Shown here in pieces: positions 1-64,000 of a stretch of 64,000 bases of DNA (positions within the stretch are counted from its first letter, which is position 1; each line of letters begins with the position of its first letter). Source of the DNA: Adlercreutzia hattorii (GTDB lineage: Bacteria > Actinomycetota > Coriobacteriia > Coriobacteriales > Eggerthellaceae); contig NZ_AP022829.1 in NCBI RefSeq assembly GCF_011405655.1, positions 2,341,001-2,405,000 of the forward strand. The letters run 5' to 3'. The notes beneath the pieces were generated by a model that was not told where the DNA came from, did no database searches, and was given only the letters and a program-made list of their open reading frames with translations. The translations under genes were made by a program, and so were the position numbers.

Positions 1-888
1 GTCGATGCGCTTCACGAGATTGGCGAGCACGCCGCCGAAGCCCACTTCCGCGAACATCTTCGCGCCGACCGCCTGAAGCTTTGCCACGCTGGCCTCGAAC
101 TGCACGGGCGACACCAAGTGCGCCACCAGCTCCTCGCGAGCGCCGGCGACGTCAAGCGGCGCGGCGTGCACGTTGCCGATGACCGGCACCACCGGCTCGC
201 GGAACTCCACCTGCGCCAGGTAGTCGGCGAAGGGCGCCTGCGCCGGCGCCATGAGCGGGCTGTGGAAGGCACCGGACGTGGCCAAGCGCGAGAAGCGGCC
301 CTTGCTCGCGGCCCACGCCTCCTCGGCGCGGGTCACCGCCGCCGGCGTGCCGGCGATGACGATCTGGCCGCCGCCGTTCAGGTTCGCGGGCACGAGCACC
401 TCGTCCTCGGCGCACTGAGCGCACAGTGCCTCGGCCTCGGGCAGCGTGATCTTCAGAAGCGCGCTCATAACGCCGGGATTCGCGTCGGCCGCCTCCCCCA
501 TGAGGCGCGACCTTTCAGCGATGAGCGCGAAGGCGTCCTCCTCGGCGAGCATGCCGCCGAGCACCATGGCGGAAACCTGCCCGAGGGAGAACCCGAGCAG
601 CGCGTCCGGCACGATGCCGCGCGCCTCAAGCGCCCGCCCCATGCCGACCGACAGCGCCGCAATGGCGATCTGGGCGTTGCGCGTGTCGTTCAGTTCTTCG
701 GGCGACGCGTCGCGCACCAGCGCGGCCACGTCGCGGCCGAGCACGTCCGAGGCGCAAGCGAACACGTTCGCCACCTCGGGGATGTCCAACAGATCGGCGC
801 CCATGCCGGGCTTCTGGGAGCCCTGGCCCGAGGCCATGAACACCAGGCCAGCCGGGCCCAAAGGCGCCAAGGGGGTCTCATCAAGCAT
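1..888 (-). CDS. fabD: malonyl-CoA:ACP transacylase FabD, C-terminus cut by window edge
   Basis: FabD loads malonyl groups onto acyl carrier protein for fatty acid elongation in the cytoplasm. The minus-strand reading frame opens at the ATG ending at 888 and stays open for 296 codons to base 1, so only a short C-terminal piece (family about 310 residues) is missing. Visible family marks are the N-terminal FMASGQGSQ loop, the nucleophile elbow GFSLGQVSAM with the catalytic serine, and the later AFHSPLM motif with the catalytic histidine. An AAGGAGG ribosome site sits just upstream and overlaps the end of fabK, so the two are co-transcribed and probably translationally coupled. Confidence 0.95.
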   Translation of the reverse strand, partial: MLDETPLAPLGPAGLVFMASGQGSQKPGMGADLLDIPEVANVFACASDVLGRDVAALVRDASPEELNDTRNAQIAIAALSVGMGRALEARGIVPDALLGFSLGQVSAMVLGGMLAEEDAFALIAERSRLMGEAADANPGVMSALLKITLPEAEALCAQCAEDEVLVPANLNGGGQIVIAGTPAAVTRAEEAWAASKGRFSRLATSGAFHSPLMAPAQAPFADYLAQVEFREPVVPVIGNVHAAPLDVAGAREELVAHLVSPVQFEASVAKLQAVGAKMFAEVGFGGVLANLVKRID

Positions 889-898
889 GGCGGCCTCC

Positions 899-1864
899 TT
901 ACACGCGCGCCCGGCGGCTGTTCAGCTCGGCCAGCTCGCCCAAGGAGCGCCCGGCCAGCGCCTCGGCCTCGCGCACCATGTTGGCAATAACCTCGGCCGC
1001 CGTGCCGCGCTCGGTCACCAGCGCCGCCACCTGCCCGGCCATGACCGAGCCGTTTTCCACGTCTCCCGCCACGGCCCGGGCGAGCGAGCCGGCGTACATG
1101 CCCTCCAGCTCTTCCCCGGAGGTGGCGGCCATCTCGATCTTGCGGCACTCGCGGGCGAACTTGTTCTTCAGGCCGCGCACGGGATGCCCGGTGCCGCGCC
1201 CGGTGACGATGGTGTCGGAGTCCTTGGCTTTCAGCACCTTCTCCTTCCACGCCTCGTGCACGCCGCATTCCTCCACGGTGAGGAAGCGCGTGCCGCACTG
1301 CACGCCCTCGGCGCCCAGCGCGAAGGCGGCGAGCATCCCCCGGCCATCCACGATGCCGCCGGCGGCGATGACGGGGATCGAAACCGCCGCGGCAACCGAC
1401 GGCACGAGCGCCATAGTGGTCAGCTCGCCGATATGTCCGCCAGCTTCCGTGCCCTCGGCCACCACGGCGTCGGCGCCGAGGCGCTCCATGCGGGCGGCCA
1501 GGGCCGAGGAGGCCACCACGGGCACTACCTTCACGCCCGCGTCCTTCCACATCTTCATATAGTTGGCGGGACTGCCGGCGCCGGTGGTCACCACTTCCAC
1601 GCCCAGCTCGCACACGAGCTCGGCCACCTCGCTCGCGCGCGGATCCATGAGCATGACATTGATGCCGATAGGCTTGCTCGTAAGGGCGCGGGCGCGGGCC
1701 ACCTGCTCGCGAATCCATTCGGGCCGGGCGCCCCCGCAGGCGATGATGCCCAAGCCGCCGGCTTCGCTTACGGCGCCGGCCAGCCCTCCGTCGGCGATGC
1801 GGGCCATGGCCCCTTGCACGACGGGATATTCAATGCCCAAAAGCTCTGTGATACGGGTCTTCAT
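899..1864 (-). CDS. fabK: enoyl-ACP reductase II FabK (FMN-dependent)
   Basis: A 321-residue FMN-binding TIM-barrel enzyme of the FabK/nitronate monooxygenase family. It reduces trans-2-enoyl-ACP in the last step of each fatty acid elongation cycle. The N-terminus KTRITELLGIEYPVVQGAM, the phosphate-binding IPVIAAGGI and the segment AEGTEAGGH are typical. The start at 1864 is preferred over an in-frame codon 12 triplets upstream because the family begins here and an AGAGAGGA sequence lies upstream. Its stop is 11 bases before the fabD start, and fabH is divergent, so this is a fatty acid synthesis locus. A nitronate monooxygenase role cannot be excluded from the fold alone, but the neighbours favour FabK. 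Confidence 0.93.
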   Translation of the reverse strand: MKTRITELLGIEYPVVQGAMARIADGGLAGAVSEAGGLGIIACGGARPEWIREQVARARALTSKPIGINVMLMDPRASEVAELVCELGVEVVTTGAGSPANYMKMWKDAGVKVVPVVASSALAARMERLGADAVVAEGTEAGGHIGELTTMALVPSVAAAVSIPVIAAGGIVDGRGMLAAFALGAEGVQCGTRFLTVEECGVHEAWKEKVLKAKDSDTIVTGRGTGHPVRGLKNKFARECRKIEMAATSGEELEGMYAGSLARAVAGDVENGSVMAGQVAALVTERGTAAEVIANMVREAEALAGRSLGELAELNSRRARV

Positions 1865-2060
1865 GAAAGCAGCTCGTCCTCTCTTTCGCTGCGGCAACAC
1901 GCGCCTTGAGATAAACTATCTGAGAAATCTTAAGGAATTCGTCCCAAAAACTGACCGCGCGTTTAAAATCTTCACCAAACATCTCATCGTTGAGCAGAAA
2001 ACTTGGCGATATGGGGCATCATAGAGCAGGTTGAGGCATCATTTACGGAAAGGAACGGCT

Positions 2061-3215
2061 TTGGGCAGCGTCATCATCGGATCGGGCAGAGCGCTGCCCG
2101 CGCGCATCGTCACCAACGACGAGCTCTCGGAAATCGTAGACACCACCGACGAGTGGATCGTCCCGCGCACGGGCATTCACACCCGCCATGTCGCCATCGA
2201 GGAGACCTGCACCGATCTGGGCGCCCAAGCCGCGCTGCGAGCGCTGGGGCTTGAGGAAGGCGGTTGGCAGCGCGAGGCGGGAGCGATCGAAGCTGCCAGC
2301 CTGGACATGATCATCTGCCCGACGCTCACCGCCGACACCCACTTCCCCTCCGAGGCCGCCCGCATCCGCGAGCACGTCGGTGCCACAAACGCCGTGTGCT
2401 ACGACATGTCCTGCGCCTGCTCCGGCTGCGTCTACGGGCTTTCCACCGCTGACCTCATCATGGCCGGCGCCGCCTTCGCACGCCAGGAAGCCGCCCGCAC
2501 CGGGACGCCTCTGCGCTGCAACGACGTGCGCCGCGTACTCGTGGTGGCCGCCGAGCGCCTGAGCAAGCTCGTCGACTGGGAAGAGCGCGCCACGTGCATC
2601 CTGTTCGGCGACGGCGCCGGGGCCGTGGTGCTGGAATGGCGCGACGAGGCGGAGACCGGTGCTGCCGGAGCTGCCGGAGCCGCCGGAGCCGATGCGCCCG
2701 GCATCCTCTCCTCGTACATGGAAAACACCGACGACGTCGACCGCACCCTCTGGTGCGACAGCGCCTTCGCCTCCCGCGAGGTGCCCTTCGCCGCCAACGG
2801 CACGACCGCCGCCGGTGCTTCTGCCACCGCCACCCCGCGTCTTGCCGCCTCCGATGCGGAAAGCGACCCCTATATGCGCATGGCCGGCCAGGCGGTGTTC
2901 AAGTTCGCCACCTCCGCCATGATGCGCTGCACCGAGGAGGCGCTTACCCGCGCCGGGCTGACCACCGACGATGTCACCCTGTTCACGCCGCACCAGGCCA
3001 ACGAGCGCATCATCCGCTACGCCGCCAAGAAAATGGATCTGCCCATGGAGCGCTTCCAGGTGATCATCGACCACGTCGGCAACGTCAGCGGCGCGAGCGC
3101 CCTCATCGCCCTGAACGAGGCGCTTTGCGAGGGCAAGCTGCAGCCGGGAGACATCGCCTGCATGACCGCCTTCGGCGGCGGCCTCACCGCCGGCTCCTGC
3201 GTCATCCGCATTTAG
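2061..3215 (+). CDS. fabH: 3-oxoacyl-ACP synthase III FabH, with insertions
   Basis: FabH condenses acyl-CoA with malonyl-ACP to start fatty acid synthesis. Family marks are the N-terminal VIIGSGRALP and DTTDEWIVPRTGI, the active-site cysteine at about residue 120 in CACSG, the histidine in TPHQANER and the asparagine in VGNVSGAS. I chose the TTG at 2061, which has GGAAAGGA 6 bases upstream and matches the family N-terminus; an in-frame TTG at 2031 would add 10 residues. At 384 residues it is longer than the usual 320 or so. The extra length lies in low-complexity segments: a tandem Gly-Ala-Ala stretch (bases 2660-2700) and a Thr/Ala-rich stretch (2795-2860). Divergent from fabK-fabD. Confidence 0.93.
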   Translation: MGSVIIGSGRALPARIVTNDELSEIVDTTDEWIVPRTGIHTRHVAIEETCTDLGAQAALRALGLEEGGWQREAGAIEAASLDMIICPTLTADTHFPSEAARIREHVGATNAVCYDMSCACSGCVYGLSTADLIMAGAAFARQEAARTGTPLRCNDVRRVLVVAAERLSKLVDWEERATCILFGDGAGAVVLEWRDEAETGAAGAAGAAGADAPGILSSYMENTDDVDRTLWCDSAFASREVPFAANGTTAAGASATATPRLAASDAESDPYMRMAGQAVFKFATSAMMRCTEEALTRAGLTTDDVTLFTPHQANERIIRYAAKKMDLPMERFQVIIDHVGNVSGASALIALNEALCEGKLQPGDIACMTAFGGGLTAGSCVIRI

Positions 3216-3244
3216 CCCGCAACCCCAGCAACTAAGGCTCAGTA

Positions 3245-3371
3245 GGCCGCGAGAAGGCGGAGGGGTGCCGCGCGCAGTTCTTTCTATGGCATAACGAAAT
3301 GTCGGCAGCTCCCGACGAACCCTGCCATAGAAAGCTGTTTGAGCACGGCGCCCCTCCGCCTTCTCGCGGCC
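3245..3371. repeat. long imperfect inverted repeat between convergent genes
   Basis: Two arms of about 47-49 bases (3245-3291 and 3323-3371) are nearly perfect reverse complements. The outer 21 bases, starting GGCCGCGAGAAGGCGGAGGG, match exactly, and the inner CTTTCTATGGCA segment matches again. The 31-base loop holds a smaller GTCGG/CCGAC stem. It fills the gap between fabH and the convergent CapA gene, so it could terminate both. It is far longer than an ordinary terminator and has no T-tract, which suggests a mobile palindromic element. Confidence 0.8.
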
Positions 3372-3390
3372 GGACAGGTTAATCGATGCT

Positions 3391-4557
3391 TTAGGAGGCA
3401 GCCGCAATGCGGTCGGCGGCTTCTTGCACCTTCGCGTCGATGCGGGCCTTCTCATCCCCTTCGGCCAGTACCGGCTGGTAGGTGTTGCGGTCGGTCTCCG
3501 TGGAAACCGAGGCGGCGATGAAATCCACGTCGTCGTTCTTGGCCACCTCGTCACCGGTCACCGTGAACGTTTGCTGGAAGATGAGGCAATCTTTGTCGTC
3601 GGGGTTGGTGTTGCCGCCGAAGCAGAAGTTGCCAAGGCTGTAGACGATGTAGCGGCCCTGATACACCTCCCAGCCCTGCACCACATGGGGATGGGATCCC
3701 ACCACCAAATCGGCCCCCGCATCAATAGCGGCGCGCCCGGCGGTCTGCTGCCCCTCGGTGATGTCGTACTCGTGCTCCTGGCCCCAGTGCACGTACACGA
3801 TCACGAGCTGGGCGCCCTCGGCGCGGGCCGCGGCGATGTTGTCGGTCATCTCCTTGGTGTTCTCGGCGCTGTCCTCGGGGAAGTACGACCCGATGAGCGC
3901 CACCTTCACGCCCTTCACATCCAGATACGCAATGCGGTCGTAGCCGAAGCTTTGCACCCCCTCGGCATCCAGCGCGGCAATGGTGTCGTCGTAGCCCGTC
4001 TGGCCGTAATCCTGAGAGTGGTTGTTCGCGAGCGTCGCCGCCTCCACCGAGGCGCTGGAGAGGATCTTGGCGTACTCCGGCTTGCCGCGGAAGGCGAACT
4101 TCTTGTCGGCCCGCTCGCCGCCCTCGGTCAGCGCGCCCTCCATGTTCACCACGGTAAGATCGTCGGAGCCGAACAAGTCGGCGACGTTGCGCAAGAAGTA
4201 GGTGGCGTCGCCCTCCTCGGCCTGCCAGCGGCTGTTGAAGGACCGCTCGTTCTCGTAGTTGATGTCGGTGCCGAGCGTGCAGTCGCCGGCGAAGGTGACG
4301 GTCAGCGTCACGGGCTCGGGAGCGGTGGCAGGGTCGGAAGCGGCGGCATTCCCGTCGGCACCCTGAGAGGCGGCATCGTTGGCAATGGGAGCCGCAGCCG
4401 CAGCCGCCGCCGAATCAGCCGACGATCCGGCCGCCGCACCTCCCTCGGAAGCGCCGGCGCGGCCGACGAGCAACAGCCCGATGGCCACAAGCTCGACCGC
4501 AATAACAACAATGAGAAGGATCTTCAGCGGAGTCGGACAGGTCGGTTTCGCGTACAT
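3391..4557 (-). CDS. CapA-family metallophosphatase-like membrane protein
   Basis: A 388-residue protein with one N-terminal membrane anchor (residues about 11-32), an Ala/Ser-rich linker to about residue 75, and a PGA_cap/CapA domain. The domain shows the metal-site series FAGDCTLG, VVNMEG, LANNHSQDYG, YVHWGQE, GSHPHVVQG and YSLGNF. CapA proteins are calcineurin-like phosphoesterases linked to poly-gamma-glutamate capsule assembly or export, but no capB or capC is near, so the substrate is unknown. The active domain should lie outside the membrane. It is 21 bases downstream of the tail-anchored protein gene with an AAAGG site in between, so the two form an operon. Confidence 0.88.
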   Translation of the reverse strand: MYAKPTCPTPLKILLIVVIAVELVAIGLLLVGRAGASEGGAAAGSSADSAAAAAAAPIANDAASQGADGNAAASDPATAPEPVTLTVTFAGDCTLGTDINYENERSFNSRWQAEEGDATYFLRNVADLFGSDDLTVVNMEGALTEGGERADKKFAFRGKPEYAKILSSASVEAATLANNHSQDYGQTGYDDTIAALDAEGVQSFGYDRIAYLDVKGVKVALIGSYFPEDSAENTKEMTDNIAAARAEGAQLVIVYVHWGQEHEYDITEGQQTAGRAAIDAGADLVVGSHPHVVQGWEVYQGRYIVYSLGNFCFGGNTNPDDKDCLIFQQTFTVTGDEVAKNDDVDFIAASVSTETDRNTYQPVLAEGDEKARIDAKVQEAADRIAAAS

Positions 4558-4578
4558 GTAAAGCCTTTTCTAGAACCT

Positions 4579-5436
4579 TTAGAACACTAAGAGGCAAACG
4601 ATTACAACAAGAAGAACGACGATCAGAGGGACGGCCACCTTGACGAACAGCGGCACGCCGGAGCCGCCCTGCGCTCCGCCATAGTTGGCACTTCCGCTCA
4701 TAACGCCGGCAAACCCCACGTCGGAGGCGCGAGAACTACGAGGGCGACGCACAGGCGCCGGAGCGCCGGGAGCCCCATCGGCGGGCGTGGCGAACCCCTG
4801 CCCGGCCCGAGAATACCACGTGCGATTGTCCATCGTGTCGATCATCGGGTCATGGCGGTCGCGATCGTCGCGCGAGTAGGCGGAAATCTGGTGGCTCTCG
4901 TTGAAGGTGCGCGAATCGATGCTGCCGCGGCCGTCGATGACCTCGCGGTTGAGCGCACGGCCCCGGCGAGCCTCGGAGAGGGCATCGCGGGAGGCGCGGG
5001 CGCGCTCGTAGCTTTCCATGGAAGAGCGAGTGAGGTCGTAGCTCTCCTGGGAAGAGAGCGGGGGCACCACGCGGGTTCGGCGCTGGCCGGCGCGCTGGGC
5101 CGGAGTCGCCGCGGGCGCGGGCCGCTGCTGGGCGGCGCGACGAGCCTCCTGCTCGCGCTGCTGGGCCGCGAGCGCCTCGCGCCGCGCCGCGCGATCGGCG
5201 TCGCGCTGGGCGGCGCTGGCCGTATAGGCGCGGGACGCCTGCTGGGAGCGCAGGCGCGCGTCACGGGCGCGCATCTCGTCTTGGGTCGCGTAGGACTGCA
5301 GAATGCTTTCTCGCGAGGGGCGCGTGGTGATCTTGCCCCGCGAGCCCTGGGGAGCCCGGCCGGCCGGAGCCGGCGCATCGGGTCGCTCGGGGCTGCGGCC
5401 GTAGGCATCCCCTCGGGGGTCTTGGTTCATTCCCAT
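4579..5436 (-). CDS. uncharacterised tail-anchored protein
   Basis: A 285-residue protein with no recognised domain. Residues 1-130 are rich in Arg, Ala and Gln and probably disordered or coiled. A Ser/Tyr-rich middle (SSQESYDLTRSSMESYERAR) follows. The only membrane segment is at the extreme C-terminus (about residues 263-285), so most of the protein should face the cytoplasm. The start at 5436 has GAGG 7 bases upstream. It is the first gene of a two-gene unit with the CapA-like protein, so a cell-envelope role is possible, but this is context only. Confidence 0.75.
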   Translation of the reverse strand: MGMNQDPRGDAYGRSPERPDAPAPAGRAPQGSRGKITTRPSRESILQSYATQDEMRARDARLRSQQASRAYTASAAQRDADRAARREALAAQQREQEARRAAQQRPAPAATPAQRAGQRRTRVVPPLSSQESYDLTRSSMESYERARASRDALSEARRGRALNREVIDGRGSIDSRTFNESHQISAYSRDDRDRHDPMIDTMDNRTWYSRAGQGFATPADGAPGAPAPVRRPRSSRASDVGFAGVMSGSANYGGAQGGSGVPLFVKVAVPLIVVLLVVIVCLLVF

Positions 5437-6059
5437 GGATGATCAACCTCGTGTTCGTTTCCGTCGTGCGTTTCGCGTGTTCGTTTGGTGGCAGCACGCC
5501 TGCCGCCGAAGCAGCTTGCGTGCGGTTGTGTCCATCGAAATACAGGTGGGCTCATTATAGGCAAAATATCGCCTTGCGACCTCCCCTCTTCGCGAAAAGC
5601 CCTCAGACCTCAACAATCGGCAGCGACGAAAACCTCAACGCGTGCAGCAAGGGTCGCCAACGTCGCTCCCCCGTAGGGCTGACCTTGGTCAGCCCTAGCG
5701 AGTGGGACGACCACGCGCGACAAAACAGGGGCGACCAAGGTCGCCCCCTACGGGAGCCAAACGGCAGCGGCCCCCCACAACTTCTGCGCAACCCGCGCCG
5801 TTTCCGCTTGCATGCCGTCAACAATGGCGACGGGATGGAAACGGGCGTATTTCAAGGCGGCTTCTTTCTTCCGAACAAGTTCTCTTACGCATACGCGATT
5901 CCAACAATGCCCAGTTCAGAGCCTATTTGTGACCTGGACACCCTAAGATAGGCACTGTCAAGTTCCATTCTTGGCCCTTACCGCACGAGAGGGTTCGCCT
6001 CGCAAAGAAGAAGCCCGTCCGCGACTCCGTCGATAGGCCTCGTGAAAGGAAGAAGCGTC
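5437..6059. other. 623-base intergenic region
   Basis: Divergent promoter space between the tail-anchored protein gene (minus) and the sortase-fold gene (plus). The only structure I can support is the palindromic repeat at 5665-5757. Open frames here have no ribosome site or protein-like composition. Confidence 0.6.
5665..5757. repeat. CCGTAGGG-type double palindrome
   Basis: Outer arms GCTCCCCCGTAGGG and CCCCCTACGGGAGC enclose two inner palindromes, GGGCTGACC-TT-GGTCAGCCC (5677-5696) and GGGGCGACCAAGGTCGCCCC (about 5728-5747). Related sequences occur at 7935-7987 and 62829-62858, so this is a dispersed repeat family. Confidence 0.75.
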
Positions 6060-6848
6060 ATGAAGGCATCGAAACTCATAGCCGCCGTTGTTTCCGGCGC
6101 CGCCGCGCTCGCCCTGGTCGGCGGCATTGCCTACGCCATGGAGCCCGACCGCGATCCGGCCACGCTGCCCATGCCCGAGGCGGCCCAGGGCACGTCCATC
6201 GTCAAGCAGGTGGCCTCCATCATTGTCTACGAGGATCAGGAAGAGGCGGTGGCCATGGCCTCCGAGTTCGACGACATCCACGACGAGTTGGCCATGGACG
6301 CGGTTTCCAGCCGCGCCTCCCTGTCCGCCAAGCACAGCGCAAGCCACGATGCCGGCGCCAAGGCCGCCGCGAGCGCTGCCAGCGAGACGCCCGAAGGCTC
6401 CGACGATTCCATCGATGTGGAGGCCGTCGACGTGACCGAGCCCCTCGAGACCATCTCCCCCGAAGGCGATGAAATGGTAGCGGACTCCATCGACGTGAAC
6501 GGGGACATCGTCACCTACGTCCCCTCCTACGAAAGCGCCTCGGCTCCCGCCTCCGGTGCGGGGCTGTGGATGGGCTCCGATAGCACCACCGATGGCAGCT
6601 GGGGCTACTTCATCGGCCACAACCCCGGCGACTTCACCTGCGTCATGACCCTGAAGAACGGGGATCCCGTCACCGTGTGCGACTCCGATGGGAACACGCG
6701 CACCTACTCCGTCGTCGACGAGTTCATCGTGCCCGACGACACCTACTGGGAGGACATCCAGTCCCGCGTGACCGACTACGGCGAGTCGATCATTCTGCAG
6801 ACATGCTGCGGGGACAACGCCCATTACCGCGTGGTCATCGCCGTCTAG
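6060..6848 (+). CDS. secreted sortase-fold protein
   Basis: A 262-residue exported protein with an N-terminal signal or anchor (residues 3-25, ending AYA) and a long acidic, Ala-rich linker to about residue 175. The C-terminal 85 residues resemble a sortase barrel: FIGHNPGDF with His187, a Gly-Asp-x-Val strand, IILQTC with Cys249, and Arg257 in YRVVIAV. These match the sortase His/Cys/Arg triad. Sortases cleave a sorting motif and join surface proteins to an acceptor. The linker is unusually long. The start ATG at 6060 has AAAGGA upstream. The giant surface protein at 41.5-48 kb is a possible but unproven substrate. Confidence 0.7.
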   Translation: MKASKLIAAVVSGAAALALVGGIAYAMEPDRDPATLPMPEAAQGTSIVKQVASIIVYEDQEEAVAMASEFDDIHDELAMDAVSSRASLSAKHSASHDAGAKAAASAASETPEGSDDSIDVEAVDVTEPLETISPEGDEMVADSIDVNGDIVTYVPSYESASAPASGAGLWMGSDSTTDGSWGYFIGHNPGDFTCVMTLKNGDPVTVCDSDGNTRTYSVVDEFIVPDDTYWEDIQSRVTDYGESIILQTCCGDNAHYRVVIAV

Positions 6849-6879
6849 AGGCGACAGCGACCCGCTCCTCCCCTCCTCC

Positions 6880-6913
6880 GAGCCGCCCGGTCTTCCCGAT
6901 CGGGCGGCTCTTT
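6880..6913 (+). terminator. rho-independent terminator after the sortase-fold gene
   Basis: A perfect 10-base stem GAGCCGCCCG / CGGGCGGCTC (6880-6889 and 6901-6910) is followed by TTT. Confidence 0.75.
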
Positions 6914-6974
6914 GCCGGCAGGTTGCGTTACCCTAGGGAAGCACTGCGGAATGCACCCTCGAGAAAGGATTCTC

Positions 6975-7883
6975 ATGGCACGCCTCGGCGTTATCGACCT
7001 CGGCTCCAATTCGGTTCGCCTGGTCGTTTACGAGACCAAGCGGGAAGATGCCGCCAAGCCCTTCCGCACGTTGGTCGACGAGAAGAAGATGGCCGGCCTT
7101 GCCGCTTACGTGACCGACGGGGCGCTCTCCAACGCAGGCATCGCGCGAGCCGTAGCCGTGCTGGGCGACCTGCTGAAGCTGGCCGACAACCTCAACTGCG
7201 CGCGCGTCGATATCTTCGCCACCGCCGTGCTGCGCAACTGCGCGAATTCCGAAGCGGCAACCGCGGCCATCGAGGCGGCCATCGATCACAAGGTGCGCGT
7301 GCTCTCCGCCCGCGAGGAGGCCCACCTCGGGTTCGTCGGCGCCTCCATCGGCGCACCCCTTGCAGCAGGCACGCTCATCGATGTCGGCGGCGGCTCGACG
7401 GAGCTGACGGCCCTTGCGGCCGATGGCGACCATGCGGGGATCTCGATACCTTTCGGCTGCGTGCTCGCCTACGCGAACTACGTGCGCTGCGTCATTCCCA
7501 CCCCGGCCGAATGCCGCACCATCGCCGACGCGTTCCGCAAAGAACTCCAGGCGCTGCCGAATTTGGAGGGGTACCGAAGCGAGCGGCTCTACGGCATCGG
7601 CGGATCGGTGCGCGCCCTCGCGAAGATGGTCGCCGCCGTGTGGGGCGACGACACCCGGCCCAAGAGCATCAGCCGCAAGGACATGGAAGGGCTCGCCGAT
7701 CTCCTTCAGGGCGACGTCTCCGTTTTCGCCCATCGCGCCGTGAAGGCCGCCCCCGACCGTGTTCACAGCCTCGTTCCCGGCATGATCATCGTGCGTACGC
7801 TCGCAGAGGAGCTGGGCGCCGCCGAAGTTATCCCTTGCAAATACGGCATCCGCGAGGGCTACCTCGTCACCCACATGCTTTAG
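6975..7883 (+). CDS. exopolyphosphatase / pppGpp phosphohydrolase family protein (Ppx/GppA)
   Basis: A 302-residue member of the actin-like ATPase superfamily. The N-terminal VIDLGSNSVRLVVYE phosphate loop and the second nucleotide loop LIDVGGGSTEL are diagnostic, as is the catalytic Glu segment LSAREEAHLGF. The family removes phosphate from polyphosphate or converts pppGpp to ppGpp. It lacks the C-terminal HD extension of long enterobacterial Ppx, so it is the short form. The start at 6975 has AAAGGA 6 bases upstream; an upstream in-frame start would add 21 unrelated residues. It stands alone. Confidence 0.92.
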   Translation: MARLGVIDLGSNSVRLVVYETKREDAAKPFRTLVDEKKMAGLAAYVTDGALSNAGIARAVAVLGDLLKLADNLNCARVDIFATAVLRNCANSEAATAAIEAAIDHKVRVLSAREEAHLGFVGASIGAPLAAGTLIDVGGGSTELTALAADGDHAGISIPFGCVLAYANYVRCVIPTPAECRTIADAFRKELQALPNLEGYRSERLYGIGGSVRALAKMVAAVWGDDTRPKSISRKDMEGLADLLQGDVSVFAHRAVKAAPDRVHSLVPGMIIVRTLAEELGAAEVIPCKYGIREGYLVTHML

Positions 7884-7934
7884 GGCCCCGCCGGTTTACC
7901 CTGTGGAGCCGGTCAACCTCGCTTGCCTCACATC

Positions 7935-7987
7935 CCGTAGGGGCTGACCTTGGTCAGCCCTCCCAACCGGAATGATGCCCCCTACGG
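7935..7987. repeat. short CCGTAGGGG-type palindromic repeat
   Basis: Outer CCGTAGGGG / CCCCTACGG arms enclose the same GGGCTGACCTTGGTCAGCCC palindrome as the copy at 5665-5757; the second inner palindrome is lost. It lies between convergent genes and may terminate both. Confidence 0.7.
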
Positions 7988-8004
7988 ATCGCACTTGCAG
8001 GGCT

Positions 8005-8691
8005 CTACAACAGCTCGGCGGCCAAGCGCCGGGCCTTCTCCATCACTTCGCGCTCCAGATCGGCAATGGCCGGCGGCGTCCAGCTGACGGCGTCGGCCCC
8101 GGCCGCAATGGTGGCGCGGATGGCGTCGTCGGTCGGGCCGCCCGTGGCGATGATCGGCAGGTCGGGATATTCCCGGCGCAAAGCCTCCACCACCTGGGGC
8201 GTGCGCGAGCCGGCGGCCACGTTCACGATGGAGGCGCCAGCCGCAATCTGGCGGCGCACCACGTCATCGGCGGCGCAGGCCGTCACGCACACGGGCACGG
8301 CCACCTTCTCCACGAGCGCCGAGATGGACTCCACGGGAATGGACGTGTTCACCACGACGGCGGCCACGCCGGACATCTCGGAGTGCAGGGCCGCCTCCAC
8401 GCAGCGCTCGCCCTGGGTGATGGAGCCGCCGACCCCGTTGAACACCGGGCGCTGGGACGCGGCCACGAGCGCCTGGGTGATGGCCGGCTGGCAGGTGAAG
8501 GGGTACACCGCGAGCACCGCATCGGCGTCACAGTGGCAGATGACGGCCAGATCCGTCGAGAACACGAGCGAGCGGATCTTGCGTCCCTGAATGGCGATGC
8601 CGGGGGCCGTACGCATGACCTCGGGCACGGAAAGCACGCTCTCGTGGGCCCGCGCCCGCTCCGCATGTTCTCTCTTGATGACCTTGGTCAC
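8005..8691 (-). CDS. conserved TIM-barrel protein of unknown function
   Basis: A 228-residue protein of a family often labelled only 'hydrolase' in anaerobes. It has alternating strands and helices of a TIM barrel, with conserved segments IRSLVFSTDLAVI, VYPFTCQPAITQAL, VFNGVGGSITQG and PIIATGGPTDDAI. The last resembles a phosphate-binding loop. I chose the GTG at 8691, which has GAGGAG 7 bases upstream; the longer in-frame start at 8805 would add an unrelated, low-quality N-terminus. Substrate and reaction are unknown. It is a single gene, convergent with ppx. Confidence 0.8.
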   Translation of the reverse strand: MTKVIKREHAERARAHESVLSVPEVMRTAPGIAIQGRKIRSLVFSTDLAVICHCDADAVLAVYPFTCQPAITQALVAASQRPVFNGVGGSITQGERCVEAALHSEMSGVAAVVVNTSIPVESISALVEKVAVPVCVTACAADDVVRRQIAAGASIVNVAAGSRTPQVVEALRREYPDLPIIATGGPTDDAIRATIAAGADAVSWTPPAIADLEREVMEKARRLAAELL

Positions 8692-8915
8692 AGCCGTACT
8701 CCTCGCCCTTGCCGCCTTCGGCGCCGCACCGACGCCTTCTTTTTGGAACGCCCAGTATAGCAAGAGGGGCGCCCGCGCTACCGCTGAAGTCGCCCCCTGC
8801 GCCATCTTTCCGCTTCCGAGGCGGCAAGGCGCCTTCAGTGGGGTACGCTTCTGCCGACGAAACCCTGCGGCGCGCAGGCCTTAAGCCCCGGCGCCGCCCA
8901 CGGAAGGAGTGCCCT

Positions 8916-9515
8916 ATGAACGTCGTATGCCTCGATTTGGAAGGCGTGCTGGTTCCCGAAATCTGGATCGCCTTCGCCGAGGAAGCCGGCATCCCCGAGC
9001 TTAAGCGCACCACCCGCGACGAGCCCGACTACGACAAACTCATGAAGTGGCGCCTCGACATTCTGGCCGAGCATGGGCTGGGCCTGCCCGACGTGCAGGC
9101 GGTCATCGCCAAGATCGACCCCATGCCCGGCGCCCGCGCGTTTTTGGACGAGCTGCGCAGCCTCACCCAGGTCATCATCATCTCCGACACTTTCGAACAG
9201 TTCGCCAAGCCCCTCATGGAGAAGCTCGGCTGGCCGACGCTGTTCTGCAACGAGCTGGTGGTAGCCGCAGATGGCGCCATCACCGACTTCACGATGCGCT
9301 GCCCCGAAAGTAAGCTCACCACGGTGCGCGCGCTGCACTCCTGCGGCATCGAAACCATCGCCGCCGGCGACTCTCATAACGACCTGGGCATGATCCTGGA
9401 TTCGAAGGCCGGCTTTCTGTTCCGCACCACCGATGCCATCAAGGCCGAGTACCCGGAGCTGCCGGCCCTGGAAACCTACGACGAGCTGCTGGCCGCCATC
9501 AAGGCCGCCCTATAG
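8916..9515 (+). CDS. thrH: phosphoserine phosphatase / homoserine phosphotransferase ThrH
   Basis: A 199-residue HAD-superfamily enzyme of the ThrH type. It dephosphorylates phosphoserine and can transfer the phosphate to homoserine, linking serine and threonine synthesis. HAD motif I is DLEGVLVPE, motif II is VIIISDTFEQF, the motif III lysine is in PESKL and motif IV is AAGDSHNDLGM. Length and motif spacing fit ThrH. A strong GGAAGGAGT ribosome site precedes the ATG. Transcribed alone, followed by a hairpin at 9521-9547. Confidence 0.92.
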   Translation: MNVVCLDLEGVLVPEIWIAFAEEAGIPELKRTTRDEPDYDKLMKWRLDILAEHGLGLPDVQAVIAKIDPMPGARAFLDELRSLTQVIIISDTFEQFAKPLMEKLGWPTLFCNELVVAADGAITDFTMRCPESKLTTVRALHSCGIETIAAGDSHNDLGMILDSKAGFLFRTTDAIKAEYPELPALETYDELLAAIKAAL

Positions 9516-9520
9516 TTAGT

Positions 9521-9547
9521 TCCGTTCGCCCTAACGAGACGAACGGA
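9521..9547. terminator. hairpin downstream of thrH
   Basis: Arms TCCGTTCG and CGAACGGA with an 11-base loop. There is no T-run, so termination is only probable. Confidence 0.45.
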
Positions 9548-9703
9548 TCCGTCGACGCTGCGGTTCCGACAAGCGCCTGCCCTTTGCGTTCAGCGCTTTC
9601 CCTCACGGCCCAAAGGCCGCCCGGCCGCGCTTCAAGCGAATTGCAGGCACCTGTCGGAACCTCGCTGGCTTCCTTGGGCGAACCTGGTATCTTTTGCATT
9701 CTT

Positions 9704-11554
9704 ATGGAAGAAGCACTCTTAGAAATAATCGCTGCTCTGGAAGCAGGCGAGGATGTTGACGCCGCGTGGCTCGACAAGCTCGTGCGACGGTACAACCGCG
9801 CCGCTCACGACGGCACGCGCCAGGTAGCCAAGCGGCGGCTCCTCCCCTTCTACCTGCGCGTGAAGGCCGAGGAGCCCGAGCGGTGGGCGGCATGGAACAT
9901 AAGCGAGGCGACCGACGCGGCCCTCGTGCGCCTTCTGCAGGCCAAGCCCCGGCGCACCGCCTCAGGCGTGGCCACCATCACCGTGCTCACGAAGCCCTGG
10001 CCGTGCTCGGGCGCCTGCGTGTTCTGCCCGAACGATATCCGCATGCCGAAGAGCTATCTTTCCGACGAGCCGGCCTGCCAGCGGGCCGAACGATGCTGGT
10101 TCGACCCCTTCCTCCAAGTGGCCGCGCGCCTGCGGACGCTGACCGCCATGGGGCACGTCACCGACAAAGTGGAGCTTATCGTGCTGGGCGGCACCTGGAG
10201 CGACTACCCCGAAAGCTACCAGCGCTGGTTCACAGGCGAGCTTTTCCGCGCCTTGAACCTTTCCGACGAGGAGCGCGTCCGCGAGGCGACTGAGCGCCGG
10301 ACATGGTACGAGAGACGCGGCCTCCCCCGCGACCGCGATGCCCTGGCCGCCGCGGCAGCCCCGCTTCAACAGCGCATCGACGCCGGAGAGCTCACCTACA
10401 ACGAGGCGTGGCGGGAGGCCTACAGCGAGGAAGAGGTGCCGCAAAGCTGTTCCTGGGACGATCTTTTCGCCCTGCATCGCGCCAACGAAACGGCACCGAA
10501 GCGCGTCGTCGGGCTGGTGGTGGAAACGCGCCCCGACCTCGTCACCGCCGAGGCCTGCCGCACTCTGCGCGCGCTGGGCTGCACCAAGGTGCAGATCGGC
10601 ATCCAAAGCCTGAACGACGAGACGCTCGCCGCCAACGGCCGCGCCATCACGTCCGCGCGTATCGCCGACGCCATGGCCCTGCTGCGGCAGTTCGGCTTCA
10701 AAAGCCACGTGCACTTCATGGTGAACCTGCTCGGCGCCGACCCCGCTGCCGATGCCGCCGACTATCGCCGCCTCGTCACCGACCCGGCGTTTCTGCCCGA
10801 CGAGGTGAAGCTGTACCCCTGCTGCCTTGTGGAAAGCGCCCGGCTCACCGACTATTTCGAAGACGGCTGCTGGCGCCCCTACACCGAGGAAGAGCTCGTG
10901 GAAGTCCTCGTCCAGGACGTGCTGGCCACCCCGCCCTGGACACGCATCTCCCGCATGATCCGCGACATCTCCGCCACCGACATCCTCGCCGGCAACAAGA
11001 AGACCAACCTGCGCCAAGTGGTAGAAGCCGCCGTTGATGCCACAGACGAGGAGGTTGCCGAGATTCGCTCCCGCGAAATCTCCGTGGAAGGCGCCACCGT
11101 GGGCGACCTTTCCCTTCAGACCATCGCCTACCAGACCGCCGCCACCGAAGAACACTTCCTTGAGTGGATCACCCCCGAGAACAAGATCGCCGGCTTCTGC
11201 CGCCTGTCGCTGCCGACGCCACTTCCCCGCGACACCGCCAACGAGCCTGCTGCCCCTCCCATCAAGAGCGAGCAAAGCGAGGCGAGGGGTTCCTCGCCTG
11301 CTTCCCCCTCCGCACCGCAGGAGGCCATGATCCGCGAAGTGCATGTGTACGGGAAGGTGGCCGCCCTGCACCGCACCGGCGAGGGCACCCAGCATCTGGG
11401 CCTCGGGCGGGCGCTCGTGGAAGAGGCCTGCGCCCAAGCAGCGGCGGCCGGGTACACCGCGATTAACGTCATCAGCGCCGTGGGCGCCCGCGTCTACTAC
11501 CGCAACCTCGGCTTTAAGGACGCCGGGCTCTATCAGAAGCGGCCGCTGCCATGA
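9704..11554 (+). CDS. Elp3-family tRNA uridine-34 carboxymethyl-modifying radical SAM/acetyltransferase
   Basis: A 616-residue Elp3 protein. It has an N-terminal tRNA-binding helical part (1-85), a radical-SAM domain whose cluster cysteines are C101, C105 and C108 (CSGACVFCPND), and a C-terminal GNAT acetyltransferase domain (GLGRALVEEA). Elp3 puts a carboxymethyl group on C5 of wobble uridine using acetyl-CoA and SAM. About 35 Pro/Ser-rich residues are inserted in the GNAT region (bases about 11215-11325). The ATG at 9704 has no Shine-Dalgarno sequence, and TATCTT lies about 10 bases upstream, so the message may be leaderless. Its stop overlaps the next gene by 4 bases, a Trm9-like methyltransferase expected to act on its product. 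Confidence 0.9.
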   Translation: MEEALLEIIAALEAGEDVDAAWLDKLVRRYNRAAHDGTRQVAKRRLLPFYLRVKAEEPERWAAWNISEATDAALVRLLQAKPRRTASGVATITVLTKPWPCSGACVFCPNDIRMPKSYLSDEPACQRAERCWFDPFLQVAARLRTLTAMGHVTDKVELIVLGGTWSDYPESYQRWFTGELFRALNLSDEERVREATERRTWYERRGLPRDRDALAAAAAPLQQRIDAGELTYNEAWREAYSEEEVPQSCSWDDLFALHRANETAPKRVVGLVVETRPDLVTAEACRTLRALGCTKVQIGIQSLNDETLAANGRAITSARIADAMALLRQFGFKSHVHFMVNLLGADPAADAADYRRLVTDPAFLPDEVKLYPCCLVESARLTDYFEDGCWRPYTEEELVEVLVQDVLATPPWTRISRMIRDISATDILAGNKKTNLRQVVEAAVDATDEEVAEIRSREISVEGATVGDLSLQTIAYQTAATEEHFLEWITPENKIAGFCRLSLPTPLPRDTANEPAAPPIKSEQSEARGSSPASPSAPQEAMIREVHVYGKVAALHRTGEGTQHLGLGRALVEEACAQAAAAGYTAINVISAVGARVYYRNLGFKDAGLYQKRPLP

Positions 11555-12585
11555 GCATCGCCGACGAGCAACGCGTTTCCGCATCTGGGGCAACGACCAC
11601 GCAGAGCGCCTCGCAACCCGGCGCCTACTCCCCCCAGGTCATCCGCAAGCTGAACGCCCTCACGAGCGACTTCTACGCCCGCGAGGCCGCCTCGTTCTCG
11701 GCCACGAGACAAGCCCCTTGGCATGGCTGGGAGAAGGCTTGGGAGCTCATCACGGCCCACGATGCCGTGCAAGGCCCCTTCCCCAGCCACGCCGCCCGCG
11801 TCCCCGATGACAGTGCCGGCGATTCCGGGGCGCCCCTCACCATCCTCGACCTTGGCTGCGGCAACCTCCGCTTCGAGCGCTTCCTCGCCGAACACACGAA
11901 CGCCCCCCTGCGCATCACCGCCCTCGACAACTGCCCCGATCTGGCATCTCCCGCAATCGGCGCCCTATCTGCCGCCTTTCCGCACAGCCCTAGCAGCTCC
12001 TCTGCTGCTTCCAAAACGAAAGGAGGGGATGCTTCAGGACAGGGCACGAACCTCCCCGAAAAGACCACCGTAGATCTCCGCGCCCTCGACATCGTGGAAT
12101 CCCTCCTCGACGGCACCTTCGCCGATCGTCTCCCGCGCAACTCCTGCGACCTCGCTGTCGCCTTCGGACTCATGCACCACCTGCCGACAGGCGCCCTGCG
12201 GGCCCGGGTTCTCGAAGGGCTCCTTAGTTCCCTGAGGCCCGGCGGCTTCGCCATCGTGTCGTTCTGGCAGTTCCTGAACGATGCGCGCTTGGCCGCCAAG
12301 GCCGCCGCGGCCACTGCCGAGGGCCGCGTCGCCCACGGCTTGCCCACCTTCCAAGAAAACGACTTTCTCCTCGGTTGGCAGCACGCAGAGGGCGTCTACC
12401 GCTTCTGCCACCATACGCCCGAGAAGGAAATCGATGCCCTCCTCGCCCCCATCCGCAACCCCAGCGCACCTTCTGCCAGCAGCTGCGCGTCCACCGCCTC
12501 CCTCCCCTTGCGTGAGGTCGCCCGCTTCTCCGCCGACGGCAAGCAGGGCAACCTCAACCGCTACCTCATTTTGCAGCGCCTCTAG
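11551..12585 (+). CDS. Trm9-like SAM methyltransferase, probable mcm5U-forming tRNA enzyme
   Basis: A 344-residue class I SAM-dependent methyltransferase. The N-terminal signature FYAREAASFSATRQAPW (residues 41-57) closely resembles the start of eukaryotic Trm9/ALKBH8 methyltransferases (FSxTR...W). It precedes SAM motif I ILDLGCGN (98-105). DLAVAFGLMHHLP and an acidic ALDNCPD are further SAM-fold motifs. Trm9 methylates the carboxymethyl group made by the Elp3 pathway, giving mcm5U. The gene begins inside the Elp3 stop (ATGA overlap), so both are made together. The methylation activity is inferred from family and coupling. Two low-complexity Ser/Ala insertions (residues about 145-170 and 310-325) are unusual. 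Confidence 0.8.
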   Translation: MSIADEQRVSASGATTTQSASQPGAYSPQVIRKLNALTSDFYAREAASFSATRQAPWHGWEKAWELITAHDAVQGPFPSHAARVPDDSAGDSGAPLTILDLGCGNLRFERFLAEHTNAPLRITALDNCPDLASPAIGALSAAFPHSPSSSSAASKTKGGDASGQGTNLPEKTTVDLRALDIVESLLDGTFADRLPRNSCDLAVAFGLMHHLPTGALRARVLEGLLSSLRPGGFAIVSFWQFLNDARLAAKAAAATAEGRVAHGLPTFQENDFLLGWQHAEGVYRFCHHTPEKEIDALLAPIRNPSAPSASSCASTASLPLREVARFSADGKQGNLNRYLILQRL

Positions 12586-12697
12586 CCCAGACGCACCCTC
12601 GTCCCCACCGTTTTCCAGCCGCGAATTCACGGTCTTCCCGTAACAAGCGTCAATTCGTGACTGACCGGAGACCAAAACAGCCCCGTTTGAGAGAAAT

Positions 12698-12747
12698 GCA
12701 GCCGCAAAATGACGCTTGTGACGTCAACATCGTCATTTTGCGGCTGC
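12698..12747. promoter_or_regulatory. perfect 17-base inverted repeat
   Basis: Arms GCAGCCGCAAAATGACG (12698-12714) and its exact complement (12731-12747) enclose a 16-base loop containing TGACGTCA. A CTCTTTT follows on the plus strand. It could terminate the Elp3-Trm9 operon or regulate the YgbA-family gene 75 bases downstream. Confidence 0.6.
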
Positions 12748-12821
12748 TCGCTCTTTTGGCGAAAGTTTGAAGGAGCTAACAAGAACGGCACATCAGCGGG
12801 AAATCTGCTAAAGTGCGCACC

Positions 12822-13175
12822 ATGGCAAGAATACCTGACACCCCCAAAGTCGCTCGCCGCCGCGAGCGCGAGAAGCGCACCATCTCGAACATGGTGGCGA
12901 TTTATTGCGCCGGCAACCACGAGGCGACCGCACGCACCGAGACCAGCCATGCCGGCGAGGCGCTCTGCCCCGCGTGCAAGGCCATCGACGACTACTGCGT
13001 CCTGCGCACCGAGCGCTGTCGGTCCATGGCCCACAAAACAAGCTGCGAGGAATGCGGCAACCACTGCTACGCCCCCGCCCAGCGCGAGCAGATCCGCGCC
13101 ATCATGCGTTACGCCGGTCCGCGCATGATCACGCGCCACCCAATCGCTGCCATCCGGCATCTGCTAAAGAAATAA
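12822..13175 (+). CDS. YgbA-family protein (nitrous oxide-stimulated promoter family)
   Basis: A 117-residue cysteine-rich protein. The pattern ISNMVAIYC, CPACKAIDDYC, RTERC, CEECGNHCY and a C-terminal MRYAGPRMITRHP matches the YgbA family, whose E. coli member is induced by nitrosative stress. Spaced cysteines suggest a metal or Fe-S site. The ATG at 12822 was chosen over one three codons upstream; neither has a strong ribosome site. It is a single gene, convergent with the phosphatase gene. Molecular function is unknown. Confidence 0.82.
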   Translation: MARIPDTPKVARRREREKRTISNMVAIYCAGNHEATARTETSHAGEALCPACKAIDDYCVLRTERCRSMAHKTSCEECGNHCYAPAQREQIRAIMRYAGPRMITRHPIAAIRHLLKK

Positions 13176-13204
13176 GGCCGACGCCCTCTCGTCCCTCGGC
13201 GAGA

Positions 13205-13672
13205 CTACATCCCCAAATACGCCAGCAGCCCCTCGCAGCCGTCGCGCACGTCGGCGTAGGTAGTCTCGAAATCACCCGTGTACCAGGGGTCGTCGACGCT
13301 GCGGCTGGTGCCGGCGAATTCCAAGAGTTTGAGCACCTTGCCGTCCGGGTCGCCGCCGAGGATCCAGTTCATGTTGCGAATATTGGCCGTGTCCATGCCA
13401 ATGATGAAGTCGAAGGCGTCGTAATCGGCGCGGCGCAGCTGGCGGGCGCGCTTGCCTTCGAAGCCGCCGATACCATGCTCGCGCAGCACCACCGCCGTGC
13501 CCGGATGCACCGGGTTGCCGATCTCCTCGGTGCTCGTCGCCGCCGACTCGATGTGGAACTGCTCGGTAAGCCCCCGCCGCGCCACCATGTCCTTCAACAC
13601 GAACTCGGCCATAGTCGATCGGCAGATGTTGCCGTGGCAGACGAAAAGGACACGAATGGGAGACTGGGTCAC
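13205..13672 (-). CDS. low-molecular-weight protein tyrosine phosphatase
   Basis: A 155-residue cytoplasmic phosphatase. The catalytic CX5R loop is CHGNICRS, with Cys12 and Arg18 close to the N-terminus as usual, and the general-acid Asp lies in VDDPWYTGDFETTY. Length is typical. Starts at a GTG with AAAGG about 8 bases upstream. Such enzymes act on phosphotyrosine or phosphoarginine proteins; no partner kinase is adjacent. It is divergent from ettA. Confidence 0.93.
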   Translation of the reverse strand: MTQSPIRVLFVCHGNICRSTMAEFVLKDMVARRGLTEQFHIESAATSTEEIGNPVHPGTAVVLREHGIGGFEGKRARQLRRADYDAFDFIIGMDTANIRNMNWILGGDPDGKVLKLLEFAGTSRSVDDPWYTGDFETTYADVRDGCEGLLAYLGM

Positions 13673-13917
13673 GGGGAAAGCCTTTGCAAGGAGACCGATT
13701 GTTTAAAAGATACGGTGCATATTATCTCACAGCAACCCCCATCGCCCTAAGCCACAAGTCGCGGTTTTCTTCCAGTATCGCGAAGGCGCCATAGCACCCG
13801 TCGGTTACTTCTGGGAAAATACCGCCCAAGCATTGGACGGCTCGCTCGGAGCAACGGCCTTCCCGTACGCGCCTCGCGCTGCGAACCGAGGAACCGAGCA
13901 GAGGGAACAGGAGCATC

Positions 13918-15597
13918 ATGGCAGAGTTCATCTACCAAATGTACAAGGCCCGCAAGGCGGTGGGCGACAAGGTTATTCTGGACGACGTTACGCTGTCGTT
14001 CTACCCCGGCGCGAAGATCGGCGTCGTGGGGCCCAACGGCATGGGAAAGTCAACCCTGCTGAAGGTCATGGCCGGCCTCGAGGAGGTTTCCAACGGCGAG
14101 GCGCGCCTGACGCCCGGCTACACCGTGGGCATTCTTCTGCAAGAGCCGCCGCTTGAAGAGGACAAGACCGTCCTCGAGAACATTCAGATGGCCTTCGCCG
14201 ATGTGCTGGCCAAAGTGGAGCGCTTCAACCAGATCGGCGAGGAGATGGCCGCGCCCGACGCCGACTTCGACGCGCTCATGGACGAGATGGGCAAACTGCA
14301 GGACGAGATCGACGCCGCCAACGGGTGGGACCTCGACTCCCAGCTCTCCCAGGCCATGGACGCGCTGCAGTGCCCCGACCCGGACGCGCCCGTGAGCATC
14401 CTTTCCGGCGGCGAGCGCCGTCGCGTGGCGCTGTGCCGCCTGCTTCTGGAGCAGCCCGACCTGCTGCTCCTCGACGAGCCCACCAACCACCTGGACGCCG
14501 AATCGGTGCTCTGGCTCGAACAGCACCTGAAGACCTACCCTGGCGCCGTGCTCGCCGTCACCCATGACCGCTACTTCCTCGATCACGCCGCCGAGTGGAT
14601 CTGCGAGGTGGACCGCGGGCAGCTCTTCCCCTACAAGGGCAACTACTCCACTTACCTGGAGACCAAGGCCGCCCGCATGGCCGCCCAAGGCCAGGCCCAG
14701 GCCAAGCTTGCCCGCCGCATGGAGCGCGAGCTGGAATGGGTGCGCAGCTCACCGAAGGCCCGCCAGGCGAAGTCGAAGGCCCGTCTGGCCAACTACGACG
14801 CCATGGTGGCCGAGGCCGGCAAGGCGAAGAAGCTCGACTTCGCGGAAATTCAGATTCCCGCTGGCCCGCGTTTGGGCTCGAAGGTGCTCGTCGCGAAGAA
14901 CCTGCACAAGGAGTTCGACGGCCGCGTGCTCATCGACGACCTGTCCTTCGAGCTGCCTCGCAACGGCATCGTGGGCGTGATCGGTCCCAACGGCGTTGGC
15001 AAGACCACCCTGTTCAAGACCATCGTGGGCCTTGAACCGCTCGACGGCGGCGAGCTGGAAATCGGCGAGACGGTGAAGATCGCCTACGTCGACCAGAACC
15101 GCGCGGGCATCGACCCGGACAAGAAGCTGTGGGAAGTGGTGTCCGGGGGCACCGACTACATGATGGTCGGCGAGACCGAAGTGCCCTCCCGCGCCTACGT
15201 GGCCGCCTTCGGCTTCAAGGGAGCCGACCAGCAGAAGCCCGCAGGCGTGCTCTCCGGCGGCGAGCGCAACCGGCTGAACCTGGCGCTCACCCTGAAGGAG
15301 GGCGGCAACCTGCTCCTTCTGGACGAGCCCACCAACGACCTGGACGTGGAGACCCTCTCCAGCCTGGAGGCGGCGCTGCTCGACTTCCCCGGCTGCTCGG
15401 TCGTGGTCAGCCACGACCGCATGTTCCTCGACCGCATCGCCACCCATATTCTGGCCTGGGAAGGCGACGACGAGAACCCGGGCCGCTGGCACTTCTTCGA
15501 GGGCAACTTCGAGGCCTACCAGGCCGACCGCGAGGCACGCCTCGGCAAGGAAGCCGCCAAGCCCCACCGCCTCCACCGCAAACTAACCCGCGACTAG
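13918..15597 (+). CDS. ettA: ABC-F translational throttle ATPase EttA
   Basis: A 559-residue cytoplasmic ABC-F protein with two ATPase domains and no membrane segments. Both Walker A motifs (GPNGMGKST, GPNGVGKTT), both LSGGE signatures and both Walker B/EPTN motifs (LLLLDEPTNHLD, LLLLDEPTNDLD) are intact. The linker between the domains carries the positively charged helices typical of P-site tRNA interaction motifs (ARRMERELEWVRSSPKARQ). The length and this linker fit EttA rather than Uup or resistance ABC-F proteins. EttA binds the ribosomal E site and tunes the first elongation step to ATP/ADP. An AGGAG site precedes the ATG. Confidence 0.93.
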   Translation: MAEFIYQMYKARKAVGDKVILDDVTLSFYPGAKIGVVGPNGMGKSTLLKVMAGLEEVSNGEARLTPGYTVGILLQEPPLEEDKTVLENIQMAFADVLAKVERFNQIGEEMAAPDADFDALMDEMGKLQDEIDAANGWDLDSQLSQAMDALQCPDPDAPVSILSGGERRRVALCRLLLEQPDLLLLDEPTNHLDAESVLWLEQHLKTYPGAVLAVTHDRYFLDHAAEWICEVDRGQLFPYKGNYSTYLETKAARMAAQGQAQAKLARRMERELEWVRSSPKARQAKSKARLANYDAMVAEAGKAKKLDFAEIQIPAGPRLGSKVLVAKNLHKEFDGRVLIDDLSFELPRNGIVGVIGPNGVGKTTLFKTIVGLEPLDGGELEIGETVKIAYVDQNRAGIDPDKKLWEVVSGGTDYMMVGETEVPSRAYVAAFGFKGADQQKPAGVLSGGERNRLNLALTLKEGGNLLLLDEPTNDLDVETLSSLEAALLDFPGCSVVVSHDRMFLDRIATHILAWEGDDENPGRWHFFEGNFEAYQADREARLGKEAAKPHRLHRKLTRD

Positions 15598-15652
15598 GCG
15601 CCGACAGTGGCCCTGGGGCCGACGAGGGCGCACTTATCATATTCCCCCATCG

Positions 15653-15691
15653 AAGAGGGCGGTCTCACAGGGATCGCCCTCTTTCTATCTT
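15653..15691 (+). terminator. rho-independent terminator of ettA
   Basis: A 9-base stem AAGAGGGCG / CGCCCTCTT (15653-15661 and 15675-15683) leads into a T-rich run. Confidence 0.8.
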
Positions 15692-15764
15692 TTGATTGAT
15701 ATGTTGCTGAGTTTTTCTCTATCATTTTCTCGAATTCATGTCGAATATGTCCTAATCTAACTGA

Positions 15765-15796
15765 TATAATACCCCTATTAGGCAATCTATAGATTG
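15765..15796 (+). promoter_or_regulatory. promoter and operator dyad of the HTH/zeta operon
   Basis: TGATATAAT gives an extended -10 (TATAAT at 15765-15770) in markedly AT-rich DNA. Downstream lies the perfect 14-base palindrome CAATCTATAGATTG (15783-15796), ending 7 bases before the first gene. It is a likely autoregulatory operator for the HTH antitoxin. Confidence 0.6.
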
Positions 15797-15803
15797 GATA
15801 ATC

Positions 15804-16373
15804 ATGAGAGAACACGACATGTCCCAGCAAATTAAGGAGATCCGGAAGCACTACGGGCTCTCCCAACAGGCCTTTGCGCGGCTACTCGGCATCGGCGAGG
15901 CCAGCATCACTCGCTACGAGAAGGGTATCGCCCCCACCAAGGCCAACGCCAACCTCATTCGCGCCACCATGATTCCCGCGTTCATGGCCGGCTGCCTCGA
16001 GCGCGACGGCGACGCGCTTACCCCCAAGCAGCGCGCATCGGTCGAGAAGATCGTCTACGCGGAAGTGACCTTTGACGAGGGAGGAGACGTCATGGACACG
16101 ACGGAAATCTACGAGATAACGTTGCAGCAGGAGGTGTTGAACGAATCCGCCTGGGACATCATGGCGCAGATCTCCAGAGCACGCGCCGAGGCAAAGCTCA
16201 AGGGAAATGACGAGCTAACGATAATCTACGACGACATCGAGCAACAGATCGCTCGCCTTGTGCCCGAAATTCTCTCGGACTCAGCGGCCAACCAACATGC
16301 TATCGATGAGATACGAGGGCAACTGAAAGGCTTTCAGCAATTTCTTTCGACCCAGCTCGCAAAGGCGGCCTAA
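15804..16373 (+). CDS. HTH-domain antitoxin, partner of zeta-type toxin
   Basis: A 189-residue protein with an N-terminal helix-turn-helix (residues about 10-55: YGLSQQAFARLLGIGEASITRYEKG) and an unassigned acidic, helical C-terminal half. It sits 2 bases upstream of the zeta-toxin gene. This is the PezA-PezT/epsilon-zeta arrangement, in which the first gene binds both operator and toxin. ATGs at 15804 and 15819 are both possible; neither has a strong ribosome site. The HTH half resembles MqsA-type antitoxins more than PezA, so the pair is a variant. Local AT-richness suggests acquired DNA. Confidence 0.75.
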   Translation: MREHDMSQQIKEIRKHYGLSQQAFARLLGIGEASITRYEKGIAPTKANANLIRATMIPAFMAGCLERDGDALTPKQRASVEKIVYAEVTFDEGGDVMDTTEIYEITLQQEVLNESAWDIMAQISRARAEAKLKGNDELTIIYDDIEQQIARLVPEILSDSAANQHAIDEIRGQLKGFQQFLSTQLAKAA

Positions 16374-16375
16374 TC

Positions 16376-17143
16376 ATGGGCGATGAAGACAAATACACCG
16401 AAAGAGAGTTCAGCGAAAAGTTCGAAGAGCTGCGCTGGAATCTCCTGAGCGCCTATCGCCCTACCCTTGAATCGCCACCTCAGGCTTTTTTGCTCGGGGG
16501 CCAGAGCGGGGCAGGGAAAACCACGCTCCACAAGATCATCCATCGCCGACTGGACGGCAATGGCATCAGCATCAACGGGGACGACTATCGAAAGTTCCAC
16601 CCCCGTTTCTTGGAGCTTCAGCGCATCTACGGAGACGAGGCCGTTAACTATACTGCGCCATGGGCAGGACGCATGACCGAGGCGCTTATCGACTCGCTTT
16701 CGCGCATCGGGTACAACCTCGTCATCGAGAGCACGTTGCGCACGGCAGAGGTGCCCCTGAAAACGGCGGAGCTGCTGCGCCAGCGCGGTTACGGGGTGTC
16801 CCTCGCGCTCATGGCCGTAAAGCCGAAGATATCGCTCGTCAGCTGCCAGATACGCTACGAGGAGATGCGCGTGGCCGGCACCACGCCCCGAGCCACCGAT
16901 CCGGCGCACCACAACAAGATCATCGACCAGATCGTCTCCAACCTCGGCGTCCTGGAAGCAAGCGGAATGTTCGACGAGATCGCCCTCTACGACCGAAGTC
17001 AAACGTGCTTGTTCCCTCGCGAAGGGGCCGGCGATAGCGCCGAGGAAGCTTTGCGCACCATCCTCTTCGGCCCCTGGACCTCTGAGGAGCGGCGCCACTA
17101 CAACGAACTCAAGGCCAAGCTAGAACAGCTGCGCAGGAAGTAG
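16376..17143 (+). CDS. zeta-toxin family kinase
   Basis: A 255-residue P-loop kinase of the zeta/PezT family. The Walker A motif GGQSGAGKTTLH, the substrate segment SINGDDYRKFHPRF and the ESTLRTAEV strand are as expected. Zeta toxins phosphorylate UDP-N-acetylglucosamine sugars, blocking peptidoglycan synthesis; some relatives have other targets. The gene follows the HTH gene with 2 bases between stop and start, so they are translated together. No frameshift or missing core residue is seen, so it is probably active and held by its partner. Confidence 0.85.
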   Translation: MGDEDKYTEREFSEKFEELRWNLLSAYRPTLESPPQAFLLGGQSGAGKTTLHKIIHRRLDGNGISINGDDYRKFHPRFLELQRIYGDEAVNYTAPWAGRMTEALIDSLSRIGYNLVIESTLRTAEVPLKTAELLRQRGYGVSLALMAVKPKISLVSCQIRYEEMRVAGTTPRATDPAHHNKIIDQIVSNLGVLEASGMFDEIALYDRSQTCLFPREGAGDSAEEALRTILFGPWTSEERRHYNELKAKLEQLRRK

Positions 17144-17150
17144 GATACCA

Positions 17151-17241
17151 CGGGATAGTCGCGCCCTGTCCCTCGATGCGAGAGCCAGGGCGCGGGTCAA
17201 TCCCGTACAAGCACACACCTCCGAGCCATGGGAAGGAGGTG
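17151..17241 (+). ncRNA. structured 5' leader sequestering a ribosome site
   Basis: Two hairpins precede the small ORF at 17248. The first pairs CGGGAT (17151-17156) with ATCCCG (17200-17205) around a GCGCCCTG/CAGGGCGC stem. The second pairs CACCTCC (17216-17222) exactly with GGAGGTG (17235-17241), which includes the Shine-Dalgarno sequence. Such occlusion is known for type I toxin messages of the Fst and TxpA kinds. Confidence 0.55.
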
Positions 17242-17247
17242 AAACCG

Positions 17248-17379
17248 ATGAGGGAGTTTTTCACCTCAGTGCTTGCGGGCGTCGCGTCCGCAGTCGTCTG
17301 GGAAACGATCAGGTGGGTTTTCGCGTCCATAAGGGCGCAAAAAAAGCCCGCCGATCCTGACCAGGCCAAGCGGGCTTGA
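17248..17379 (+). CDS. 43-residue membrane peptide, candidate type I toxin (Fst/TxpA-like)
   Basis: A short ORF with a strong GGAAGGAGG ribosome site 9 bases upstream. The peptide starts MREFFTSVLAGVASAVVWET, giving one membrane-spanning helix (about residues 4-27) with acidic and basic flanks, then a charged tail. The pattern MKD-hydrophobic-VxA-hydrophobic-E of Fst-type toxins is similar, but sequence identity is too low to be sure. The 5' leader hides the ribosome site, and an antisense RNA is predicted across the 3' end of the gene. These are the three hallmarks of type I loci. It sits directly after a zeta toxin gene. Confidence 0.5.
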   Translation: MREFFTSVLAGVASAVVWETIRWVFASIRAQKKPADPDQAKRA

Positions 17380-17416
17380 CACCCTGCGGGGGACGGTTCG
17401 GTTCCGTCCCTCGTAG
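17339..17416 (-). ncRNA. predicted antisense RNA (about 78 nt) of the type I toxin
   Basis: A minus-strand promoter (17423-17451) would start an RNA near 17416. The RNA first forms a GGGACGG/CCGTCCC hairpin. It ends at a terminator made of AAGCCCGC/GCGGGCTT (17370-17377 with 17344-17351) and seven U. It is complementary to the last 14 or so toxin codons and the 3' UTR. The terminator also lies beyond the ferredoxin gene stop at 17471, so it might only serve that gene. The separate promoter argues for an RNA of its own. Confidence 0.5.
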
Positions 17417-17422
17417 TTTCGC

Positions 17423-17451
17423 ATTGTAGCATAGAGCGTATATCTTTTCAG
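17423..17451 (-). promoter_or_regulatory. promoter of predicted antisense RNA
   Basis: On the minus strand, CTGAAA (17446-17451) and TACAAT (17423-17428) are separated by exactly 17 bases. They lie downstream of the stop codon of the ferredoxin gene, where no coding gene follows. Confidence 0.5.
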
Positions 17452-17470
17452 TCTAAAGATGCACGATTCG

Positions 17471-18856
17471 TCATGAACGCTCTGTAGCCGACTCTTCTTC
17501 CCCAGTGTCGTCAACTGGCTCGGAATCGTCTATCGCCTCGAGCTCATCGGCCGGCTCGGGATCGCCGGGCTCTTCGGCGTCGTCGGCCTCCCCGCCCTCC
17601 GCGGCAAGGGCGGCGTCTTCGGCCAGAAGGCGGTTGAACTCCTCCACGTCGTACAGCTCGCCGGTGTCGCTCAGCTCGTCCACCACGAGAATCTCGTCAG
17701 CGTCGTCCGCATCGCCGGCAAAGTCCTCGCCCCAGCCGTCCGCAACGCCGTAGTCCTTCATGCCGAAGCGCGCACGACCGCAACTCACGAGGCGCGGCTC
17801 GACATCCTCCGCCTCGTCGTCATCCGTCGTCTCGGCGTTGTACCAGTGGTACTCCTCCACGGGCACCGCGGCCAACGCGGCCGCAGCGGCAGCACCAGGC
17901 GTGGCGCCCTTTTTGGTGCGCAGGGCATTGCGACGGCGCAGAGCGGCCTGAAGAGCGCTCTCTTCCACGACCTCACGCGCATCGCCATCGGCACCCTCCC
18001 CGCCTTCGACACTCTCGTTGTCAAGCAGGGGGTTGAACGTGGCCATCGAGGCAGCAGCCGCCTCCGCCTCGGCAGTGCGCTGCTTGCGGGACTCAGAAAC
18101 CAAGCCCGCTACGGCGCCCGCAGCGGCAAGGCCGAGGACGCCCACGGACGCAGGACCGGCCGCCTTTACGGCATCGAGCCATTCCACCTCGCCGGTAGAC
18201 GCCAGCGCCTCGTGCATGGAACCACCCACACCGTACTTCATCACCTGCACTACATGGTGACCACCCTGCTCGCTCACACCGAGCACTGAAGCGTTGGCCC
18301 AGCCGCGCTCGCGCAGCACCGCCGCCCGCTCGTTGGCCCGGGACACCACGGCATCGCGGTCGTCGAAGGCCAGAGCGTCCAGCGGGCAGGCGGCGACGCA
18401 GGCCGGCACGGAACCTTCGGCCACCTCGGCCCCGCACCCGTCGCACAGGCAGAGTTCGCCGCGCTCTCCCCGATGGCGGGGAGCGTCGGCGGGACACACC
18501 ATAGCGCACAAGTGGCAGCCCACGCAGCGGGCCGCGTCCAGAGACACGAAACCCGTCTCGCCGCTCACCGCCAGCGCCCCGGTGGGGCACACTTCCGCGC
18601 AAGGCGCCTCGGCGCAGTGCACGCAGCCGGCGCGGGCCGCCTCCCACACGGTGCCGCCGTCGGCCAGCGTGCGCTCGAAGCGCGCCACGGCAAGCGGCGC
18701 CTCCTCGTCCAGCACGGCCGCCCGCCCGAACGCGCGCGCCGCCATATCCTCCGACGACGACGCAGGCCCGAGGCCGAAGCGGCCCTTGCAGGCAGCGACG
18801 CACGCCTGGCAGGCAGAGCACCGACTGCTGTCGAAAAGAATTGCCTTGACAGCCAT
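17471..18856 (-). CDS. formate-dehydrogenase-type iron-sulfur subunit (FdnH-like) with acidic tail
   Basis: A 461-residue electron-transfer subunit. Residues 1-180 carry four cysteine clusters (CSACQACVAAC, CVHCAEAPCAEVC, CVGCHLCAMVC, CDGCGAEV...C) as in FdnH/FdoH, each binding 4Fe-4S. A hydrophobic segment near residues 245-268 matches the C-terminal membrane anchor of FdnH. Beyond it, FdnH normally ends; here almost 190 more residues follow, ending in about 100 very acidic residues. The start at 18856 has AGGGGGAG upstream and is 10 bases past the large-subunit stop. No cytochrome b subunit is adjacent. Confidence 0.85.
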   Translation of the reverse strand: MAVKAILFDSSRCSACQACVAACKGRFGLGPASSSEDMAARAFGRAAVLDEEAPLAVARFERTLADGGTVWEAARAGCVHCAEAPCAEVCPTGALAVSGETGFVSLDAARCVGCHLCAMVCPADAPRHRGERGELCLCDGCGAEVAEGSVPACVAACPLDALAFDDRDAVVSRANERAAVLRERGWANASVLGVSEQGGHHVVQVMKYGVGGSMHEALASTGEVEWLDAVKAAGPASVGVLGLAAAGAVAGLVSESRKQRTAEAEAAAASMATFNPLLDNESVEGGEGADGDAREVVEESALQAALRRRNALRTKKGATPGAAAAAALAAVPVEEYHWYNAETTDDDEAEDVEPRLVSCGRARFGMKDYGVADGWGEDFAGDADDADEILVVDELSDTGELYDVEEFNRLLAEDAALAAEGGEADDAEEPGDPEPADELEAIDDSEPVDDTGEEESATERS

Positions 18857-18866
18857 GATGCTCCCC

Positions 18867-21800
18867 CTAAGCCTTCTCGATATCGACCAGGAAACCCTTG
18901 ACATCGCGGGCCGCCCCCACGGGGCTTTCCGCCGCAGGGGCCAAAACGCCCCACATGGCCGCCGCGGCGTCCTCGCTGCCGAGGGCCATGCCGTTCAAGC
19001 ACACATAGTGGCCCTCGTTGCCTTCGCATTGGAAGGGACGGATACGGTCGGTGACGAGCACCGGCGCCTCCGCGGATCCGCGCTCGTTGAACACGCGGGC
19101 CCACTTCCCCGTGGCCAGGCCGCGAATGCGAGCCAAACTCGCCGACATTTCCACGAAGCAGCCGGGCTCCGCGGCAGCCAGCGTCTCGCTCAGGGCGCGC
19201 CGAGCGCCGTCGCGGCCGTCCGAGCCGTTGATGACCGCCGCAATGGGATAGGCCGCGCGATCCGCCTGCATAGAGGAGTAGTCCGGCGCCAGCGCATCGG
19301 CCACGGCGGCATCCACCGCCCCGTCGTCGCCTGCGGCACCGGGTGCCTTCGCGGCGGCCGCCAGCAGCACCGGAGAGGCGTAAGCCCCGTTCAGGCGATT
19401 GTTCAACGGGGACTCCAACGGTTCGTAGTGCTCGGGCACAGGCCCGTCGCCCAACCGGTCGGACACCAAAAGCCCCACCTGTTCCCAGGTACCGGGGAAG
19501 GCCTGGTTGTCCGGCTCGAGCCATCGTCCGTCGCGCAGAATCGGGAAGTCGGGCGCATCGATGCAGGCCCAGCTCTCCCCCTCCCAAGTAAGGAGATTGC
19601 GCTCGCGCACCCAGGGCTGGCCCGCCAAGTTCGCGCTCGCCCGGTTGCCGCGCACCCGCACGTTGCCGGGCCACGTGAAGCCCCAGCCGGGGAAAAGCCC
19701 CAGACCGCTCTCGTCGGCACCGTCGCGACGTCCCACGGGTTGCTCGGCCGCATCAGCCGCACTGGCGCCGTTCGACCACAGCCCCGCCAGGAAAGCCGCG
19801 CCGCAGGCCGTCGAGCCGTCGGCGCGCAGCCCGTCGGCACCTTCCAAAAGCACCAGCTCGCCGCCGTCCCAGTCGCTGTCCTCGACGACATAGCCGTTCA
19901 TCGCCCAGGCCACCTTCACCAGATCGATGCTGTCGGATGTCACGTAGTCCCACCGGGCCTTAAGGATCGGATCCGTCGCCGCACCGCCCTTGGTGTCGTA
20001 CAGGTTGAACACGCGCTCCCACATATCGCCGATGATGGCAGCGTCCGTGCGGCTCTCGGCCGCCGGCTCAACCGCCGCCTCAGCATGCTGCAGAAGGCGG
20101 CCGCCGCTCGCCCGGATGCCGGCCTTCTCGAAGCCGAGGACGCTTGGCAGCTGGAACACCGTCGTCTGCTGCTGGGAAGGATCCTCCACCCGTTCCCAAA
20201 ACGTAGCCGTGAGGTTCGGCGAGCCGTCGGTCACGACGAGCCACGCTAGGCGCCCCACGTCGTCGGCCGTAACGCCCGAAGACGCGCTCCCCACCAGATC
20301 GGCGCCCCACAGGAAACACCCCTGCAGCAAGCCTGTGCACAGCGCCTCGCTGAACGACGCACCGCCAGCCGGTGCCTTGGGCAGCCAATCGTAGCCGTAG
20401 TCGTTGTCGAAGGCCGCCTCCTCGCCCCACCACTCACGCAGGGCCGACACCAGGGCACGGGGCCGCAGTGAACCCGCGCCGGCCGGCTCGGTGTGGGCCT
20501 CGAGCCACGCCTGGAGCGTCGTCTCGCCCTCGGTGGGCCAGGGAAGATCGCCGCAGAACATGTCCGGCGAAAGCCCCATGGCATCGGCCAGCCCCTCATT
20601 CGCAGCGCCCCCCCAGGTAGGAGATGCCGCCCCCGGGCACGCCGATGTTGCCGAGCAGCAGCTGCACCACAGCGGCCGCGCGCGCCGCCTGGGCCCCCGT
20701 GCCGTGCTGCACGAGACCGGGCCCGGCCAGCACCTTGCCCGCCCCCTCCACCGCGCCCGTGGCCGCGAAGGCCCCGTAGGCGCGCTCGAGCAGCGACCGC
20801 TCCACGCCGCAGACGGTGGCCACCGTGTCCAAGTCGTAGCGGGCGAGAAACTCCTGCAGGCGCACCCAGGCGCAAGCCGGGTCCTGCAGCGTGATATTGC
20901 GCTCGCAGCGCGGCTGGGACGGCACGGCCCAGGCAGGGACGCCCTCACCGCGCACCCAGGAGAACTCGCCGTCGAAGCGCATGTTCCACGTGTCGAAGCC
21001 GTCGGTCTGATAGCCCCAACTGGTCTTGTCGTAGGTGCCGGTCATGGGATCCCAGCCGAAGAAGGCGCCGCTTGACGCGTCGAAGGAGAAGGCGGGGTCC
21101 ATGAGGTAGGAGGCGTTGGTGAAATTCAGCACGTACTCGGGCTGCCAGAGGGAATTGTCCATGGCGTATTTGGCCAGCCCCCCGAGAAACGCGATGTCGG
21201 TGCCGGGGCGGATGGGCACGTGGATGTCGGCCATCTCGGCCGAGGCCGAGCGCAGCGGATCCACGGCGATCCAAAGCGCGCCCGCATCCCGGGCACGCTC
21301 GATCCAGCGAAGGGAGAGCGGCTGGCTTGTGGCAACATCGGCACCCAGAGTGAGCAGGCAGCCCGTGTTCGCGATATCGCTCCAGAGCCCGTCGGGCTCG
21401 GCGATGCCGAGGGTCGCGGCGACACCGGCTGCGAAGGCACGCCGACCGAAAGCCGCTTCGGAGTCGATGTTCACCACGCCCCAGGATCGCAGCGCCTTGG
21501 CGAGCAGGAACTGCTCCTCAGCCACAAGGCGCGCGCCGCCGAAGCTGCCGATGGCCCGAGTGCACATGACCGGCACGCCGCGGGGACGCTTCCGGGCGCC
21601 GTAGTCGTTGTCGCCGTAGCCATCGTCGCCGTAGCCGCCGCGGTCGCTCCAGTCCCATTCGTCGAAGTCCGTCTCGCCCTGCGCCTCATCGTCGGCCTCC
21701 ACGCCCTCGATGCTCTCTTCGAAGGTGGCGTCCCGCGTGTCCTTCACCAAGTTGGCGATCTCATCCAGTGCGCGATCCCAGGAGATGTCCTCCCATGCAT

Positions 21801-22257
21801 CCGACCCGGCGCGACGCACCCGCGGCGAGGTCAAGCGCCCCGGACTGGCCGTCGTCGCGCCTTCGCTCGCGGCGTCGTTGCCGCCCGCGCCATTGCCACC
21901 ATCGCCACCGGCGCCGTCCTCGGTCGCCCCTTCGGGCGCCTTCCACAAGTCGGTCAGCGCCTGAGCGCGCAGGCAGAGCCGCCCTTCAGAGAACGGATTC
22001 GCGCCGTCGCCGCGCACCGCCGCCACCCGCCCGTCCTCCACCTCGAGCACCAGTGTGCAGGCGCCCGGACACTCCTCGCAGACGACGACCGGCCCCGCAG
22101 GGGCCGCAGGCTCTTCGGCCGGCGCCTCGTCGGTGCCGGCGGGCTCTTCGGCGACCTCTTCGTCGGCCCAGGCTCGATTCGGATCCAAACCCCATGCCGC
22201 GCTTCCCGCCGCCACGGCTCCGGCGCCGGCCAGAAAGCCTCTCCGCGTCAATTTCAT
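18867..22257 (-). pseudogene. FdnG-like molybdopterin oxidoreductase, frameshifted at G7 and lacking Sec/Cys ligand
   Basis: Large subunit of the formate-dehydrogenase-N type. The Tat leader is MKLTRRGFLAGAGAVAAG, and the cluster motif CEECPGAC...GRLC is present. Blocks TDIAFLGGLAKYAMD, LLLGNIGVPGGG, YGYDWLPKAP and ESGLGLFPGWGFTWPGN match E. coli FdnG in order. The frame stops at 20596 just after seven G (minus strand, near 20608-20614). Removing one G joins it to the frame that runs on to 18867, restoring LGG-AANEGLADAMG. Where FdnG has DNQARVUHGP, this protein has DSEAAFGRRA: Gly replaces the selenocysteine and Arg the histidine. The formate site therefore looks lost. The frameshift may be a sequencing error, phase variation or decay. 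Confidence 0.8.
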
Positions 22258-22524
22258 GGACGAACGTCTCCTTCGCACAGGCCCGCGTCCTGCTAGCGCA
22301 AGCCTATTCACACCCTGTCTCTTAGAACCTTCATTTTCACACAAGAGACCGTCGTGCGGACGCTCAAAAACCCCGAGCGCGCGCCGTAGGCGAGATGCCC
22401 ACAAATTGTCCACGATTGCGGCGCTGATCTGCCCATTGATGAGGTTTATCCTCGTCTTTTCCCATTGGAAACATTCGCCCCCTAACCTAAGCGCATCAGA
22501 AAACCGCACCATGAAGGAGGCCCC

Positions 22525-23760
22525 ATGGCCCGCATCAATCGCAACTACGAGAAGCTGCCCGGCAGCTACCTGTTCTCGGAAATCGCCCGGCGCACCGCCG
22601 CCTACCAGGAAGCGAACCCCGACGCGCGCCTCATCAAGATGGGCATCGGCGACGTCACCCGCCCGCTCGCCCCGGCCGTCGTCGCCGCCATGCACGCCGC
22701 CGTAGACGACCTCGCCGCCGCCGAGACCTTCCACGGCTACGGCCCCGAGCAGGGCTACGCCTTTTTGCGCGACGCCATCGCCGAGCACGACTTCGCCGCC
22801 CGCAACATCGCCATCGACCCCGACGAGATCTTCATCTCGGACGGCGCCAAAAGCGACTGCGGCAACATCGGCGACATCTTCGCCGAGGACAACGTCGTGG
22901 CCGTGTGCGACCCGGTCTACCCCGTTTACGTGGACACCAACGCCATGGCCGGCCGCGCCGGCGACTACGACACGGACACCGAGCGCTGGACGAACATCGT
23001 CTACATGCCCACTACCGCCGAGAACGACTTCACGCCAGCCCTGCCCGACGCGCCCGTCGACCTCATCTACCTCTGCTCGCCGAACAACCCCACGGGCACG
23101 GTGCTTTCCCGCGAGGCCCTGCAAAGATGGGTCGATTACGCCAACGCCACGGATGCCGTCATCCTCTTCGACGCCGCCTACGAGCGCTTCATCGCCGACC
23201 CCGCCATCCCCCACTCCATCTACGAAATTCCCGGCGCGAAGACGTGCGCCATCGAGCTCCGCAGCTTCTCGAAGACCGCCGGCTTCACCGGGGCCCGCTG
23301 CGGCTACACCGTGGTGCCGCGTGACCTGGTACGCGAGGGGCAGAGCTTAAACGCCATGTGGAACCGCCGCCAGACCACCAAGTTCAACGGCGCCTCCTAC
23401 GTCATCCAGCGGGGCGCGGCGGCCATCTACACTCCGGAGGGGGCGGCCCAGGTGGACGAGACGATCGACTTCTACCGCGCCAACGCCCGCACGATAAAGG
23501 AGGGCCTGGCGGCGGCCGGCCTTGAGGTGTACGGCGCCGACAACAGCCCGTACGTGTGGTGCCGCACCCCTAACGGCACCGGCTCCTGGGACTTTTTCAA
23601 CCGCCTTCTGGAAGAGGCCAACGTCATCACCACCCCCGGCGCCGGGTTCGGGCCGGCCGGCGAGGGCTACATCCGCCTGACCGCCTTCGGCGACGCGGAC
23701 GACACGCGCGAGGCCGTCGAGCGCATCAAGCGGATGCTCGATGCCGAGAGTCGCGACTAG
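22525..23760 (+). CDS. dapL: LL-diaminopimelate aminotransferase DapL
   Basis: A 411-residue PLP-dependent class I aminotransferase. It makes LL-diaminopimelate directly from tetrahydrodipicolinate for lysine and peptidoglycan. The N-terminus [31 protein letters not shown], the [10 protein letters not shown] motif and the PLP lysine in [12 protein letters not shown] fit DapL closely. A good GAAGGAGG site lies upstream of the ATG. It is a single gene, divergent from the formate-dehydrogenase-like operon. Confidence 0.95.
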
Positions 23761-23920
23761 CCGAAGCGCACCACGGAACCGGCGCTCAGTCGAGCCCGCG
23801 CGCCGTTTGCTGACGCTTGTCAACAAACGCTCCACAATTGATCGCCGATGACGCGACTCAACAATTCGCCGCTATACTGGTCACCATCGCATTGACCGCA
23901 TCGATTCAAGGAGAGACACC

Positions 23921-24871
23921 ATGAACACCAACCATGCGAAGGCCATCAAGGGCATGAGCATTGCCAATATCGTGCTCGCAGCCCTCGGCATTTTCGGCAT
24001 GCTCATCGCTTGGGCAGGCCTCGGCGTCGGCGGCGCCGCCATTTCCGGCTCCGGCTACGACTACTTCTACACCGACGACGGCCTCTATTTCACCACCGAT
24101 GACGTGTCAGTGCTGCTCGGCATGCTGGGCTTCCTCGTCTTCCTCGTGATCGTCTGCGCCGTGCTCATTCTCATCGCCGGCATCCTCGGCGTGCGCGGCG
24201 CGGCCAAGCCCGACAAACTGCGCGGCATCATGATCTGGAACATCGTCGCCGCCGTGGTGAGCCTTCTCTCCTGCTGCTGGGTGTCGCTCGTGCTCTGCAT
24301 CATCGTGGCCGTGTTCGCCAACAAGGATCGCGCCCTGTACGCCGCCGCGCCGGCGCCCGCGGCTCCCTACGGCTACGCGCCGGCCGCTGCGCCTGTCGCA
24401 CCGGTAGCCCCGCAGCAGCCCGTGCAGCCCGCAGCCGCTGCGCCCCAGCAGCCTGCCGCTCCGGCCGCCGCTGTTCCCGTGGCCGCTGCCGTGGCCGCCG
24501 AGGCCGTTGCCGGCGCAGTGATGCCCGCCACGGCCGCTACGGCCCCTGCGGCAGAAGTCGTCGCCACCGAACAGGTCGTCGCGGCCGAGCCCGCAGCAGA
24601 CGAACCCGTAGCTGCCGTCGCGGAGGAGACGGTCGCCGAGCCCGTCCCCGCCGCCGTGGTGGAAACGGTCGAGGAGGACACCTTCGCCCCGGCCGAGACT
24701 CCCGAGGAAGCCGCCGAGGCCGCAGCCGAGCCGGCCATCGTCCTGCCTGACAACTACATCGAAGACGCCCAGGCCGGCGTAGCCGTCGTCGAGGAGATCT
24801 CCTCCGACGCCGACACCGCAGCCGCCGACACTGCGACCGACGACGCCGACAACGACAAGCCCACCGCCTAA
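23921..24871 (+). CDS. membrane protein with long Ala/Pro-rich acidic tail
   Basis: A 316-residue protein with three clear membrane helices (about residues 12-38, 62-90 and 101-130). The rest, residues 140-316, is low-complexity Ala/Pro/Val, turning acidic towards the end. The membrane half resembles small DUF4190-like proteins, but I cannot assign it firmly. A GGAGAGAC ribosome site precedes the ATG, and a strong terminator follows. The tail probably lies in the cytoplasm or wall region; its role is unknown. Confidence 0.8.
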   Translation: MNTNHAKAIKGMSIANIVLAALGIFGMLIAWAGLGVGGAAISGSGYDYFYTDDGLYFTTDDVSVLLGMLGFLVFLVIVCAVLILIAGILGVRGAAKPDKLRGIMIWNIVAAVVSLLSCCWVSLVLCIIVAVFANKDRALYAAAPAPAAPYGYAPAAAPVAPVAPQQPVQPAAAAPQQPAAPAAAVPVAAAVAAEAVAGAVMPATAATAPAAEVVATEQVVAAEPAADEPVAAVAEETVAEPVPAAVVETVEEDTFAPAETPEEAAEAAAEPAIVLPDNYIEDAQAGVAVVEEISSDADTAAADTATDDADNDKPTA

Positions 24872-24917
24872 CTTCGACTCGCGGGCAAGCCACATCGCTG
24901 CCGCCATCACCCGCCAC

Positions 24918-24956
24918 GAAGGCCCTCCCACTCTATAGCCGGAGGGCCTTCTCTTT
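24918..24956 (+). terminator. rho-independent terminator
   Basis: An 11-base perfect stem GAAGGCCCTCC / GGAGGGCCTTC (24918-24928 and 24941-24951) followed by TCTTTCTT. Confidence 0.85.
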
Positions 24957-24966
24957 CTTGGAACGA

Positions 24967-25027
24967 TCTTCTCTCTTTTTTTCTCTCTCTTTCTTTCTCT
25001 TTCCCTTTCTCTTTCCCTTTCTTTCTC
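24967..25027. repeat. 61-base pure polypyrimidine tract
   Basis: An uninterrupted C/T run with tandem CTTT and CCCTTT units, partly mirror-symmetric. It stands out in this GC-rich DNA. Confidence 0.9.
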
Positions 25028-25094
25028 GAACCGATCTCCTCTTGCCCCAAATCGGCGCATATACCCCATCCACCCGCAGAGCACCGTTCGCTAA

Positions 25095-25260
25095 CCCGTA
25101 GCACGAGAGGGGTTTTTGCCAGGCCACCGCAGCCTTCCCGACAAAAAGCCCCCTCTGGCTGCGGGTCGAAACTCAAAAAGGGGCAAAAACCCGTAGCCAG
25201 ACGTGGGTTTTTGCCAAAGCAGCATAGCCCGAGGGCCCAAAATGTCGCAAACGGGAAACG
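25095..25260. repeat. cluster of GTAGC/GTTTTTGCC hairpin repeats
   Basis: Hairpin 1 (25095-25165) pairs CCCGTAGC...GAGGGG with its near complement ending GCTGCGGG. Hairpin 2 is a perfect GGCAAAAACCC / GGGTTTTTGCC pair (25182-25192 and 25204-25214). Related hairpins occur at 62971-63041 and 63121-63190. Confidence 0.7.
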
Positions 25261-25645
25261 GCGATGGCAGAAAACCGTCTCAGGCTACGGATGGGTGCGC
25301 AACCGCAGGCGGTCAACGCCGTCTGCTTGCCTTCCCATCTTCTCTGCCAAAGCGCCCGCAATCGGCGGCGGCGAGCAGGATAGTTACCGAACTGCTTCGG
25401 AAAGGCTACGGGGCGGGGACTTGCCCACCTGGAGAGAGACCTATAATCGACCCATGAGACAACGCGCGCCCGCGCCAACGGCACCAGTGGCGGCGTCAAC
25501 AGCCGCGCCGGTGGCGGCACCAGCGGCGGCATCGGCGCCAGCGCAGCAGCCACAACAACGGCCGCACCAGTAGCAACGGCGCCCATAATACAGCGAGGCG
25601 CGCCGACCCAAGAGGCACAAGCGCAAACCATCAGGGGTGAGAGTC

Positions 25646-26755
25646 ATGAACCGCGAGAGGGAAATCGTCAAGGCGAGCGTATACGGCATTATCGGCAATG
25701 TGCTGCTCGTCGCCTTCAAGATGGCCGTCGGGTTCATGTCCCATTCCATCGCCATCATCTTGGACGGCGTGAACAACGCCACCGACGCCTTGTCCTCCAT
25801 CGTCACCATCGTGGGCACGAAGCTCGCCGGGCGCCGGCCCGACCGCCACCACCCCTTCGGCTACGGCCGCGTGGAGTACCTCACCAGCGTCGTCATCGCC
25901 ATCATCATCCTCGTGGCCGGCTTCATCTCCCTGCGCGAATCCATCGACAAGATCATCCACCCCGGCGCGCCCAGCTACTCGGCCATCACCATCATCGTCA
26001 TCGTGGTGGCCATCCTCGCGAAGATCGCCATCGGCATCATGTTCAAGCGCTTCGGCGACAAGACGAACTCCGAGGCCCTCATCGCTTCGGGCATTGATTC
26101 CAACTACGACGCGGTGCTCTCGGCCGGCACGCTCGTGGTAGCGGCGGCCCAGAACTTCTGGGGCCTGAACATCGACGGCGCCGTGGGCCTCATCATCTCG
26201 CTTGTGGTTCTGAAGGCCGGCTTCGAAGTGCTCGGCGACGCCCTCTCGCCGCTTATCGGCGGCCCGGAGGACAAGAAGCTCGTCGACGACATCATCGCCT
26301 ACACCAACAGTTTCCCCGATGTGCGCGGCACCTACGACGTGGTGCTGGACAACTTCGGCCCCAACGAAGTCTTGGGCTCGGTGCACATCGAGGTGCCCGA
26401 CGATATGTGCGCCCGCGACATCCACGCCCTCACCCGCCAGATCAGCGAAGGACTCACCGAGAAGTTCGGCATCCTCACCACCGTGGGCATTTACGCCGAG
26501 AACACCACCGGCGCCTTCGCCCCTCTGCATGCCGACCTCGACGCCCTCGCGAAAAGCGACCCGGCGATCCTGCAGGTGCACGGCTTCTACGTAGACGAGA
26601 AAACCTCGACCGTCTACTTCGATTTGGTCATAGGCTTTAAGGCCGACGACGACGCCATCCGCGACAAAATAATCGCCCATCTGAAGGAAAAATATCCCGA
26701 TTACACCTACAATGTCGTCATCGACCACGATTACGAAGACGATCAGCCAACGTAG
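25646..26755 (+). CDS. cation diffusion facilitator (CDF) metal exporter
   Basis: A 369-residue CDF transporter that exports divalent metal ions, typically zinc, iron or manganese, by proton antiport. Six membrane helices lie in residues 12-210. The metal-site residues are in DGVNNATDALSS (helix 2), and HPFGYGRVEY follows at the helix 2-3 loop; SNYDAVLSAG marks helix 5. A cytoplasmic ferredoxin-like domain starts near residue 215, and about 85 further residues extend beyond the usual end. Metal specificity cannot be read. The ATG at 25646 follows GGGGTGAG. The WYL regulator starts 25 bases downstream and may control it. Confidence 0.92.
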   Translation: MNREREIVKASVYGIIGNVLLVAFKMAVGFMSHSIAIILDGVNNATDALSSIVTIVGTKLAGRRPDRHHPFGYGRVEYLTSVVIAIIILVAGFISLRESIDKIIHPGAPSYSAITIIVIVVAILAKIAIGIMFKRFGDKTNSEALIASGIDSNYDAVLSAGTLVVAAAQNFWGLNIDGAVGLIISLVVLKAGFEVLGDALSPLIGGPEDKKLVDDIIAYTNSFPDVRGTYDVVLDNFGPNEVLGSVHIEVPDDMCARDIHALTRQISEGLTEKFGILTTVGIYAENTTGAFAPLHADLDALAKSDPAILQVHGFYVDEKTSTVYFDLVIGFKADDDAIRDKIIAHLKEKYPDYTYNVVIDHDYEDDQPT

Positions 26756-26780
26756 GCGATCGTGGGGAAAGGGGCGCGCG

Positions 26781-27761
26781 ATGGCGGGCGAGAGCCAGAA
26801 ACTGAAGCTGCTCAACCTCGCCAAGATGCTCTACGAGCGCACCGACGAGAGTCACGGCCTCACCTGCCCCGAAATCATCGCCGGGCTGGCTGAGGCGGGC
26901 ATCGAGGCCGAGCGCAAATCGGTGTACCGCGACTTGGACGCCCTTCGCGACTTCGGTCTCGACATCGCGAAGCTTCCCACGCACCCGGTCAGCTACGCCC
27001 TCGTCTCGCGCACCTTCACCGCCGCCGAGCTCATGCTGCTCACCGACGCCGTGCAGTCCTCGCGCTTCCTCACGGTTCGTATGGCCCATCGCCTCACCGA
27101 AGGGCTGGCGTCTCTGGGCTCCTGCCACCACGCCGCCGCGCTTTCCAAGAACGTGCACGTGGAAGGCCGCATCAAGATGCAGAACGAATCGGTGTTCCAT
27201 CACGTGGACACCTTGCACGAGGCCATCCGCCGCCACCGGCAGGTGGCCTTCCGCTACGTGAAGCACGATGTGAACAAGCGCCCACAGCCCCAAGGGGGCG
27301 GCCGCATCTACTGCGAGACGCCGGTATGCCTCATTTACTCCGAGGGGTGCTATTACCTCATCGCCTACAACGAGAAGCACGACTCCTTCCCCAGCTACCG
27401 TGTCGATCGCATGCAGGGGCTGCGCATCACCGACGAGGCGGCCGTGCGCAACGAGCGCATCGCCACCTTCGATGCAGCGACCTACACTTCTCGCACGTTC
27501 TCCATGTTCGGCGGCGAGACGACGCCGGCGACGCTGCTCGTGGAGGAATCGGTCATGAGCGCCATTATCGACCGCTTCGGCAAGGACGTGGAAAGCGCGC
27601 CGGTGGATGCGACCCATGCCCGCGTGCACGTCACCGTGGCCGCCAGCCCCGTCTTCTTCGGCTGGCTCGCCCAGTTCGGCACATCGGTGCGCCTAGAGGC
27701 CCCCAGTGCCCTGAGCCGCCAGTACGCCGACTACCTAAGAGGCATCGCCGACAGCTACTAG
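26781..27761 (+). CDS. WYL-domain transcriptional regulator
   Basis: A 326-residue regulator with an N-terminal winged HTH (residues about 5-75, including ERKSVYRDLDALRDFGLDI) and a WYL domain in the middle (VCLIYSEGCYYLIAYNEKH, then FPSYRVDRMQGLRI). A C-terminal WCX-type extension follows. WYL proteins bind small ligands or nucleic acid and control neighbouring genes. The start at 26781 has GGGAAAGGGG upstream; an earlier in-frame codon overlaps the CDF gene and adds no fold. Probably co-transcribed with the CDF transporter. Confidence 0.88.
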   Translation: MAGESQKLKLLNLAKMLYERTDESHGLTCPEIIAGLAEAGIEAERKSVYRDLDALRDFGLDIAKLPTHPVSYALVSRTFTAAELMLLTDAVQSSRFLTVRMAHRLTEGLASLGSCHHAAALSKNVHVEGRIKMQNESVFHHVDTLHEAIRRHRQVAFRYVKHDVNKRPQPQGGGRIYCETPVCLIYSEGCYYLIAYNEKHDSFPSYRVDRMQGLRITDEAAVRNERIATFDAATYTSRTFSMFGGETTPATLLVEESVMSAIIDRFGKDVESAPVDATHARVHVTVAASPVFFGWLAQFGTSVRLEAPSALSRQYADYLRGIADSY

Positions 27762-27767
27762 AATCGT

Positions 27768-29423
27768 CTAATGCACGACCTTCTCGATGAGGGACTGAAG
27801 GCGGTGAACGTCAAGCGGCTTGGGAAGGTGCGCGTCCATGCCGCTTTCCAGCGAGCGCTTGCGGTCCTCGGAGAAGGCGTTCGCGCTCACGGCGATGATG
27901 GGCAGCGACGCGCGCACCGGGTCAGGCAGCGCGCGAATGGCGCGGGTGGCGGCATAGCCGTCCATGACCGGCATCTGGATGTCCATGAGCACCAGATCGT
28001 AGGCACGCGCGTCGGCGGCCTCAATCATTCCCAGGGCCACCTCGCCGTTTTCCGCCGTGTCCACCTCATAGCCCGCATCGTCCAGAAGGCAGCAGGCGAT
28101 CTCGCGGTTGAGCTCGTTGTCCTCCACGAGCAGGATGTGGCGCACCGGCCCCCGCCCGCGGCTCGGGCACGGCGCCTCGGCGGCCACATCGGCCGGAGCC
28201 TGGCGGAAGGTGATGTCCACCGTGAAAGTGGAGCCCTCCCCCGGCACGCTTTCCACAGCGAGCTCGCCTTCCATAAGATCGAGCACGTTGCGCACGATGG
28301 TGAGCCCGAGTCCCGTGCCCTGAACGCCTGAGGCCGTGGTGTTGCTCTCTCGCTCGAAGGGCATGAACATGCGCTCCATGAACGCGGGCTCCATCCCTAC
28401 GCCCCTATCGGCCACGACAAAGCGGAAGCTGGCGAAGCCCTGGGGCGCGCCGGCGTTCTCGGCCACGCTGATGCGCACGATGCTGCCGGCCGGCGAGTAC
28501 TTGATGGCGTTGTCCACCAGCTGGGTGAGCACATGGGACAGGCGCACAGCGTCCACAAGCACGCGGTCGTGGGTCAGAGGCTCAACATCGCAGACCAGGG
28601 TGACATCGGCACGATCGGCCAAGTCCACCATGTCCATGCGCACCTGCATGACCAGCTCGGAAAGCGAGCATTCCGCCTCGGCCAGCTGCACGTGGCCCGC
28701 CTCCATACGGCTGATCTCCAACGTCTCGTTCACCACGTCGAGCAGCTGCTCGGAGGCGGCCAGCACCTTGTCACTGTAGGCGCGCACCCGCTCGGCCTCG
28801 CCGCCATGGGCCGAGATGAGCGACGCATAGCCCACCACGGCGTTCAGCGGCGTGCGGATGTCGTGGGACATATTCGAGAGGAACGTGTTTTTCGCCACGT
28901 TGGCGGCCTCGGCCTCGGAAAGGGCGTTGCGCAGCATGGTGCGGTGCTCGATCTCGCGGGCATAGGCTTCGCGCAGCTGGGCGTTCACGGCCTCCAGCTC
29001 GTCGGCGCGCTCGCGCAGCTTGTCCGTGGCGTCGTTGATGAACACGTAGAAGAACTCGCCCGCGTCCAACGTGACGTGATGGCCGTAGTCCTCTATCCAG
29101 CGAATGGAGCCGTCGCGGCGGATGATGCGGTACTCCACGTAGTCCATGGAGTACCGATCGGCCTGAATCTGGCGGCTGATGGAGTGCTCCACGGCTTCGA
29201 TGTCCTCGGGATGCACCATGCCGGGGAAGGTGCCGCCCGTCAGCGTGACGAACTGCTCCTGATCCGCGCAGCCGAAGATGCGCAGGCAGGCCTCGTTGGC
29301 GTAGACCACCGCCTCGTCGCCGTCGGCACGGTAGACGAAGAAGCCGCCCGGCATGTGGGCGAGAACGTCGCCGATATCGAGCTGGGCTAAAGCGGGGAAT
29401 ATGGAGGGCGCCGAGGTTGCCAT
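27768..29423 (-). CDS. hybrid sensor histidine kinase (PAS, kinase, receiver)
   Basis: A 551-residue cytoplasmic hybrid kinase without membrane segments. Order: PAS domain (residues 15-135), coiled linker, HisKA with the phospho-acceptor His in FLSNMSHDIRTPLN (about 186), ATPase domain with N-box VDNAIKYS, G1 VADRGVGM and G2 GTGLGLTIV, and a C-terminal receiver (about 425-551) with Asp in LVLMDIQMPVMDG and Lys in HLPKPLD. It has no HPt domain or adjacent response regulator, so it signals through a partner elsewhere. It is convergent with the WYL gene. The stimulus is unknown; a soluble PAS domain suggests an internal redox or ligand signal. Confidence 0.9.
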   Translation of the reverse strand: MATSAPSIFPALAQLDIGDVLAHMPGGFFVYRADGDEAVVYANEACLRIFGCADQEQFVTLTGGTFPGMVHPEDIEAVEHSISRQIQADRYSMDYVEYRIIRRDGSIRWIEDYGHHVTLDAGEFFYVFINDATDKLRERADELEAVNAQLREAYAREIEHRTMLRNALSEAEAANVAKNTFLSNMSHDIRTPLNAVVGYASLISAHGGEAERVRAYSDKVLAASEQLLDVVNETLEISRMEAGHVQLAEAECSLSELVMQVRMDMVDLADRADVTLVCDVEPLTHDRVLVDAVRLSHVLTQLVDNAIKYSPAGSIVRISVAENAGAPQGFASFRFVVADRGVGMEPAFMERMFMPFERESNTTASGVQGTGLGLTIVRNVLDLMEGELAVESVPGEGSTFTVDITFRQAPADVAAEAPCPSRGRGPVRHILLVEDNELNREIACCLLDDAGYEVDTAENGEVALGMIEAADARAYDLVLMDIQMPVMDGYAATRAIRALPDPVRASLPIIAVSANAFSEDRKRSLESGMDAHLPKPLDVHRLQSLIEKVVH

Positions 29424-29543
29424 CTGTTGCTTTCTTTCGTCGGCCGAAAAGGTGCTTTCCGTATGCTACCACGGCCTTTGCCCGGCGCCCCCGAAGCTGT
29501 CGACGAGCCCACGAATTTGTAACGAAAGAGAAACGTGGAAGGC

Positions 29544-30476
29544 CTACGAGAAGTCGAACATGGAGGTGGAAAGGTAGCGCTCACCGGTGTCGGGCAGGAT
29601 GACGACGATGTTCTTCCCCGCGTTCTCGGGCCGGCGCGCCAACTTCGCCGCCGCGGCCACCGCCGCGCCCGAGGAGATGCCCACGAGCAGTCCGTCATGG
29701 GCAGCCAGCTCCCGCCCGGCCTCGAAGGCCTCCTCGTCTTCGATGGCGATGACCTCGTCGTAGATGGCGGTGTCCAGCGTCTCGGGCACGAACCCGGCGC
29801 CGATGCCCTGAATCTTGTGGGCGCCGGCGCGGCCCTCGGAGAGCACGGGAGATCCGGCCGGCTCCACGGCTACCACCTGGATGGCCGGGTTCTGCGCCTT
29901 CAGATAGGCGCCCGTGCCCGACAGCGTGCCACCGGTGCCCACGCCGGCCACGAGGATGTCCACCGCGCCGTCGGTGTCCTCCCAGATCTCCGGGCCGGTG
30001 GTGCGCTCGTGCACAGCCGGGTTCGCCGGATTGGAGAACTGCGAGGGAATGAACGAGTTCGGAATCTCCGCCGCCAGCCGCTCGGCCTCCTCGATGGCGC
30101 CCTTCATGCCCTTGGCGCCCTCAGTGAGCACGAGCTCCGCCCCGTAGGCGCGCATGAGGTTGCGCCGCTCCACGGACATGGTCTCGGGCATGACGATGAT
30201 GATGCGGTTGCCCCGCACGGCGGCGATGGCGGAAAGGCCGATGCCGGTGTTGCCGGAGGTGGGCTCGATGATGACCGTCTCGTCGTCGAGGACCCCGGCC
30301 TCCACGGCGGCGTCGATCATCGATTGGGCGGCGCGGTCCTTCACCGAACCGGTGGGGTTGAACGACTCCACCTTCCCGATGAGCGTGGCGGGCAGCTCGT
30401 GGGCGCGCTCGTAGTTGGTCAGCTCCACCAACGGCGTGTGCCCGATCAGCTCGGTGATGTTCTCGTGGACGGTCAT
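29544..30476 (-). CDS. cysK: cysteine synthase A (O-acetylserine sulfhydrylase)
   Basis: A 310-residue PLP enzyme that makes cysteine from O-acetylserine and sulfide. It shows ITELIGHTPLVEL at the start, the PLP lysine in NPTGSVKDRAA, the substrate loop PTSGNTGIGL, the phosphate loop GVGTGGTLSGTG and the ISSGAAVAAA segment. The ATG at 30476 has AAAGGA 8 bases upstream; the longer open frame above it runs through a palindromic repeat and is not gene-like. Divergent from a LysR regulator, which may respond to sulfur status. Confidence 0.95.
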   Translation of the reverse strand: MTVHENITELIGHTPLVELTNYERAHELPATLIGKVESFNPTGSVKDRAAQSMIDAAVEAGVLDDETVIIEPTSGNTGIGLSAIAAVRGNRIIIVMPETMSVERRNLMRAYGAELVLTEGAKGMKGAIEEAERLAAEIPNSFIPSQFSNPANPAVHERTTGPEIWEDTDGAVDILVAGVGTGGTLSGTGAYLKAQNPAIQVVAVEPAGSPVLSEGRAGAHKIQGIGAGFVPETLDTAIYDEVIAIEDEEAFEAGRELAAHDGLLVGISSGAAVAAAAKLARRPENAGKNIVVILPDTGERYLSTSMFDFS

Positions 30477-30511
30477 GGGAAATCCTTTCTGGCTGAAACA
30501 AAGCCGGCAAC

Positions 30512-30631
30512 CGGTCGGAGACGTGGGGTGTTCTGACCGAGCGAGTTCCGCAGCGAACGAAACAGTCCAGTGGACTGTTTCGCAGAGCGAGGACTGTCTG
30601 AGCGAATCAGAATACCGCGCGGCTCCGACCG
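30512..30631. repeat. palindromic element, copy 1 (covarying stems)
   Basis: A 120-base element with three parts. Outer arms of about 24 bases (CGGTCGGAG... / ...CTCCGACCG) pair with 2 mismatches and 2 wobbles. Conserved blocks are GCGAGTTCCGCAGCGA and GCGAGGACTGTCTGAGCGAA. The central hairpin is CGAAACAGTCC-A-GTGGACTGTTTCG-like. Copy 2 at 63674-63783 shares the blocks but has different, still-pairing stems. This copy lies just upstream of cysK. Confidence 0.85.
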
Positions 30632-30772
30632 ACGAGGAGATGCATTGCCCCCATCCTACTGAATAGCCCCACTTCGTCAACGGCCCGCGCCATAGCGGTT
30701 TCCGATGGCGAGGCGGCCGAGAAAACCGTGGCGCACCGTCAAGTTCTCCCTTCCATCGCCGCCCGACGGTCG

Positions 30773-30778
30773 TATAAT
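30773..30778 (+). promoter_or_regulatory. -10 box for the LysR gene
   Basis: TATAAT 50 bases before the LysR start; the -35 position (CTTCCA) is weak, as is common for autoregulated LysR genes. Confidence 0.4.
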
Positions 30779-30827
30779 GCCTAGCAGTTCCCTAGACTTG
30801 AATCCTAACCCGCCATAGGAGCTTCCC

Positions 30828-31754
30828 ATGACCCTGCAGCAACTTCGCTACCTCATCGCCATCGCGAACCACGGCTCCATCTCGGCGGCGGCGCACACGC
30901 TGTACGTCTCGCAGTCAAGCCTGTCGGTGGCCGTGCGCGACATCGAGCGCGAGACCGGCGTCACCATCTTCGAGCGATCCAACCGCGGTATCACGCTCAC
31001 GAGCGATGGCATCGAGCTTTTGGGCTACGCCCGCCAAGTGGTGGAGCAGGCCGACCTCATGGAGCAGCGCTACTCCGGCCGCGGCGGCGAGGCGGCGCAG
31101 CGTCTATCCATCACTTCCCAGCACTACGCCTTCGTGGTGGAGGCGTTCCTGGAACTGGCCGAGGAGTACGAGGGCGCCGGCTACAACTTCAGCCTGCGCG
31201 AGACCCGCACCTCCGAGGTCATCGAGGACGTGCGCGACTTCCGCAGCGATCTGGGCGTGCTGTACCTCTCCACCTTCAACGAGAGCGTCATCGGGCACGC
31301 CCTTTCCGACGCGAACCTCTCCTTCAACCTGCTGTTCACTGCGCAGCCCCACGTATTCGTCAGCGACAAGCACCCCTTGGCCTCGCGCACCGAGGTGACC
31401 GTGGAAGATCTGGAGGACTACCCCCGCTACGCCTTCGAGCAGGGGGCAAACAACTCGTTCTTCTACTCCGAGGAGCCCCTGGCCGAGCTGCCCCACACAA
31501 AATGCATCTCCGTGAGCGACCGCGGCACCCTCTCGAACCTCCTCGCCCACCACAACGGCTACACCATCTCCACCGGCGTGCTCTCCAGCGAGATGTACAC
31601 CGGCATCGCCAGCGTGCCCCTGCAGACCAAGGAGCTCATGCGCGTGGGCTACATCGTTCACAACGAGCGACAGCTGTCGCCTCTGGCCCAAAGCTACATC
31701 GAGAAGCTGAGCCTGTTCGTAGAAGGCTACCAAATCGGCCTCGCGGGGTTGTAG
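30828..31754 (+). CDS. LysR-family transcriptional regulator
   Basis: A 308-residue LysR protein. The N-terminal HTH is QLRYLIAIANHGSISAAAHTLYVSQSSLSVAVRDIERETG, here cited by its ends LRYLIAI and RDIERETG. The effector-binding domain spans residues 90-300. Gene order (divergent from cysK, 351 bases apart) suggests control of cysteine synthesis, in the way CysB/CysR types do, but the effector cannot be read from sequence. A TAGGAGC ribosome site precedes the ATG. Confidence 0.9.
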   Translation: MTLQQLRYLIAIANHGSISAAAHTLYVSQSSLSVAVRDIERETGVTIFERSNRGITLTSDGIELLGYARQVVEQADLMEQRYSGRGGEAAQRLSITSQHYAFVVEAFLELAEEYEGAGYNFSLRETRTSEVIEDVRDFRSDLGVLYLSTFNESVIGHALSDANLSFNLLFTAQPHVFVSDKHPLASRTEVTVEDLEDYPRYAFEQGANNSFFYSEEPLAELPHTKCISVSDRGTLSNLLAHHNGYTISTGVLSSEMYTGIASVPLQTKELMRVGYIVHNERQLSPLAQSYIEKLSLFVEGYQIGLAGL

Positions 31755-31805
31755 CCCAAAGCAGCAGCAGGCAGCATCCGCAGCCCCTGTCTCCTTTCGG
31801 GCGGG

Positions 31806-32942
<1,137 letters not shown>

Positions 32943-33102
32943 GGGGCGCATCATAGCACAGCATGGAGCATCTCTCTTCTCTCCCTGCTCCATCGCGCTC
33001 CGTCCGCGTCTTCGCCTTCCACCTTCCCCTCGCTCACCGCCCTGTGGAGCGCGAGACAGGCATCCCCGCCCGTGCCCACTGCCAATCGTGCTACGCTGGA
33101 AC

Positions 33103-33221
33103 CATGCAGGGGTACCGCCCCGACAAAGCGAGCCAAACCCGTGGCCGCCTCGTCGATGCGGTTGAGAGGGCGCTTGCCCAACCCTTCGAACCTGTCAGCT
33201 AACACTGTCGTAGGGAGCATG
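33103..33221 (+). ncRNA. TPP riboswitch (Thi-box)
   Basis: The core GAACCTGTCAGCTAACACTG, then CGTAGGGA, matches the thi-box, and GGTTGAGAGGG gives the TGAGA loop. The closing P1 stem is CATGC (33103-33107) with GCATG (33217-33221). AGGGGTACC forms P2. It binds thiamine pyrophosphate and lies upstream of thiM, followed by a terminator. Confidence 0.92.
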
Positions 33222-33237
33222 CTCACCAAGCACAAGG

Positions 33238-33268
33238 GGCGCTTCCTGCGGGGAGCGTCTTTCTTTTT
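33238..33268 (+). terminator. riboswitch-controlled terminator
   Basis: A 9-base stem (33238-33246 with 33251-33259, two wobble pairs) followed by TTTCTTTTT. Placed between the TPP aptamer and thiM, it should stop transcription when TPP is bound. Confidence 0.75.
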
Positions 33269-33313
33269 GGCGCGCCCGCAGGCCAGCGCTTCAGCTTCCG
33301 GAAAGGAATCGTC

Positions 33314-34240
33314 GTGACCGAACCTTCCACCTGCGCCATCAGCGCACCTGCAGACGCTTGCGCGTCCCGCAGCACCCGCACCGAGGCAGAGCTTCGGGCG
33401 TTCATGGCCCGTGCCGTGCACGAGGTGCGCGAAACGAATCCGCTGGCGCCTTCCATCACCAACACCGTGACCCAGAACTTCGTCGCCAACGCCCAGCTGG
33501 CCGTCGGCGGCTCGGCGGCCATGGTGTATTTGCCCGACGAGGGCGAATGCGTCGCCGCCCTGGGAGGGGCCGTCTACATCAACCTGGGTACCCTGCTGCC
33601 CGTCTACGAGCAAACGGTTCCCGCCACGGCGCGCGCTTGCGCGGCGGCGGGCAAGCCTTGGGTGCTCGACCCGGTGGGCATCGGCATCGGCAGCCTGCGC
33701 ACCCAGCTCATCGAGGCCGTGCACGAGAATCCCCCGGCCATCCTGCGCGGCAATGCTTCGGAGATCATCGCCGTGGCCGAGCTGTGGGGGCTTGCCGGCG
33801 ACTCGTCCGACGACGCCTCCGGCGACGGTCCCCGCGGCGTGGACAGCACCGATTCCGTGGACGCCGCCGAGCGCGCCGCCGTGGCGTGCGCCCGCTTCAC
33901 CGGGGGTGCGGTGGCCGTCTCCGGTGCCACCGACCTTGTCACCGATGGCGCACAGGTGGCACGGCTTTCCGGCGGCTCGCCCCTCATGACCTGCATCACC
34001 GGCTCCGGCTGCTCGCTGGGCGGCGTCGCGGCGGTGTACGCCTGCGTGGCCGACCCCTTCGTGGCCGCGCTCACCGCGACCGCCGCCTACAACCTGGCAG
34101 GCCTGCGCGCTGCCGAAGCCTGCAGCGGTTCCGGCAGCTTCCAAGTCGCCTTCCTCGACGCGCTCTATAACCTCACCGCCGAGGAAGTGGCCGAGGCGCC
34201 CCTGGCCCTCGCCAGCGCCTCTGGCACGCAGGCCCTGTGA
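33314..34240 (+). CDS. thiM: hydroxyethylthiazole kinase ThiM
   Basis: A 308-residue kinase that phosphorylates 4-methyl-5-(2-hydroxyethyl)thiazole in thiamine salvage. Marks are SITNTVTQNFVAN, AMVYLPDE, the long strand PWVLDPVGIG, RGNASEI and the anion-hole/ATP segment CITGSGCSLGG with the catalytic Cys. A short acidic insertion (about residues 160-178) is unusual. A GTG start is preceded by GGAAAGGAA. The TPP riboswitch upstream shows repression by thiamine pyrophosphate, and a thiamine-binding protein gene follows. Confidence 0.94.
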   Translation: MTEPSTCAISAPADACASRSTRTEAELRAFMARAVHEVRETNPLAPSITNTVTQNFVANAQLAVGGSAAMVYLPDEGECVAALGGAVYINLGTLLPVYEQTVPATARACAAAGKPWVLDPVGIGIGSLRTQLIEAVHENPPAILRGNASEIIAVAELWGLAGDSSDDASGDGPRGVDSTDSVDAAERAAVACARFTGGAVAVSGATDLVTDGAQVARLSGGSPLMTCITGSGCSLGGVAAVYACVADPFVAALTATAAYNLAGLRAAEACSGSGSFQVAFLDALYNLTAEEVAEAPLALASASGTQAL

Positions 34241-34336
34241 CGCCACCAGCATCCGATCCGAAGATCGGTTCCAAGCACCTTACCATTACGGGGTCGAACT
34301 GGCATTTACATCGAAGATTTCGAAAAGGAGAGCCCC

Positions 34337-34636
34337 ATGAACACCCTTGTTGCCGTTGCCATCGCGCCCTTCGGCGTGGGGGACGAGCTGGCCCCCTATG
34401 TGGCGGAGGCCGTCCGCGTCATTCGCGACTCCGGCCTGCCCTACCGCACCACCTCCATGTTCACCGAGATCGAGGGCGAGTGGGACGAAGTCATGACCGT
34501 CGTGCGCGACGCAACCATGGTTCTCGCTGATCGGGGCATTCGCACCGAGGTGATCCTGAAGGCCGACATCCGCCCGGGGCACACCGACACCCTGCACACC
34601 AAGGTCGAGAAGGTGGAAGAGCTGCTGGCCGAGTAG
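34337..34636 (+). CDS. MTH1187/YkoF-type thiamine-binding protein
   Basis: A 99-residue protein of the MTH1187 family (ferredoxin-like fold), whose members bind thiamine or a precursor. Family marks are VAVAIAPFGVG at the start, GLPYRTTSMFTEIEGEWDE and a C-terminal amphipathic helix. AAAAGGAGAG precedes the ATG. It follows thiM by 96 bases and is probably read from the same riboswitch-controlled transcript, fitting a thiamine-salvage role. Confidence 0.88.
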   Translation: MNTLVAVAIAPFGVGDELAPYVAEAVRVIRDSGLPYRTTSMFTEIEGEWDEVMTVVRDATMVLADRGIRTEVILKADIRPGHTDTLHTKVEKVEELLAE

Positions 34637-34739
34637 AGGTTCGTCCACATCTTTCCATCATCTACATGGAGCCTCTTGCGCTTTCGCGTCGACCCGCTAT
34701 GATGCTGCCCGACATACGACACGAAGCGAAAGAGGTTCC

Positions 34740-35603
34740 ATGCTCCGCAAGATCATTCACATTGACGAGGACAAATGCATCGGCTGCGGCCTGTGCGTCG
34801 ACGCATGCCACGAGGGTGCCATCGCCATGGTCGACGGCAAGGCGCGCCTTATGCGCGACGACTACTGCGACGGGCTGGGCGACTGCCTGCCGGCCTGCCC
34901 TACCGACGCCATCTCCTTCGTCGAGCGGGAAGCCGCTCCCTACGACGAGGCTGCCGTGGCGGCACACCTGGCCGCCCGCAACGGCGGCGCGACGGCTTGC
35001 AGCGTTCCGGCCGCGGCCGAGCACCGCAGCGGCTGTCCCGGCTCGGCCGCCCGCACCCTCATCGACGACGCTCCGAAGCCGGCGCCGTCGCCTGCGCACC
35101 AGGGCGGATGCCCCGGTTCCCGCAGCCGCTCCCTGAACGGAGCCCCGGCACCAGCCGCTCCTGTACCGGCTGCTCGCACCGCCGCTCCGGCCGCTACCGG
35201 CGCCACCGACGCGCTTTCCGCCGTGGCCGCCGCTCTGCCGAACCGCTTGGCTCAGTGGCCGTGCCAGATCAAACTCGTACCGGTGCAGGCCCCCTACTAC
35301 CAGGGCCGCGGGCTGCTTATCGCCGCCGACTGCACCGCGTTTGCCTGCGCCAGCTTCCACGAGCGCTTCATGAGCGGCAACGTCACCATCATCGGCTGCC
35401 CCAAGCTGGACGAGGGCTCCTACACCGACAAGCTCGCCGCCATCATCGCCGCCAACGACATCACCTCGGTCACCGTCGCCCGCATGGAGGTGCCCTGCTG
35501 CGGCGGCCTCGAGCGCGCCGCCGCCGAGGCCTGCGCCCAGTCGGGCAAGGACATCCCCTTCGAAGTGGTCACCTTCGCCGTCAACGGCGACGTCATCGGC
35601 TAG
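34740..35603 (+). CDS. 4Fe-4S ferredoxin-domain protein with GCPGS repeats
   Basis: A 287-residue protein. Residues 1-62 hold two ferredoxin clusters (CIGCGLCVDAC and CDGLGDCLPACP). A Pro/Ala linker contains two copies of a GCPGSxxRxL motif (about residues 97 and 120). The C-terminal half (175-287) has further cysteines (DCTAFACASF, GCPKL, VPCCGGLE) that may form another metal site. Proteins of this type occur in anaerobes near redox enzymes; function is not established. The ATG has AGAGG upstream. No partner oxidoreductase is adjacent. Confidence 0.78.
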   Translation: MLRKIIHIDEDKCIGCGLCVDACHEGAIAMVDGKARLMRDDYCDGLGDCLPACPTDAISFVEREAAPYDEAAVAAHLAARNGGATACSVPAAAEHRSGCPGSAARTLIDDAPKPAPSPAHQGGCPGSRSRSLNGAPAPAAPVPAARTAAPAATGATDALSAVAAALPNRLAQWPCQIKLVPVQAPYYQGRGLLIAADCTAFACASFHERFMSGNVTIIGCPKLDEGSYTDKLAAIIAANDITSVTVARMEVPCCGGLERAAAEACAQSGKDIPFEVVTFAVNGDVIG

Positions 35604-35660
35604 AAACAACCGACGCGCACTTGATTGAATGCGCCTCCTAGTTCATCGAGGATGACCAGG

Positions 35661-37586
35661 TCAGCCCAGCTCGACCATAACCGCCTCCGAGACGATCCCG
35701 GCTACCTCCGGGATCGTCTCTTCTTCCAAGGAAGAGAAGCTCATCACGAAGGCGGGACGGCGCCGACCCCTCCCCTCGCTGCACCCAGACCGCACCTCGT
35801 CGCATACCCTTCGGGCACCCTCGACTTCGCGAGCCTCGCACCGGCAGCCTACCGTTTCGTTCGAGCTGCGCCCAGGAGCTCCCGCCTCGCAACCCGTGAA
35901 CCGATAACGGCCCAAAGGCGCCAGGCGCACGCCCCGAATCGCAGCGCGCCGGGCCACGCGCTCCTCGAAAGTCGCACTATCTCTCTCGTCTCCTTCGACA
36001 CTCCTAACCTCCATGAGAAAGTGCAGCCCGGCACCCGCATTGGCAAAGTGCAAATGATCGCCGGCCGAAGACGCCGCTAGTACGTCAATCAGCGCGCTCA
36101 GCCGCCGCCGGTAACGCGTCCGCTGGCGATTGACATGGCGCTCGTAGTCCCCCGACTCCATGAACCGCGCCAACGTCAGCTGCTCCAATGCACCCACCGT
36201 GCAGGCGTAAAAGCCAAGTCGGTCGCGGAACCGTTCGGCCAGCGCCTCGGGCAGCACCATGTAGCCAATGCGGAAAGCACCCCCGAGCGTCTTCGAGAAC
36301 GTGTTCGCGTAAATGACCCGCCCAGCCCCATCGAGGGCCGCGAGTGGAGGTACGGGACGCCCCGCCATGCGGAACTCGCAGTCGAAGTCATCTTCGATGA
36401 GGTAGCGCGACTGGGCACTGGAAGCTTTCACGCTCCGACCGCGAATCTCCCTAGCCGCTGCACCGTCCTCGGGCGCGGCAACCCCACTCTGGGCCCATTC
36501 CAACAACGAGCGCCGGCGCGACACCGGCACCGTGATACCGGTGGGAAACTGGTGCGACGGCGTGCAGTGCAGCACGTCGATGCGGGCACGCTCGAGCGCC
36601 TCCAAGACCGGCCCTTCCCCATCGAGAGCGATCGGCCGCACCGCCACGTCGTTCGACTCGTAGATGCGCGTAAGCCGCGGATAGCCGGGGTCTTCCACGC
36701 CGTACGCCAGATTACGACCGAGCAGCTGCACGAGCAGGCCATAAAGCGACTGGGCACCGGAACCGATCACGATCTGGTCGGGATGCACCTCCATGCCGCG
36801 AAGGCCCCGCAGATGCGCCGCGATGGCCGCCCGCAACCGAGGCGATCCCTGAGGCCCCGACGCCTCCAGCACCGTGCGCTCGCTCTCGTCGGCCAACACG
36901 CGCCGCAGCGTCCGTGCCCACGCCGCGTAGGGAAACACCCCTTCCGGCGCCGTCGCCCCCGTGAAATCGGCGAGCCATTTGCGTCCGGCGCCATTCTGGC
37001 CGCACCAAGATGCCCCACATCCGGCATCGTTCTGGCCGTTCCAAGATGCCCCGCATTCGGCCCTGTCATCCCCGATGCACGCGTTGCTCCGGATTTTCGT
37101 CGCATTCCCGCAGAGGCTCGCTTCGCCCTGGAACCCCCCACACGCCCCCGAAACATCCCCTTTGCCACAAGCTATACAAAAGGACTCGTCTTTTGTGGCA
37201 AGTTTTTCGAGGGTTTCGACGTCGCCACCTTCCGAAACCCCCATTTTGGCTACGCCGAGCGCGCTTTTGCCCTCGAAACCGGCTTTGGAAGGCGATTTCA
37301 CGGTTTCACGCGTCGAAACCCTCGAAAAACTTGCCAAATTCGAGCCGATTTCCTGCACATAGAAGCCACTGCGGGGCACGGCGCGCACATAGCCCTCGGC
37401 CACCAGCTGGTCCAAGGCCCCCTCCACGGTGACGACGCTCACCCCCAAATGCTTTGCGAATGCCCGCTTGGAAGGGAGGCGCGCGCCGGCCGCAAGAACA
37501 CCGGACTCGATGTCGGCTCGAAGCGCCCGGTAAAGCTGCTCGTACAGGCTCGTCTCCCCTCCACGATTTAGCACATACGTGAGCAT
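35661..37586 (-). CDS. pdxR: PdxR, MocR-family PLP-dependent regulator with in-frame insertions
   Basis: A 641-residue regulator, long for a family of about 480. An N-terminal GntR winged HTH (residues 1-75: SLYEQLYRALRADIESG, SKRAFAKHLGVSVVTV) is joined to an aminotransferase-like domain that starts near WLADFTG and carries the PLP lysine in NTFSKTLGGAFRIGY. Between them lie about 125 residues of repeat-derived sequence (palindrome 37196-37336 and tandem CGASW.GQN units). Another 40 or so odd residues lie near the C-terminus. Divergent from pdxS-pdxT, which MocR-type PdxR activates when PLP is low. The ATG at 37586 has GGAGGAAGG upstream. Confidence 0.88.
   Translation of the reverse strand: MLTYVLNRGGETSLYEQLYRALRADIESGVLAAGARLPSKRAFAKHLGVSVVTVEGALDQLVAEGYVRAVPRSGFYVQEIGSNLASFSRVSTRETVKSPSKAGFEGKSALGVAKMGVSEGGDVETLEKLATKDESFCIACGKGDVSGACGGFQGEASLCGNATKIRSNACIGDDRAECGASWNGQNDAGCGASWCGQNGAGRKWLADFTGATAPEGVFPYAAWARTLRRVLADESERTVLEASGPQGSPRLRAAIAAHLRGLRGMEVHPDQIVIGSGAQSLYGLLVQLLGRNLAYGVEDPGYPRLTRIYESNDVAVRPIALDGEGPVLEALERARIDVLHCTPSHQFPTGITVPVSRRRSLLEWAQSGVAAPEDGAAAREIRGRSVKASSAQSRYLIEDDFDCEFRMAGRPVPPLAALDGAGRVIYANTFSKTLGGAFRIGYMVLPEALAERFRDRLGFYACTVGALEQLTLARFMESGDYERHVNRQRTRYRRRLSALIDVLAASSAGDHLHFANAGAGLHFLMEVRSVEGDERDSATFEERVARRAAIRGVRLAPLGRYRFTGCEAGAPGRSSNETVGCRCEAREVEGARRVCDEVRSGCSEGRGRRRPAFVMSFSSLEEETIPEVAGIVSEAVMVELG
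36985..37065. repeat. two tandem units of about 36 bases inside pdxR
   Basis: TTCTGGCCG followed by CCAAGATGCCCC occurs twice about 36 bases apart. On the coding strand the units give CGASWNGQNDAG and CGASWCGQNGAG. Confidence 0.7.
37196..37336. repeat. palindromic element inside the pdxR coding region
   Basis: Perfect 26-base arms (37196-37221 and 37311-37336, beginning TGGCAAGTTTTTCGAGGGTT) enclose 89 bases that are themselves partly complementary (TCGCC..TTCC with GGAAGGCGA). The frame stays open through the element. A further small hairpin (TTGCCACA / TGTGGCAA) adjoins it at 37162-37201. Confidence 0.85.
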
Positions 37587-37726
37587 CGCTTTCCCTTCCT
37601 CCTCCTGCAGCACGCTTTGAACGAGCTGCTCCTTTACGACCACCTGGTCTTCTGCCAGATCGCCAGCTCGTCGGCTCTTTGCGAAACCGAGGCCATCTCC
37701 AACTGACCTTATTAAAACTTCCCAAA

Positions 37727-37755
37727 TTGAATATAACACTAAGCTCAGTTATCCC
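37727..37755 (+). promoter_or_regulatory. promoter of pdxST
   Basis: TTGAAT (37727-37732) and TATCCC (37750-37755) with 17 bases between, 41 bases before the pdxS start, in the pdxR-pdxS divergent region where PdxR should bind. Confidence 0.45.
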
Positions 37756-37796
37756 TTACCCTTCCGCTCATATCTTTTGCGAAAGGAAGGATCCTC

Positions 37797-38726
37797 ATGA
37801 CCGAAACCGCCCCCGCCGCTAACCAGGCCGGCAACCCCGCTACTCCCATCACCTCTGCTGAGCGCGCGGCCCTGAACCGCCAGCTCGCCCAAATGCTGAA
37901 GGGCGGCGTCATCATGGACGTCACCACCCCCGAGCAGGCCCGCATCGCCGAGGCCGCCGGAGCCGCGGCCGTTATGGCGCTCGAGCGCATCCCCGCCGAC
38001 ATCCGCGCGGCCGGCGGCGTTTCCCGCATGAGCGACCCGGCCATGATCAAGGGCATCCAGGCGGCCGTTTCCATCCCCATCATGGCGAAATGCCGCATCG
38101 GGCACTTCGCCGAGGCACAGATCCTCCAGGCCATCGACATCGACTACATCGACGAATCCGAAGTGCTCTCGCCGGCTGACGACACCTACCACATCGACAA
38201 GACCGTCTTCGCCGTCCCCTTCGTCTGCGGCGCCCGCGACCTCGGCGAGGCCCTGCGCCGCATTGCCGAGGGCGCCACGATGATCCGCACCAAAGGCGAG
38301 CCGGGCACCGGCGACGTCGTGCAGGCCGTGCGCCACATGCGCCGGATGAACGCTGAAATCCGCCGCATCCAGAACCTGCGCGACGATGAGCTGTTCGAAG
38401 CGGCGAAGGAGCTGCAAGTGCCGGTGGAGCTGCTGCGCGAGGTGCACGAGGCCGGCAAGCTGCCCGTCGTGAACTTCGCCGCCGGCGGCATCGCCACCCC
38501 GGCCGACGCGGCCCTTATGATGCAGCTGGGCGCCGAGGGCGTCTTCGTGGGCAGCGGTATCTTCAAGTCGGGCGACCCGGCCCGACGCGCCGAGGCCATC
38601 GTAAAGGCCACCACGAACTTCAACGATCCTGAGATGCTCGCCGCCTTGTCCGAAGACCTCGGCGAAGCCATGGTGGGCATCAACGAGCAGGAGATCCAGA
38701 TCATCATGGAAGAGCGGGGGCAGTAG
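37797..38726 (+). CDS. pdxS: pyridoxal 5'-phosphate synthase subunit PdxS
   Basis: A 309-residue TIM-barrel synthase that builds PLP from ribose 5-phosphate, glyceraldehyde 3-phosphate and ammonia supplied by PdxT. Visible active-site features are the lysine in [10 protein letters not shown]...[24 protein letters not shown], the second lysine in [13 protein letters not shown], and the phosphate loop [20 protein letters not shown] 20-residue Ala/Pro N-terminal extension precedes the domain. AAAGGAAGGA precedes the ATG. PdxT follows after 5 bases. Confidence 0.97.
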
Positions 38727-38731
38727 AACCC

Positions 38732-39283
38732 ATGTCCCCAACCATCGCCGTTCTCGCCCTGCAAGGCGCTTTCATCGAGCACGAGCAGCGCCTGCAATCC
38801 CTCGGCTGCACCACCATCGAGCTGCGCCAGGCCGCCGACCTCGCCCGTCCCTTCGACGGCCTGGTGCTCCCCGGCGGCGAGTCCACCGTACAGGCGAAGC
38901 TGCTGCATGACCTGGGAATGTTCGAACCGCTGCGCCAACGCATCGCCGAGGGCCTCCCCGCCCTCGGCACCTGCGCCGGCCTCATCCTGCTCGCCGACCA
39001 TTTCCGCACCCTGCCCGTCACCGTGCGCCGCAACGCCTACGGCCGCCAACTCGGCAGCTTCCACGCCGAGGGTCGCTGGGAAGATGAAGCTGTTCCTCTC
39101 ACCTTCATTCGCGCCCCGCGCATCGAAGCTACCGGCCCCGGCGTCGAGCCCCTCGTCACCCTGAACGACGCACCGGTAGCCGTGCGCCACCGCAACCAGA
39201 TCGCCGCCGCCTTCCACCCCGAACTCGACGACGACAACCGCCTCTACGAAGCGCTCCTCGCGCCTTTGAAGCGCGCCTACTGA
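38732..39283 (+). CDS. pdxT: pyridoxal 5'-phosphate synthase glutaminase PdxT
   Basis: A 183-residue class I glutaminase that feeds ammonia to PdxS. The oxyanion/LPGGEST segment is present (VLPGGESTVQ), the nucleophilic Cys is in LGTCAGLILLAD, and the His/Glu pair lies in AAFHPELDDD near the C-terminus. Five bases separate it from pdxS. Its stop overlaps the end of the convergent AlbA_2 gene by 7 bases. Confidence 0.96.
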   Translation: MSPTIAVLALQGAFIEHEQRLQSLGCTTIELRQAADLARPFDGLVLPGGESTVQAKLLHDLGMFEPLRQRIAEGLPALGTCAGLILLADHFRTLPVTVRRNAYGRQLGSFHAEGRWEDEAVPLTFIRAPRIEATGPGVEPLVTLNDAPVAVRHRNQIAAAFHPELDDDNRLYEALLAPLKRAY

Positions 39284-40914
39284 ACCAACCGATAGACGGC
39301 GCCCGGGCCGCGCGACGGCCCCAGCCGTTCCACAAGAGACTTGTCCATCAGCCGATTGAGCGCGCGGCTGATCGTTGCCTTCGACTTACCCAATGCGTCC
39401 ATAAGAATCCGCGAGCTCACCGGTGCGGGCGCCTCTTCCAAGAAGTCGACGATGTCGCACTCCACCGTACCCGGCGCCAGCACATGAATGGTATGGAAGC
39501 GACCTGTTTCGTCTGACCACTCCGTGACGGATCGCACGATCTTCCCGCCCGCAGCGCCCTCAGGCAGCCGAACGCCACCGCGCCCGCCACCCCCCGCGCG
39601 GCCGCCGAACCCGAACCCGAACCGCCCTGCCTCCGCGCCAGCGCCGGCCTTGTATAGCGCCACCTCGAAAGCGGTGATGTGGTCAATGGCTACCGGTTCC
39701 GGCATATTCGCCTCGCGCAAGCTGGCCCGAATCTGGAAGTAACCCGTGCCCTTGTTCTCCACCACGCTGCCCACCTCGGCAAACCCCTCGGCATAGGGGG
39801 TGGCGCGCAGGATGTTGGCCAGTGCCTGGTTGCGCGGGAAGGAAACGCCAAGCTCGCCCAAACGGTCGACCGTCATAGCCCGGCACAAACCGCCTGGACT
39901 CAATATCTCAATGCGGTCGCCGTACATAGTCACCTGAACCTGAGAGGCGCACCCGTCCGGCGAGTAATCGCGGTGCATGAGCGCGTTGGCCACCGCCTCG
40001 CGCACGGCCGTCTCGGGATACTCGAGTCTATCGATGCGAAACGCCCCCTCCACCTTCGACGAGACGCGCACGTTGCGTCGCAGCGCCACCATCAGCTCCG
40101 ATATCATCACGGGGATGGGCCCGACGATCTCGCGAGAATCGAGAAAACGCAGCCCCCCGGCGCTCACATCGGCCTTCGACGTCCCCGGGATCACCGTAAA
40201 CGAAAGGCAGGCCCGCGGGAAATAACGCTGCGGAAAGCGCCCGAGCGCCATAAGTCCCGCCAATGTGGGTCGCACAATCCCCTCCCCGTCACGAGCCGTC
40301 ACGCAGAGCGCCTCAAGCAGCTCCTCGTCGCTCATGCCCTTGAACGCTCGCGGCGAATCGGCACGCTGTCGGCGCATGAAGCCCTCCAGAAGCTCTTCGT
40401 CAAAGTCGCCCATCGCAGCCCCTTCGACCACTTCGCGATCGTATCGCGGCGGCCGACGCCCCTCCAGCAGGCGGTCCACCTCGTAGGGGCTCAGCCTCCG
40501 ATCACCATCCCCCACACGCACATAGGAGCCGTCATGCATTGCGCGCGACTTGACGAAGCAGGGCTTAAGCTCGGGCGGCAGTTCGGGCACCGTGGCCACC
40601 ACCACAGGCGATCCTTCGAACTCGACAATCTCGACTGACGCCCGCACGGGCGGCTCCATCTTCTCGCCGCACATCTGGGCAAGCGCGTCGGCCACAGCAC
40701 GCGCCTTGAAGCCCGGAACACCTTGGAACCCCGCTCGCTCCGCGAGCCCCAGAATCACCACGCCACCCGACGTGTTCGAAAACGCGCTCAGCGTCTCCGC
40801 CATGCTTTTCGGAAGCCCCTGAGAAGCCGCTTTCACCTCTACCCGCTCGGTGTCGGTGCCAAGACGTCGGGCGAGACCAATATAGCTCTCCAGATCGAAA
40901 TCGTACACGCCCAT
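39277..40914 (-). CDS. AlbA_2/Schlafen-type putative DNA-binding protein
   Basis: A 545-residue protein of the group often called 'ATP-binding' or 'RecG-like' regulators. An AlbA_2 domain is at the N-terminus (EVKAASQGLPKSMAETLSAFSNTSGGVVILGL). A middle region carries the GHKL-like segment REAVANALMHRDY...VTMYGDRIEILSPGGL. After a Gly-rich stretch (FGFGFGGRAGGGGRGG) comes a C-terminal winged helix (ILMDALGKSKATISRALNRL). Members regulate transcription or act in stress and defence; the role here is unknown. The ATG at 40914 has GGGGGTGG upstream. Confidence 0.8.
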   Translation of the reverse strand: MGVYDFDLESYIGLARRLGTDTERVEVKAASQGLPKSMAETLSAFSNTSGGVVILGLAERAGFQGVPGFKARAVADALAQMCGEKMEPPVRASVEIVEFEGSPVVVATVPELPPELKPCFVKSRAMHDGSYVRVGDGDRRLSPYEVDRLLEGRRPPRYDREVVEGAAMGDFDEELLEGFMRRQRADSPRAFKGMSDEELLEALCVTARDGEGIVRPTLAGLMALGRFPQRYFPRACLSFTVIPGTSKADVSAGGLRFLDSREIVGPIPVMISELMVALRRNVRVSSKVEGAFRIDRLEYPETAVREAVANALMHRDYSPDGCASQVQVTMYGDRIEILSPGGLCRAMTVDRLGELGVSFPRNQALANILRATPYAEGFAEVGSVVENKGTGYFQIRASLREANMPEPVAIDHITAFEVALYKAGAGAEAGRFGFGFGGRAGGGGRGGVRLPEGAAGGKIVRSVTEWSDETGRFHTIHVLAPGTVECDIVDFLEEAPAPVSSRILMDALGKSKATISRALNRLMDKSLVERLGPSRGPGAVYRLVQ

Positions 40915-41052
40915 AGCCCACCCCCGCAAATAGTTTCAAGAAGTCTCATCAGTATGCAACAACTTGAGACTATTTGCAACAACGCTTGTATTTGTTGGTG
41001 CGCGCAAACCCAACATTGTGCAAGACCCCTGCTCAGAGAATTCAAATCATGA

Positions 41053-41241
41053 TTTGACTGTAACATCTGCGGGACCGACATCACCGGCAACACCTCCGCC
41101 CATGCGAAAGAACACATGAAGGCCGGTGAAGGATCTGGGCATCATAGTGAAATCCGTCAGATAGTCACCGGCTACAACACGGTTAGCCATAAGAAAGAGG
41201 GACATTGGGAAACGAGGGTTGTCGGCGGTCGTTGGGAATAG
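41053..41241 (+). pseudogene. remnant of a surface-protein C-terminal zinc-finger-like motif
   Basis: A 62-codon open stretch with no start codon, preceded by a stop. It encodes CNICGTDITGNTSAHAKEH (a C-x2-C-x9-13-H-x3-4-H pattern) and ends GHWETRVVGGRWE. This resembles the C-terminal tail of large Eggerthellaceae adhesins. The rest of the gene is absent. A second, more decayed piece lies at 52897-52944. Confidence 0.6.
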
Positions 41242-41395
41242 ACGTTAGGCAGGGGTCATTAAGGATGCGCTTGATATTGCTGTCAAGCCCTGATAGACGA
41301 TTTGTCCGTTTATCAGCCACAGTTGCTTAGATGCCGGCAGAGCATGAAACAATTTCTGCCAGTAGGCGTCATTTCGCGATGCGCATCTTTTATAT

Positions 41396-41438
41396 CCAAT
41401 AGGCTGCATGGGTATCGCTAACCCACACAGCCTATTGG
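41396..41438 (-). terminator. hairpin after the giant surface-protein gene
   Basis: CCAATAGGCTG / CAGCCTATTGG arms with an inner TGGGT/ACCCA stem, 22 bases past the stop of the minus-strand gene; no long T-run. Confidence 0.65.
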
Positions 41439-41459
41439 CGCCCAATCTCTCTAACGTAC

Positions 41460-44400
41460 TTATCTGCGACTATTGAATCTTCTGCGACCGACATAGAGCA
41501 GCAAAGAAGCCAGTCCTATAGCAGAAGCGCAAAAGAGAATCAGAGCAATACGCACAGGCAAGCCTAAGCTGTCACTTGTTTCTGCCAAAAAGCCTAAAGA
41601 GCTAGCAGGCTTATCAGTATCAGTGACGGAGTTCGCGTTATCTGTCTGACCCGAATTGATTTCCTGGTTACCTCCTGATGCCTCAGGTGCATCCGAACCA
41701 CCGTTATTCCCTTGGCCACCGTTCATGCTTCCGCTATTGCCCTGATTGGTTCCACCGTTGTCTCCGCCTCCCTGCTCGCCACCACCTGACGGATCGCGTC
41801 CGTCATCGGTTACGCTCACGGCAAGATTCAATCTCTCGCTGTATTCATCAAAAGGCATCCCCTCTTTATATGCGGCGATTCGATACTTCGTATCTCCCGT
41901 AACACTGATAGGTCCGGTGTAAACGCGTCGCGTCCCGTTTGCATCGCAGGGGCAGGTGTCGTCGGTGGTGTAGTAGATGGTCGCTCCTTCGGTGGTGGTT
42001 GTCAGGGTTAGCTTCGAACCTTTCGGTACCGTCACGCTGTTCTCTTTTGGAGCCAACGCATCGAACGTGTTCGTTCCGATGGTTGCGGTGGGCCGCACGG
42101 GTTGCGCTGCATCAGAAGTGGTGCGAATCGCCAGCTCCTTGGAAAGCGACGTGCCAGTTGCCGCAAGGGTGAGCGCCGTCATTCCGGGAAGGTCACCATA
42201 GAGCGAGAACGATGTCTTGCCCTCGGAATCCGTCATGCCAGTTGCGATGCCCTCGCCAGAAGCGTCCAAGGCGCTGATACCGTCGAGCGCCGCGATGCTG
42301 GGCGCATCCACCTGTGCCGTCACCGGCTGGTTCGCCACAGGGGTGCCGTCCGAATAGCGCACGTAGGCCACAACTTGGACAGGTTCAGGAGCATCGCTTT
42401 GCAAGACGACGGCATTCTCATAGTTCGCAACGAGCTGCGCCGGACGTTTCTCGACGGTGAGCGTCTTCGACCATGACCCGAACAGATCGCCCAACGAACA
42501 CTCCGTATAGCTCTTCGCACCGTTCAGCTTCACCGAAACACTTGCTCCTTCGGACAAGGGTTCTTGCGGGTAGATGCGCAGGACCTTGGCAAGCGCTCCT
42601 CCTCCGTCGGCCTCGCTGGCGTCTTTCGAGTCGACCCATTCAAGACGGGCGCTCTCGCCATCCACGAGGGCGCTCGTTCCTGCTCCCTCATCGGCTTTCA
42701 TGTATTGGCTGAATTCCAGCTCTATATATTCGGGGCAGGCATTCGCAGCTACAACGCTTGGCGCCTGCGTTGACTTCAAACCTACCTTCAGCCCGGTTCG
42801 GATGGGGAGCACCGAAAGCCAGTCCGTCCTTGCTACGTCATACCCTTCTTTGGCGACCCTCACCTGATAGAAGCCGGTTGGCGTATCCCATTGGAAGGCT
42901 CCGTCTGCGCCCGTGGTCAGCGTGCCCTCCTGCTCGTAGTCTTCGGCATTCCATTTCCGTGCATTGCGGCCGTTTGCATCGTCTGCAACATAGATGGTCG
43001 CCTTGGCACCTTCTACGGGATTACTATCCAGCGCCTCATATACGATGCCCGACGGGTCGATGATCACATTTGACCCGATGCCGTAGAACTTGTCCCAGTC
43101 GATGATGTTCCTGACATCGTCGCTGCCATTGTTCTTCTTAGGAACTTCCTTGCAAACGCTCTTCCTGTAAGCGGTTGCCTGCTCATAGGCGTTCTTTGCC
43201 TTGTCGAGGTAGTGCGCGCGCAGCAGGTGAATCGAGGTGGATCCTGCATCGATCGCCAACGAGGCCTTGCTCACCACGCCGCCAGCAGTGCTAGCCCCCT
43301 CCGTCACTACAGAGCTGCTCCCCATGGTTGCGACAAGGATGATCGTCGATCCCACCGTGTTCCAATAACCGGTCATTACATCGGTGTAGTTATGGTCGTC
43401 CTCGTTCTCCATGAGCTCTCGGTACTTCTCGGCCGCATCGCGTTCGGCGTAGAGCGCCTTGAGGCAGTTCTGGCATGCTCCATCGCAAGGGTTGCGCTTC
43501 TTGTAATAGAGAATCCATTGGTTTATGGATTCGATGTCGGCTTCAAGGACGCCTAAGGCATCCATGTTGTCTAACCATGAGTCCATGGCGAATCTCAACC
43601 CCACACCACTTCCGATGACGCCGACGCCGCCCAGAACCTGATTGACATTCGTGCACTTTGAGATTTCATTGGCCACCTCTTCTGTCTCCTTAGCCCACAT
43701 CTGGCTCTTCGCCCAGGCTTTCACCATGGGCGTGATCCTCTCAGGCGGAACGTCCTTGAGGATGCGGCGCGCAAGCACGTTGTCGAGCACACTCTTTGCG
43801 CCCTCGTCGATCACGCCGCTCACCATGTCAATCCCCATACCAAAACCATCCAACCCGGCGGCTTTGAGTGCATCCACCTTGGCGGAGCGCATATGGTCAT
43901 CTTTCTCCTTATGTTCTGAGAAATCGACCTTGTAGGTGTTCTGCTTCTTTGCGTTCGGATCCGTAGCTCCTTGGGGTGCGCTTTCCGTCACCAAGCACGA
44001 ATAGCCCGTGTAGACGCCTTCCGTCTTGCCGTCAGCACTGTTCTTCTGCGAGTCGGTGACGTAGAGCTCGGCTTCGAGGCGGCCGTCTTCCAAGGTCTGG
44101 ACTTGGACGCCCTTTGCGCTGTCGCCTTCGGAAACCTTGACGACGCCGCCTAGCTTGTCCTGAAGGCAGTTGTCCATCAGGGCCGACGGTGAGCCCGATG
44201 CGCTCACCTTGCCGATGCCCGCGCTCGTTCCCATGGCATCCAGGCTGTTTCGTATGGAGCGGTTCGTCAGCTTTCCGCACGCATAGTTGTTGTCTATGGA
44301 CTCCTTCATCCTGTGGAAGAAATCCTTCACTTCCTTGATCGTTGCGGCATCCTGACCCGCATACCACCCATCTATCTCCGCATCAGTCGGAATCGAGTAC

Positions 44401-47400
44401 TCGCCGATATCCGGGTCTTCTCCCGTGAAGTAGGGGTCGTCGATCGCAGCAATCCAGGTGTCGTCCGCATCTATGGGTGCACGGAGGCTGTCTAGGCTGA
44501 TATCCGCGCGCTGCGCCTCAATCTCAGCCAGTGAAGCCTGCGCCTCCGCTTCGGTGAGCGTGCCTTCTTTGACACGCTGCTTTATCTCATTTTCGAACGC
44601 CTGTAAGGACGCATCTATTCCTTCGCAGGTTTTGCTCAGCTCGCTGCCGCTGGACGACGTGTCTCCGAACAGATTCTCCAAGTAGAGGTATCTGTCCTTG
44701 GCTTCCTGTTCGGCGCGCTTCTTGATGCGCTCCTTGAAGTCCTCGTCGTCCACGTTCGACGCATAGGCCAAGGCGAAGTTGTTGAACGTATAGGTCTGCG
44801 GGATGAAGAGCTCCTCGGCATCCAATTCGGAGATACTGAAAGACCCCGAGTCGGGATTGTCTGCCAGCAGCTGCAGATAAGTTTCGTCCACGTACTCGCC
44901 GACAAAGCGCGTATATTGCTCGTCGCTTGATTTCTTTGTAAGCGGGATGGCGACCGTCCTGTCGTCCTGCATGACCGCATACATCCATAAGGTGTCGCCG
45001 GCGTTGATCTCGTTGCCTGCTTTCTTCACGGTGACATCGAACGTCCAGTAAGCGCACGATTTCCGGGCAAGCTGGTGATGGATGGTCAGGCATTTGTCGC
45101 TCTCCTTGCCGTCGGCGATGAGATCCTGCGTCCGGCCTTCATTCGTCACCTTAAACGACCAGATCTGTGCCTGGGGTCGGTAGGTGCAGTCCGCATAGGA
45201 AGAGAAAGTGGCTCCTTCTGTGGTAGCAGTTGCATCCACCTTCACACGGTCTCCGTAAAGAAGGGAATCCGTTAGGCCTTCCGGCAGGTCGAAGCCTACC
45301 GTTGCTTTGCCCTTGCTGTTCGTGGTAACCGATTCGCCGACGTTTTGCCCGTTGATGGAAAGCTGTGCGGTTGCGCCCGGACTTGCATAGACGATGGCGT
45401 TATTGCCCTTCTGGCCCACATAGCCGGACGGCACCTCAACGCTCATCCCAAGGGATGCGAACGAAAGATTGCCCGCAGGCACCGTGGCCCCAGAAGCCGA
45501 AAGGGAGAATGGCATCGAATATACCCGTTCCTTCGTCGGTGTCAATGCGATGGATATCACCCCGGAGGTGGCACCAGAAGGGATCTTCACGGAAAGAGCG
45601 CCTTCTCTCGATGTGCATTCGAGGGTCTCGCCCGTATCCAACGCGGCTGATGCGTCGCTGTAATCGTTTCGGGGAATGTCAAACGTGAGGGTCGCATCCA
45701 TGGATCGGTCGAATTCGTAGCTGATCTGAAAGATTGCTTCGCAGTCGACGACAACGGAGCTTTGAGGCATCTTCGCAGTGACGGACTTCACGCCGATCGA
45801 TGCCAGGGCATCCTCCGCCTTGAAATCGGGAACGCTAAGCGCAAGTGCGCTGGTAGCTTCGTCTTCGATGCGAATGTCCCCACTGGCATAGGGAAACGCG
45901 AGTCGCTTGATCACGCCTAGGTGAGAGGCGCTTACATTCAGTGAGGGCTTGAATGCCACTATCGTGTAATCGCCTGCCTTCAGTTTGCCGGTATCGAAAT
46001 GCCAGGCGGGATTCTCTTGGCCGTCAGGCCAATACACTTGCGCATAACCATCCTGGATGCACCGGGCATTGCTTGCAGTGCCGTCGAACACCAGCACGCG
46101 GCTCGTCCCTTCGAAGGCGGCGTTGAGCGAGATGGTCGCACTGCCCCAGCGCGGAAGGACGGCGGCGAACTCTCCCGCTTCTTCGTTGAAAGTTGCAGTT
46201 GCAGGGGAAAGAGCGAGCGACTCTGCAGGGGTCACTTCAAGGGAAAGCTCGGCGAGGGCGGCAGGATCGTTGGCGAGCGATTCGGACAAGATGAGTTGAC
46301 CGCGCTGCACCAAGTAATCGTCGGTGGCGCTCTCACCCGTCAGGTTTTTCCCTGGCTTGAGCTCTGCGCCGTTGCGCTTCAACGTAAACGAAAGGCTGTT
46401 CCAATTGGATACGGGAGCATATTCGGGATTGCCGCCGGTATCGCTGCTTCCCGTTTTGCATCGCAGGCTTATGGGATAGACCCGCTGAACCGCCAGTTTC
46501 GAAAAAACGGTTATCGTGCCCGCGTCCCAATCGCCCGTCATCTGTCCAGCGGGACGCAGCAGCTCCTTGTCGTAATACCCTGGCATCGTTATGGTGATGA
46601 GCGTTTCTACAGCAGGTTTTAAGCCTTCTGCCGTGAAGGCGCCGTCATCCGCAACGTTTGCTTGATAGGTGGAATCACCCTGCTGCACGATAACCTTCAC
46701 GTCGGTTGTCGCGACACCCTCGGGAAGGTCGAGTTTACCCGTGACCTTCACGGTATTGACGTCGTCGTCGAGCCAAACCCAATTGATTCCTTTTCCTTTC
46801 TCTAGCTGTGAGAGCTTCCAGGGGTCTGACTCCGTTCCGTCTGTGCGCTTCTTGTAGGCATAGACAGTGGATCCATCATCGCAGGGTGCGTATAAGCTGT
46901 CTGCGTCATAGACACCATTGCGCGCGAGGCACACATCCGGGTTGTCGATGCGCAATTTGACGGCACCGCATGAGCAGAATGCCGAGTAGAGGTACTTGAG
47001 AGATGACGGCAACACGATAAGCTCCTGCGAGGAAAGCCCTGTGCAGTCGGTAAATGCATCGTAGAGGCACTCTATGCCGCTGCCGTCTGGGGAAGTCTCA
47101 AATGCAACGGAGGTAAGGTCACCTTTCCTACCTGCCGTGAAGGCGCCCTCTTCGATCTCCTTGACGAAGCTGGGGAATGTGACACTTTTAAGATGTTGGT
47201 AGTTGAATGCAAACATAGGGATATAGACGTCGTAGCTTCCGTCGAGCACAGCTGCTATGTCCATCGATTCAAGGCCGCCGTCCCCATAGAGCATGACCAC
47301 GTCGCGGGTTTGCCCATCGACCGTATGCTCATAGCCCTTGTTGAGATAGGCATACACTTCGGCATCATGCAGTGGGTCCGGCGCTTGCCAGCCGCAATCG

Positions 47401-47954
47401 AACGACCAGCCCGGATCGTTCCAGTAGCCGTTGTCCTGCACGAGCGTTCCTACCCACATCTTCTTACCGGAGCAAGAGGCGGACGTCTTCCATAGGAGCG
47501 ACTTGTCCAACTCGGGGTAGTTTTCGCATTCATAGTTGTCCAGCGTGGCAAGGTTCTGGGCATCCACGCCGCTCGCAAACGGGTTGGGGCCTGGTTCTGT
47601 GGACGCTTCTGTGACTGGCTGGCTATCTTCGGCGCCTTCTGCCACATCAGCATCATCCGAAGAGACAGTAGACCGGTCCGAAGCATCCTCATCCGGAACC
47701 TCTTCGTCGGAAACGGATGCGCCATCAAGCAATATGTTGCTGGAGACTGAAAGCGCATCATCGGGCACATCGACTTCAGAATCGCTCACAGGGAGCAGTG
47801 CCGCCTGAACGTCTTCGCTCGCGACTGCGTCCACCCGACTTGAATCTTCGGCAAATCCGACGATGGGACACATGGTCACAACCAGTGCCAAGGAGAGTGC
47901 GACGGCACAAGCTTTTGCAAAAGGAGATTTTGCTGTCTTGCCTTTTCTGGGCAT
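41460..47954 (-). CDS. giant (2164-residue) secreted surface protein
   Basis: A signal peptide (residues 1-35, ALSLALVVTMCPIVGFA) begins the protein. An acidic Ser/Asp-rich region follows to about 130. Then comes a leucine-rich, BspA-like stretch (about 230-350, with HLKSVTFPSFVKEIEEGAF and LSSSLKYLYSAF-like units). Several Ig-like and carboxypeptidase-regulatory-like beta domains follow. A helical middle (about 1080-1600) includes a cysteine pair CDGACQNC and hydrophobic patches. A chitobiase-type C-terminal domain (EGATIYYTTDDTC), a Gly/Asn-rich stalk and a membrane helix with RRR end it. LAETSDSLG before the helix could be a variant sortase signal. Its base composition is lower in GC than the neighbours. 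Confidence 0.85.
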   Translation of the reverse strand: MPRKGKTAKSPFAKACAVALSLALVVTMCPIVGFAEDSSRVDAVASEDVQAALLPVSDSEVDVPDDALSVSSNILLDGASVSDEEVPDEDASDRSTVSSDDADVAEGAEDSQPVTEASTEPGPNPFASGVDAQNLATLDNYECENYPELDKSLLWKTSASCSGKKMWVGTLVQDNGYWNDPGWSFDCGWQAPDPLHDAEVYAYLNKGYEHTVDGQTRDVVMLYGDGGLESMDIAAVLDGSYDVYIPMFAFNYQHLKSVTFPSFVKEIEEGAFTAGRKGDLTSVAFETSPDGSGIECLYDAFTDCTGLSSQELIVLPSSLKYLYSAFCSCGAVKLRIDNPDVCLARNGVYDADSLYAPCDDGSTVYAYKKRTDGTESDPWKLSQLEKGKGINWVWLDDDVNTVKVTGKLDLPEGVATTDVKVIVQQGDSTYQANVADDGAFTAEGLKPAVETLITITMPGYYDKELLRPAGQMTGDWDAGTITVFSKLAVQRVYPISLRCKTGSSDTGGNPEYAPVSNWNSLSFTLKRNGAELKPGKNLTGESATDDYLVQRGQLILSESLANDPAALAELSLEVTPAESLALSPATATFNEEAGEFAAVLPRWGSATISLNAAFEGTSRVLVFDGTASNARCIQDGYAQVYWPDGQENPAWHFDTGKLKAGDYTIVAFKPSLNVSASHLGVIKRLAFPYASGDIRIEDEATSALALSVPDFKAEDALASIGVKSVTAKMPQSSVVVDCEAIFQISYEFDRSMDATLTFDIPRNDYSDASAALDTGETLECTSREGALSVKIPSGATSGVISIALTPTKERVYSMPFSLSASGATVPAGNLSFASLGMSVEVPSGYVGQKGNNAIVYASPGATAQLSINGQNVGESVTTNSKGKATVGFDLPEGLTDSLLYGDRVKVDATATTEGATFSSYADCTYRPQAQIWSFKVTNEGRTQDLIADGKESDKCLTIHHQLARKSCAYWTFDVTVKKAGNEINAGDTLWMYAVMQDDRTVAIPLTKKSSDEQYTRFVGEYVDETYLQLLADNPDSGSFSISELDAEELFIPQTYTFNNFALAYASNVDDEDFKERIKKRAEQEAKDRYLYLENLFGDTSSSGSELSKTCEGIDASLQAFENEIKQRVKEGTLTEAEAQASLAEIEAQRADISLDSLRAPIDADDTWIAAIDDPYFTGEDPDIGEYSIPTDAEIDGWYAGQDAATIKEVKDFFHRMKESIDNNYACGKLTNRSIRNSLDAMGTSAGIGKVSASGSPSALMDNCLQDKLGGVVKVSEGDSAKGVQVQTLEDGRLEAELYVTDSQKNSADGKTEGVYTGYSCLVTESAPQGATDPNAKKQNTYKVDFSEHKEKDDHMRSAKVDALKAAGLDGFGMGIDMVSGVIDEGAKSVLDNVLARRILKDVPPERITPMVKAWAKSQMWAKETEEVANEISKCTNVNQVLGGVGVIGSGVGLRFAMDSWLDNMDALGVLEADIESINQWILYYKKRNPCDGACQNCLKALYAERDAAEKYRELMENEDDHNYTDVMTGYWNTVGSTIILVATMGSSSVVTEGASTAGGVVSKASLAIDAGSTSIHLLRAHYLDKAKNAYEQATAYRKSVCKEVPKKNNGSDDVRNIIDWDKFYGIGSNVIIDPSGIVYEALDSNPVEGAKATIYVADDANGRNARKWNAEDYEQEGTLTTGADGAFQWDTPTGFYQVRVAKEGYDVARTDWLSVLPIRTGLKVGLKSTQAPSVVAANACPEYIELEFSQYMKADEGAGTSALVDGESARLEWVDSKDASEADGGGALAKVLRIYPQEPLSEGASVSVKLNGAKSYTECSLGDLFGSWSKTLTVEKRPAQLVANYENAVVLQSDAPEPVQVVAYVRYSDGTPVANQPVTAQVDAPSIAALDGISALDASGEGIATGMTDSEGKTSFSLYGDLPGMTALTLAATGTSLSKELAIRTTSDAAQPVRPTATIGTNTFDALAPKENSVTVPKGSKLTLTTTTEGATIYYTTDDTCPCDANGTRRVYTGPISVTGDTKYRIAAYKEGMPFDEYSERLNLAVSVTDDGRDPSGGGEQGGGDNGGTNQGNSGSMNGGQGNNGGSDAPEASGGNQEINSGQTDNANSVTDTDKPASSLGFLAETSDSLGLPVRIALILFCASAIGLASLLLYVGRRRFNSRR

Positions 47955-48127
47955 GGCGTTTTCTATCTTTCTCTTGGTGAGGGATCCCGTTCATTCTCCG
48001 AAATCGAGGAACGAGGCACAATAGAGTTGCCAGGTTCGGCAATTGCCAAAACGGAAATCGTACGCTAGGGGGCGCATTTCCTGAGTACCATAGTCATTGC
48101 AACCTGCAAGCAACGAGAAAGCGCGAA

Positions 48128-49861
48128 ATGAAGTTTCACGAACAACTGAATGCATATATCGAGCAGATCGACTGCATGGCGAAAGAGGTGAGCGAGCAGT
48201 CGGGAGTATCCGCCGCCACTCTGAGCCGATATCGTACGGGGTCGAGGCTCCCCGATACGGAATCCGACGCCTTTGAGAATCTCTGCTCTGCGATCGCCGA
48301 GCTGGCACGACAGAAGCAGCTTGGCGATATAACCGCGGAATCAGTGCGTGAGCAGTTCATGCAGTCATCCGACCTTCGCCCCCGCGACGCCGATCGGCTC
48401 CTCGAGAACTTCGACCTCCTCCTTGCAACGCTCGATGTGGGCATCAGCAAGCTCTGTCGCCATATAAACTACGATGCCTCGACCGTGTTCCGCTTTCGCA
48501 ATGGCTCGCGCCGTCCATCGGATCCCGAAAAGTTCGCATCGTCGGTGGCGGAGTACGTGGCGCGAGAATGGGACTCTGCTCGCGATAGAGCCGTGCTGGC
48601 GCATCTGCTAGGTTGCACTGAAGAGGAGCTAGCGGAAAGCTCCGTTCGGTACGAAAAGCTGATGGAGTGGCTGTTCGACGATCGCGACCATAGGGATCAT
48701 CCCGTGTCGGATTTCCTGTTCAAGCTCGACGAGTTCAACCTGAACGACTACATCAAGGCCATCCACTTCGACGAACTGAAAGTTCCTTCCGTGCCGTTCC
48801 AAATGCCTACATCGAAGACGTACTTCGGTCTCGACCAGATGATGGAAAGCGAACTTGATTTCCTGAAGGCCACCGTGATCTCCAAATCAACCGAGCCGGT
48901 GATCATGTACAGCGACATGCCCATGGGAGAGATGGCGAAGGATCCGGAATTCCCGAAGAAGTGGATGTTCGGCATGGCCATGATGCTGAAAAAGGGGCTT
49001 CACCTGAATCAGATCCATGACTTGAACCGGTCCTTTGAGGATATGATGCTGGGACTTGAGAGCTGGATCCCCATGTACATGACGGGCCAGGTCTCCCCGT
49101 TCTACCTCAAGGAGCCGTCGAACAACGTGTTCCTTCACCTCCTGAAGGTATCCGGAGCCGCTGCCCTTTGCGGTGAGGCCATTGTGGGCCACCATGCCGA
49201 GGGAAGATACTATTTGACCAAATCAAGGAAGGAGTTGGGGTACTATACGGCGCGAGCCCAGGAGCTGCTGAGCGCTGCGCGACCCTTGATGGATATCTAC
49301 CGCATCGACAACAAGAACGAGTTCAACGCTTTTTTGCAGGTCGATTCAGAAGCAATCGGGAAGCGCAGGAGCATCCTCTCTTCGCTGCCGCTCTACACCA
49401 TCGATGCGTCCCTTCTGGTGGAGATGCTTGCAAGGTCTGGATTCGATGGAGAAGAGGCGGCCGGCATTGCCGATGCCGCCTCTTCGGCTCGTCGGCGCGT
49501 CGTGCATATTCTTGAGACTAGCGAGATCCATGTCGAGATACCGCTGCTTACCAGAGAGGAGTTCGAGGTCTATCCGTTGAACCTCGACCTTTCGAACGCA
49601 TTCTGCGAGAAGGGCGTCGCGTACACGTACGAGCAGTACCTTGCGCACCTGGAGGATACCGACCGTTTCGCAGCGGATCATCCTCGGTATCAGGTAGAGA
49701 AAACTTCTTCACAGACGTTCAGGAACCTACAGATCAGCATTCACGAAGGCAGGTGGGCTATGGTGTCGAAAGAGCTTGTACCATCAATACACTTCGTCAT
49801 ACACCACCCAAAACTAAGACGTGCGATAGAGGAGTTTATTCCGCCTGTGGTCGAGAAATAG
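48128..49861 (+). CDS. double-HTH regulatory protein, divergent from the surface-protein gene
   Basis: A 577-residue protein. It has two XRE-like helix-turn-helix units: residues about 17-60 (AKEVSEQSGVSAATLSRYRTG) and about 103-148 (GISKLCRHINYDASTVFRFRNG). Each is followed by a PSD/LPD-type hinge. The remaining 400 residues have no recognised domain, are mixed helix/strand, and may sense a ligand or bind a partner. No membrane segments. It starts 174 bases from the surface-protein start on the opposite strand, so local control of that gene is likely. Similar large HTH proteins beside adhesin genes are common in this family. Confidence 0.75.
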   Translation: MKFHEQLNAYIEQIDCMAKEVSEQSGVSAATLSRYRTGSRLPDTESDAFENLCSAIAELARQKQLGDITAESVREQFMQSSDLRPRDADRLLENFDLLLATLDVGISKLCRHINYDASTVFRFRNGSRRPSDPEKFASSVAEYVAREWDSARDRAVLAHLLGCTEEELAESSVRYEKLMEWLFDDRDHRDHPVSDFLFKLDEFNLNDYIKAIHFDELKVPSVPFQMPTSKTYFGLDQMMESELDFLKATVISKSTEPVIMYSDMPMGEMAKDPEFPKKWMFGMAMMLKKGLHLNQIHDLNRSFEDMMLGLESWIPMYMTGQVSPFYLKEPSNNVFLHLLKVSGAAALCGEAIVGHHAEGRYYLTKSRKELGYYTARAQELLSAARPLMDIYRIDNKNEFNAFLQVDSEAIGKRRSILSSLPLYTIDASLLVEMLARSGFDGEEAAGIADAASSARRRVVHILETSEIHVEIPLLTREEFEVYPLNLDLSNAFCEKGVAYTYEQYLAHLEDTDRFAADHPRYQVEKTSSQTFRNLQISIHEGRWAMVSKELVPSIHFVIHHPKLRRAIEEFIPPVVEK

Positions 49862-50030
49862 CCTCTGCCGCTGTTGTCTGAAGCAAATCGCGCAAACTGC
49901 TGGCAGGACTGCCATTATATTCATCGATTATGAGGCTATCGTCCTTTCGCCATATGGCCTCAATCTTGCTATTGTTTGCGTCTATATCATCAGAATCAGG
50001 AGCCTGGTAATCGGAAAGCCCGCATGACAT
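49836..50030 (-). CDS. small hypothetical protein (64 residues)
   Basis: An acidic small ORF (MSCGLSDYQAPDSDDIDANN...) with a plausible strand-helix pattern IEAIWRKDDSLIIDEYN. Its start lies inside the dyad at 50026-50048, and its end overlaps the double-HTH gene by 26 bases. There is no good ribosome site. It may be a broken piece of a larger gene. Low confidence. Confidence 0.3.
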   Translation of the reverse strand: MSCGLSDYQAPDSDDIDANNSKIEAIWRKDDSLIIDEYNGSPASSLRDLLQTTAAEAISRPQAE

Positions 50031-50048
50031 TAGAACACATCTAATGTC
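50026..50048. promoter_or_regulatory. operator-like dyad 1
   Basis: GACATTAGA-ACACA-TCTAATGTC: perfect 9-base arms with a 5-base spacer. A near-identical dyad lies at 50110-50132. Confidence 0.6.
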
Positions 50049-50109
50049 ATTGCAGTTGCCTTATTCGTTCGAAAGTGATTGGGCTTCGATGCCAGCCTCT
50101 CTGCAAGGT

Positions 50110-50132
50110 GACGTTAGATGTATTCTAATGTC
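50110..50132. promoter_or_regulatory. operator-like dyad 2
   Basis: GACGTTAGA-TGTAT-TCTAATGTC: same layout as dyad 1 with one mismatch. The flanking CTGCA(A) is shared in inverted orientation, so the two dyads also form a larger inverted repeat. Confidence 0.6.
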
Positions 50133-50155
50133 ATTCCAAGGCGGAGGAATACTTC

Positions 50156-50332
50156 CTATGTTGCATCCTGGGCATCCTCTTTGCTTGGAAGGCGCCTTGC
50201 GTAATAGCGGAACACCTCGTCGTAATGGTCTTTCACGAACTTTTCCACCAAAATAGATGTCTCTGTTTTAGTAGTAGCTCGGTTCGCTTTGCTGTAATCT
50301 TCATTGTCTTGCTGTGTTTCGCCGTGCGACAT
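50156..50332 (-). CDS. truncated sigma-70 region 2-like protein (58 residues)
   Basis: A short ORF with a very strong TAGGAGGTGAGG ribosome site. The second half (VEKFVKDHYDEVFRYYARRL, then PSKEDAQDAT) resembles the start of region 2 of ECF sigma factors, but a stop codon follows at once. The domain needed for -10 and -35 recognition is missing. It could be a truncated relic or a small regulatory peptide. The break lies about 25 bases before the dyad at 50110-50132. Confidence 0.5.
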   Translation of the reverse strand: MSHGETQQDNEDYSKANRATTKTETSILVEKFVKDHYDEVFRYYARRLPSKEDAQDAT

Positions 50333-50640
50333 TCCTGAACCTCACCTCCTATTACGCATAACGCGAAGAGCGCACCCTATGGGCGGCTCTTTTTCGAAAA
50401 ATTTTTCATTAGGTCGTGAATCCCAAGATTCGATTAGATGTTCTAGGGCTCTTGGAACGGCGCAGGGAGGCACAACATGTCATAACTGATATGACACGGT
50501 TAGCCCTTGTTAGCGTCGGGCGAGAATAGCCACCTAAAGTCAAACTAGTTCAGCCAAATTCCAGTCAAGCAAAAACAGCCATTGCGACGCTGCTGGCCCT
50601 ACACTGGTGTACGCCAATACGCCAGAAGACAAGGAGGACC
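50333..50640. other. 308-base gap before the transposase
   Basis: A weak hairpin with T5 (AGAGC/GCTCT, near 50367-50394), then the left end of the IS21-type element. Nothing else is recognised. Confidence 0.5.
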
Positions 50641-51954
50641 ATGAATGACAACGAGCGCAATGGCCTGCAGGAGATTATAGACAAGGCCATATCGGATATC
50701 GCCCGGACGGAGGGCGATTCCTTCGAACTCGACAAGATGAACCTGGCCGAATTCTCGCGAAGAACGGGGCTCTCGAGATCGAGGGCCCGCACATTGAAAG
50801 CGAGAGGTTTCGTCGTCGCGCCCCACGGGCGCTGCGGGATGCGCGCTGCCACGACGGTGATCAGCGGCTTCGAGGGCATTGTGAACGCCCTGCTCTCGGA
50901 GGGCGTCACCAACTCCGAGGTCGTTTTCGAGCGCATCAGGGGCCAGGGCTACGAGGGCGGCAGGACCACCGTGAAGAACTATATCGCCGCGCATGCCGAC
51001 CTGGTTCCCTCGAAGAGGAGGCTCGCGGGCGCCGACCCGCAGGCGAGCCGCGGCAGGAGATTCTCCACATCGCCCGGCGAGTCCTACCAGATGGACTGGG
51101 GATTCGTCGATGTCGAGGACTGGACCGGAGGCATGTTCAGAATCGCGTGCTTCGCGATGGTGTGCCACCACTGCGGCACGTGCTACGTGGAGTTCTTCCC
51201 CAATGCGCGCCAGGAGAGCCTGTTCATCGGCATGATCCACGCGTTCGCGGTGATGGGGGTGCCAGAGTGCGTGCTGACCGACAACATGAAGTCGGTGGTG
51301 CTGCGGCGCGACATCGACGGCAGGCCCGTATGGCAGGCCGACTACGCCGCGTTCATGTCGTGCGTCGGGTTCAAGACGAAGCTGTGCAAGCCCAGGCACC
51401 CGTTCACGAAGGGCAAGGTCGAGCGACTGATCAGGTTCGTGAAGGGCAACTTCCTGGCAGGGAGGAGGTTCTGCAACGCCACCGACCTGAACGCCCAGGC
51501 TCTCGAATGGTGCGCAGCGCAATCCGGGCGCTACCGCAGGGCGGTCGACTGTGTTCCGGCCGACGAGCACTCCGCAGCCTGCGCGCCCGCCGCGTCCGTG
51601 CTCGCGATGACCCACGAGCTGGCGCTCTACCTGTGCCCCCGCCGACGCATCAGCTTCGACGGGTTCGTCAGCTACGAGGGCAGGCGCTTCGGCGTGCCGT
51701 ACTGGTATCCGGGGAGGGAGTGCCGCGTCAACCGCGACGGGGAATGGCTGCACATCTACTCCGACGACCTCTCTCGCGAACTGGCGGCTCATCCCGTGAC
51801 ATGGGGCCGCAGGGACAGCTGCTGCGACGACCAGTACGCCGACGTCCAGCCGGTCGAGCTGCCGACGGCCCCCGTGACGACCGTCATCGCCCGGCTGGAG
51901 CCTCCCAAGGGAAAGCCCGGGTTCGACAAGTTCGACTTCGAGGGGAGGCTGTAG
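50641..51954 (+). CDS. istA: IS21-family transposase IstA
   Basis: A 437-residue DDE transposase. An N-terminal HTH (LAEFSRRTGLSRSRARTLKARG) precedes the catalytic core, with acidic residues in YQMDWGFVD, VLTDNMKSVV and KGKVERLIRFVK. A beta-barrel region (VSYEGRRFGVPYWYPGRE) follows. An AAGGAGGACC site precedes the ATG. No frameshift or missing catalytic residue, so it may be active. IstB begins 2 bases past its stop. Confidence 0.93.
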   Translation: MNDNERNGLQEIIDKAISDIARTEGDSFELDKMNLAEFSRRTGLSRSRARTLKARGFVVAPHGRCGMRAATTVISGFEGIVNALLSEGVTNSEVVFERIRGQGYEGGRTTVKNYIAAHADLVPSKRRLAGADPQASRGRRFSTSPGESYQMDWGFVDVEDWTGGMFRIACFAMVCHHCGTCYVEFFPNARQESLFIGMIHAFAVMGVPECVLTDNMKSVVLRRDIDGRPVWQADYAAFMSCVGFKTKLCKPRHPFTKGKVERLIRFVKGNFLAGRRFCNATDLNAQALEWCAAQSGRYRRAVDCVPADEHSAACAPAASVLAMTHELALYLCPRRRISFDGFVSYEGRRFGVPYWYPGRECRVNRDGEWLHIYSDDLSRELAAHPVTWGRRDSCCDDQYADVQPVELPTAPVTTVIARLEPPKGKPGFDKFDFEGRL

Positions 51955-51956
51955 CC

Positions 51957-52769
51957 ATGGGCGACACGGAAGATGCCGCGGCCGTCTACGATCGCGTGAG
52001 CGCCCGGGCGGCGTCGCTCGGAGTGGCGATAGCCCCGGAGGAGCTGGCCGAGCTGGCCGTGCGCCACAGCATGGGAGGCGGCGAGCTCGCGGCGCTCGAC
52101 GCCGTGTTCTCCTATCTGGCGGACAAGCGTCACGACCAGGTGATCGAGACGCTGCTCAAGCTCAGCAGGCTGCCGCAGAAGGCCCCCAAAACCTTCGCCG
52201 GCTTCGACTTCGACCGCATACGCGGCCGGGACGCGGGGGCGCTGCGCAAGCTGCCGGCGCTCGCGAACCTGCATGCGCGCAAGAACCTGGCGTTCATAGG
52301 GCCGGGCGGCATCGGAAAGACCCACCTGGCCCAGGCCTATGGCCGGGAGTGCTGCCTGAACGGCTACAAGACGTACTACCTGAAGGCCACGGAGCTGAGG
52401 GACAAACTGAGGAGGGCCGCCGATTCCGGCAGCGTCTCGCGAGCCGTCGCCGCGCTGGTGAAGCCGTCCTGCCTCATAGTCGACGAGGTGGGGCGGTGCA
52501 CGTTCGACAAGGCGTGCACGGATCTCTTCTTCGATGTCGTCGACCGGCGCTACGAGAAGGACTGCGCCAATACGATGATATTGACCAGCAACACGCCCAC
52601 GAACAACTGGGACGAGTTCTTCACCGGCGACGACACCCTGCTCTGCACTCTCGACCGCCTGTTCGACCGTGCATCTGTGTTCGTGATGAAGGGCGCCAGC
52701 TTCCGCGGCGCTGAACTTGAGATCTTCTCAGTCGAGACAACGCCGCTGGCAGTTAGGGCGACCGCATAA
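51957..52769 (+). CDS. istB: IS21-family helper ATPase IstB
   Basis: A 270-residue AAA+ ATPase related to DnaC that guides IstA to target DNA. Walker A is GPGGIGKTHLA and Walker B is CLIVDEVGRC; a sensor I segment TMILTSNTPTNN follows. GAGGGGAGG upstream overlaps the istA end. Length is typical. Confidence 0.93.
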   Translation: MGDTEDAAAVYDRVSARAASLGVAIAPEELAELAVRHSMGGGELAALDAVFSYLADKRHDQVIETLLKLSRLPQKAPKTFAGFDFDRIRGRDAGALRKLPALANLHARKNLAFIGPGGIGKTHLAQAYGRECCLNGYKTYYLKATELRDKLRRAADSGSVSRAVAALVKPSCLIVDEVGRCTFDKACTDLFFDVVDRRYEKDCANTMILTSNTPTNNWDEFFTGDDTLLCTLDRLFDRASVFVMKGASFRGAELEIFSVETTPLAVRATA

Positions 52770-53155
52770 GGCAGCAGAAGGCAAAGGTAAATCGCAACTA
52801 GAATCACTGGCGTATTGGCGAAATTAAATTGGCCGGGATTGGCGATTTATCTCCGACTTGGGTGTGGCTGATTTAACCTGACTCCAATACCCTGCGAAGA
52901 AGGACATTAGGAAATGCTGGTTATCGACGTCCATTGGGAGTGATTTGGAATCCTCTCGCGTATCAATGCGATGTAATAATTGCTCATTATCACGAGCAAC
53001 TCCGAACTATGAAATATAATTTTCCAGAAATATGAGTAACTCAAGTTTGGTGAATGGCTATAGTGATTTACGAAATTCTCGGAAGCGCTCAACGATGCGC
53101 CAGGCAATTTCGCAGTATATCAAGCCCATCAAACACAGTCAGCAGATGCAGATCC
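52770..53155. other. 386-base gap: IS right end and decayed adhesin remnant
   Basis: The IS end runs to about 52886. Bases 52897-52944 resemble the end of the remnant at 41053-41241 (GGGACATTGGGAAACG versus AGGACATTAGGAAATG, then a related 25-base stretch), about two-thirds identical. The rest is AT-rich with no gene. Confidence 0.55.
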
Positions 53156-53201
53156 TTGAACAATGCAAGACAAAAGCATATAATCGTCTTACTATTAGTA
53201 A
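53156..53201 (+). promoter_or_regulatory. promoter and operator of dinJ-yafQ
   Basis: TTGAAC (53156-53161) and TATAAT (53179-53184) are separated by 17 bases. A dyad TTACT-ATT-AGTAA (53189-53201) overlaps the start region just before the ribosome site AAGGAGG, as expected for repression by the antitoxin. Confidence 0.7.
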
Positions 53202-53215
53202 AGGAGGTCGGTCCT

Positions 53216-53485
53216 ATGGCAACTGCTTCTGTAACGGTGAGAGTCGACGAAGATACCAAGCGCGCCGCAGCTAACATCGTGGAAGATTTCGGCTTCGATC
53301 TCTCATCAGTCACGCGCGCGTTCTACCGTCAGATCGTACGCGAGCAGCGCATTCCCCTCACGCTTGAATATCCAACGCCTAATCTCGAGTCTCGCGAGGC
53401 AATAAGGGAAACGAAAGAACTCATCGCATCGGGAGATCCGGGCTACGCCACCGTATCAGAAATGTTCGAGGCGATGGGAGCATAG
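53216..53485 (+). CDS. dinJ: RelB/DinJ-family antitoxin
   Basis: An 89-residue antitoxin. The N-terminal ribbon-helix-helix (ASVTVRVDEDTKRAAANIVEDFG) binds the operator, and the C-terminal part (RETKELIASGDPGY) wraps the toxin. It has a strong AAGGAGG site. YafQ follows after 2 bases. Labile antitoxins of this family repress their own operon together with the toxin. Confidence 0.9.
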   Translation: MATASVTVRVDEDTKRAAANIVEDFGFDLSSVTRAFYRQIVREQRIPLTLEYPTPNLESREAIRETKELIASGDPGYATVSEMFEAMGA

Positions 53486-53487
53486 CG

Positions 53488-53781
53488 GTGCTGAGAGCCA
53501 ATTACACCCCGCGCTTCCAGAAAGACGTTAAGCGCCTTAAGAAGAAGCACGTAGCGCTAGATCCTCTGAAAGAAGTCGTGGAATTGGTGGTCGCCGATAC
53601 CCCAGATAGCCGATCAGAACTTGTTCGCCGGCATAATATGCATCGGCTCAAAGGCGAGTGGTCGGGAAGCATGGAATGCCATGTCGCAAACGCTGGCGAC
53701 TGGTTGCTTGTTTGGGCGCAGACCGACGATCAGGCGTACTTTCAGAGAACCGGTGGCCACGACGATCTGTTCAGTGGATAG
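53488..53781 (+). CDS. yafQ: YafQ/RelE-family mRNA-cleaving toxin
   Basis: A 97-residue ribosome-dependent mRNA endonuclease of the RelE superfamily. It shows YTPRFQKDVKRLKKKH, the basic loop NMHRLKGEWSGSMECHV, and the C-terminal catalytic His region YFQRTGGHDDLFSG typical of YafQ. A GTG start lies 2 bases past the dinJ stop. Intact. Confidence 0.92.
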   Translation: MLRANYTPRFQKDVKRLKKKHVALDPLKEVVELVVADTPDSRSELVRRHNMHRLKGEWSGSMECHVANAGDWLLVWAQTDDQAYFQRTGGHDDLFSG

Positions 53782-53925
53782 GAAGTGCTTTAGGATTGTG
53801 CAATCCACCAGGCTATATTGTTTTTCTGAGCTTACTCAGACCCTGTTCTCGCATTTTTCTGAACCGGAATTAACCTCATGTTCACACTTTTCTGAACTTG
53901 GAACATTAGCGAGCTAGTGCTATGC

Positions 53926-54576
53926 TCACTCCCCCTCGCAAACCGGAAAAGCCTCATCGTAGTCGGGGTCGTCCTCGCGGCGCACGAATTCGTAGAGAAG
54001 GCGGCGCGTGGCGGGCAGCTCTTTCTTCTTCAGTTGGTGTTCCCACAGCACGAGCACCTTCCAGCCGGCCGCCTCTAGCGCCGCCAGGTTTTGCTCGTCG
54101 CGCTCGACGTTGCGGGCGAACTTAGCCTCCCAGTAATCGAGGTTCTTCTTGGGCACCGACAGGCTGCACACGGGACACCGATGCCAGAAGCAGCCGCGGA
54201 TCTCGATGGCGAGCTTGCGCCCCACGAACGCCACGTCCGGACGCCCGGGCGCTTTCCTCCAATCGCAGCGGTAGCCGGGAAAGCCCATCTCGCGCAGCAT
54301 GCGGCGCACGAGCACCTCCGGCTTCGTGTCGCGCCGCTTGTTGCCCTGCATCGATTTGTGAGTGGGCGCCGACACAACCCCGAAATCGTAGCGGTTCGTC
54401 TTCGATAAGCGCACGCGAGATTCAGCGCCCTCCTCGCCTTCTGCAGAGTCTTCGTCGGCAGCCGCCGCTAAGACTTGCTCCCTCGCCTCGATTGCGCGAT
54501 CAGTCACGCCGTCGGGAGCATCGCCCGCATCGCCCTGCGCAATCGTCTCTTTCGTTTTCTCTGTTGGCTTTTTCAT
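53926..54576 (-). CDS. vsr: Vsr-type very short patch repair endonuclease, orphan, N-terminally extended
   Basis: A 216-residue endonuclease. The Vsr domain starts near residue 75 (MQGNKRRDTKPEVLVRRML) and holds the catalytic region FPGYRCDWRKAPGRPDVAF, AIEIRGCFWHRC (Zn/active-site His and Cys) and KVLVLWEHQL. Vsr nicks 5' to T:G mismatches made by deamination of 5-methylcytosine. Usually it lies beside a cytosine methyltransferase, but none is here. About 75 acidic, low-complexity residues precede the domain. The start at 54576 has no Shine-Dalgarno sequence but TATAAT lies 8 bases upstream, so it may be leaderless. Confidence 0.82.
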   Translation of the reverse strand: MKKPTEKTKETIAQGDAGDAPDGVTDRAIEAREQVLAAAADEDSAEGEEGAESRVRLSKTNRYDFGVVSAPTHKSMQGNKRRDTKPEVLVRRMLREMGFPGYRCDWRKAPGRPDVAFVGRKLAIEIRGCFWHRCPVCSLSVPKKNLDYWEAKFARNVERDEQNLAALEAAGWKVLVLWEHQLKKKELPATRRLLYEFVRREDDPDYDEAFPVCEGE

Positions 54577-54859
54577 GGCCGTTATTATAGCGCCTGCGCC
54601 TTCCCGCTTGCGGAACCCTGAACACTCCAATTAAGAAAGCGTAAGGTGTGCGTCTTTTTGCAAATGCTGTCACGCGGCGCGCAACCCAAGCGCTACCATG
54701 GGAGCCCCCCATCGGCTCGCCAGTCGCAACTGGCGCATTCCAGCGGCAATCACACGTCGCCGGAGCCGGCCGCCCCAAAAGCGAACCGAGCCCCAAGCGA
54801 CAACGCAGCAGCCGAAGGCAAGCCAAACGAAACACCGAACCCAGGAAGGAGGAGGCCCC

Positions 54860-55753
54860 ATGACGAACGCGCCATTCGCGCTCGACCGTCGCGAGTTCAT
54901 CGCGCTCGCCGGCGGATTGGCCGCCGTGCTCGTCGTCGGCGACGGTGCCTATTTCTCCTCCCGCAGGTCGGCCGCCCACGCCCAGCCTGTACCTTCCGAA
55001 TCCGGTACCCTGACCCAACCCGAAACGCCGCTTAACGGCACGATCGCCTCACCCAACACAGAGACAGCAGCGGCCGCCACGACCTCTCCCGAGACCGAGT
55101 CAGCAGCCGCGACCAATACCGAAATGCCTCCGACGACGCTTGAAGACCTACCCTGGAACCTGCGCCTCGTGAACCGCGACCATCCCCTCGCCGCCGACTT
55201 CGCGCCTAGCAATCTGGCCGAGTTGCCCGACGCAAGCTGGGTGGAGCCCCACGTCAACCACCGAGTGGATGCCCGCATCGTCGAAGATCTCACAGCCATG
55301 CTCACGGCTGCCGAAGCCGCCGGCACACATCCCATCATCTGCTCCTCTTTCCGCACCTACGACTACCAGGAGAATCTCTTCGAAAACCGCATCGAGCGAG
55401 CCGAGCGCGAGGAGCATCTGGAAGGCACCGAAGCCGAGGAGGCCGCCGCATTCTGGGTTGCCCCACCGGGCGCCAGCGAGCACCAAACCGGTCTCGCCGT
55501 CGACATCGTGGACGCTGACTACCTGGAACTGGACGAAGGCCAGGAATCCACGGCCACCCAGCAGTGGCTCATGGCCCACTGCACCGAGTACGGCTTCATC
55601 CTGCGCTACCCCACGGACAAAAGCGCCACAACCGGCATCGGCTACGAGCCCTGGCACTACCGCTACGTCGGCAAAGAGGCCGCCTCCGACATAGCGGAAA
55701 GCGGTCTCTGCCTCGAAGAGTGGCTCGTCGAAACGTACCACGTCCAGGCCTGA
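54860..55753 (+). CDS. M15-family D-alanyl-D-alanine carboxypeptidase (VanY-like), exported
   Basis: A 297-residue zinc carboxypeptidase that trims the terminal D-Ala of peptidoglycan stem peptides. An N-terminal RREFIALAGGLAAVLVVG segment looks like a Tat signal or anchor. A Thr/Ala/Glu-rich linker runs to about residue 95. The catalytic domain has the SSFRTYDYQ strand, zinc ligands in SEHQTGLAVDI and EPWHYRYVG, and the general base Glu of EPWH. A GGAAGGAGGAGG site precedes the ATG at 54860; an earlier in-frame start would prepend unrelated residues. No van resistance genes are near, so housekeeping wall remodelling is more likely. Confidence 0.9.
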   Translation: MTNAPFALDRREFIALAGGLAAVLVVGDGAYFSSRRSAAHAQPVPSESGTLTQPETPLNGTIASPNTETAAAATTSPETESAAATNTEMPPTTLEDLPWNLRLVNRDHPLAADFAPSNLAELPDASWVEPHVNHRVDARIVEDLTAMLTAAEAAGTHPIICSSFRTYDYQENLFENRIERAEREEHLEGTEAEEAAAFWVAPPGASEHQTGLAVDIVDADYLELDEGQESTATQQWLMAHCTEYGFILRYPTDKSATTGIGYEPWHYRYVGKEAASDIAESGLCLEEWLVETYHVQA

Positions 55754-55857
55754 AGCCGCTCCGCTCCTTTTCCGCAACTGCACCCTTCCGCAGCCGCCCT
55801 CTCCGAAACCTGCCCTCTCCGAAACCGCGAAACAAAAATGCCGAGCCGTCCCACAAG

Positions 55858-55883
55858 AAAGGCGGCCCTAAGGCCGCCTTTTG
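55858..55883. terminator. bidirectional rho-independent terminator
   Basis: AAAGGCGGCC-CTAA-GGCCGCCTTT: a perfect 10-base stem between convergent genes, with A and T runs on both sides. Confidence 0.85.
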
Positions 55884-55906
55884 CAAGGAGTGGGTATCGC
55901 AAGAAC

Positions 55907-56806
55907 TTACAGCATCCAGGGCTGAACAATCGTGATCGGCACCGCCGCGCTCACGATGAGCAGACGCAGCATGAAGCCGCCGACGAGCACGCCCGCATCC
56001 GACAGCGCGCTGATCATCTGGCCCGTGCGCGAGGTCTCGAACTCGTGCTTGGCCAGCCACAGCATCCAGCACTCCAAAATCGTCGGGAGCACCAGGCCCA
56101 CGATGACGAACAGCAACCAGAACGCGACGGCCCAATTGCCCGCCACCAGCGACATCACGCTCTCCCAGCCAGCGGGGCTGGGGTTGAACGCCGTGATGAA
56201 CAGCAGCGCGGCAACCAGCACGAACTCGATGACGGGCAGCCAGAAGTGGAACTTCTTCATGACGACGACCTCGTTGAACTCGTCAGGCGCGTAGAACACG
56301 CCGACGAGCAGCACCGCGGCCATGCCGGTGGACACGGCGGACACGAGGAACAGAATCGGCAGAAGCGCGCTGTTCCACAGGGGGAATCCCTGGCACACGC
56401 CGAGCAGGCAGCCGGTGTAAATGGCGACGCACAGGCCCATGACGAGCCCCACGCAATCGAGCCACATCGGCACCTCGCGCTTCATCAAATCAAGCACCAG
56501 CACGATGAGCGCGACGACCACGAACACCGCCAGAAACACCACGCCCCAGGTCATTACCGATCCGAAGTTCGTAAGCAGAAGCGCGAAGCGCAGCGGATGA
56601 GCAAAGCCCGCGGCAGCGTCGAACATCAACAAGCACAGACCGATGATAACCACGATCGGCGCGATAAGGCGTCCGACGCGCATGAGGCGCTTGCAATCCG
56701 GATGGCGGTAGCGGACGAACACTGCCGTTGCGAACGCGCCGCCGCCCAAGCCGGCCAGGAAGAGGTACCACGCGATGATGGCGCCCCAGATGGGTTCGTA
56801 GATCAT
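55907..56806 (-). CDS. NrfD/PsrC-family membrane subunit
   Basis: A 299-residue integral membrane protein with eight to nine predicted helices (first EPIWGAIIAWYLFLAGLGGG). PsrC/NrfD subunits exchange electrons between menaquinol and the periplasmic Fe-S subunit and anchor the complex. The start ATG at 56806 has GAGGTGA at 5 bases and overlaps the stop of the PsrB-like gene; a GTG at 56815 is less likely. It is the last gene of the four-gene cluster 55.9-60.3 kb. Confidence 0.88.
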   Translation of the reverse strand: MIYEPIWGAIIAWYLFLAGLGGGAFATAVFVRYRHPDCKRLMRVGRLIAPIVVIIGLCLLMFDAAAGFAHPLRFALLLTNFGSVMTWGVVFLAVFVVVALIVLVLDLMKREVPMWLDCVGLVMGLCVAIYTGCLLGVCQGFPLWNSALLPILFLVSAVSTGMAAVLLVGVFYAPDEFNEVVVMKKFHFWLPVIEFVLVAALLFITAFNPSPAGWESVMSLVAGNWAVAFWLLFVIVGLVLPTILECWMLWLAKHEFETSRTGQMISALSDAGVLVGGFMLRLLIVSAAVPITIVQPWML

Positions 56807-56811
56807 GTCAA

Positions 56812-57354
56812 TCACCTCACGTAATAGATCTTGGCGCGGGTCAGATCGCCGGCGATGGGGGCCGCACCCGTGCGCGCGATTTCCTTGGAAATCTCGCTAT
56901 CGGAATCGTCCAGATCCCCGAAGATGCGAGCACCGGTCAGGCAGGCATCGACGCACGAGCACATCTTCGTGCCGTTCTCATAGGAAGAAAGCGTGCAGAA
57001 GCGGCACTTGTCCACCTCGCCCGTCTTCGAATTGCGCGTGCGCACCTGATAGGGGCAGGCAGCCATGCAGTACAGACAACCGATGCACCGGCCGTGATCC
57101 ACTTCGACGATGCCGTCGGAGCCCATGTGCGCGGCTCCGGTGGGGCACACGCTCGCGCACGGCGCGTCCTCGCAGTGCATGCACTGCAGCGGGATGTGTT
57201 CCACGGTCACGTTGGGGTACTTGCCCACTTCACGCTCTTCAAAGCGGATGAACGACTCATCGGGAAGCAGGTCGTTCTGGCGCTGGCAAGCCGTGCGGCA
57301 GGCATAGCAGCCGATGCACTTCTTGGTATTGATGAGCATTCCGTAGCGTGCCAT
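56812..57354 (-). CDS. PsrB/DmsB-type 4Fe-4S electron-transfer subunit
   Basis: A 180-residue ferredoxin with four cysteine clusters: CIGCYACRTAC, CMHCEDAPCASVC, CIGCLYCMAAC and CRFC...CSCVDAC. It carries electrons between the NrfD/PsrC membrane subunit and the molybdenum subunit. No signal peptide, so it is probably exported bound to its Tat partner. ATGs at 57357 and 57354 overlap the large-subunit stop (GAATGATG); the second sits better behind AGGTGA. Translational coupling with both neighbours is clear. Confidence 0.9.
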   Translation of the reverse strand: MARYGMLINTKKCIGCYACRTACQRQNDLLPDESFIRFEEREVGKYPNVTVEHIPLQCMHCEDAPCASVCPTGAAHMGSDGIVEVDHGRCIGCLYCMAACPYQVRTRNSKTGEVDKCRFCTLSSYENGTKMCSCVDACLTGARIFGDLDDSDSEISKEIARTGAAPIAGDLTRAKIYYVR

Positions 57355-59558
57355 CATTCACCTACTTTCTGCACGGAAACCAACGTCTCCTGCGTCATGG
57401 CCGAGCCATAGGCCGGTTCCATGTGGAAGGGAACGAAGTCCATGAAGTTCAAGCCAACCCCATAGGCCGTGCGCTGATCGGGAGACTTGCAGCCATAGTG
57501 CGAGGGCATGTAGATGGCCGTCGGGTTAATGCGCTCGGTCACCTTCACCTTGATGGGGCCCTCGGCCATCGTGTTCGACAGAATGACCTCGTCACCATCC
57601 GCGATGCCCAGACGCTCGGCCACCTCAGCGTTGATCCAGATGCGGTCGAGGCCGTAGGACTTCGTGATGTCCATCAAAGGCTCGCAGTTGGCGGTCTGCG
57701 TATGCGTGTGGATGGCCTGCTTGCCGCCGATGAGGCGGAACTCGCCGACGGTCTCGTTCGGCATCACCTGGGGCTCGACCCACACCGGGCACGCGGACAA
57801 TCCAGCCGCCTCGCACGCCTCGCTCGTGAACTGAATCTTGCCCGTCGGGGTCTTCCACTCGGGAACCTTGCCGTAGGCATAGGCCTTCTCGGGGAACGAG
57901 ATCGTGCCGACCTGGCGCAGCTCATCGAGGCTCGTGCCCACGCTGCGCAGCTGCGCGTCGGCCAGCTCGTCAACGGTGAACGGGAAGTACTGCCCCACGC
58001 CGCACGCCTCGGCCAGCTGCGTGAAAATCACGTCCACCGGACGCGTGTTGGGGTGAATCACCTCGAGCACCTGATCGCGCAGGGAAACAACCGGCACGCG
58101 TCCGCCCACGAACTCGGGCAGCTCGCGACGCTCCAGGTAGCTGCACTCGGGCAGCACGTAGTCGGCCAGCATCGCGGTTTCCGACATCTGCACGTCGACG
58201 ACGACCATCAGATCGAGGTTCGCGAAGTCCTCTGCCAGCTGGGCGGGGTTGGAATAGCCGGCCGCCATGTTCGAGTTGTAGAAGAACAGGCCCTTGACCT
58301 TGCCCTCCTTCGCCATCTCGGCGACGTAGAGGTTGGTGCCCATGGAAGAGAGCGCCAGCGGGTACTCCTCGGCGCCCCACATCTTCGCCTCGACCTTCGG
58401 CACCTCGGGGAACTTCGCCGGATCGAGATCGCCCGCCTTCACGCTGGGGAGGAACAGCGCCCCGCCGGGCTGGTTCCAGCAGCCCAGAAGCGTGTTGAAC
58501 AGGCAGAGCGCTCGCGCCGTCTCGCCCGAGTTCGCGTACGAGCACCCGAAGGCACCGCGCCAGCTCGGCTCGATGGAGGCCGCAGGGGCCGCCTCGGCGA
58601 ACTCGAGCGCCAGCCGTTCGATATCGGCAGCGGGAATGCCCGTGATGCCCTCGGCCCATTCCGGCGTGTAGCCCGCAATGGCGCTCGCCCACTCGTCGAA
58701 TCCGACACTGTTGGCCGCCACGTACTCGGCATCGTAGAGATCGCGATTAATAAGCACGTTGGACATGGCCAAGATGAGCGCCAGGTCGGTGCCAGGGTTG
58801 ATGGGCACCCACTCGTCAGCGAAAGCGATGCTGTTGTTCAGGCGCGGATCCACCAGCACGATGTGCGCGCCGTTCTCGTGCGCCTGCTGCAGCGCGGCCA
58901 CCGAGCTGGGCCGGATGGCGTCGGCATAGCTGCGGCCGATGAACATCGTCATCTTCGAGTTGGCCACATCCGATTCGAAGTTGGCCGCCCCGATGGCCTG
59001 CGTGAACCCGGACTCCTTGGAGAGGTTGCAGGCGGCGCCGTGCGTGTACACGTTGGGGCTGCCGAGCGCGTTCATGAAGCGCTTCGTGTAGTACTTGCCC
59101 GACGGGCGCGGATCCTGCACCATGGCAAGCGCCTCGGGGCCGTACTGCGCGATGATATCGTTCACCTTCTGGCCGATCTCGCTGAGCGCCTGATCCCATC
59201 CTATTACTTCGAATTCGCCGTTTTCGTTCTTCTTCATCGGGTCGGTGAGTCGATCGGGCGAATAGGCGATCTGGGAATAGCCGTACCCGCGCGCGCACAA
59301 CTTGCCCTGCGCGTTCGGATGGGCCTCATCCCCAATGAGCTTCGTGAGCTCGCCGTCTACGACGTAGGCGTAATAACCGCACTTGCTCGAGCAGGAATTG
59401 CACAGCGAGTGCACCACTTCGGTTCGCTTATCCGTCTCGGCATCAGCATCGGCTTCGCCGCGAACCGACAAGCTCACAAGGCCCGCGCCGGCGGCCACGG
59501 CAGCCACCCCGGCGCTTCCAACTAAAAAGCTGCGCCGTGTTAAAGCGTGTCCTGACAT
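57354..59558 (-). CDS. Tat-exported molybdopterin oxidoreductase (PsrA/PhsA-like)
   Basis: A 734-residue catalytic subunit of the DMSO-reductase superfamily. The Tat leader is LTRRSFLVGSAGVAAV; the 4Fe-4S motif is CNSCSSKCG...GKLCARG; and the Mo-ligand region YTHGAACNLSKESG has a cysteine, as in polysulfide/thiosulfate reductases. The C-terminal cofactor domain (VILSNTMAEGPIKVKVTERI) is present. With its PsrB- and PsrC-like partners it forms an outward-facing respiratory reductase or oxidase. The substrate is not clear; sulfur compounds are the best guess from the family. Confidence 0.88.
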   Translation of the reverse strand: MSGHALTRRSFLVGSAGVAAVAAGAGLVSLSVRGEADADAETDKRTEVVHSLCNSCSSKCGYYAYVVDGELTKLIGDEAHPNAQGKLCARGYGYSQIAYSPDRLTDPMKKNENGEFEVIGWDQALSEIGQKVNDIIAQYGPEALAMVQDPRPSGKYYTKRFMNALGSPNVYTHGAACNLSKESGFTQAIGAANFESDVANSKMTMFIGRSYADAIRPSSVAALQQAHENGAHIVLVDPRLNNSIAFADEWVPINPGTDLALILAMSNVLINRDLYDAEYVAANSVGFDEWASAIAGYTPEWAEGITGIPAADIERLALEFAEAAPAASIEPSWRGAFGCSYANSGETARALCLFNTLLGCWNQPGGALFLPSVKAGDLDPAKFPEVPKVEAKMWGAEEYPLALSSMGTNLYVAEMAKEGKVKGLFFYNSNMAAGYSNPAQLAEDFANLDLMVVVDVQMSETAMLADYVLPECSYLERRELPEFVGGRVPVVSLRDQVLEVIHPNTRPVDVIFTQLAEACGVGQYFPFTVDELADAQLRSVGTSLDELRQVGTISFPEKAYAYGKVPEWKTPTGKIQFTSEACEAAGLSACPVWVEPQVMPNETVGEFRLIGGKQAIHTHTQTANCEPLMDITKSYGLDRIWINAEVAERLGIADGDEVILSNTMAEGPIKVKVTERINPTAIYMPSHYGCKSPDQRTAYGVGLNFMDFVPFHMEPAYGSAMTQETLVSVQKVGE

Positions 59559-59579
59559 AATGGTCCTTCTCTCTATCGT

Positions 59580-60323
59580 TTAAGCCTCGACGATGGTGAC
59601 CGTGGAAACCACGCCCTCGTCGATGGCCTTCTGGGCAATATCCTCCCAATCGATGAACTTGATGGCGCCGTTGGGGCACTGCTCGGCACAGCGACCGCAG
59701 GAGATGCACTTGGTCGACGTGCCGGTCTGGGCGTTGATGTGGGGCATGTTCCAAGGGCAGGCGGCAGAGCACATGCCACAGCCGATGCACACGTCCTCGT
59801 CGACAACGCGAGCGCCGGTCTCCTCATCGGAGTGGATGGCATGGACGGGGCAGTACTTGGCGCACTGCGGATCGACGCACTGCTTGCAGGAGGCGACCGT
59901 GAACTGGCAGTTGCCGAAGATGCCGTCGTTGGTATCGACGCCGGAACCGAAATTGTAGTTGTCCCACACGCGCACGCGGGCGATGGACTGCTGGGTCGCG
60001 CCGTCGTTCTTCAGGGTGCACATCATCTCGCAGCGCTGGCAGCCGGAGCAGCGAGCGCGGTCGGTGACGATCATTTTCGTAGGAGTGGTGCGCAGCTCGA
60101 TGCGGCCCGAGGCAATGGAGGCGGTGGTCACGCCCCAGGAGGCGAGCACGCCGCCGACCACCAGGCCGGCAACGCCGCAACCGGTCATGGCGAGCACGGT
60201 GCGACGGGTAAAGAAGGGCTGCTTCTTCTCGGAGGCCGGCGCAGAGCCGGGCTCGGTAGCGGACACCGGGGCCGCGGGCGGCTGCTCGGTGGCCACGGTT
60301 TCATTTTTCTGGGTGTCAGACAT
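59580..60323 (-). CDS. ydhY: YdhY-like Tat-exported 4Fe-4S ferredoxin
   Basis: A 247-residue protein with a Pro/Ala-rich N-terminus, a twin-arginine segment (FTRRTVLAMTGCGVAGLVVG, residues about 38-57), and four 4Fe-4S clusters (CSGCQRCEMMC, CKQCVDPQCAKYC, CIGCGMCSAAC, CISCGRCAEQC). Segments VTDRARCSGCQRCE, CPWNMP and CPNGAIKFIDWEDI match E. coli YdhY closely. In E. coli, YdhY is encoded beside the oxidoreductase YdhV; here ydhV is the divergent neighbour. The ATG at 60323 has GGGGGAG upstream. First gene of the psr-like operon. Confidence 0.8.
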   Translation of the reverse strand: MSDTQKNETVATEQPPAAPVSATEPGSAPASEKKQPFFTRRTVLAMTGCGVAGLVVGGVLASWGVTTASIASGRIELRTTPTKMIVTDRARCSGCQRCEMMCTLKNDGATQQSIARVRVWDNYNFGSGVDTNDGIFGNCQFTVASCKQCVDPQCAKYCPVHAIHSDEETGARVVDEDVCIGCGMCSAACPWNMPHINAQTGTSTKCISCGRCAEQCPNGAIKFIDWEDIAQKAIDEGVVSTVTIVEA

Positions 60324-60626
60324 TTGAACTCCCCCTTGTAACTTCATGCTTGTCTCAGAGAGAACTCAAGATCGCGACGCCACGCAACAGAGGGCATCAT
60401 AGTCATGAATGAAGAAGCTGTGTACCCTCTTTGAGGGGGATTACCGAACGTTTGATTTCTCCTCACCCGACCGTAGAGGAGCCGTCATGTTTCCGTTGAA
60501 AAAGATCCCCTCATTGAGGGGAGGGGGACAAAATTGCCCTCCCTTATACTCGTACGCGACGATTACTCCAGATCGACGACCTAGTACCACGCAACATGAG
60601 TACACGAAGAGATTTGGAGCTTCATC
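60324..60626. promoter_or_regulatory. divergent ydhY/ydhV control region with twin dyads
   Basis: Two similar dyads are present: CCCTC-TTT-GAGGG (60425-60437) and TCCCCTC-ATT-GAGGGGA (60506-60522). TATACT (60545-60550) can serve as the ydhV -10, putting the second dyad near -43, where an activator would overlap a poor -35. Confidence 0.6.
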
Positions 60627-62786
60627 ATGGCTGATTCAAAATTGGATCCCAACAAGTCCTATGGCTGGACCGGTAAGATCCTCCGCGTCAACCTGACCGA
60701 CAAAACCGTTTCTGTCTCGCCCACCGACCCTTATAAAGAGTATTTGGGCGGCATGGGAATAGCCAACAAGATCATGTACGACGAAGTGCCCGCCGGCACC
60801 GATCCGCTCTCCCCAGAGAACAAGATCGTGTTCGCCGTCGGCCCTCTGACCGCCACCGGTGTCCCCCTGGCGGGCCGCACCACCATCGCCTCTCTTTCCA
60901 CCTATACCACCGATCATCAAGTTGTTGACGCCCACACCGGCGGCATGATCGGTGCGGCCATCAAGAAGGCCGGCTGGGATGCCATCGTCATCGAGGGCGC
61001 TTCCGACGAACCGGTTTACCTGAAGATCGACGATGACGACATTGAGATCAAGCCCGCCGATCAAGTGTGGGGCCAGGGCACCCGCGCCACCACCGAGGCG
61101 CTCTCGCGCAAGGAGGGCACCGACTTCTGCGTGGCCACCATCGGCCCTGCCGGCGAGAACCTGCTGCCCTATGCCTGCATCATCAATTCCCGCAACCATT
61201 CCGCCGGCGCTGGAGCCGCCGCCGTCATGGGCTCGAAGAAATTGAAGGCGCTCGTCGTGCGCGGTAGCCAGCCCATCTACGTGGCCGACCCGCAAGAGGT
61301 GGCCGACCTGTCCGACTACATGCTGCGCGAGATCGTCGGCTCCAACAACAACCACGTCGTACCTTCCACCCAGCAGGAGTGGGCCGAGTATTTCGACAAG
61401 GGCAGCCGCTGGACGGCCCAGAAGGGACTGACCTGGGCGCTGGCCGAAGGCGGCCCCATCGACACCGGCGAGCCGAAGCCCGGCGAGATCAACACCGTGG
61501 GCTACCGCTGCATGAAAGCCTTCAAAGACGAAGGCCCAGAAGCCGAGAAGTACACCATCAAGATGGACGGCTGCCACAGTTGCCCCATCCATTGCTACTC
61601 CGACTTGCGTGTGCCGGCCTCGGCGGCCAACGGCGGCTACGAGATCACGGGCAACACCTGCGTGCCGAACTTCCCGTTCACCAACTACATGATCAAGATT
61701 TTAGGCGACAACACTTCCGTTGAAGCCGGCAGTGAAGACGCCCTCATCTGGGATCAGGTATTCGGCTCCACCATGGACGATTTGGGCCTGTGGTGCAACT
61801 ACGGGCAGATCTACCGCGACATCGCCCACTGCTATGCTACGGGCCTGCTCCAGAAGGTGCTGCCCCCCGAGGAGTACGCGGAAATCAATTGGGAGGGCTT
61901 CAAGAATAACGACCCCTCCATGGTGCCGCCCCTTCTGGCGAAGATCGCCGCCAACGACTCGGAGATCGCCTACATCGGCCACGGCCCCATCGTCTGGACC
62001 GAGCGTTGGAACGATCCAGACTGGTGGAACACCCCCGCTTCCACGCTCATCAACGTGCGCGGCTGGCCGGTGCACCATGCCCATGAGTGCTTCGGTCAGG
62101 TGGGCCTGCTCTACAACATGGTCTTCAACCGCGACGACATGATCCACTCTGCCGTGAACTTCCAGGGCTGCGGCTTGCCTTTCGAGCTGAAGCAGCAGAT
62201 CGCGGCCGAAGTGTGGGGCGACGCGAGCGCCATCGATCCGGACAAGAACTACACCCCCATGAATGAGTATAAAGCGAACTTCGCCTGGTGGTCTATCGTC
62301 ACTGACGTGCTGCACGACTCGCTCACGCTGTGCAACTGGGTATGGCCCATGACGATGAGCCCCACGAAGGCTCGCGACTATCGCGGCGACCTGGATCTGG
62401 AGGCCAAATTCATGAAGGCCGTCACCGGCGAAGACGTGACGACGGAAGACCTGTACAAGATGGGTGCGAAAATCACCACGCTACAGCGAGCCAACACCGC
62501 GCGCGGCATGGTGGGTGCCAACGGGCAAATGGGTACCAATGACTTCCGCAACGTGCACGACGTCGTTACCGAGTGGCCCTTCACCATGGATCCGGACATC
62601 GAAGTGTTCACCGAAGGCACCAACAAGATGGACAAAGAGGATTTCCAAACGGCCCTCACCATGATGTACGAATGCTTTGGCTGGGATCCCGAGCTGGGTT
62701 GCCCGACGGCCGAGTGCCTGGACTACTACGACATGCCCGACGTGAAGGAAGACCTCGCCGCCCTCGGCCTGCTTCCCGACGCCTAG
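60627..62786 (+). CDS. ydhV: YdhV-like aldehyde:ferredoxin oxidoreductase
   Basis: A 719-residue tungsto/molybdo-bispterin enzyme of the AOR family. Segments KIMYDEVPAGTDPLSPENK, NNNHVVPST, MDGCHSCPIHC (4Fe-4S cysteines, the fourth in LTLCNWVWPM) and KARDYRGDLDLEAKFMKAVT match E. coli YdhV nearly residue for residue; lengths also match (about 700). There is no export signal, so the enzyme is cytoplasmic. GGAG 8 bases upstream of the ATG. YdhV's substrate is not established. It is divergent from a YdhY-like ferredoxin, keeping the E. coli pairing in a new layout. Confidence 0.9.
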   Translation: MADSKLDPNKSYGWTGKILRVNLTDKTVSVSPTDPYKEYLGGMGIANKIMYDEVPAGTDPLSPENKIVFAVGPLTATGVPLAGRTTIASLSTYTTDHQVVDAHTGGMIGAAIKKAGWDAIVIEGASDEPVYLKIDDDDIEIKPADQVWGQGTRATTEALSRKEGTDFCVATIGPAGENLLPYACIINSRNHSAGAGAAAVMGSKKLKALVVRGSQPIYVADPQEVADLSDYMLREIVGSNNNHVVPSTQQEWAEYFDKGSRWTAQKGLTWALAEGGPIDTGEPKPGEINTVGYRCMKAFKDEGPEAEKYTIKMDGCHSCPIHCYSDLRVPASAANGGYEITGNTCVPNFPFTNYMIKILGDNTSVEAGSEDALIWDQVFGSTMDDLGLWCNYGQIYRDIAHCYATGLLQKVLPPEEYAEINWEGFKNNDPSMVPPLLAKIAANDSEIAYIGHGPIVWTERWNDPDWWNTPASTLINVRGWPVHHAHECFGQVGLLYNMVFNRDDMIHSAVNFQGCGLPFELKQQIAAEVWGDASAIDPDKNYTPMNEYKANFAWWSIVTDVLHDSLTLCNWVWPMTMSPTKARDYRGDLDLEAKFMKAVTGEDVTTEDLYKMGAKITTLQRANTARGMVGANGQMGTNDFRNVHDVVTEWPFTMDPDIEVFTEGTNKMDKEDFQTALTMMYECFGWDPELGCPTAECLDYYDMPDVKEDLAALGLLPDA

Positions 62787-62828
62787 GGAGATGCGCAGAG
62801 CAAAACCAATCTGCGCTGAAGGCTGATC

Positions 62829-62858
62829 CATGGGGGGCGACCTCGGTCGCCCCCCATG
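62829..62858. repeat. perfect palindrome of the CCGTAGGG/GGCGACC family
   Basis: CATGGGGGGCGACC-TC-GGTCGCCCCCCATG, 14-base perfect arms, 42 bases past the ydhV stop. The GGGCGACC..GGTCGCCC core matches the repeat at 5665-5757. Confidence 0.75.
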
Positions 62859-62923
62859 CGGCATCACCTCACCTGATAGCCGACCCCTTCTAACGCGAGC
62901 TCCGAAGGAGCTCCCCCTTCGTG

Positions 62924-62963
62924 AAAGGAGCCCCCGCAAACCGGTTGCGGGGGCTCCTTTTTT
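62924..62963 (+). terminator. rho-independent terminator of ydhV
   Basis: AAAGGAGCCCCCGCAA / TTGCGGGGGCTCCTTT, 16-base perfect stem, then TTTTT. Confidence 0.92.
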
Positions 62964-62970
62964 GCACGCA

Positions 62971-63041
62971 CCCGTAGCACGAGGCGTGTTTTTGCCATCA
63001 GAGAAGAGCGCCTACGACATTTTTGCCTCTCGGGCTGCGGG
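62971..63041. repeat. GTAGC/GTTTTTGCC hairpin, copy 3
   Basis: CCCGTAGCACGAGGCGTGTT pairs imperfectly with a right arm ending CTCGGGCTGCGGG. The left arm begins with the same CCCGTAGCACGAG as the copy at 25095. Confidence 0.65.
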
Positions 63042-63120
63042 TCGTCTTCGCCCGAACAACAAGCCCGATGCCCTGAACAGGTATTTCTTGTTCTTTTGGA
63101 AAGTTAGTCGCCTAAAACAC

Positions 63121-63190
63121 CGCAGCCCGACCCACAAAAATGTCCAACTCATCTGAAAAGCGCGACAAAAATACGGGTCGAGCTACGGTT
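63121..63190. repeat. GTAGC/GTTTTTGCC hairpin, copy 4
   Basis: CGCAGCCCGACCCACAAAAATGTC pairs imperfectly with a right arm GACAAAAATACGGGTCGAGC, then TACGG. Confidence 0.6.
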
Positions 63191-63240
63191 TCGACAGCGC
63201 AGCTCACAGACTGAACCGCCGAGACTTGGGCAGGCAAGTC

Positions 63241-63999
63241 TTACACGTTGCGAATGCGCTCGACGGCGTCCCACTCGGCGAGGGCCTGGGCGCGGCGAGG
63301 AGTCAAATACGTCGTGGAATAGAAGTAGACGTCGCCGTTGGAAGCCTCCACGCGCTCGATGTCGTCGGCGCGACCCTGCGCGCGGGCCTCAGCGAAGGCC
63401 GCCTCCACCGCTTCGGCCTTCATGCGAAACGGGTCGTTGGCCAAGCTCTCCCGCGCCATGGGGCGGGGGTAGACCGACGACTCCTCGCGCACGCATTCGA
63501 TGAAGGTGGCCACGGGGTCGTCCTCAGCGGCGAGGAACGCCCAGCGGGCGTAGGCGTCGGTCATGGCCGAATCGTCGTAGAGGTAGTAGCTCTCGGCACC
63601 CATGAGCAGGCGGATGTGCGCGAACTCGGGATGCGGGTCTTCCTCGGGAATCTGGTTGGAAGTCTCCTGGGGCGGGGCTGGCGGGTGCCCTGATTCGCTC
63701 AGACAGTCCTCGCTTGGTGGAACAGCCCACTGGGCTGTTCCAGTCGCTGCGGAACTCGCTCGATCAGGGCACCCGCCAGCCCCTTGGACGTCCCCCATGG
63801 CCGGATCATCGGCTCGAGGTTTCTTGTGCTTGAAGGGGGATGCGCCTACGGGGCGACCGTTGGAGGAGGAGAAGGCGGACTTCACGTGCTTATTGGCGGC
63901 GCGGCGAGGGGCGGCTCCGGCGTCAGGGCCCCCAACACCGGCCGCCTCGCGCGAACCGTTGGGGTCGCCGAACTCCATAAGCGCATCGTAGACGGCCAT
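63241..63999 (-). CDS. uncharacterised protein with a palindromic element in frame; may extend past the window
   Basis: A 252-residue frame with a start at 63999, one base before the window edge; a longer N-terminus cannot be excluded. The C-terminal 125 residues (HIRLLMGAESYYLYDDSAMT ... VYFYSTTYLTPRRAQALAEW) look like a genuine mixed alpha/beta domain that I do not recognise. The middle (about residues 73-110) is the translated palindromic element at 63674-63783, reading CPDRASSAATGTAQWAV and on. The N-terminal part is low-complexity and basic. It is convergent with ydhV; no function can be named. Confidence 0.6.
   Translation of the reverse strand: MAVYDALMEFGDPNGSREAAGVGGPDAGAAPRRAANKHVKSAFSSSNGRPVGASPFKHKKPRADDPAMGDVQGAGGCPDRASSAATGTAQWAVPPSEDCLSESGHPPAPPQETSNQIPEEDPHPEFAHIRLLMGAESYYLYDDSAMTDAYARWAFLAAEDDPVATFIECVREESSVYPRPMARESLANDPFRMKAEAVEAAFAEARAQGRADDIERVEASNGDVYFYSTTYLTPRRAQALAEWDAVERIRNV
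63674..63783. repeat. palindromic element, copy 2, inside a coding region
   Basis: A 110-base element with perfect 21-base outer arms (GGGGCTGGCGGGTGCCCTGAT and complement). It carries the conserved blocks of copy 1 on the minus strand and a central TGGAACAGCCC/GGGCTGTTCCA hairpin. The reading frame continues through it. Confidence 0.88.
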
Positions 64000-64000
64000 T

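Follow-up and report, generated by a model that had tools for sequence, protein, structure and literature searches.

The closest described counterparts of the locus examined here include archaeal systems, where a stand-alone Elp3 adjoins a homologue of the methyltransferase Trm9. Passages of PMC2584109 and PMC5372719 place both genes in a cluster in Sulfolobus solfataricus, with homologues in Haloferax, and mcm5(s2)U34 is proposed to arise there without the other Elongator subunits. According to parts of PMC13315578 and PMC6367351, Elp1, Elp2 and Elp4-6 are absent from Elp3-bearing archaea and bacteria. Eukaryotes use Elongator and Trm9-Trm112 or ALKBH8 for the same predicted chemistry, cm5U to mcm5U, on a tRNA set (Arg UCU, Gly UCC, Lys UUU, Gln UUG and Glu UUC; section 8 of PMC5372719) that is also present here. 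The bacterial MnmE-MnmG(-MnmC) xm5U34 pathway shares the target base U34, overlapping tRNAs and thiolation by MnmA. A review of the field gives no bacterial occurrence of the methyl-ester wobble base mcm5U.

We analyzed a 64,000-nucleotide stretch of the Adlercreutzia hattorii genome (the window), for which the original prediction had proposed a bacterial Elp3 coupled to a Trm9-like gene. Our analysis makes it likely that these two proteins form a two-enzyme wobble-uridine pathway, with MnmA probably adding s2. The relevant features are as follows.

9704-11554, + strand: Elp3, 616 aa, radical SAM plus GNAT-type acetyltransferase, predicted cm5U34 synthase (TIGR01211, 361.7 bits)
10004-10027, + strand: Fe-S cysteine motif CSGACVFC of Elp3, residues 101-108 (alignment census)
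11551-11554, + strand: ATGA overlap of Elp3 stop and methyltransferase start (frame coordinates)
11551-12585, + strand: Trm9-like class I SAM methyltransferase, 344 aa, predicted cm5U34 carboxyl methyltransferase (profile match to Trm9; Elp3 co-occurrence)
11695-11721, + strand: N-terminal signature FSATRQAPW, residues 49-57 (conservation; TR..W aligned to Trm9 TRYKPW)
12361-12411, + strand: lid hairpin D271-H287 (D..L.W ... RFCH), counterpart of Trm9 DVMVPW ... RYYH (aligned to 5cm2)
31806-32993, - strand: MnmA, tRNA 2-thiouridine(34) synthase, possible third step but unlinked to the pair (NF001138, 407.8 bits, cut-off 284; TIGR00420, 344.3 bits)

The first gene had been named a bacterial Elp3, and by its score, which exceeds the curated cut-off of 350 bits, it is a member of TIGR01211, yet a divergent one. 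A PDB sequence search returns 5l7j ("ELP3 family") as the top match (E 2.7e-78), which we take to be the Dehalococcoides mccartyi enzyme, DmcElp3. Mapping the catalytic positions through an alignment to 5l7j reveals that the counterparts of the DmcElp3 acetyl-CoA pocket residues K77, K193, E386 and Y441 and of the three Fe-S cysteines (C101, C105, C108, K155, K333, E545 and Y598 in window numbering, with Y598 corresponding to Y441) are kept in 75-78 of 78 Elp3 sequences, from which four frames of 450 aa or less had been excluded in advance. Each of the three cysteines is found in 77 of the 78, and the nonmatching rows at these positions are gaps, X or one S. The window protein thus shares its catalytic residues with a likewise bacterial Elp3 but carries an extra N-terminal stretch of ~80 residues (5l7j residue 3 aligns with window residue 81). 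Parts of PMC6367351 describe DmcElp3 and report Zn-binding linker cysteines as conserved in bacterial and archaeal Elp3 and absent from the eukaryotic protein. Inspected by eye, three Elp3 rows from outside Coriobacteriia show the CxCIRCRE linker, whereas five coriobacterial rows read IRSRE, IRYRE or IRFRE, without these cysteines; since eukaryotic Elp3 lacks them as well, this is no bar to Elp3 membership.

The methyltransferase frame overlaps that of Elp3 by four bases on the same strand, exactly as had been read from the letters. The FSxTR..W signature was likewise found where expected, with F49, R53 and W57 invariant in 72/72 aligned relatives and S50 a serine in 67 of them. A Pfam scan of this protein returns generic methyltransferase domains only, and NCBIfam holds nothing near a cut-off; its sole match, RquA (E 0.047), reaches 13.4 bits where the cut-off is 175 and was discarded. 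The window protein by itself matches Trm9 weakly (phmmer E 0.007 over 49 residues). A family profile searched against PDB sequences places Yarrowia Trm9 (5cm2_Z) first at E 1.6e-6, and a 67-row profile again ranks 5cm2 first (1.3e-7), ahead of a runner-up at 5.1e-4. A shorter relative, found in a different class of actinobacteria, matches 5cm2 at 9.8e-18 over 193 residues, and a joint profile also ranks 5cm2_Z first, at 2.1e-20.

The residues retained point the same way. R53, H209-H210, R284 and N336, all present in 72/72 relatives, were matched to R29, H115, R241 and N271 of ScTrm9; the R, H and R of these four can be seen against the 5cm2 letters in the alignment, and the assignment of ScTrm9 numbers to motifs is our own and in part presumptive, above all for the N pair (N271/N336). 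D271, R284 and H287 of the lid hairpin, whose strands span residues 271-276 and 279-287 in the AlphaFold model, are also kept in 72/72. Section 8 of PMC5372719 reports that mutants of ScTrm9 R29, H115, R241 and N271 have lowered tRNA affinity and kcat, and parts of the same source describe Y243 as important. The Y243 counterpart, C286, is Cys in 71/72 relatives and A in one, and is C, Y, F or V in six relatives from outside Coriobacteriia; because it is mostly Cys, we use the label Trm9-like rather than proven Trm9. A haloarchaeal protein from a plasmid record (L191) carries most signature elements by eye (FAATR...W, HH, RFYH and N), and three generic methyltransferases (L192-L194) lack that signature by eye in one alignment; for such archaeal relatives, 4 of 138 matched plasmid records were examined. 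Together, profile searches and retained residues support the original call, and the methyltransferase is best read, from its sequence, as a Trm9 homologue.

Elp3 and the methyltransferase are paired more than chance would allow. Among 148 Coriobacteriia genomes, 72 carry both genes, one has Elp3 alone, none has the methyltransferase alone and 75 have neither; in 68 of the 72, the genes lie within 4 kb of each other (65 divergent, three arranged as in the window). In a survey of 296 Actinomycetota genomes, both genes fall in exactly the same 28, counting methyltransferase matches at E of 1e-13 or lower, a line drawn afterwards in a gap from 4e-14 to 2e-8. Profile matches in eight further genomes (E 1.8e-8 to 9.0e-6) were left out of this count because all fall within model positions 48-172 and look like a generic SAM domain. 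Of 80 methyltransferase loci retained from further genomes (80 of 253 relatives, from one contig scan), 75 also contain Elp3; 67 are divergent, seven have Elp3 followed by the methyltransferase, one has the reverse order and five are without Elp3. Adjacency and joint presence or absence therefore support the functional tie that had been suggested, although the Fisher p-value takes no account of how closely the genomes are related. Elsewhere, the genes lie on one contig 242 kb (G118) and 78 kb (G137) apart, or on separate contigs (G017 and G142). One genome (G087) is a true exception at its Elp3 locus, where the profile picks up no methyltransferase frame and tblastn gives nothing better than E 0.04; no copy was found elsewhere in the genome. 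Another (G031) is included in the 72 despite uncertain gene integrity; its Elp3 match begins only past 201 consecutive N (L140:3381-3581), and the methyltransferase is represented by a C-terminal piece of 54 positions, ending 187 bases before those N. Pairwise tree distances of the two proteins correlate at r 0.69, against 0.14 for the best of 999 shuffles, in the 60 of 72 rows that have a near-complete Elp3 frame (the other 12 were dropped); as species relatedness alone could yield this, the correlation is not counted as evidence.

Two AlphaFold models of the methyltransferase (pLDDT 85.1 and 95.1) were compared by Foldseek, where Trm9 ranks fourth and fifth by E-value, and by VIA-align, where METTL6 and NTMT1/2 lead by Z (18-19). 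The 50 VIA-align rows shown per search cover a range of ~2.3 in Z, with METTL6, NTMT1/2, CmoM and many methyltransferases of small molecules intermingled; Trm9 is among them in neither search. The fold does not single out Trm9, and we count this comparison neither for nor against the family assignment. It does bear on an unlikely alternative in which Elp3 makes cm5U34 and the methyltransferase, recruited for acting on Elp3-modified tRNA, modifies those tRNAs at a different atom or position, as in METTL6-like m3C32 or other anticodon-loop methylation. METTL6 stands at or near the top of VIA-align (7ezg, Z 19.2, rmsd 3.2, 221 aligned; Z 18.4 with the other model), but the sequence profile has Trm9 first and no METTL6-named chain among its matches at E of 1 or lower, and no variation is seen in the residues that we match to the tRNA site of Trm9. 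Less probable again is that the enzyme resembles CmoM and esterifies cmo5U, or some other U34 with a carboxyl group, in place of cm5U. CmoM performs the same kind of reaction, and its structure (8joz) scores Z 17.2 with rmsd 2.8 over 199 aligned residues; against this, CmoM is absent from the profile matches at E of 1 or lower, chains named tRNA (cmo5U34)-methyltransferase or YecO reach only 0.006-0.009, and the co-occurrence with Elp3 points to cm5U. The most improbable reading is that the substrate is a small molecule or a protein and the Elp3 neighborhood incidental or regulatory. In its favor, this fold is widespread and the domain scans are unspecific; against it, joint presence and absence with Elp3 extends over 148 and 296 genomes, some outside Coriobacteriia.

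MnmA lies in the window as predicted, ~19 kb from the Elp3-methyltransferase pair. It occurs in 147/148 Coriobacteriia, with or without Elp3, so its location here does not argue for coupling. Among the best-scoring candidates per genome, MnmE was found in 0/148 and MnmG in 1/148 Coriobacteriia, so the usual bacterial route seems to be missing there; as genome searches scored best candidates only (e.g., 7 of 36 for MnmG in this genome), such absences are not absolute. U34 tRNAs for Lys, Gln, Glu, Arg(UCU) and Gly(UCC) are present, and with MnmA they make s2 addition plausible, if not specific.

In the two-enzyme pathway that we favor, Elp3 would work without other Elongator subunits, its GNAT domain hydrolyzing acetyl-CoA and its radical SAM chemistry joining the acetate unit to C5 of U34 to give cm5U34, a mechanism proposed in parts of PMC13315578. 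The Trm9-type methyltransferase would then use SAM to esterify the new carboxylate, giving mcm5U34. MnmA would probably add s2 in tRNA-Lys(UUU), Gln(UUG) and Glu(UUC) to form mcm5s2U34, and the Arg(UCU) and Gly(UCC) tRNAs would remain mcm5U34; the pair may in this way substitute for the missing MnmE/MnmG route. We infer these substrates, products and order of steps.

In eukaryotes, the partner of Trm9 is Trm112. A search of the A. hattorii genome for Trm112 (PF03966) gave nothing over the cut-off (best E 0.014), a point against the Trm9 reading; the bacterial methyltransferase may act independently of Trm112, or a distant partner may be present. The locus would differ from the eukaryotic system in this respect and in having two genes instead of many, and from the archaeal one in being bacterial, in the lack of a Trm112 match and in that thiolation would use MnmA, not Tuc1/NcsA. 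Clustering of archaeal Elp3 and Trm9 is already known; what is new is a bacterial, apparently Trm112-free version. We consider it somewhat probable, at a lower level than the pathway itself, that mcm5U34 and mcm5s2U34 exist in Bacteria by way of a Trm112-independent Elp3-Trm9 unit whose two genes are passed on, lost and rearranged together, with MnmA where MnmE/MnmG are missing, in at least two separate groups of actinobacteria: the Coriobacteriia, whose Elp3 is divergent, and small-genome relatives outside Coriobacteriia, whose Elp3 is close to the archaeal model. If so, common gut bacteria would make with two enzymes a wobble nucleoside that is regarded as characteristic of eukaryotes and has been suggested for certain archaea, the gap left by MnmE/MnmG in Coriobacteriia would be filled, and the pair would offer a minimal Trm112-free system for Elp3 and Trm9 chemistry and a clean way to ask which form functions in bacteria, cm5U or its methyl ester.

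Finally, no consensus promoters were found over positions 8800-13000. The overlapping arrangement belongs to a single clade made up of Adlercreutzia and Enterorhabdus records, and two other records also named Adlercreutzia (L062 and L080) have the divergent arrangement.

The genome is one contig of 2.9 Mb, of which the window covers bases 2341001-2405000. The window contains two genes on one strand, the predicted 4-base overlap of which is borne out as the sequence ATGA. The frames are as follows.

9704-11554, + strand: Elp3
11551-12585, + strand: class I methyltransferase, same strand as Elp3

The Elp3 frame is open upstream as far as a TTG at 9584; we adopted the start MEEALLEII at 9704, the residues of which are identical in the Adlercreutzia caecimuris row of the alignment. 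The pair is flanked by ThrH upstream and a YgbA_NO family gene downstream.

The first gene product narrowly clears the Elp3 model (361.7 versus a cut-off of 350 bits), against which Elp3 proteins from six other actinobacterial genomes score 594-605 bits. Its top PDB match is 5l7j, labeled "ELP3 family" (E 2.7e-78), which we take to be the Dehalococcoides mccartyi protein (DmcElp3). In an alignment of 78 Elp3 sequences (that of the window, 71 of 75 locus frames after exclusion of four of ≤450 residues, and six more), each of the three Fe–S cysteines is present in 77, and counterparts of DmcElp3 K77, K193, E386, and Y441 are found in 77, 78, 76, and 75 sequences, respectively, the remainder being gaps, X, or one S. 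These four are described as conserved acetyl-CoA pocket residues in the portion consulted of PMC6367351, which also assigns Zn binding to linker cysteines of bacterial and archaeal Elp3; such cysteines were not found in the five coriobacterial rows inspected. Because the model score is barely over the cut-off, the residues are kept, and the linker cysteines are missing from those five rows, the product is, as judged from sequence, an Elp3 of a divergent type.

The original prediction held that the second gene is Trm9-like. A single-sequence PDB search with its product, METHYLTRANSFERASE (11551-12585), returns Trm9 as the sole match at E ≤ 0.1, a weak one (5cm2_Z, E 0.007), and a 67-row profile upholds the assignment, with Trm9 on top at 1.3e-7 versus 5.1e-4 for the second chain. 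Among 296 Actinomycetota genomes, this profile finds matches in six outside Coriobacteriia, extending to model position ≥232 in five and to 176 in the sixth; these methyltransferases are shorter and nearer Trm9. One of them places 5cm2_Z at the top of all PDB sequences (9.8e-18, 193 residues) in an alignment that takes in a DVMVPW and RYYH stretch toward the C-terminus, and a joint methyltransferase profile matches 5cm2 at 2.1e-20. Yeast Trm9 R29, H115, R241, Y243, and N271 were matched to window R53, H209-H210, R284, C286, and N336, a putative correspondence of our own; the aligned letters of 5cm2 show the R, H, R, and Y counterparts, with the N position outside them. R53, H209-H210, R284, and N336 are invariant in 72/72 sequences, and the Y243 counterpart is Cys, not Tyr, in 71 of the 72. 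Both kcat and the affinity for tRNA are reported to depend on these yeast residues (PMC5372719). The predicted model has a two-stranded hairpin at 271-287 resembling the lid of Yarrowia Trm9, which is described as two-stranded; comparison of its overall fold picked out no single class I methyltransferase family.

A survey across actinobacteria finds the two genes together in 72 of 148 Coriobacteriia genomes (completeness at least 90%) and in the same 28 of 296 Actinomycetota. In Coriobacteriia, the methyltransferase is detected in 72 genomes by profile (E ≤ 1e-5) and in 71 by single sequence (E ≤ 0.001), all 72 lying within the 73 that harbor Elp3 (E ≤ 1e-30; 70 above the curated cut-off), with G087 the odd genome (Fisher p 3e-42, genome relatedness uncorrected). 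The genes lie ≤4 kb apart in 68 of the 72, 65 divergent and three collinear, the latter all from the genus of the window; they are split by 242 kb in G118 and 78 kb in G137 and lie on separate contigs in G017 and G142. Both switch jointly within genera: in g11, G117 has both and G103 neither, and in g23, G035, G059, and G073 have both and G047 neither. The 28 Actinomycetota genomes, which include the six outside Coriobacteriia, were counted with a methyltransferase line of E ≤ 1e-13 set after seeing a gap down to 2e-8; in the four of these six that have both genes on one contig (G179, G201, G212, and G355), the genes are divergent and 0.2-1.8 kb apart.

A search of genome contigs gave 253 methyltransferase relatives, of which 80 loci were kept; the closest in named genomes are from Adlercreutzia. 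Elp3 is present in 75 (67 divergent, seven Elp3-then-methyltransferase, one reverse) and was not found within the stretch retrieved in the other five. In each of the two gene trees, the eight members with the collinear overlapping form, that of the window among them, make up a single clade (support 0.999 and 1.0). Among individual genomes, G031, one of the 72, has fragments only, beside a run of N. G049 has two full-length methyltransferase copies (C4:255276-256094 and C6:123767-124522), the C6 copy alone adjoining Elp3, and the G137 match (C1:394322-395047, 78 kb from Elp3) contains an in-frame TAA, which suggests a decayed or split gene.

With the best 7-10 candidates per genome scored, MnmE (E ≤ 1e-40) is found in 0/148 Coriobacteriia and MnmG in one, G062 (C8:4785-6362), which may reflect horizontal transfer or contamination; in the window's own genome, the MnmE model matches a GTPase region alone, under cut-off. 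Neither Elp3 nor methyltransferase is found in 75 of the 148 genomes, in a sample where MnmE/MnmG is found in at most one genome. MnmA is found in 147/148. No Trm112 scores over cut-off in the own genome (best E 0.014), which encodes tRNAs Lys-UUU, Gln-UUG, Glu-UUC, Arg-UCU, and Gly-UCC, counterparts of all five yeast tRNAs reported to bear mcm5(s2)U (PMC5372719), and also Leu-UAA. From the known chemistry of these families and the genomic evidence, Elp3 is predicted to form cm5U34 and the methyltransferase its methyl ester, with MnmA probably thiolating part of the tRNAs.

Clustering of Elp3 and Trm9 homologues was reported in 2008 for Sulfolobus, together with a proposal of archaeal mcm5(s2)U (PMC2584109, PMC5372719, as excerpted). 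Elp3 is known from some bacteria (PMC6367351, PMC13315578), and the portion consulted of a 2020 review gives only cmnm5U, mnm5U, and nm5U for Bacteria (PMC7694415). Among the matches listed, with most subscription journals outside their scope, titles and abstract openings describe no bacterial Elp3–Trm9 pair.

Elsewhere in the window, a 433-residue frame (32951-34252, − strand) that overlaps the MnmA start matches nothing in Pfam at E ≤ 0.001 or in NCBIfam at E ≤ 1e-5 and may not be a gene. The translational throttle ABC-F protein EttA (13918-15597, + strand) lies ~1.3 kb downstream of the pair, and a Zeta/PezT-type toxin gene is found at 16376-17143 (+ strand), scoring 143 bits to Pfam Zeta_toxin and 242 bits to NCBIfam PezT, the latter under the cut-off of 470. 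Pfam chitobiase C-terminal and Fn3-associated repeats are matched close to the C-terminus of a 2164-residue protein (41460-47954, − strand), which also shows a weak carboxypeptidase-regulatory-like match farther in.
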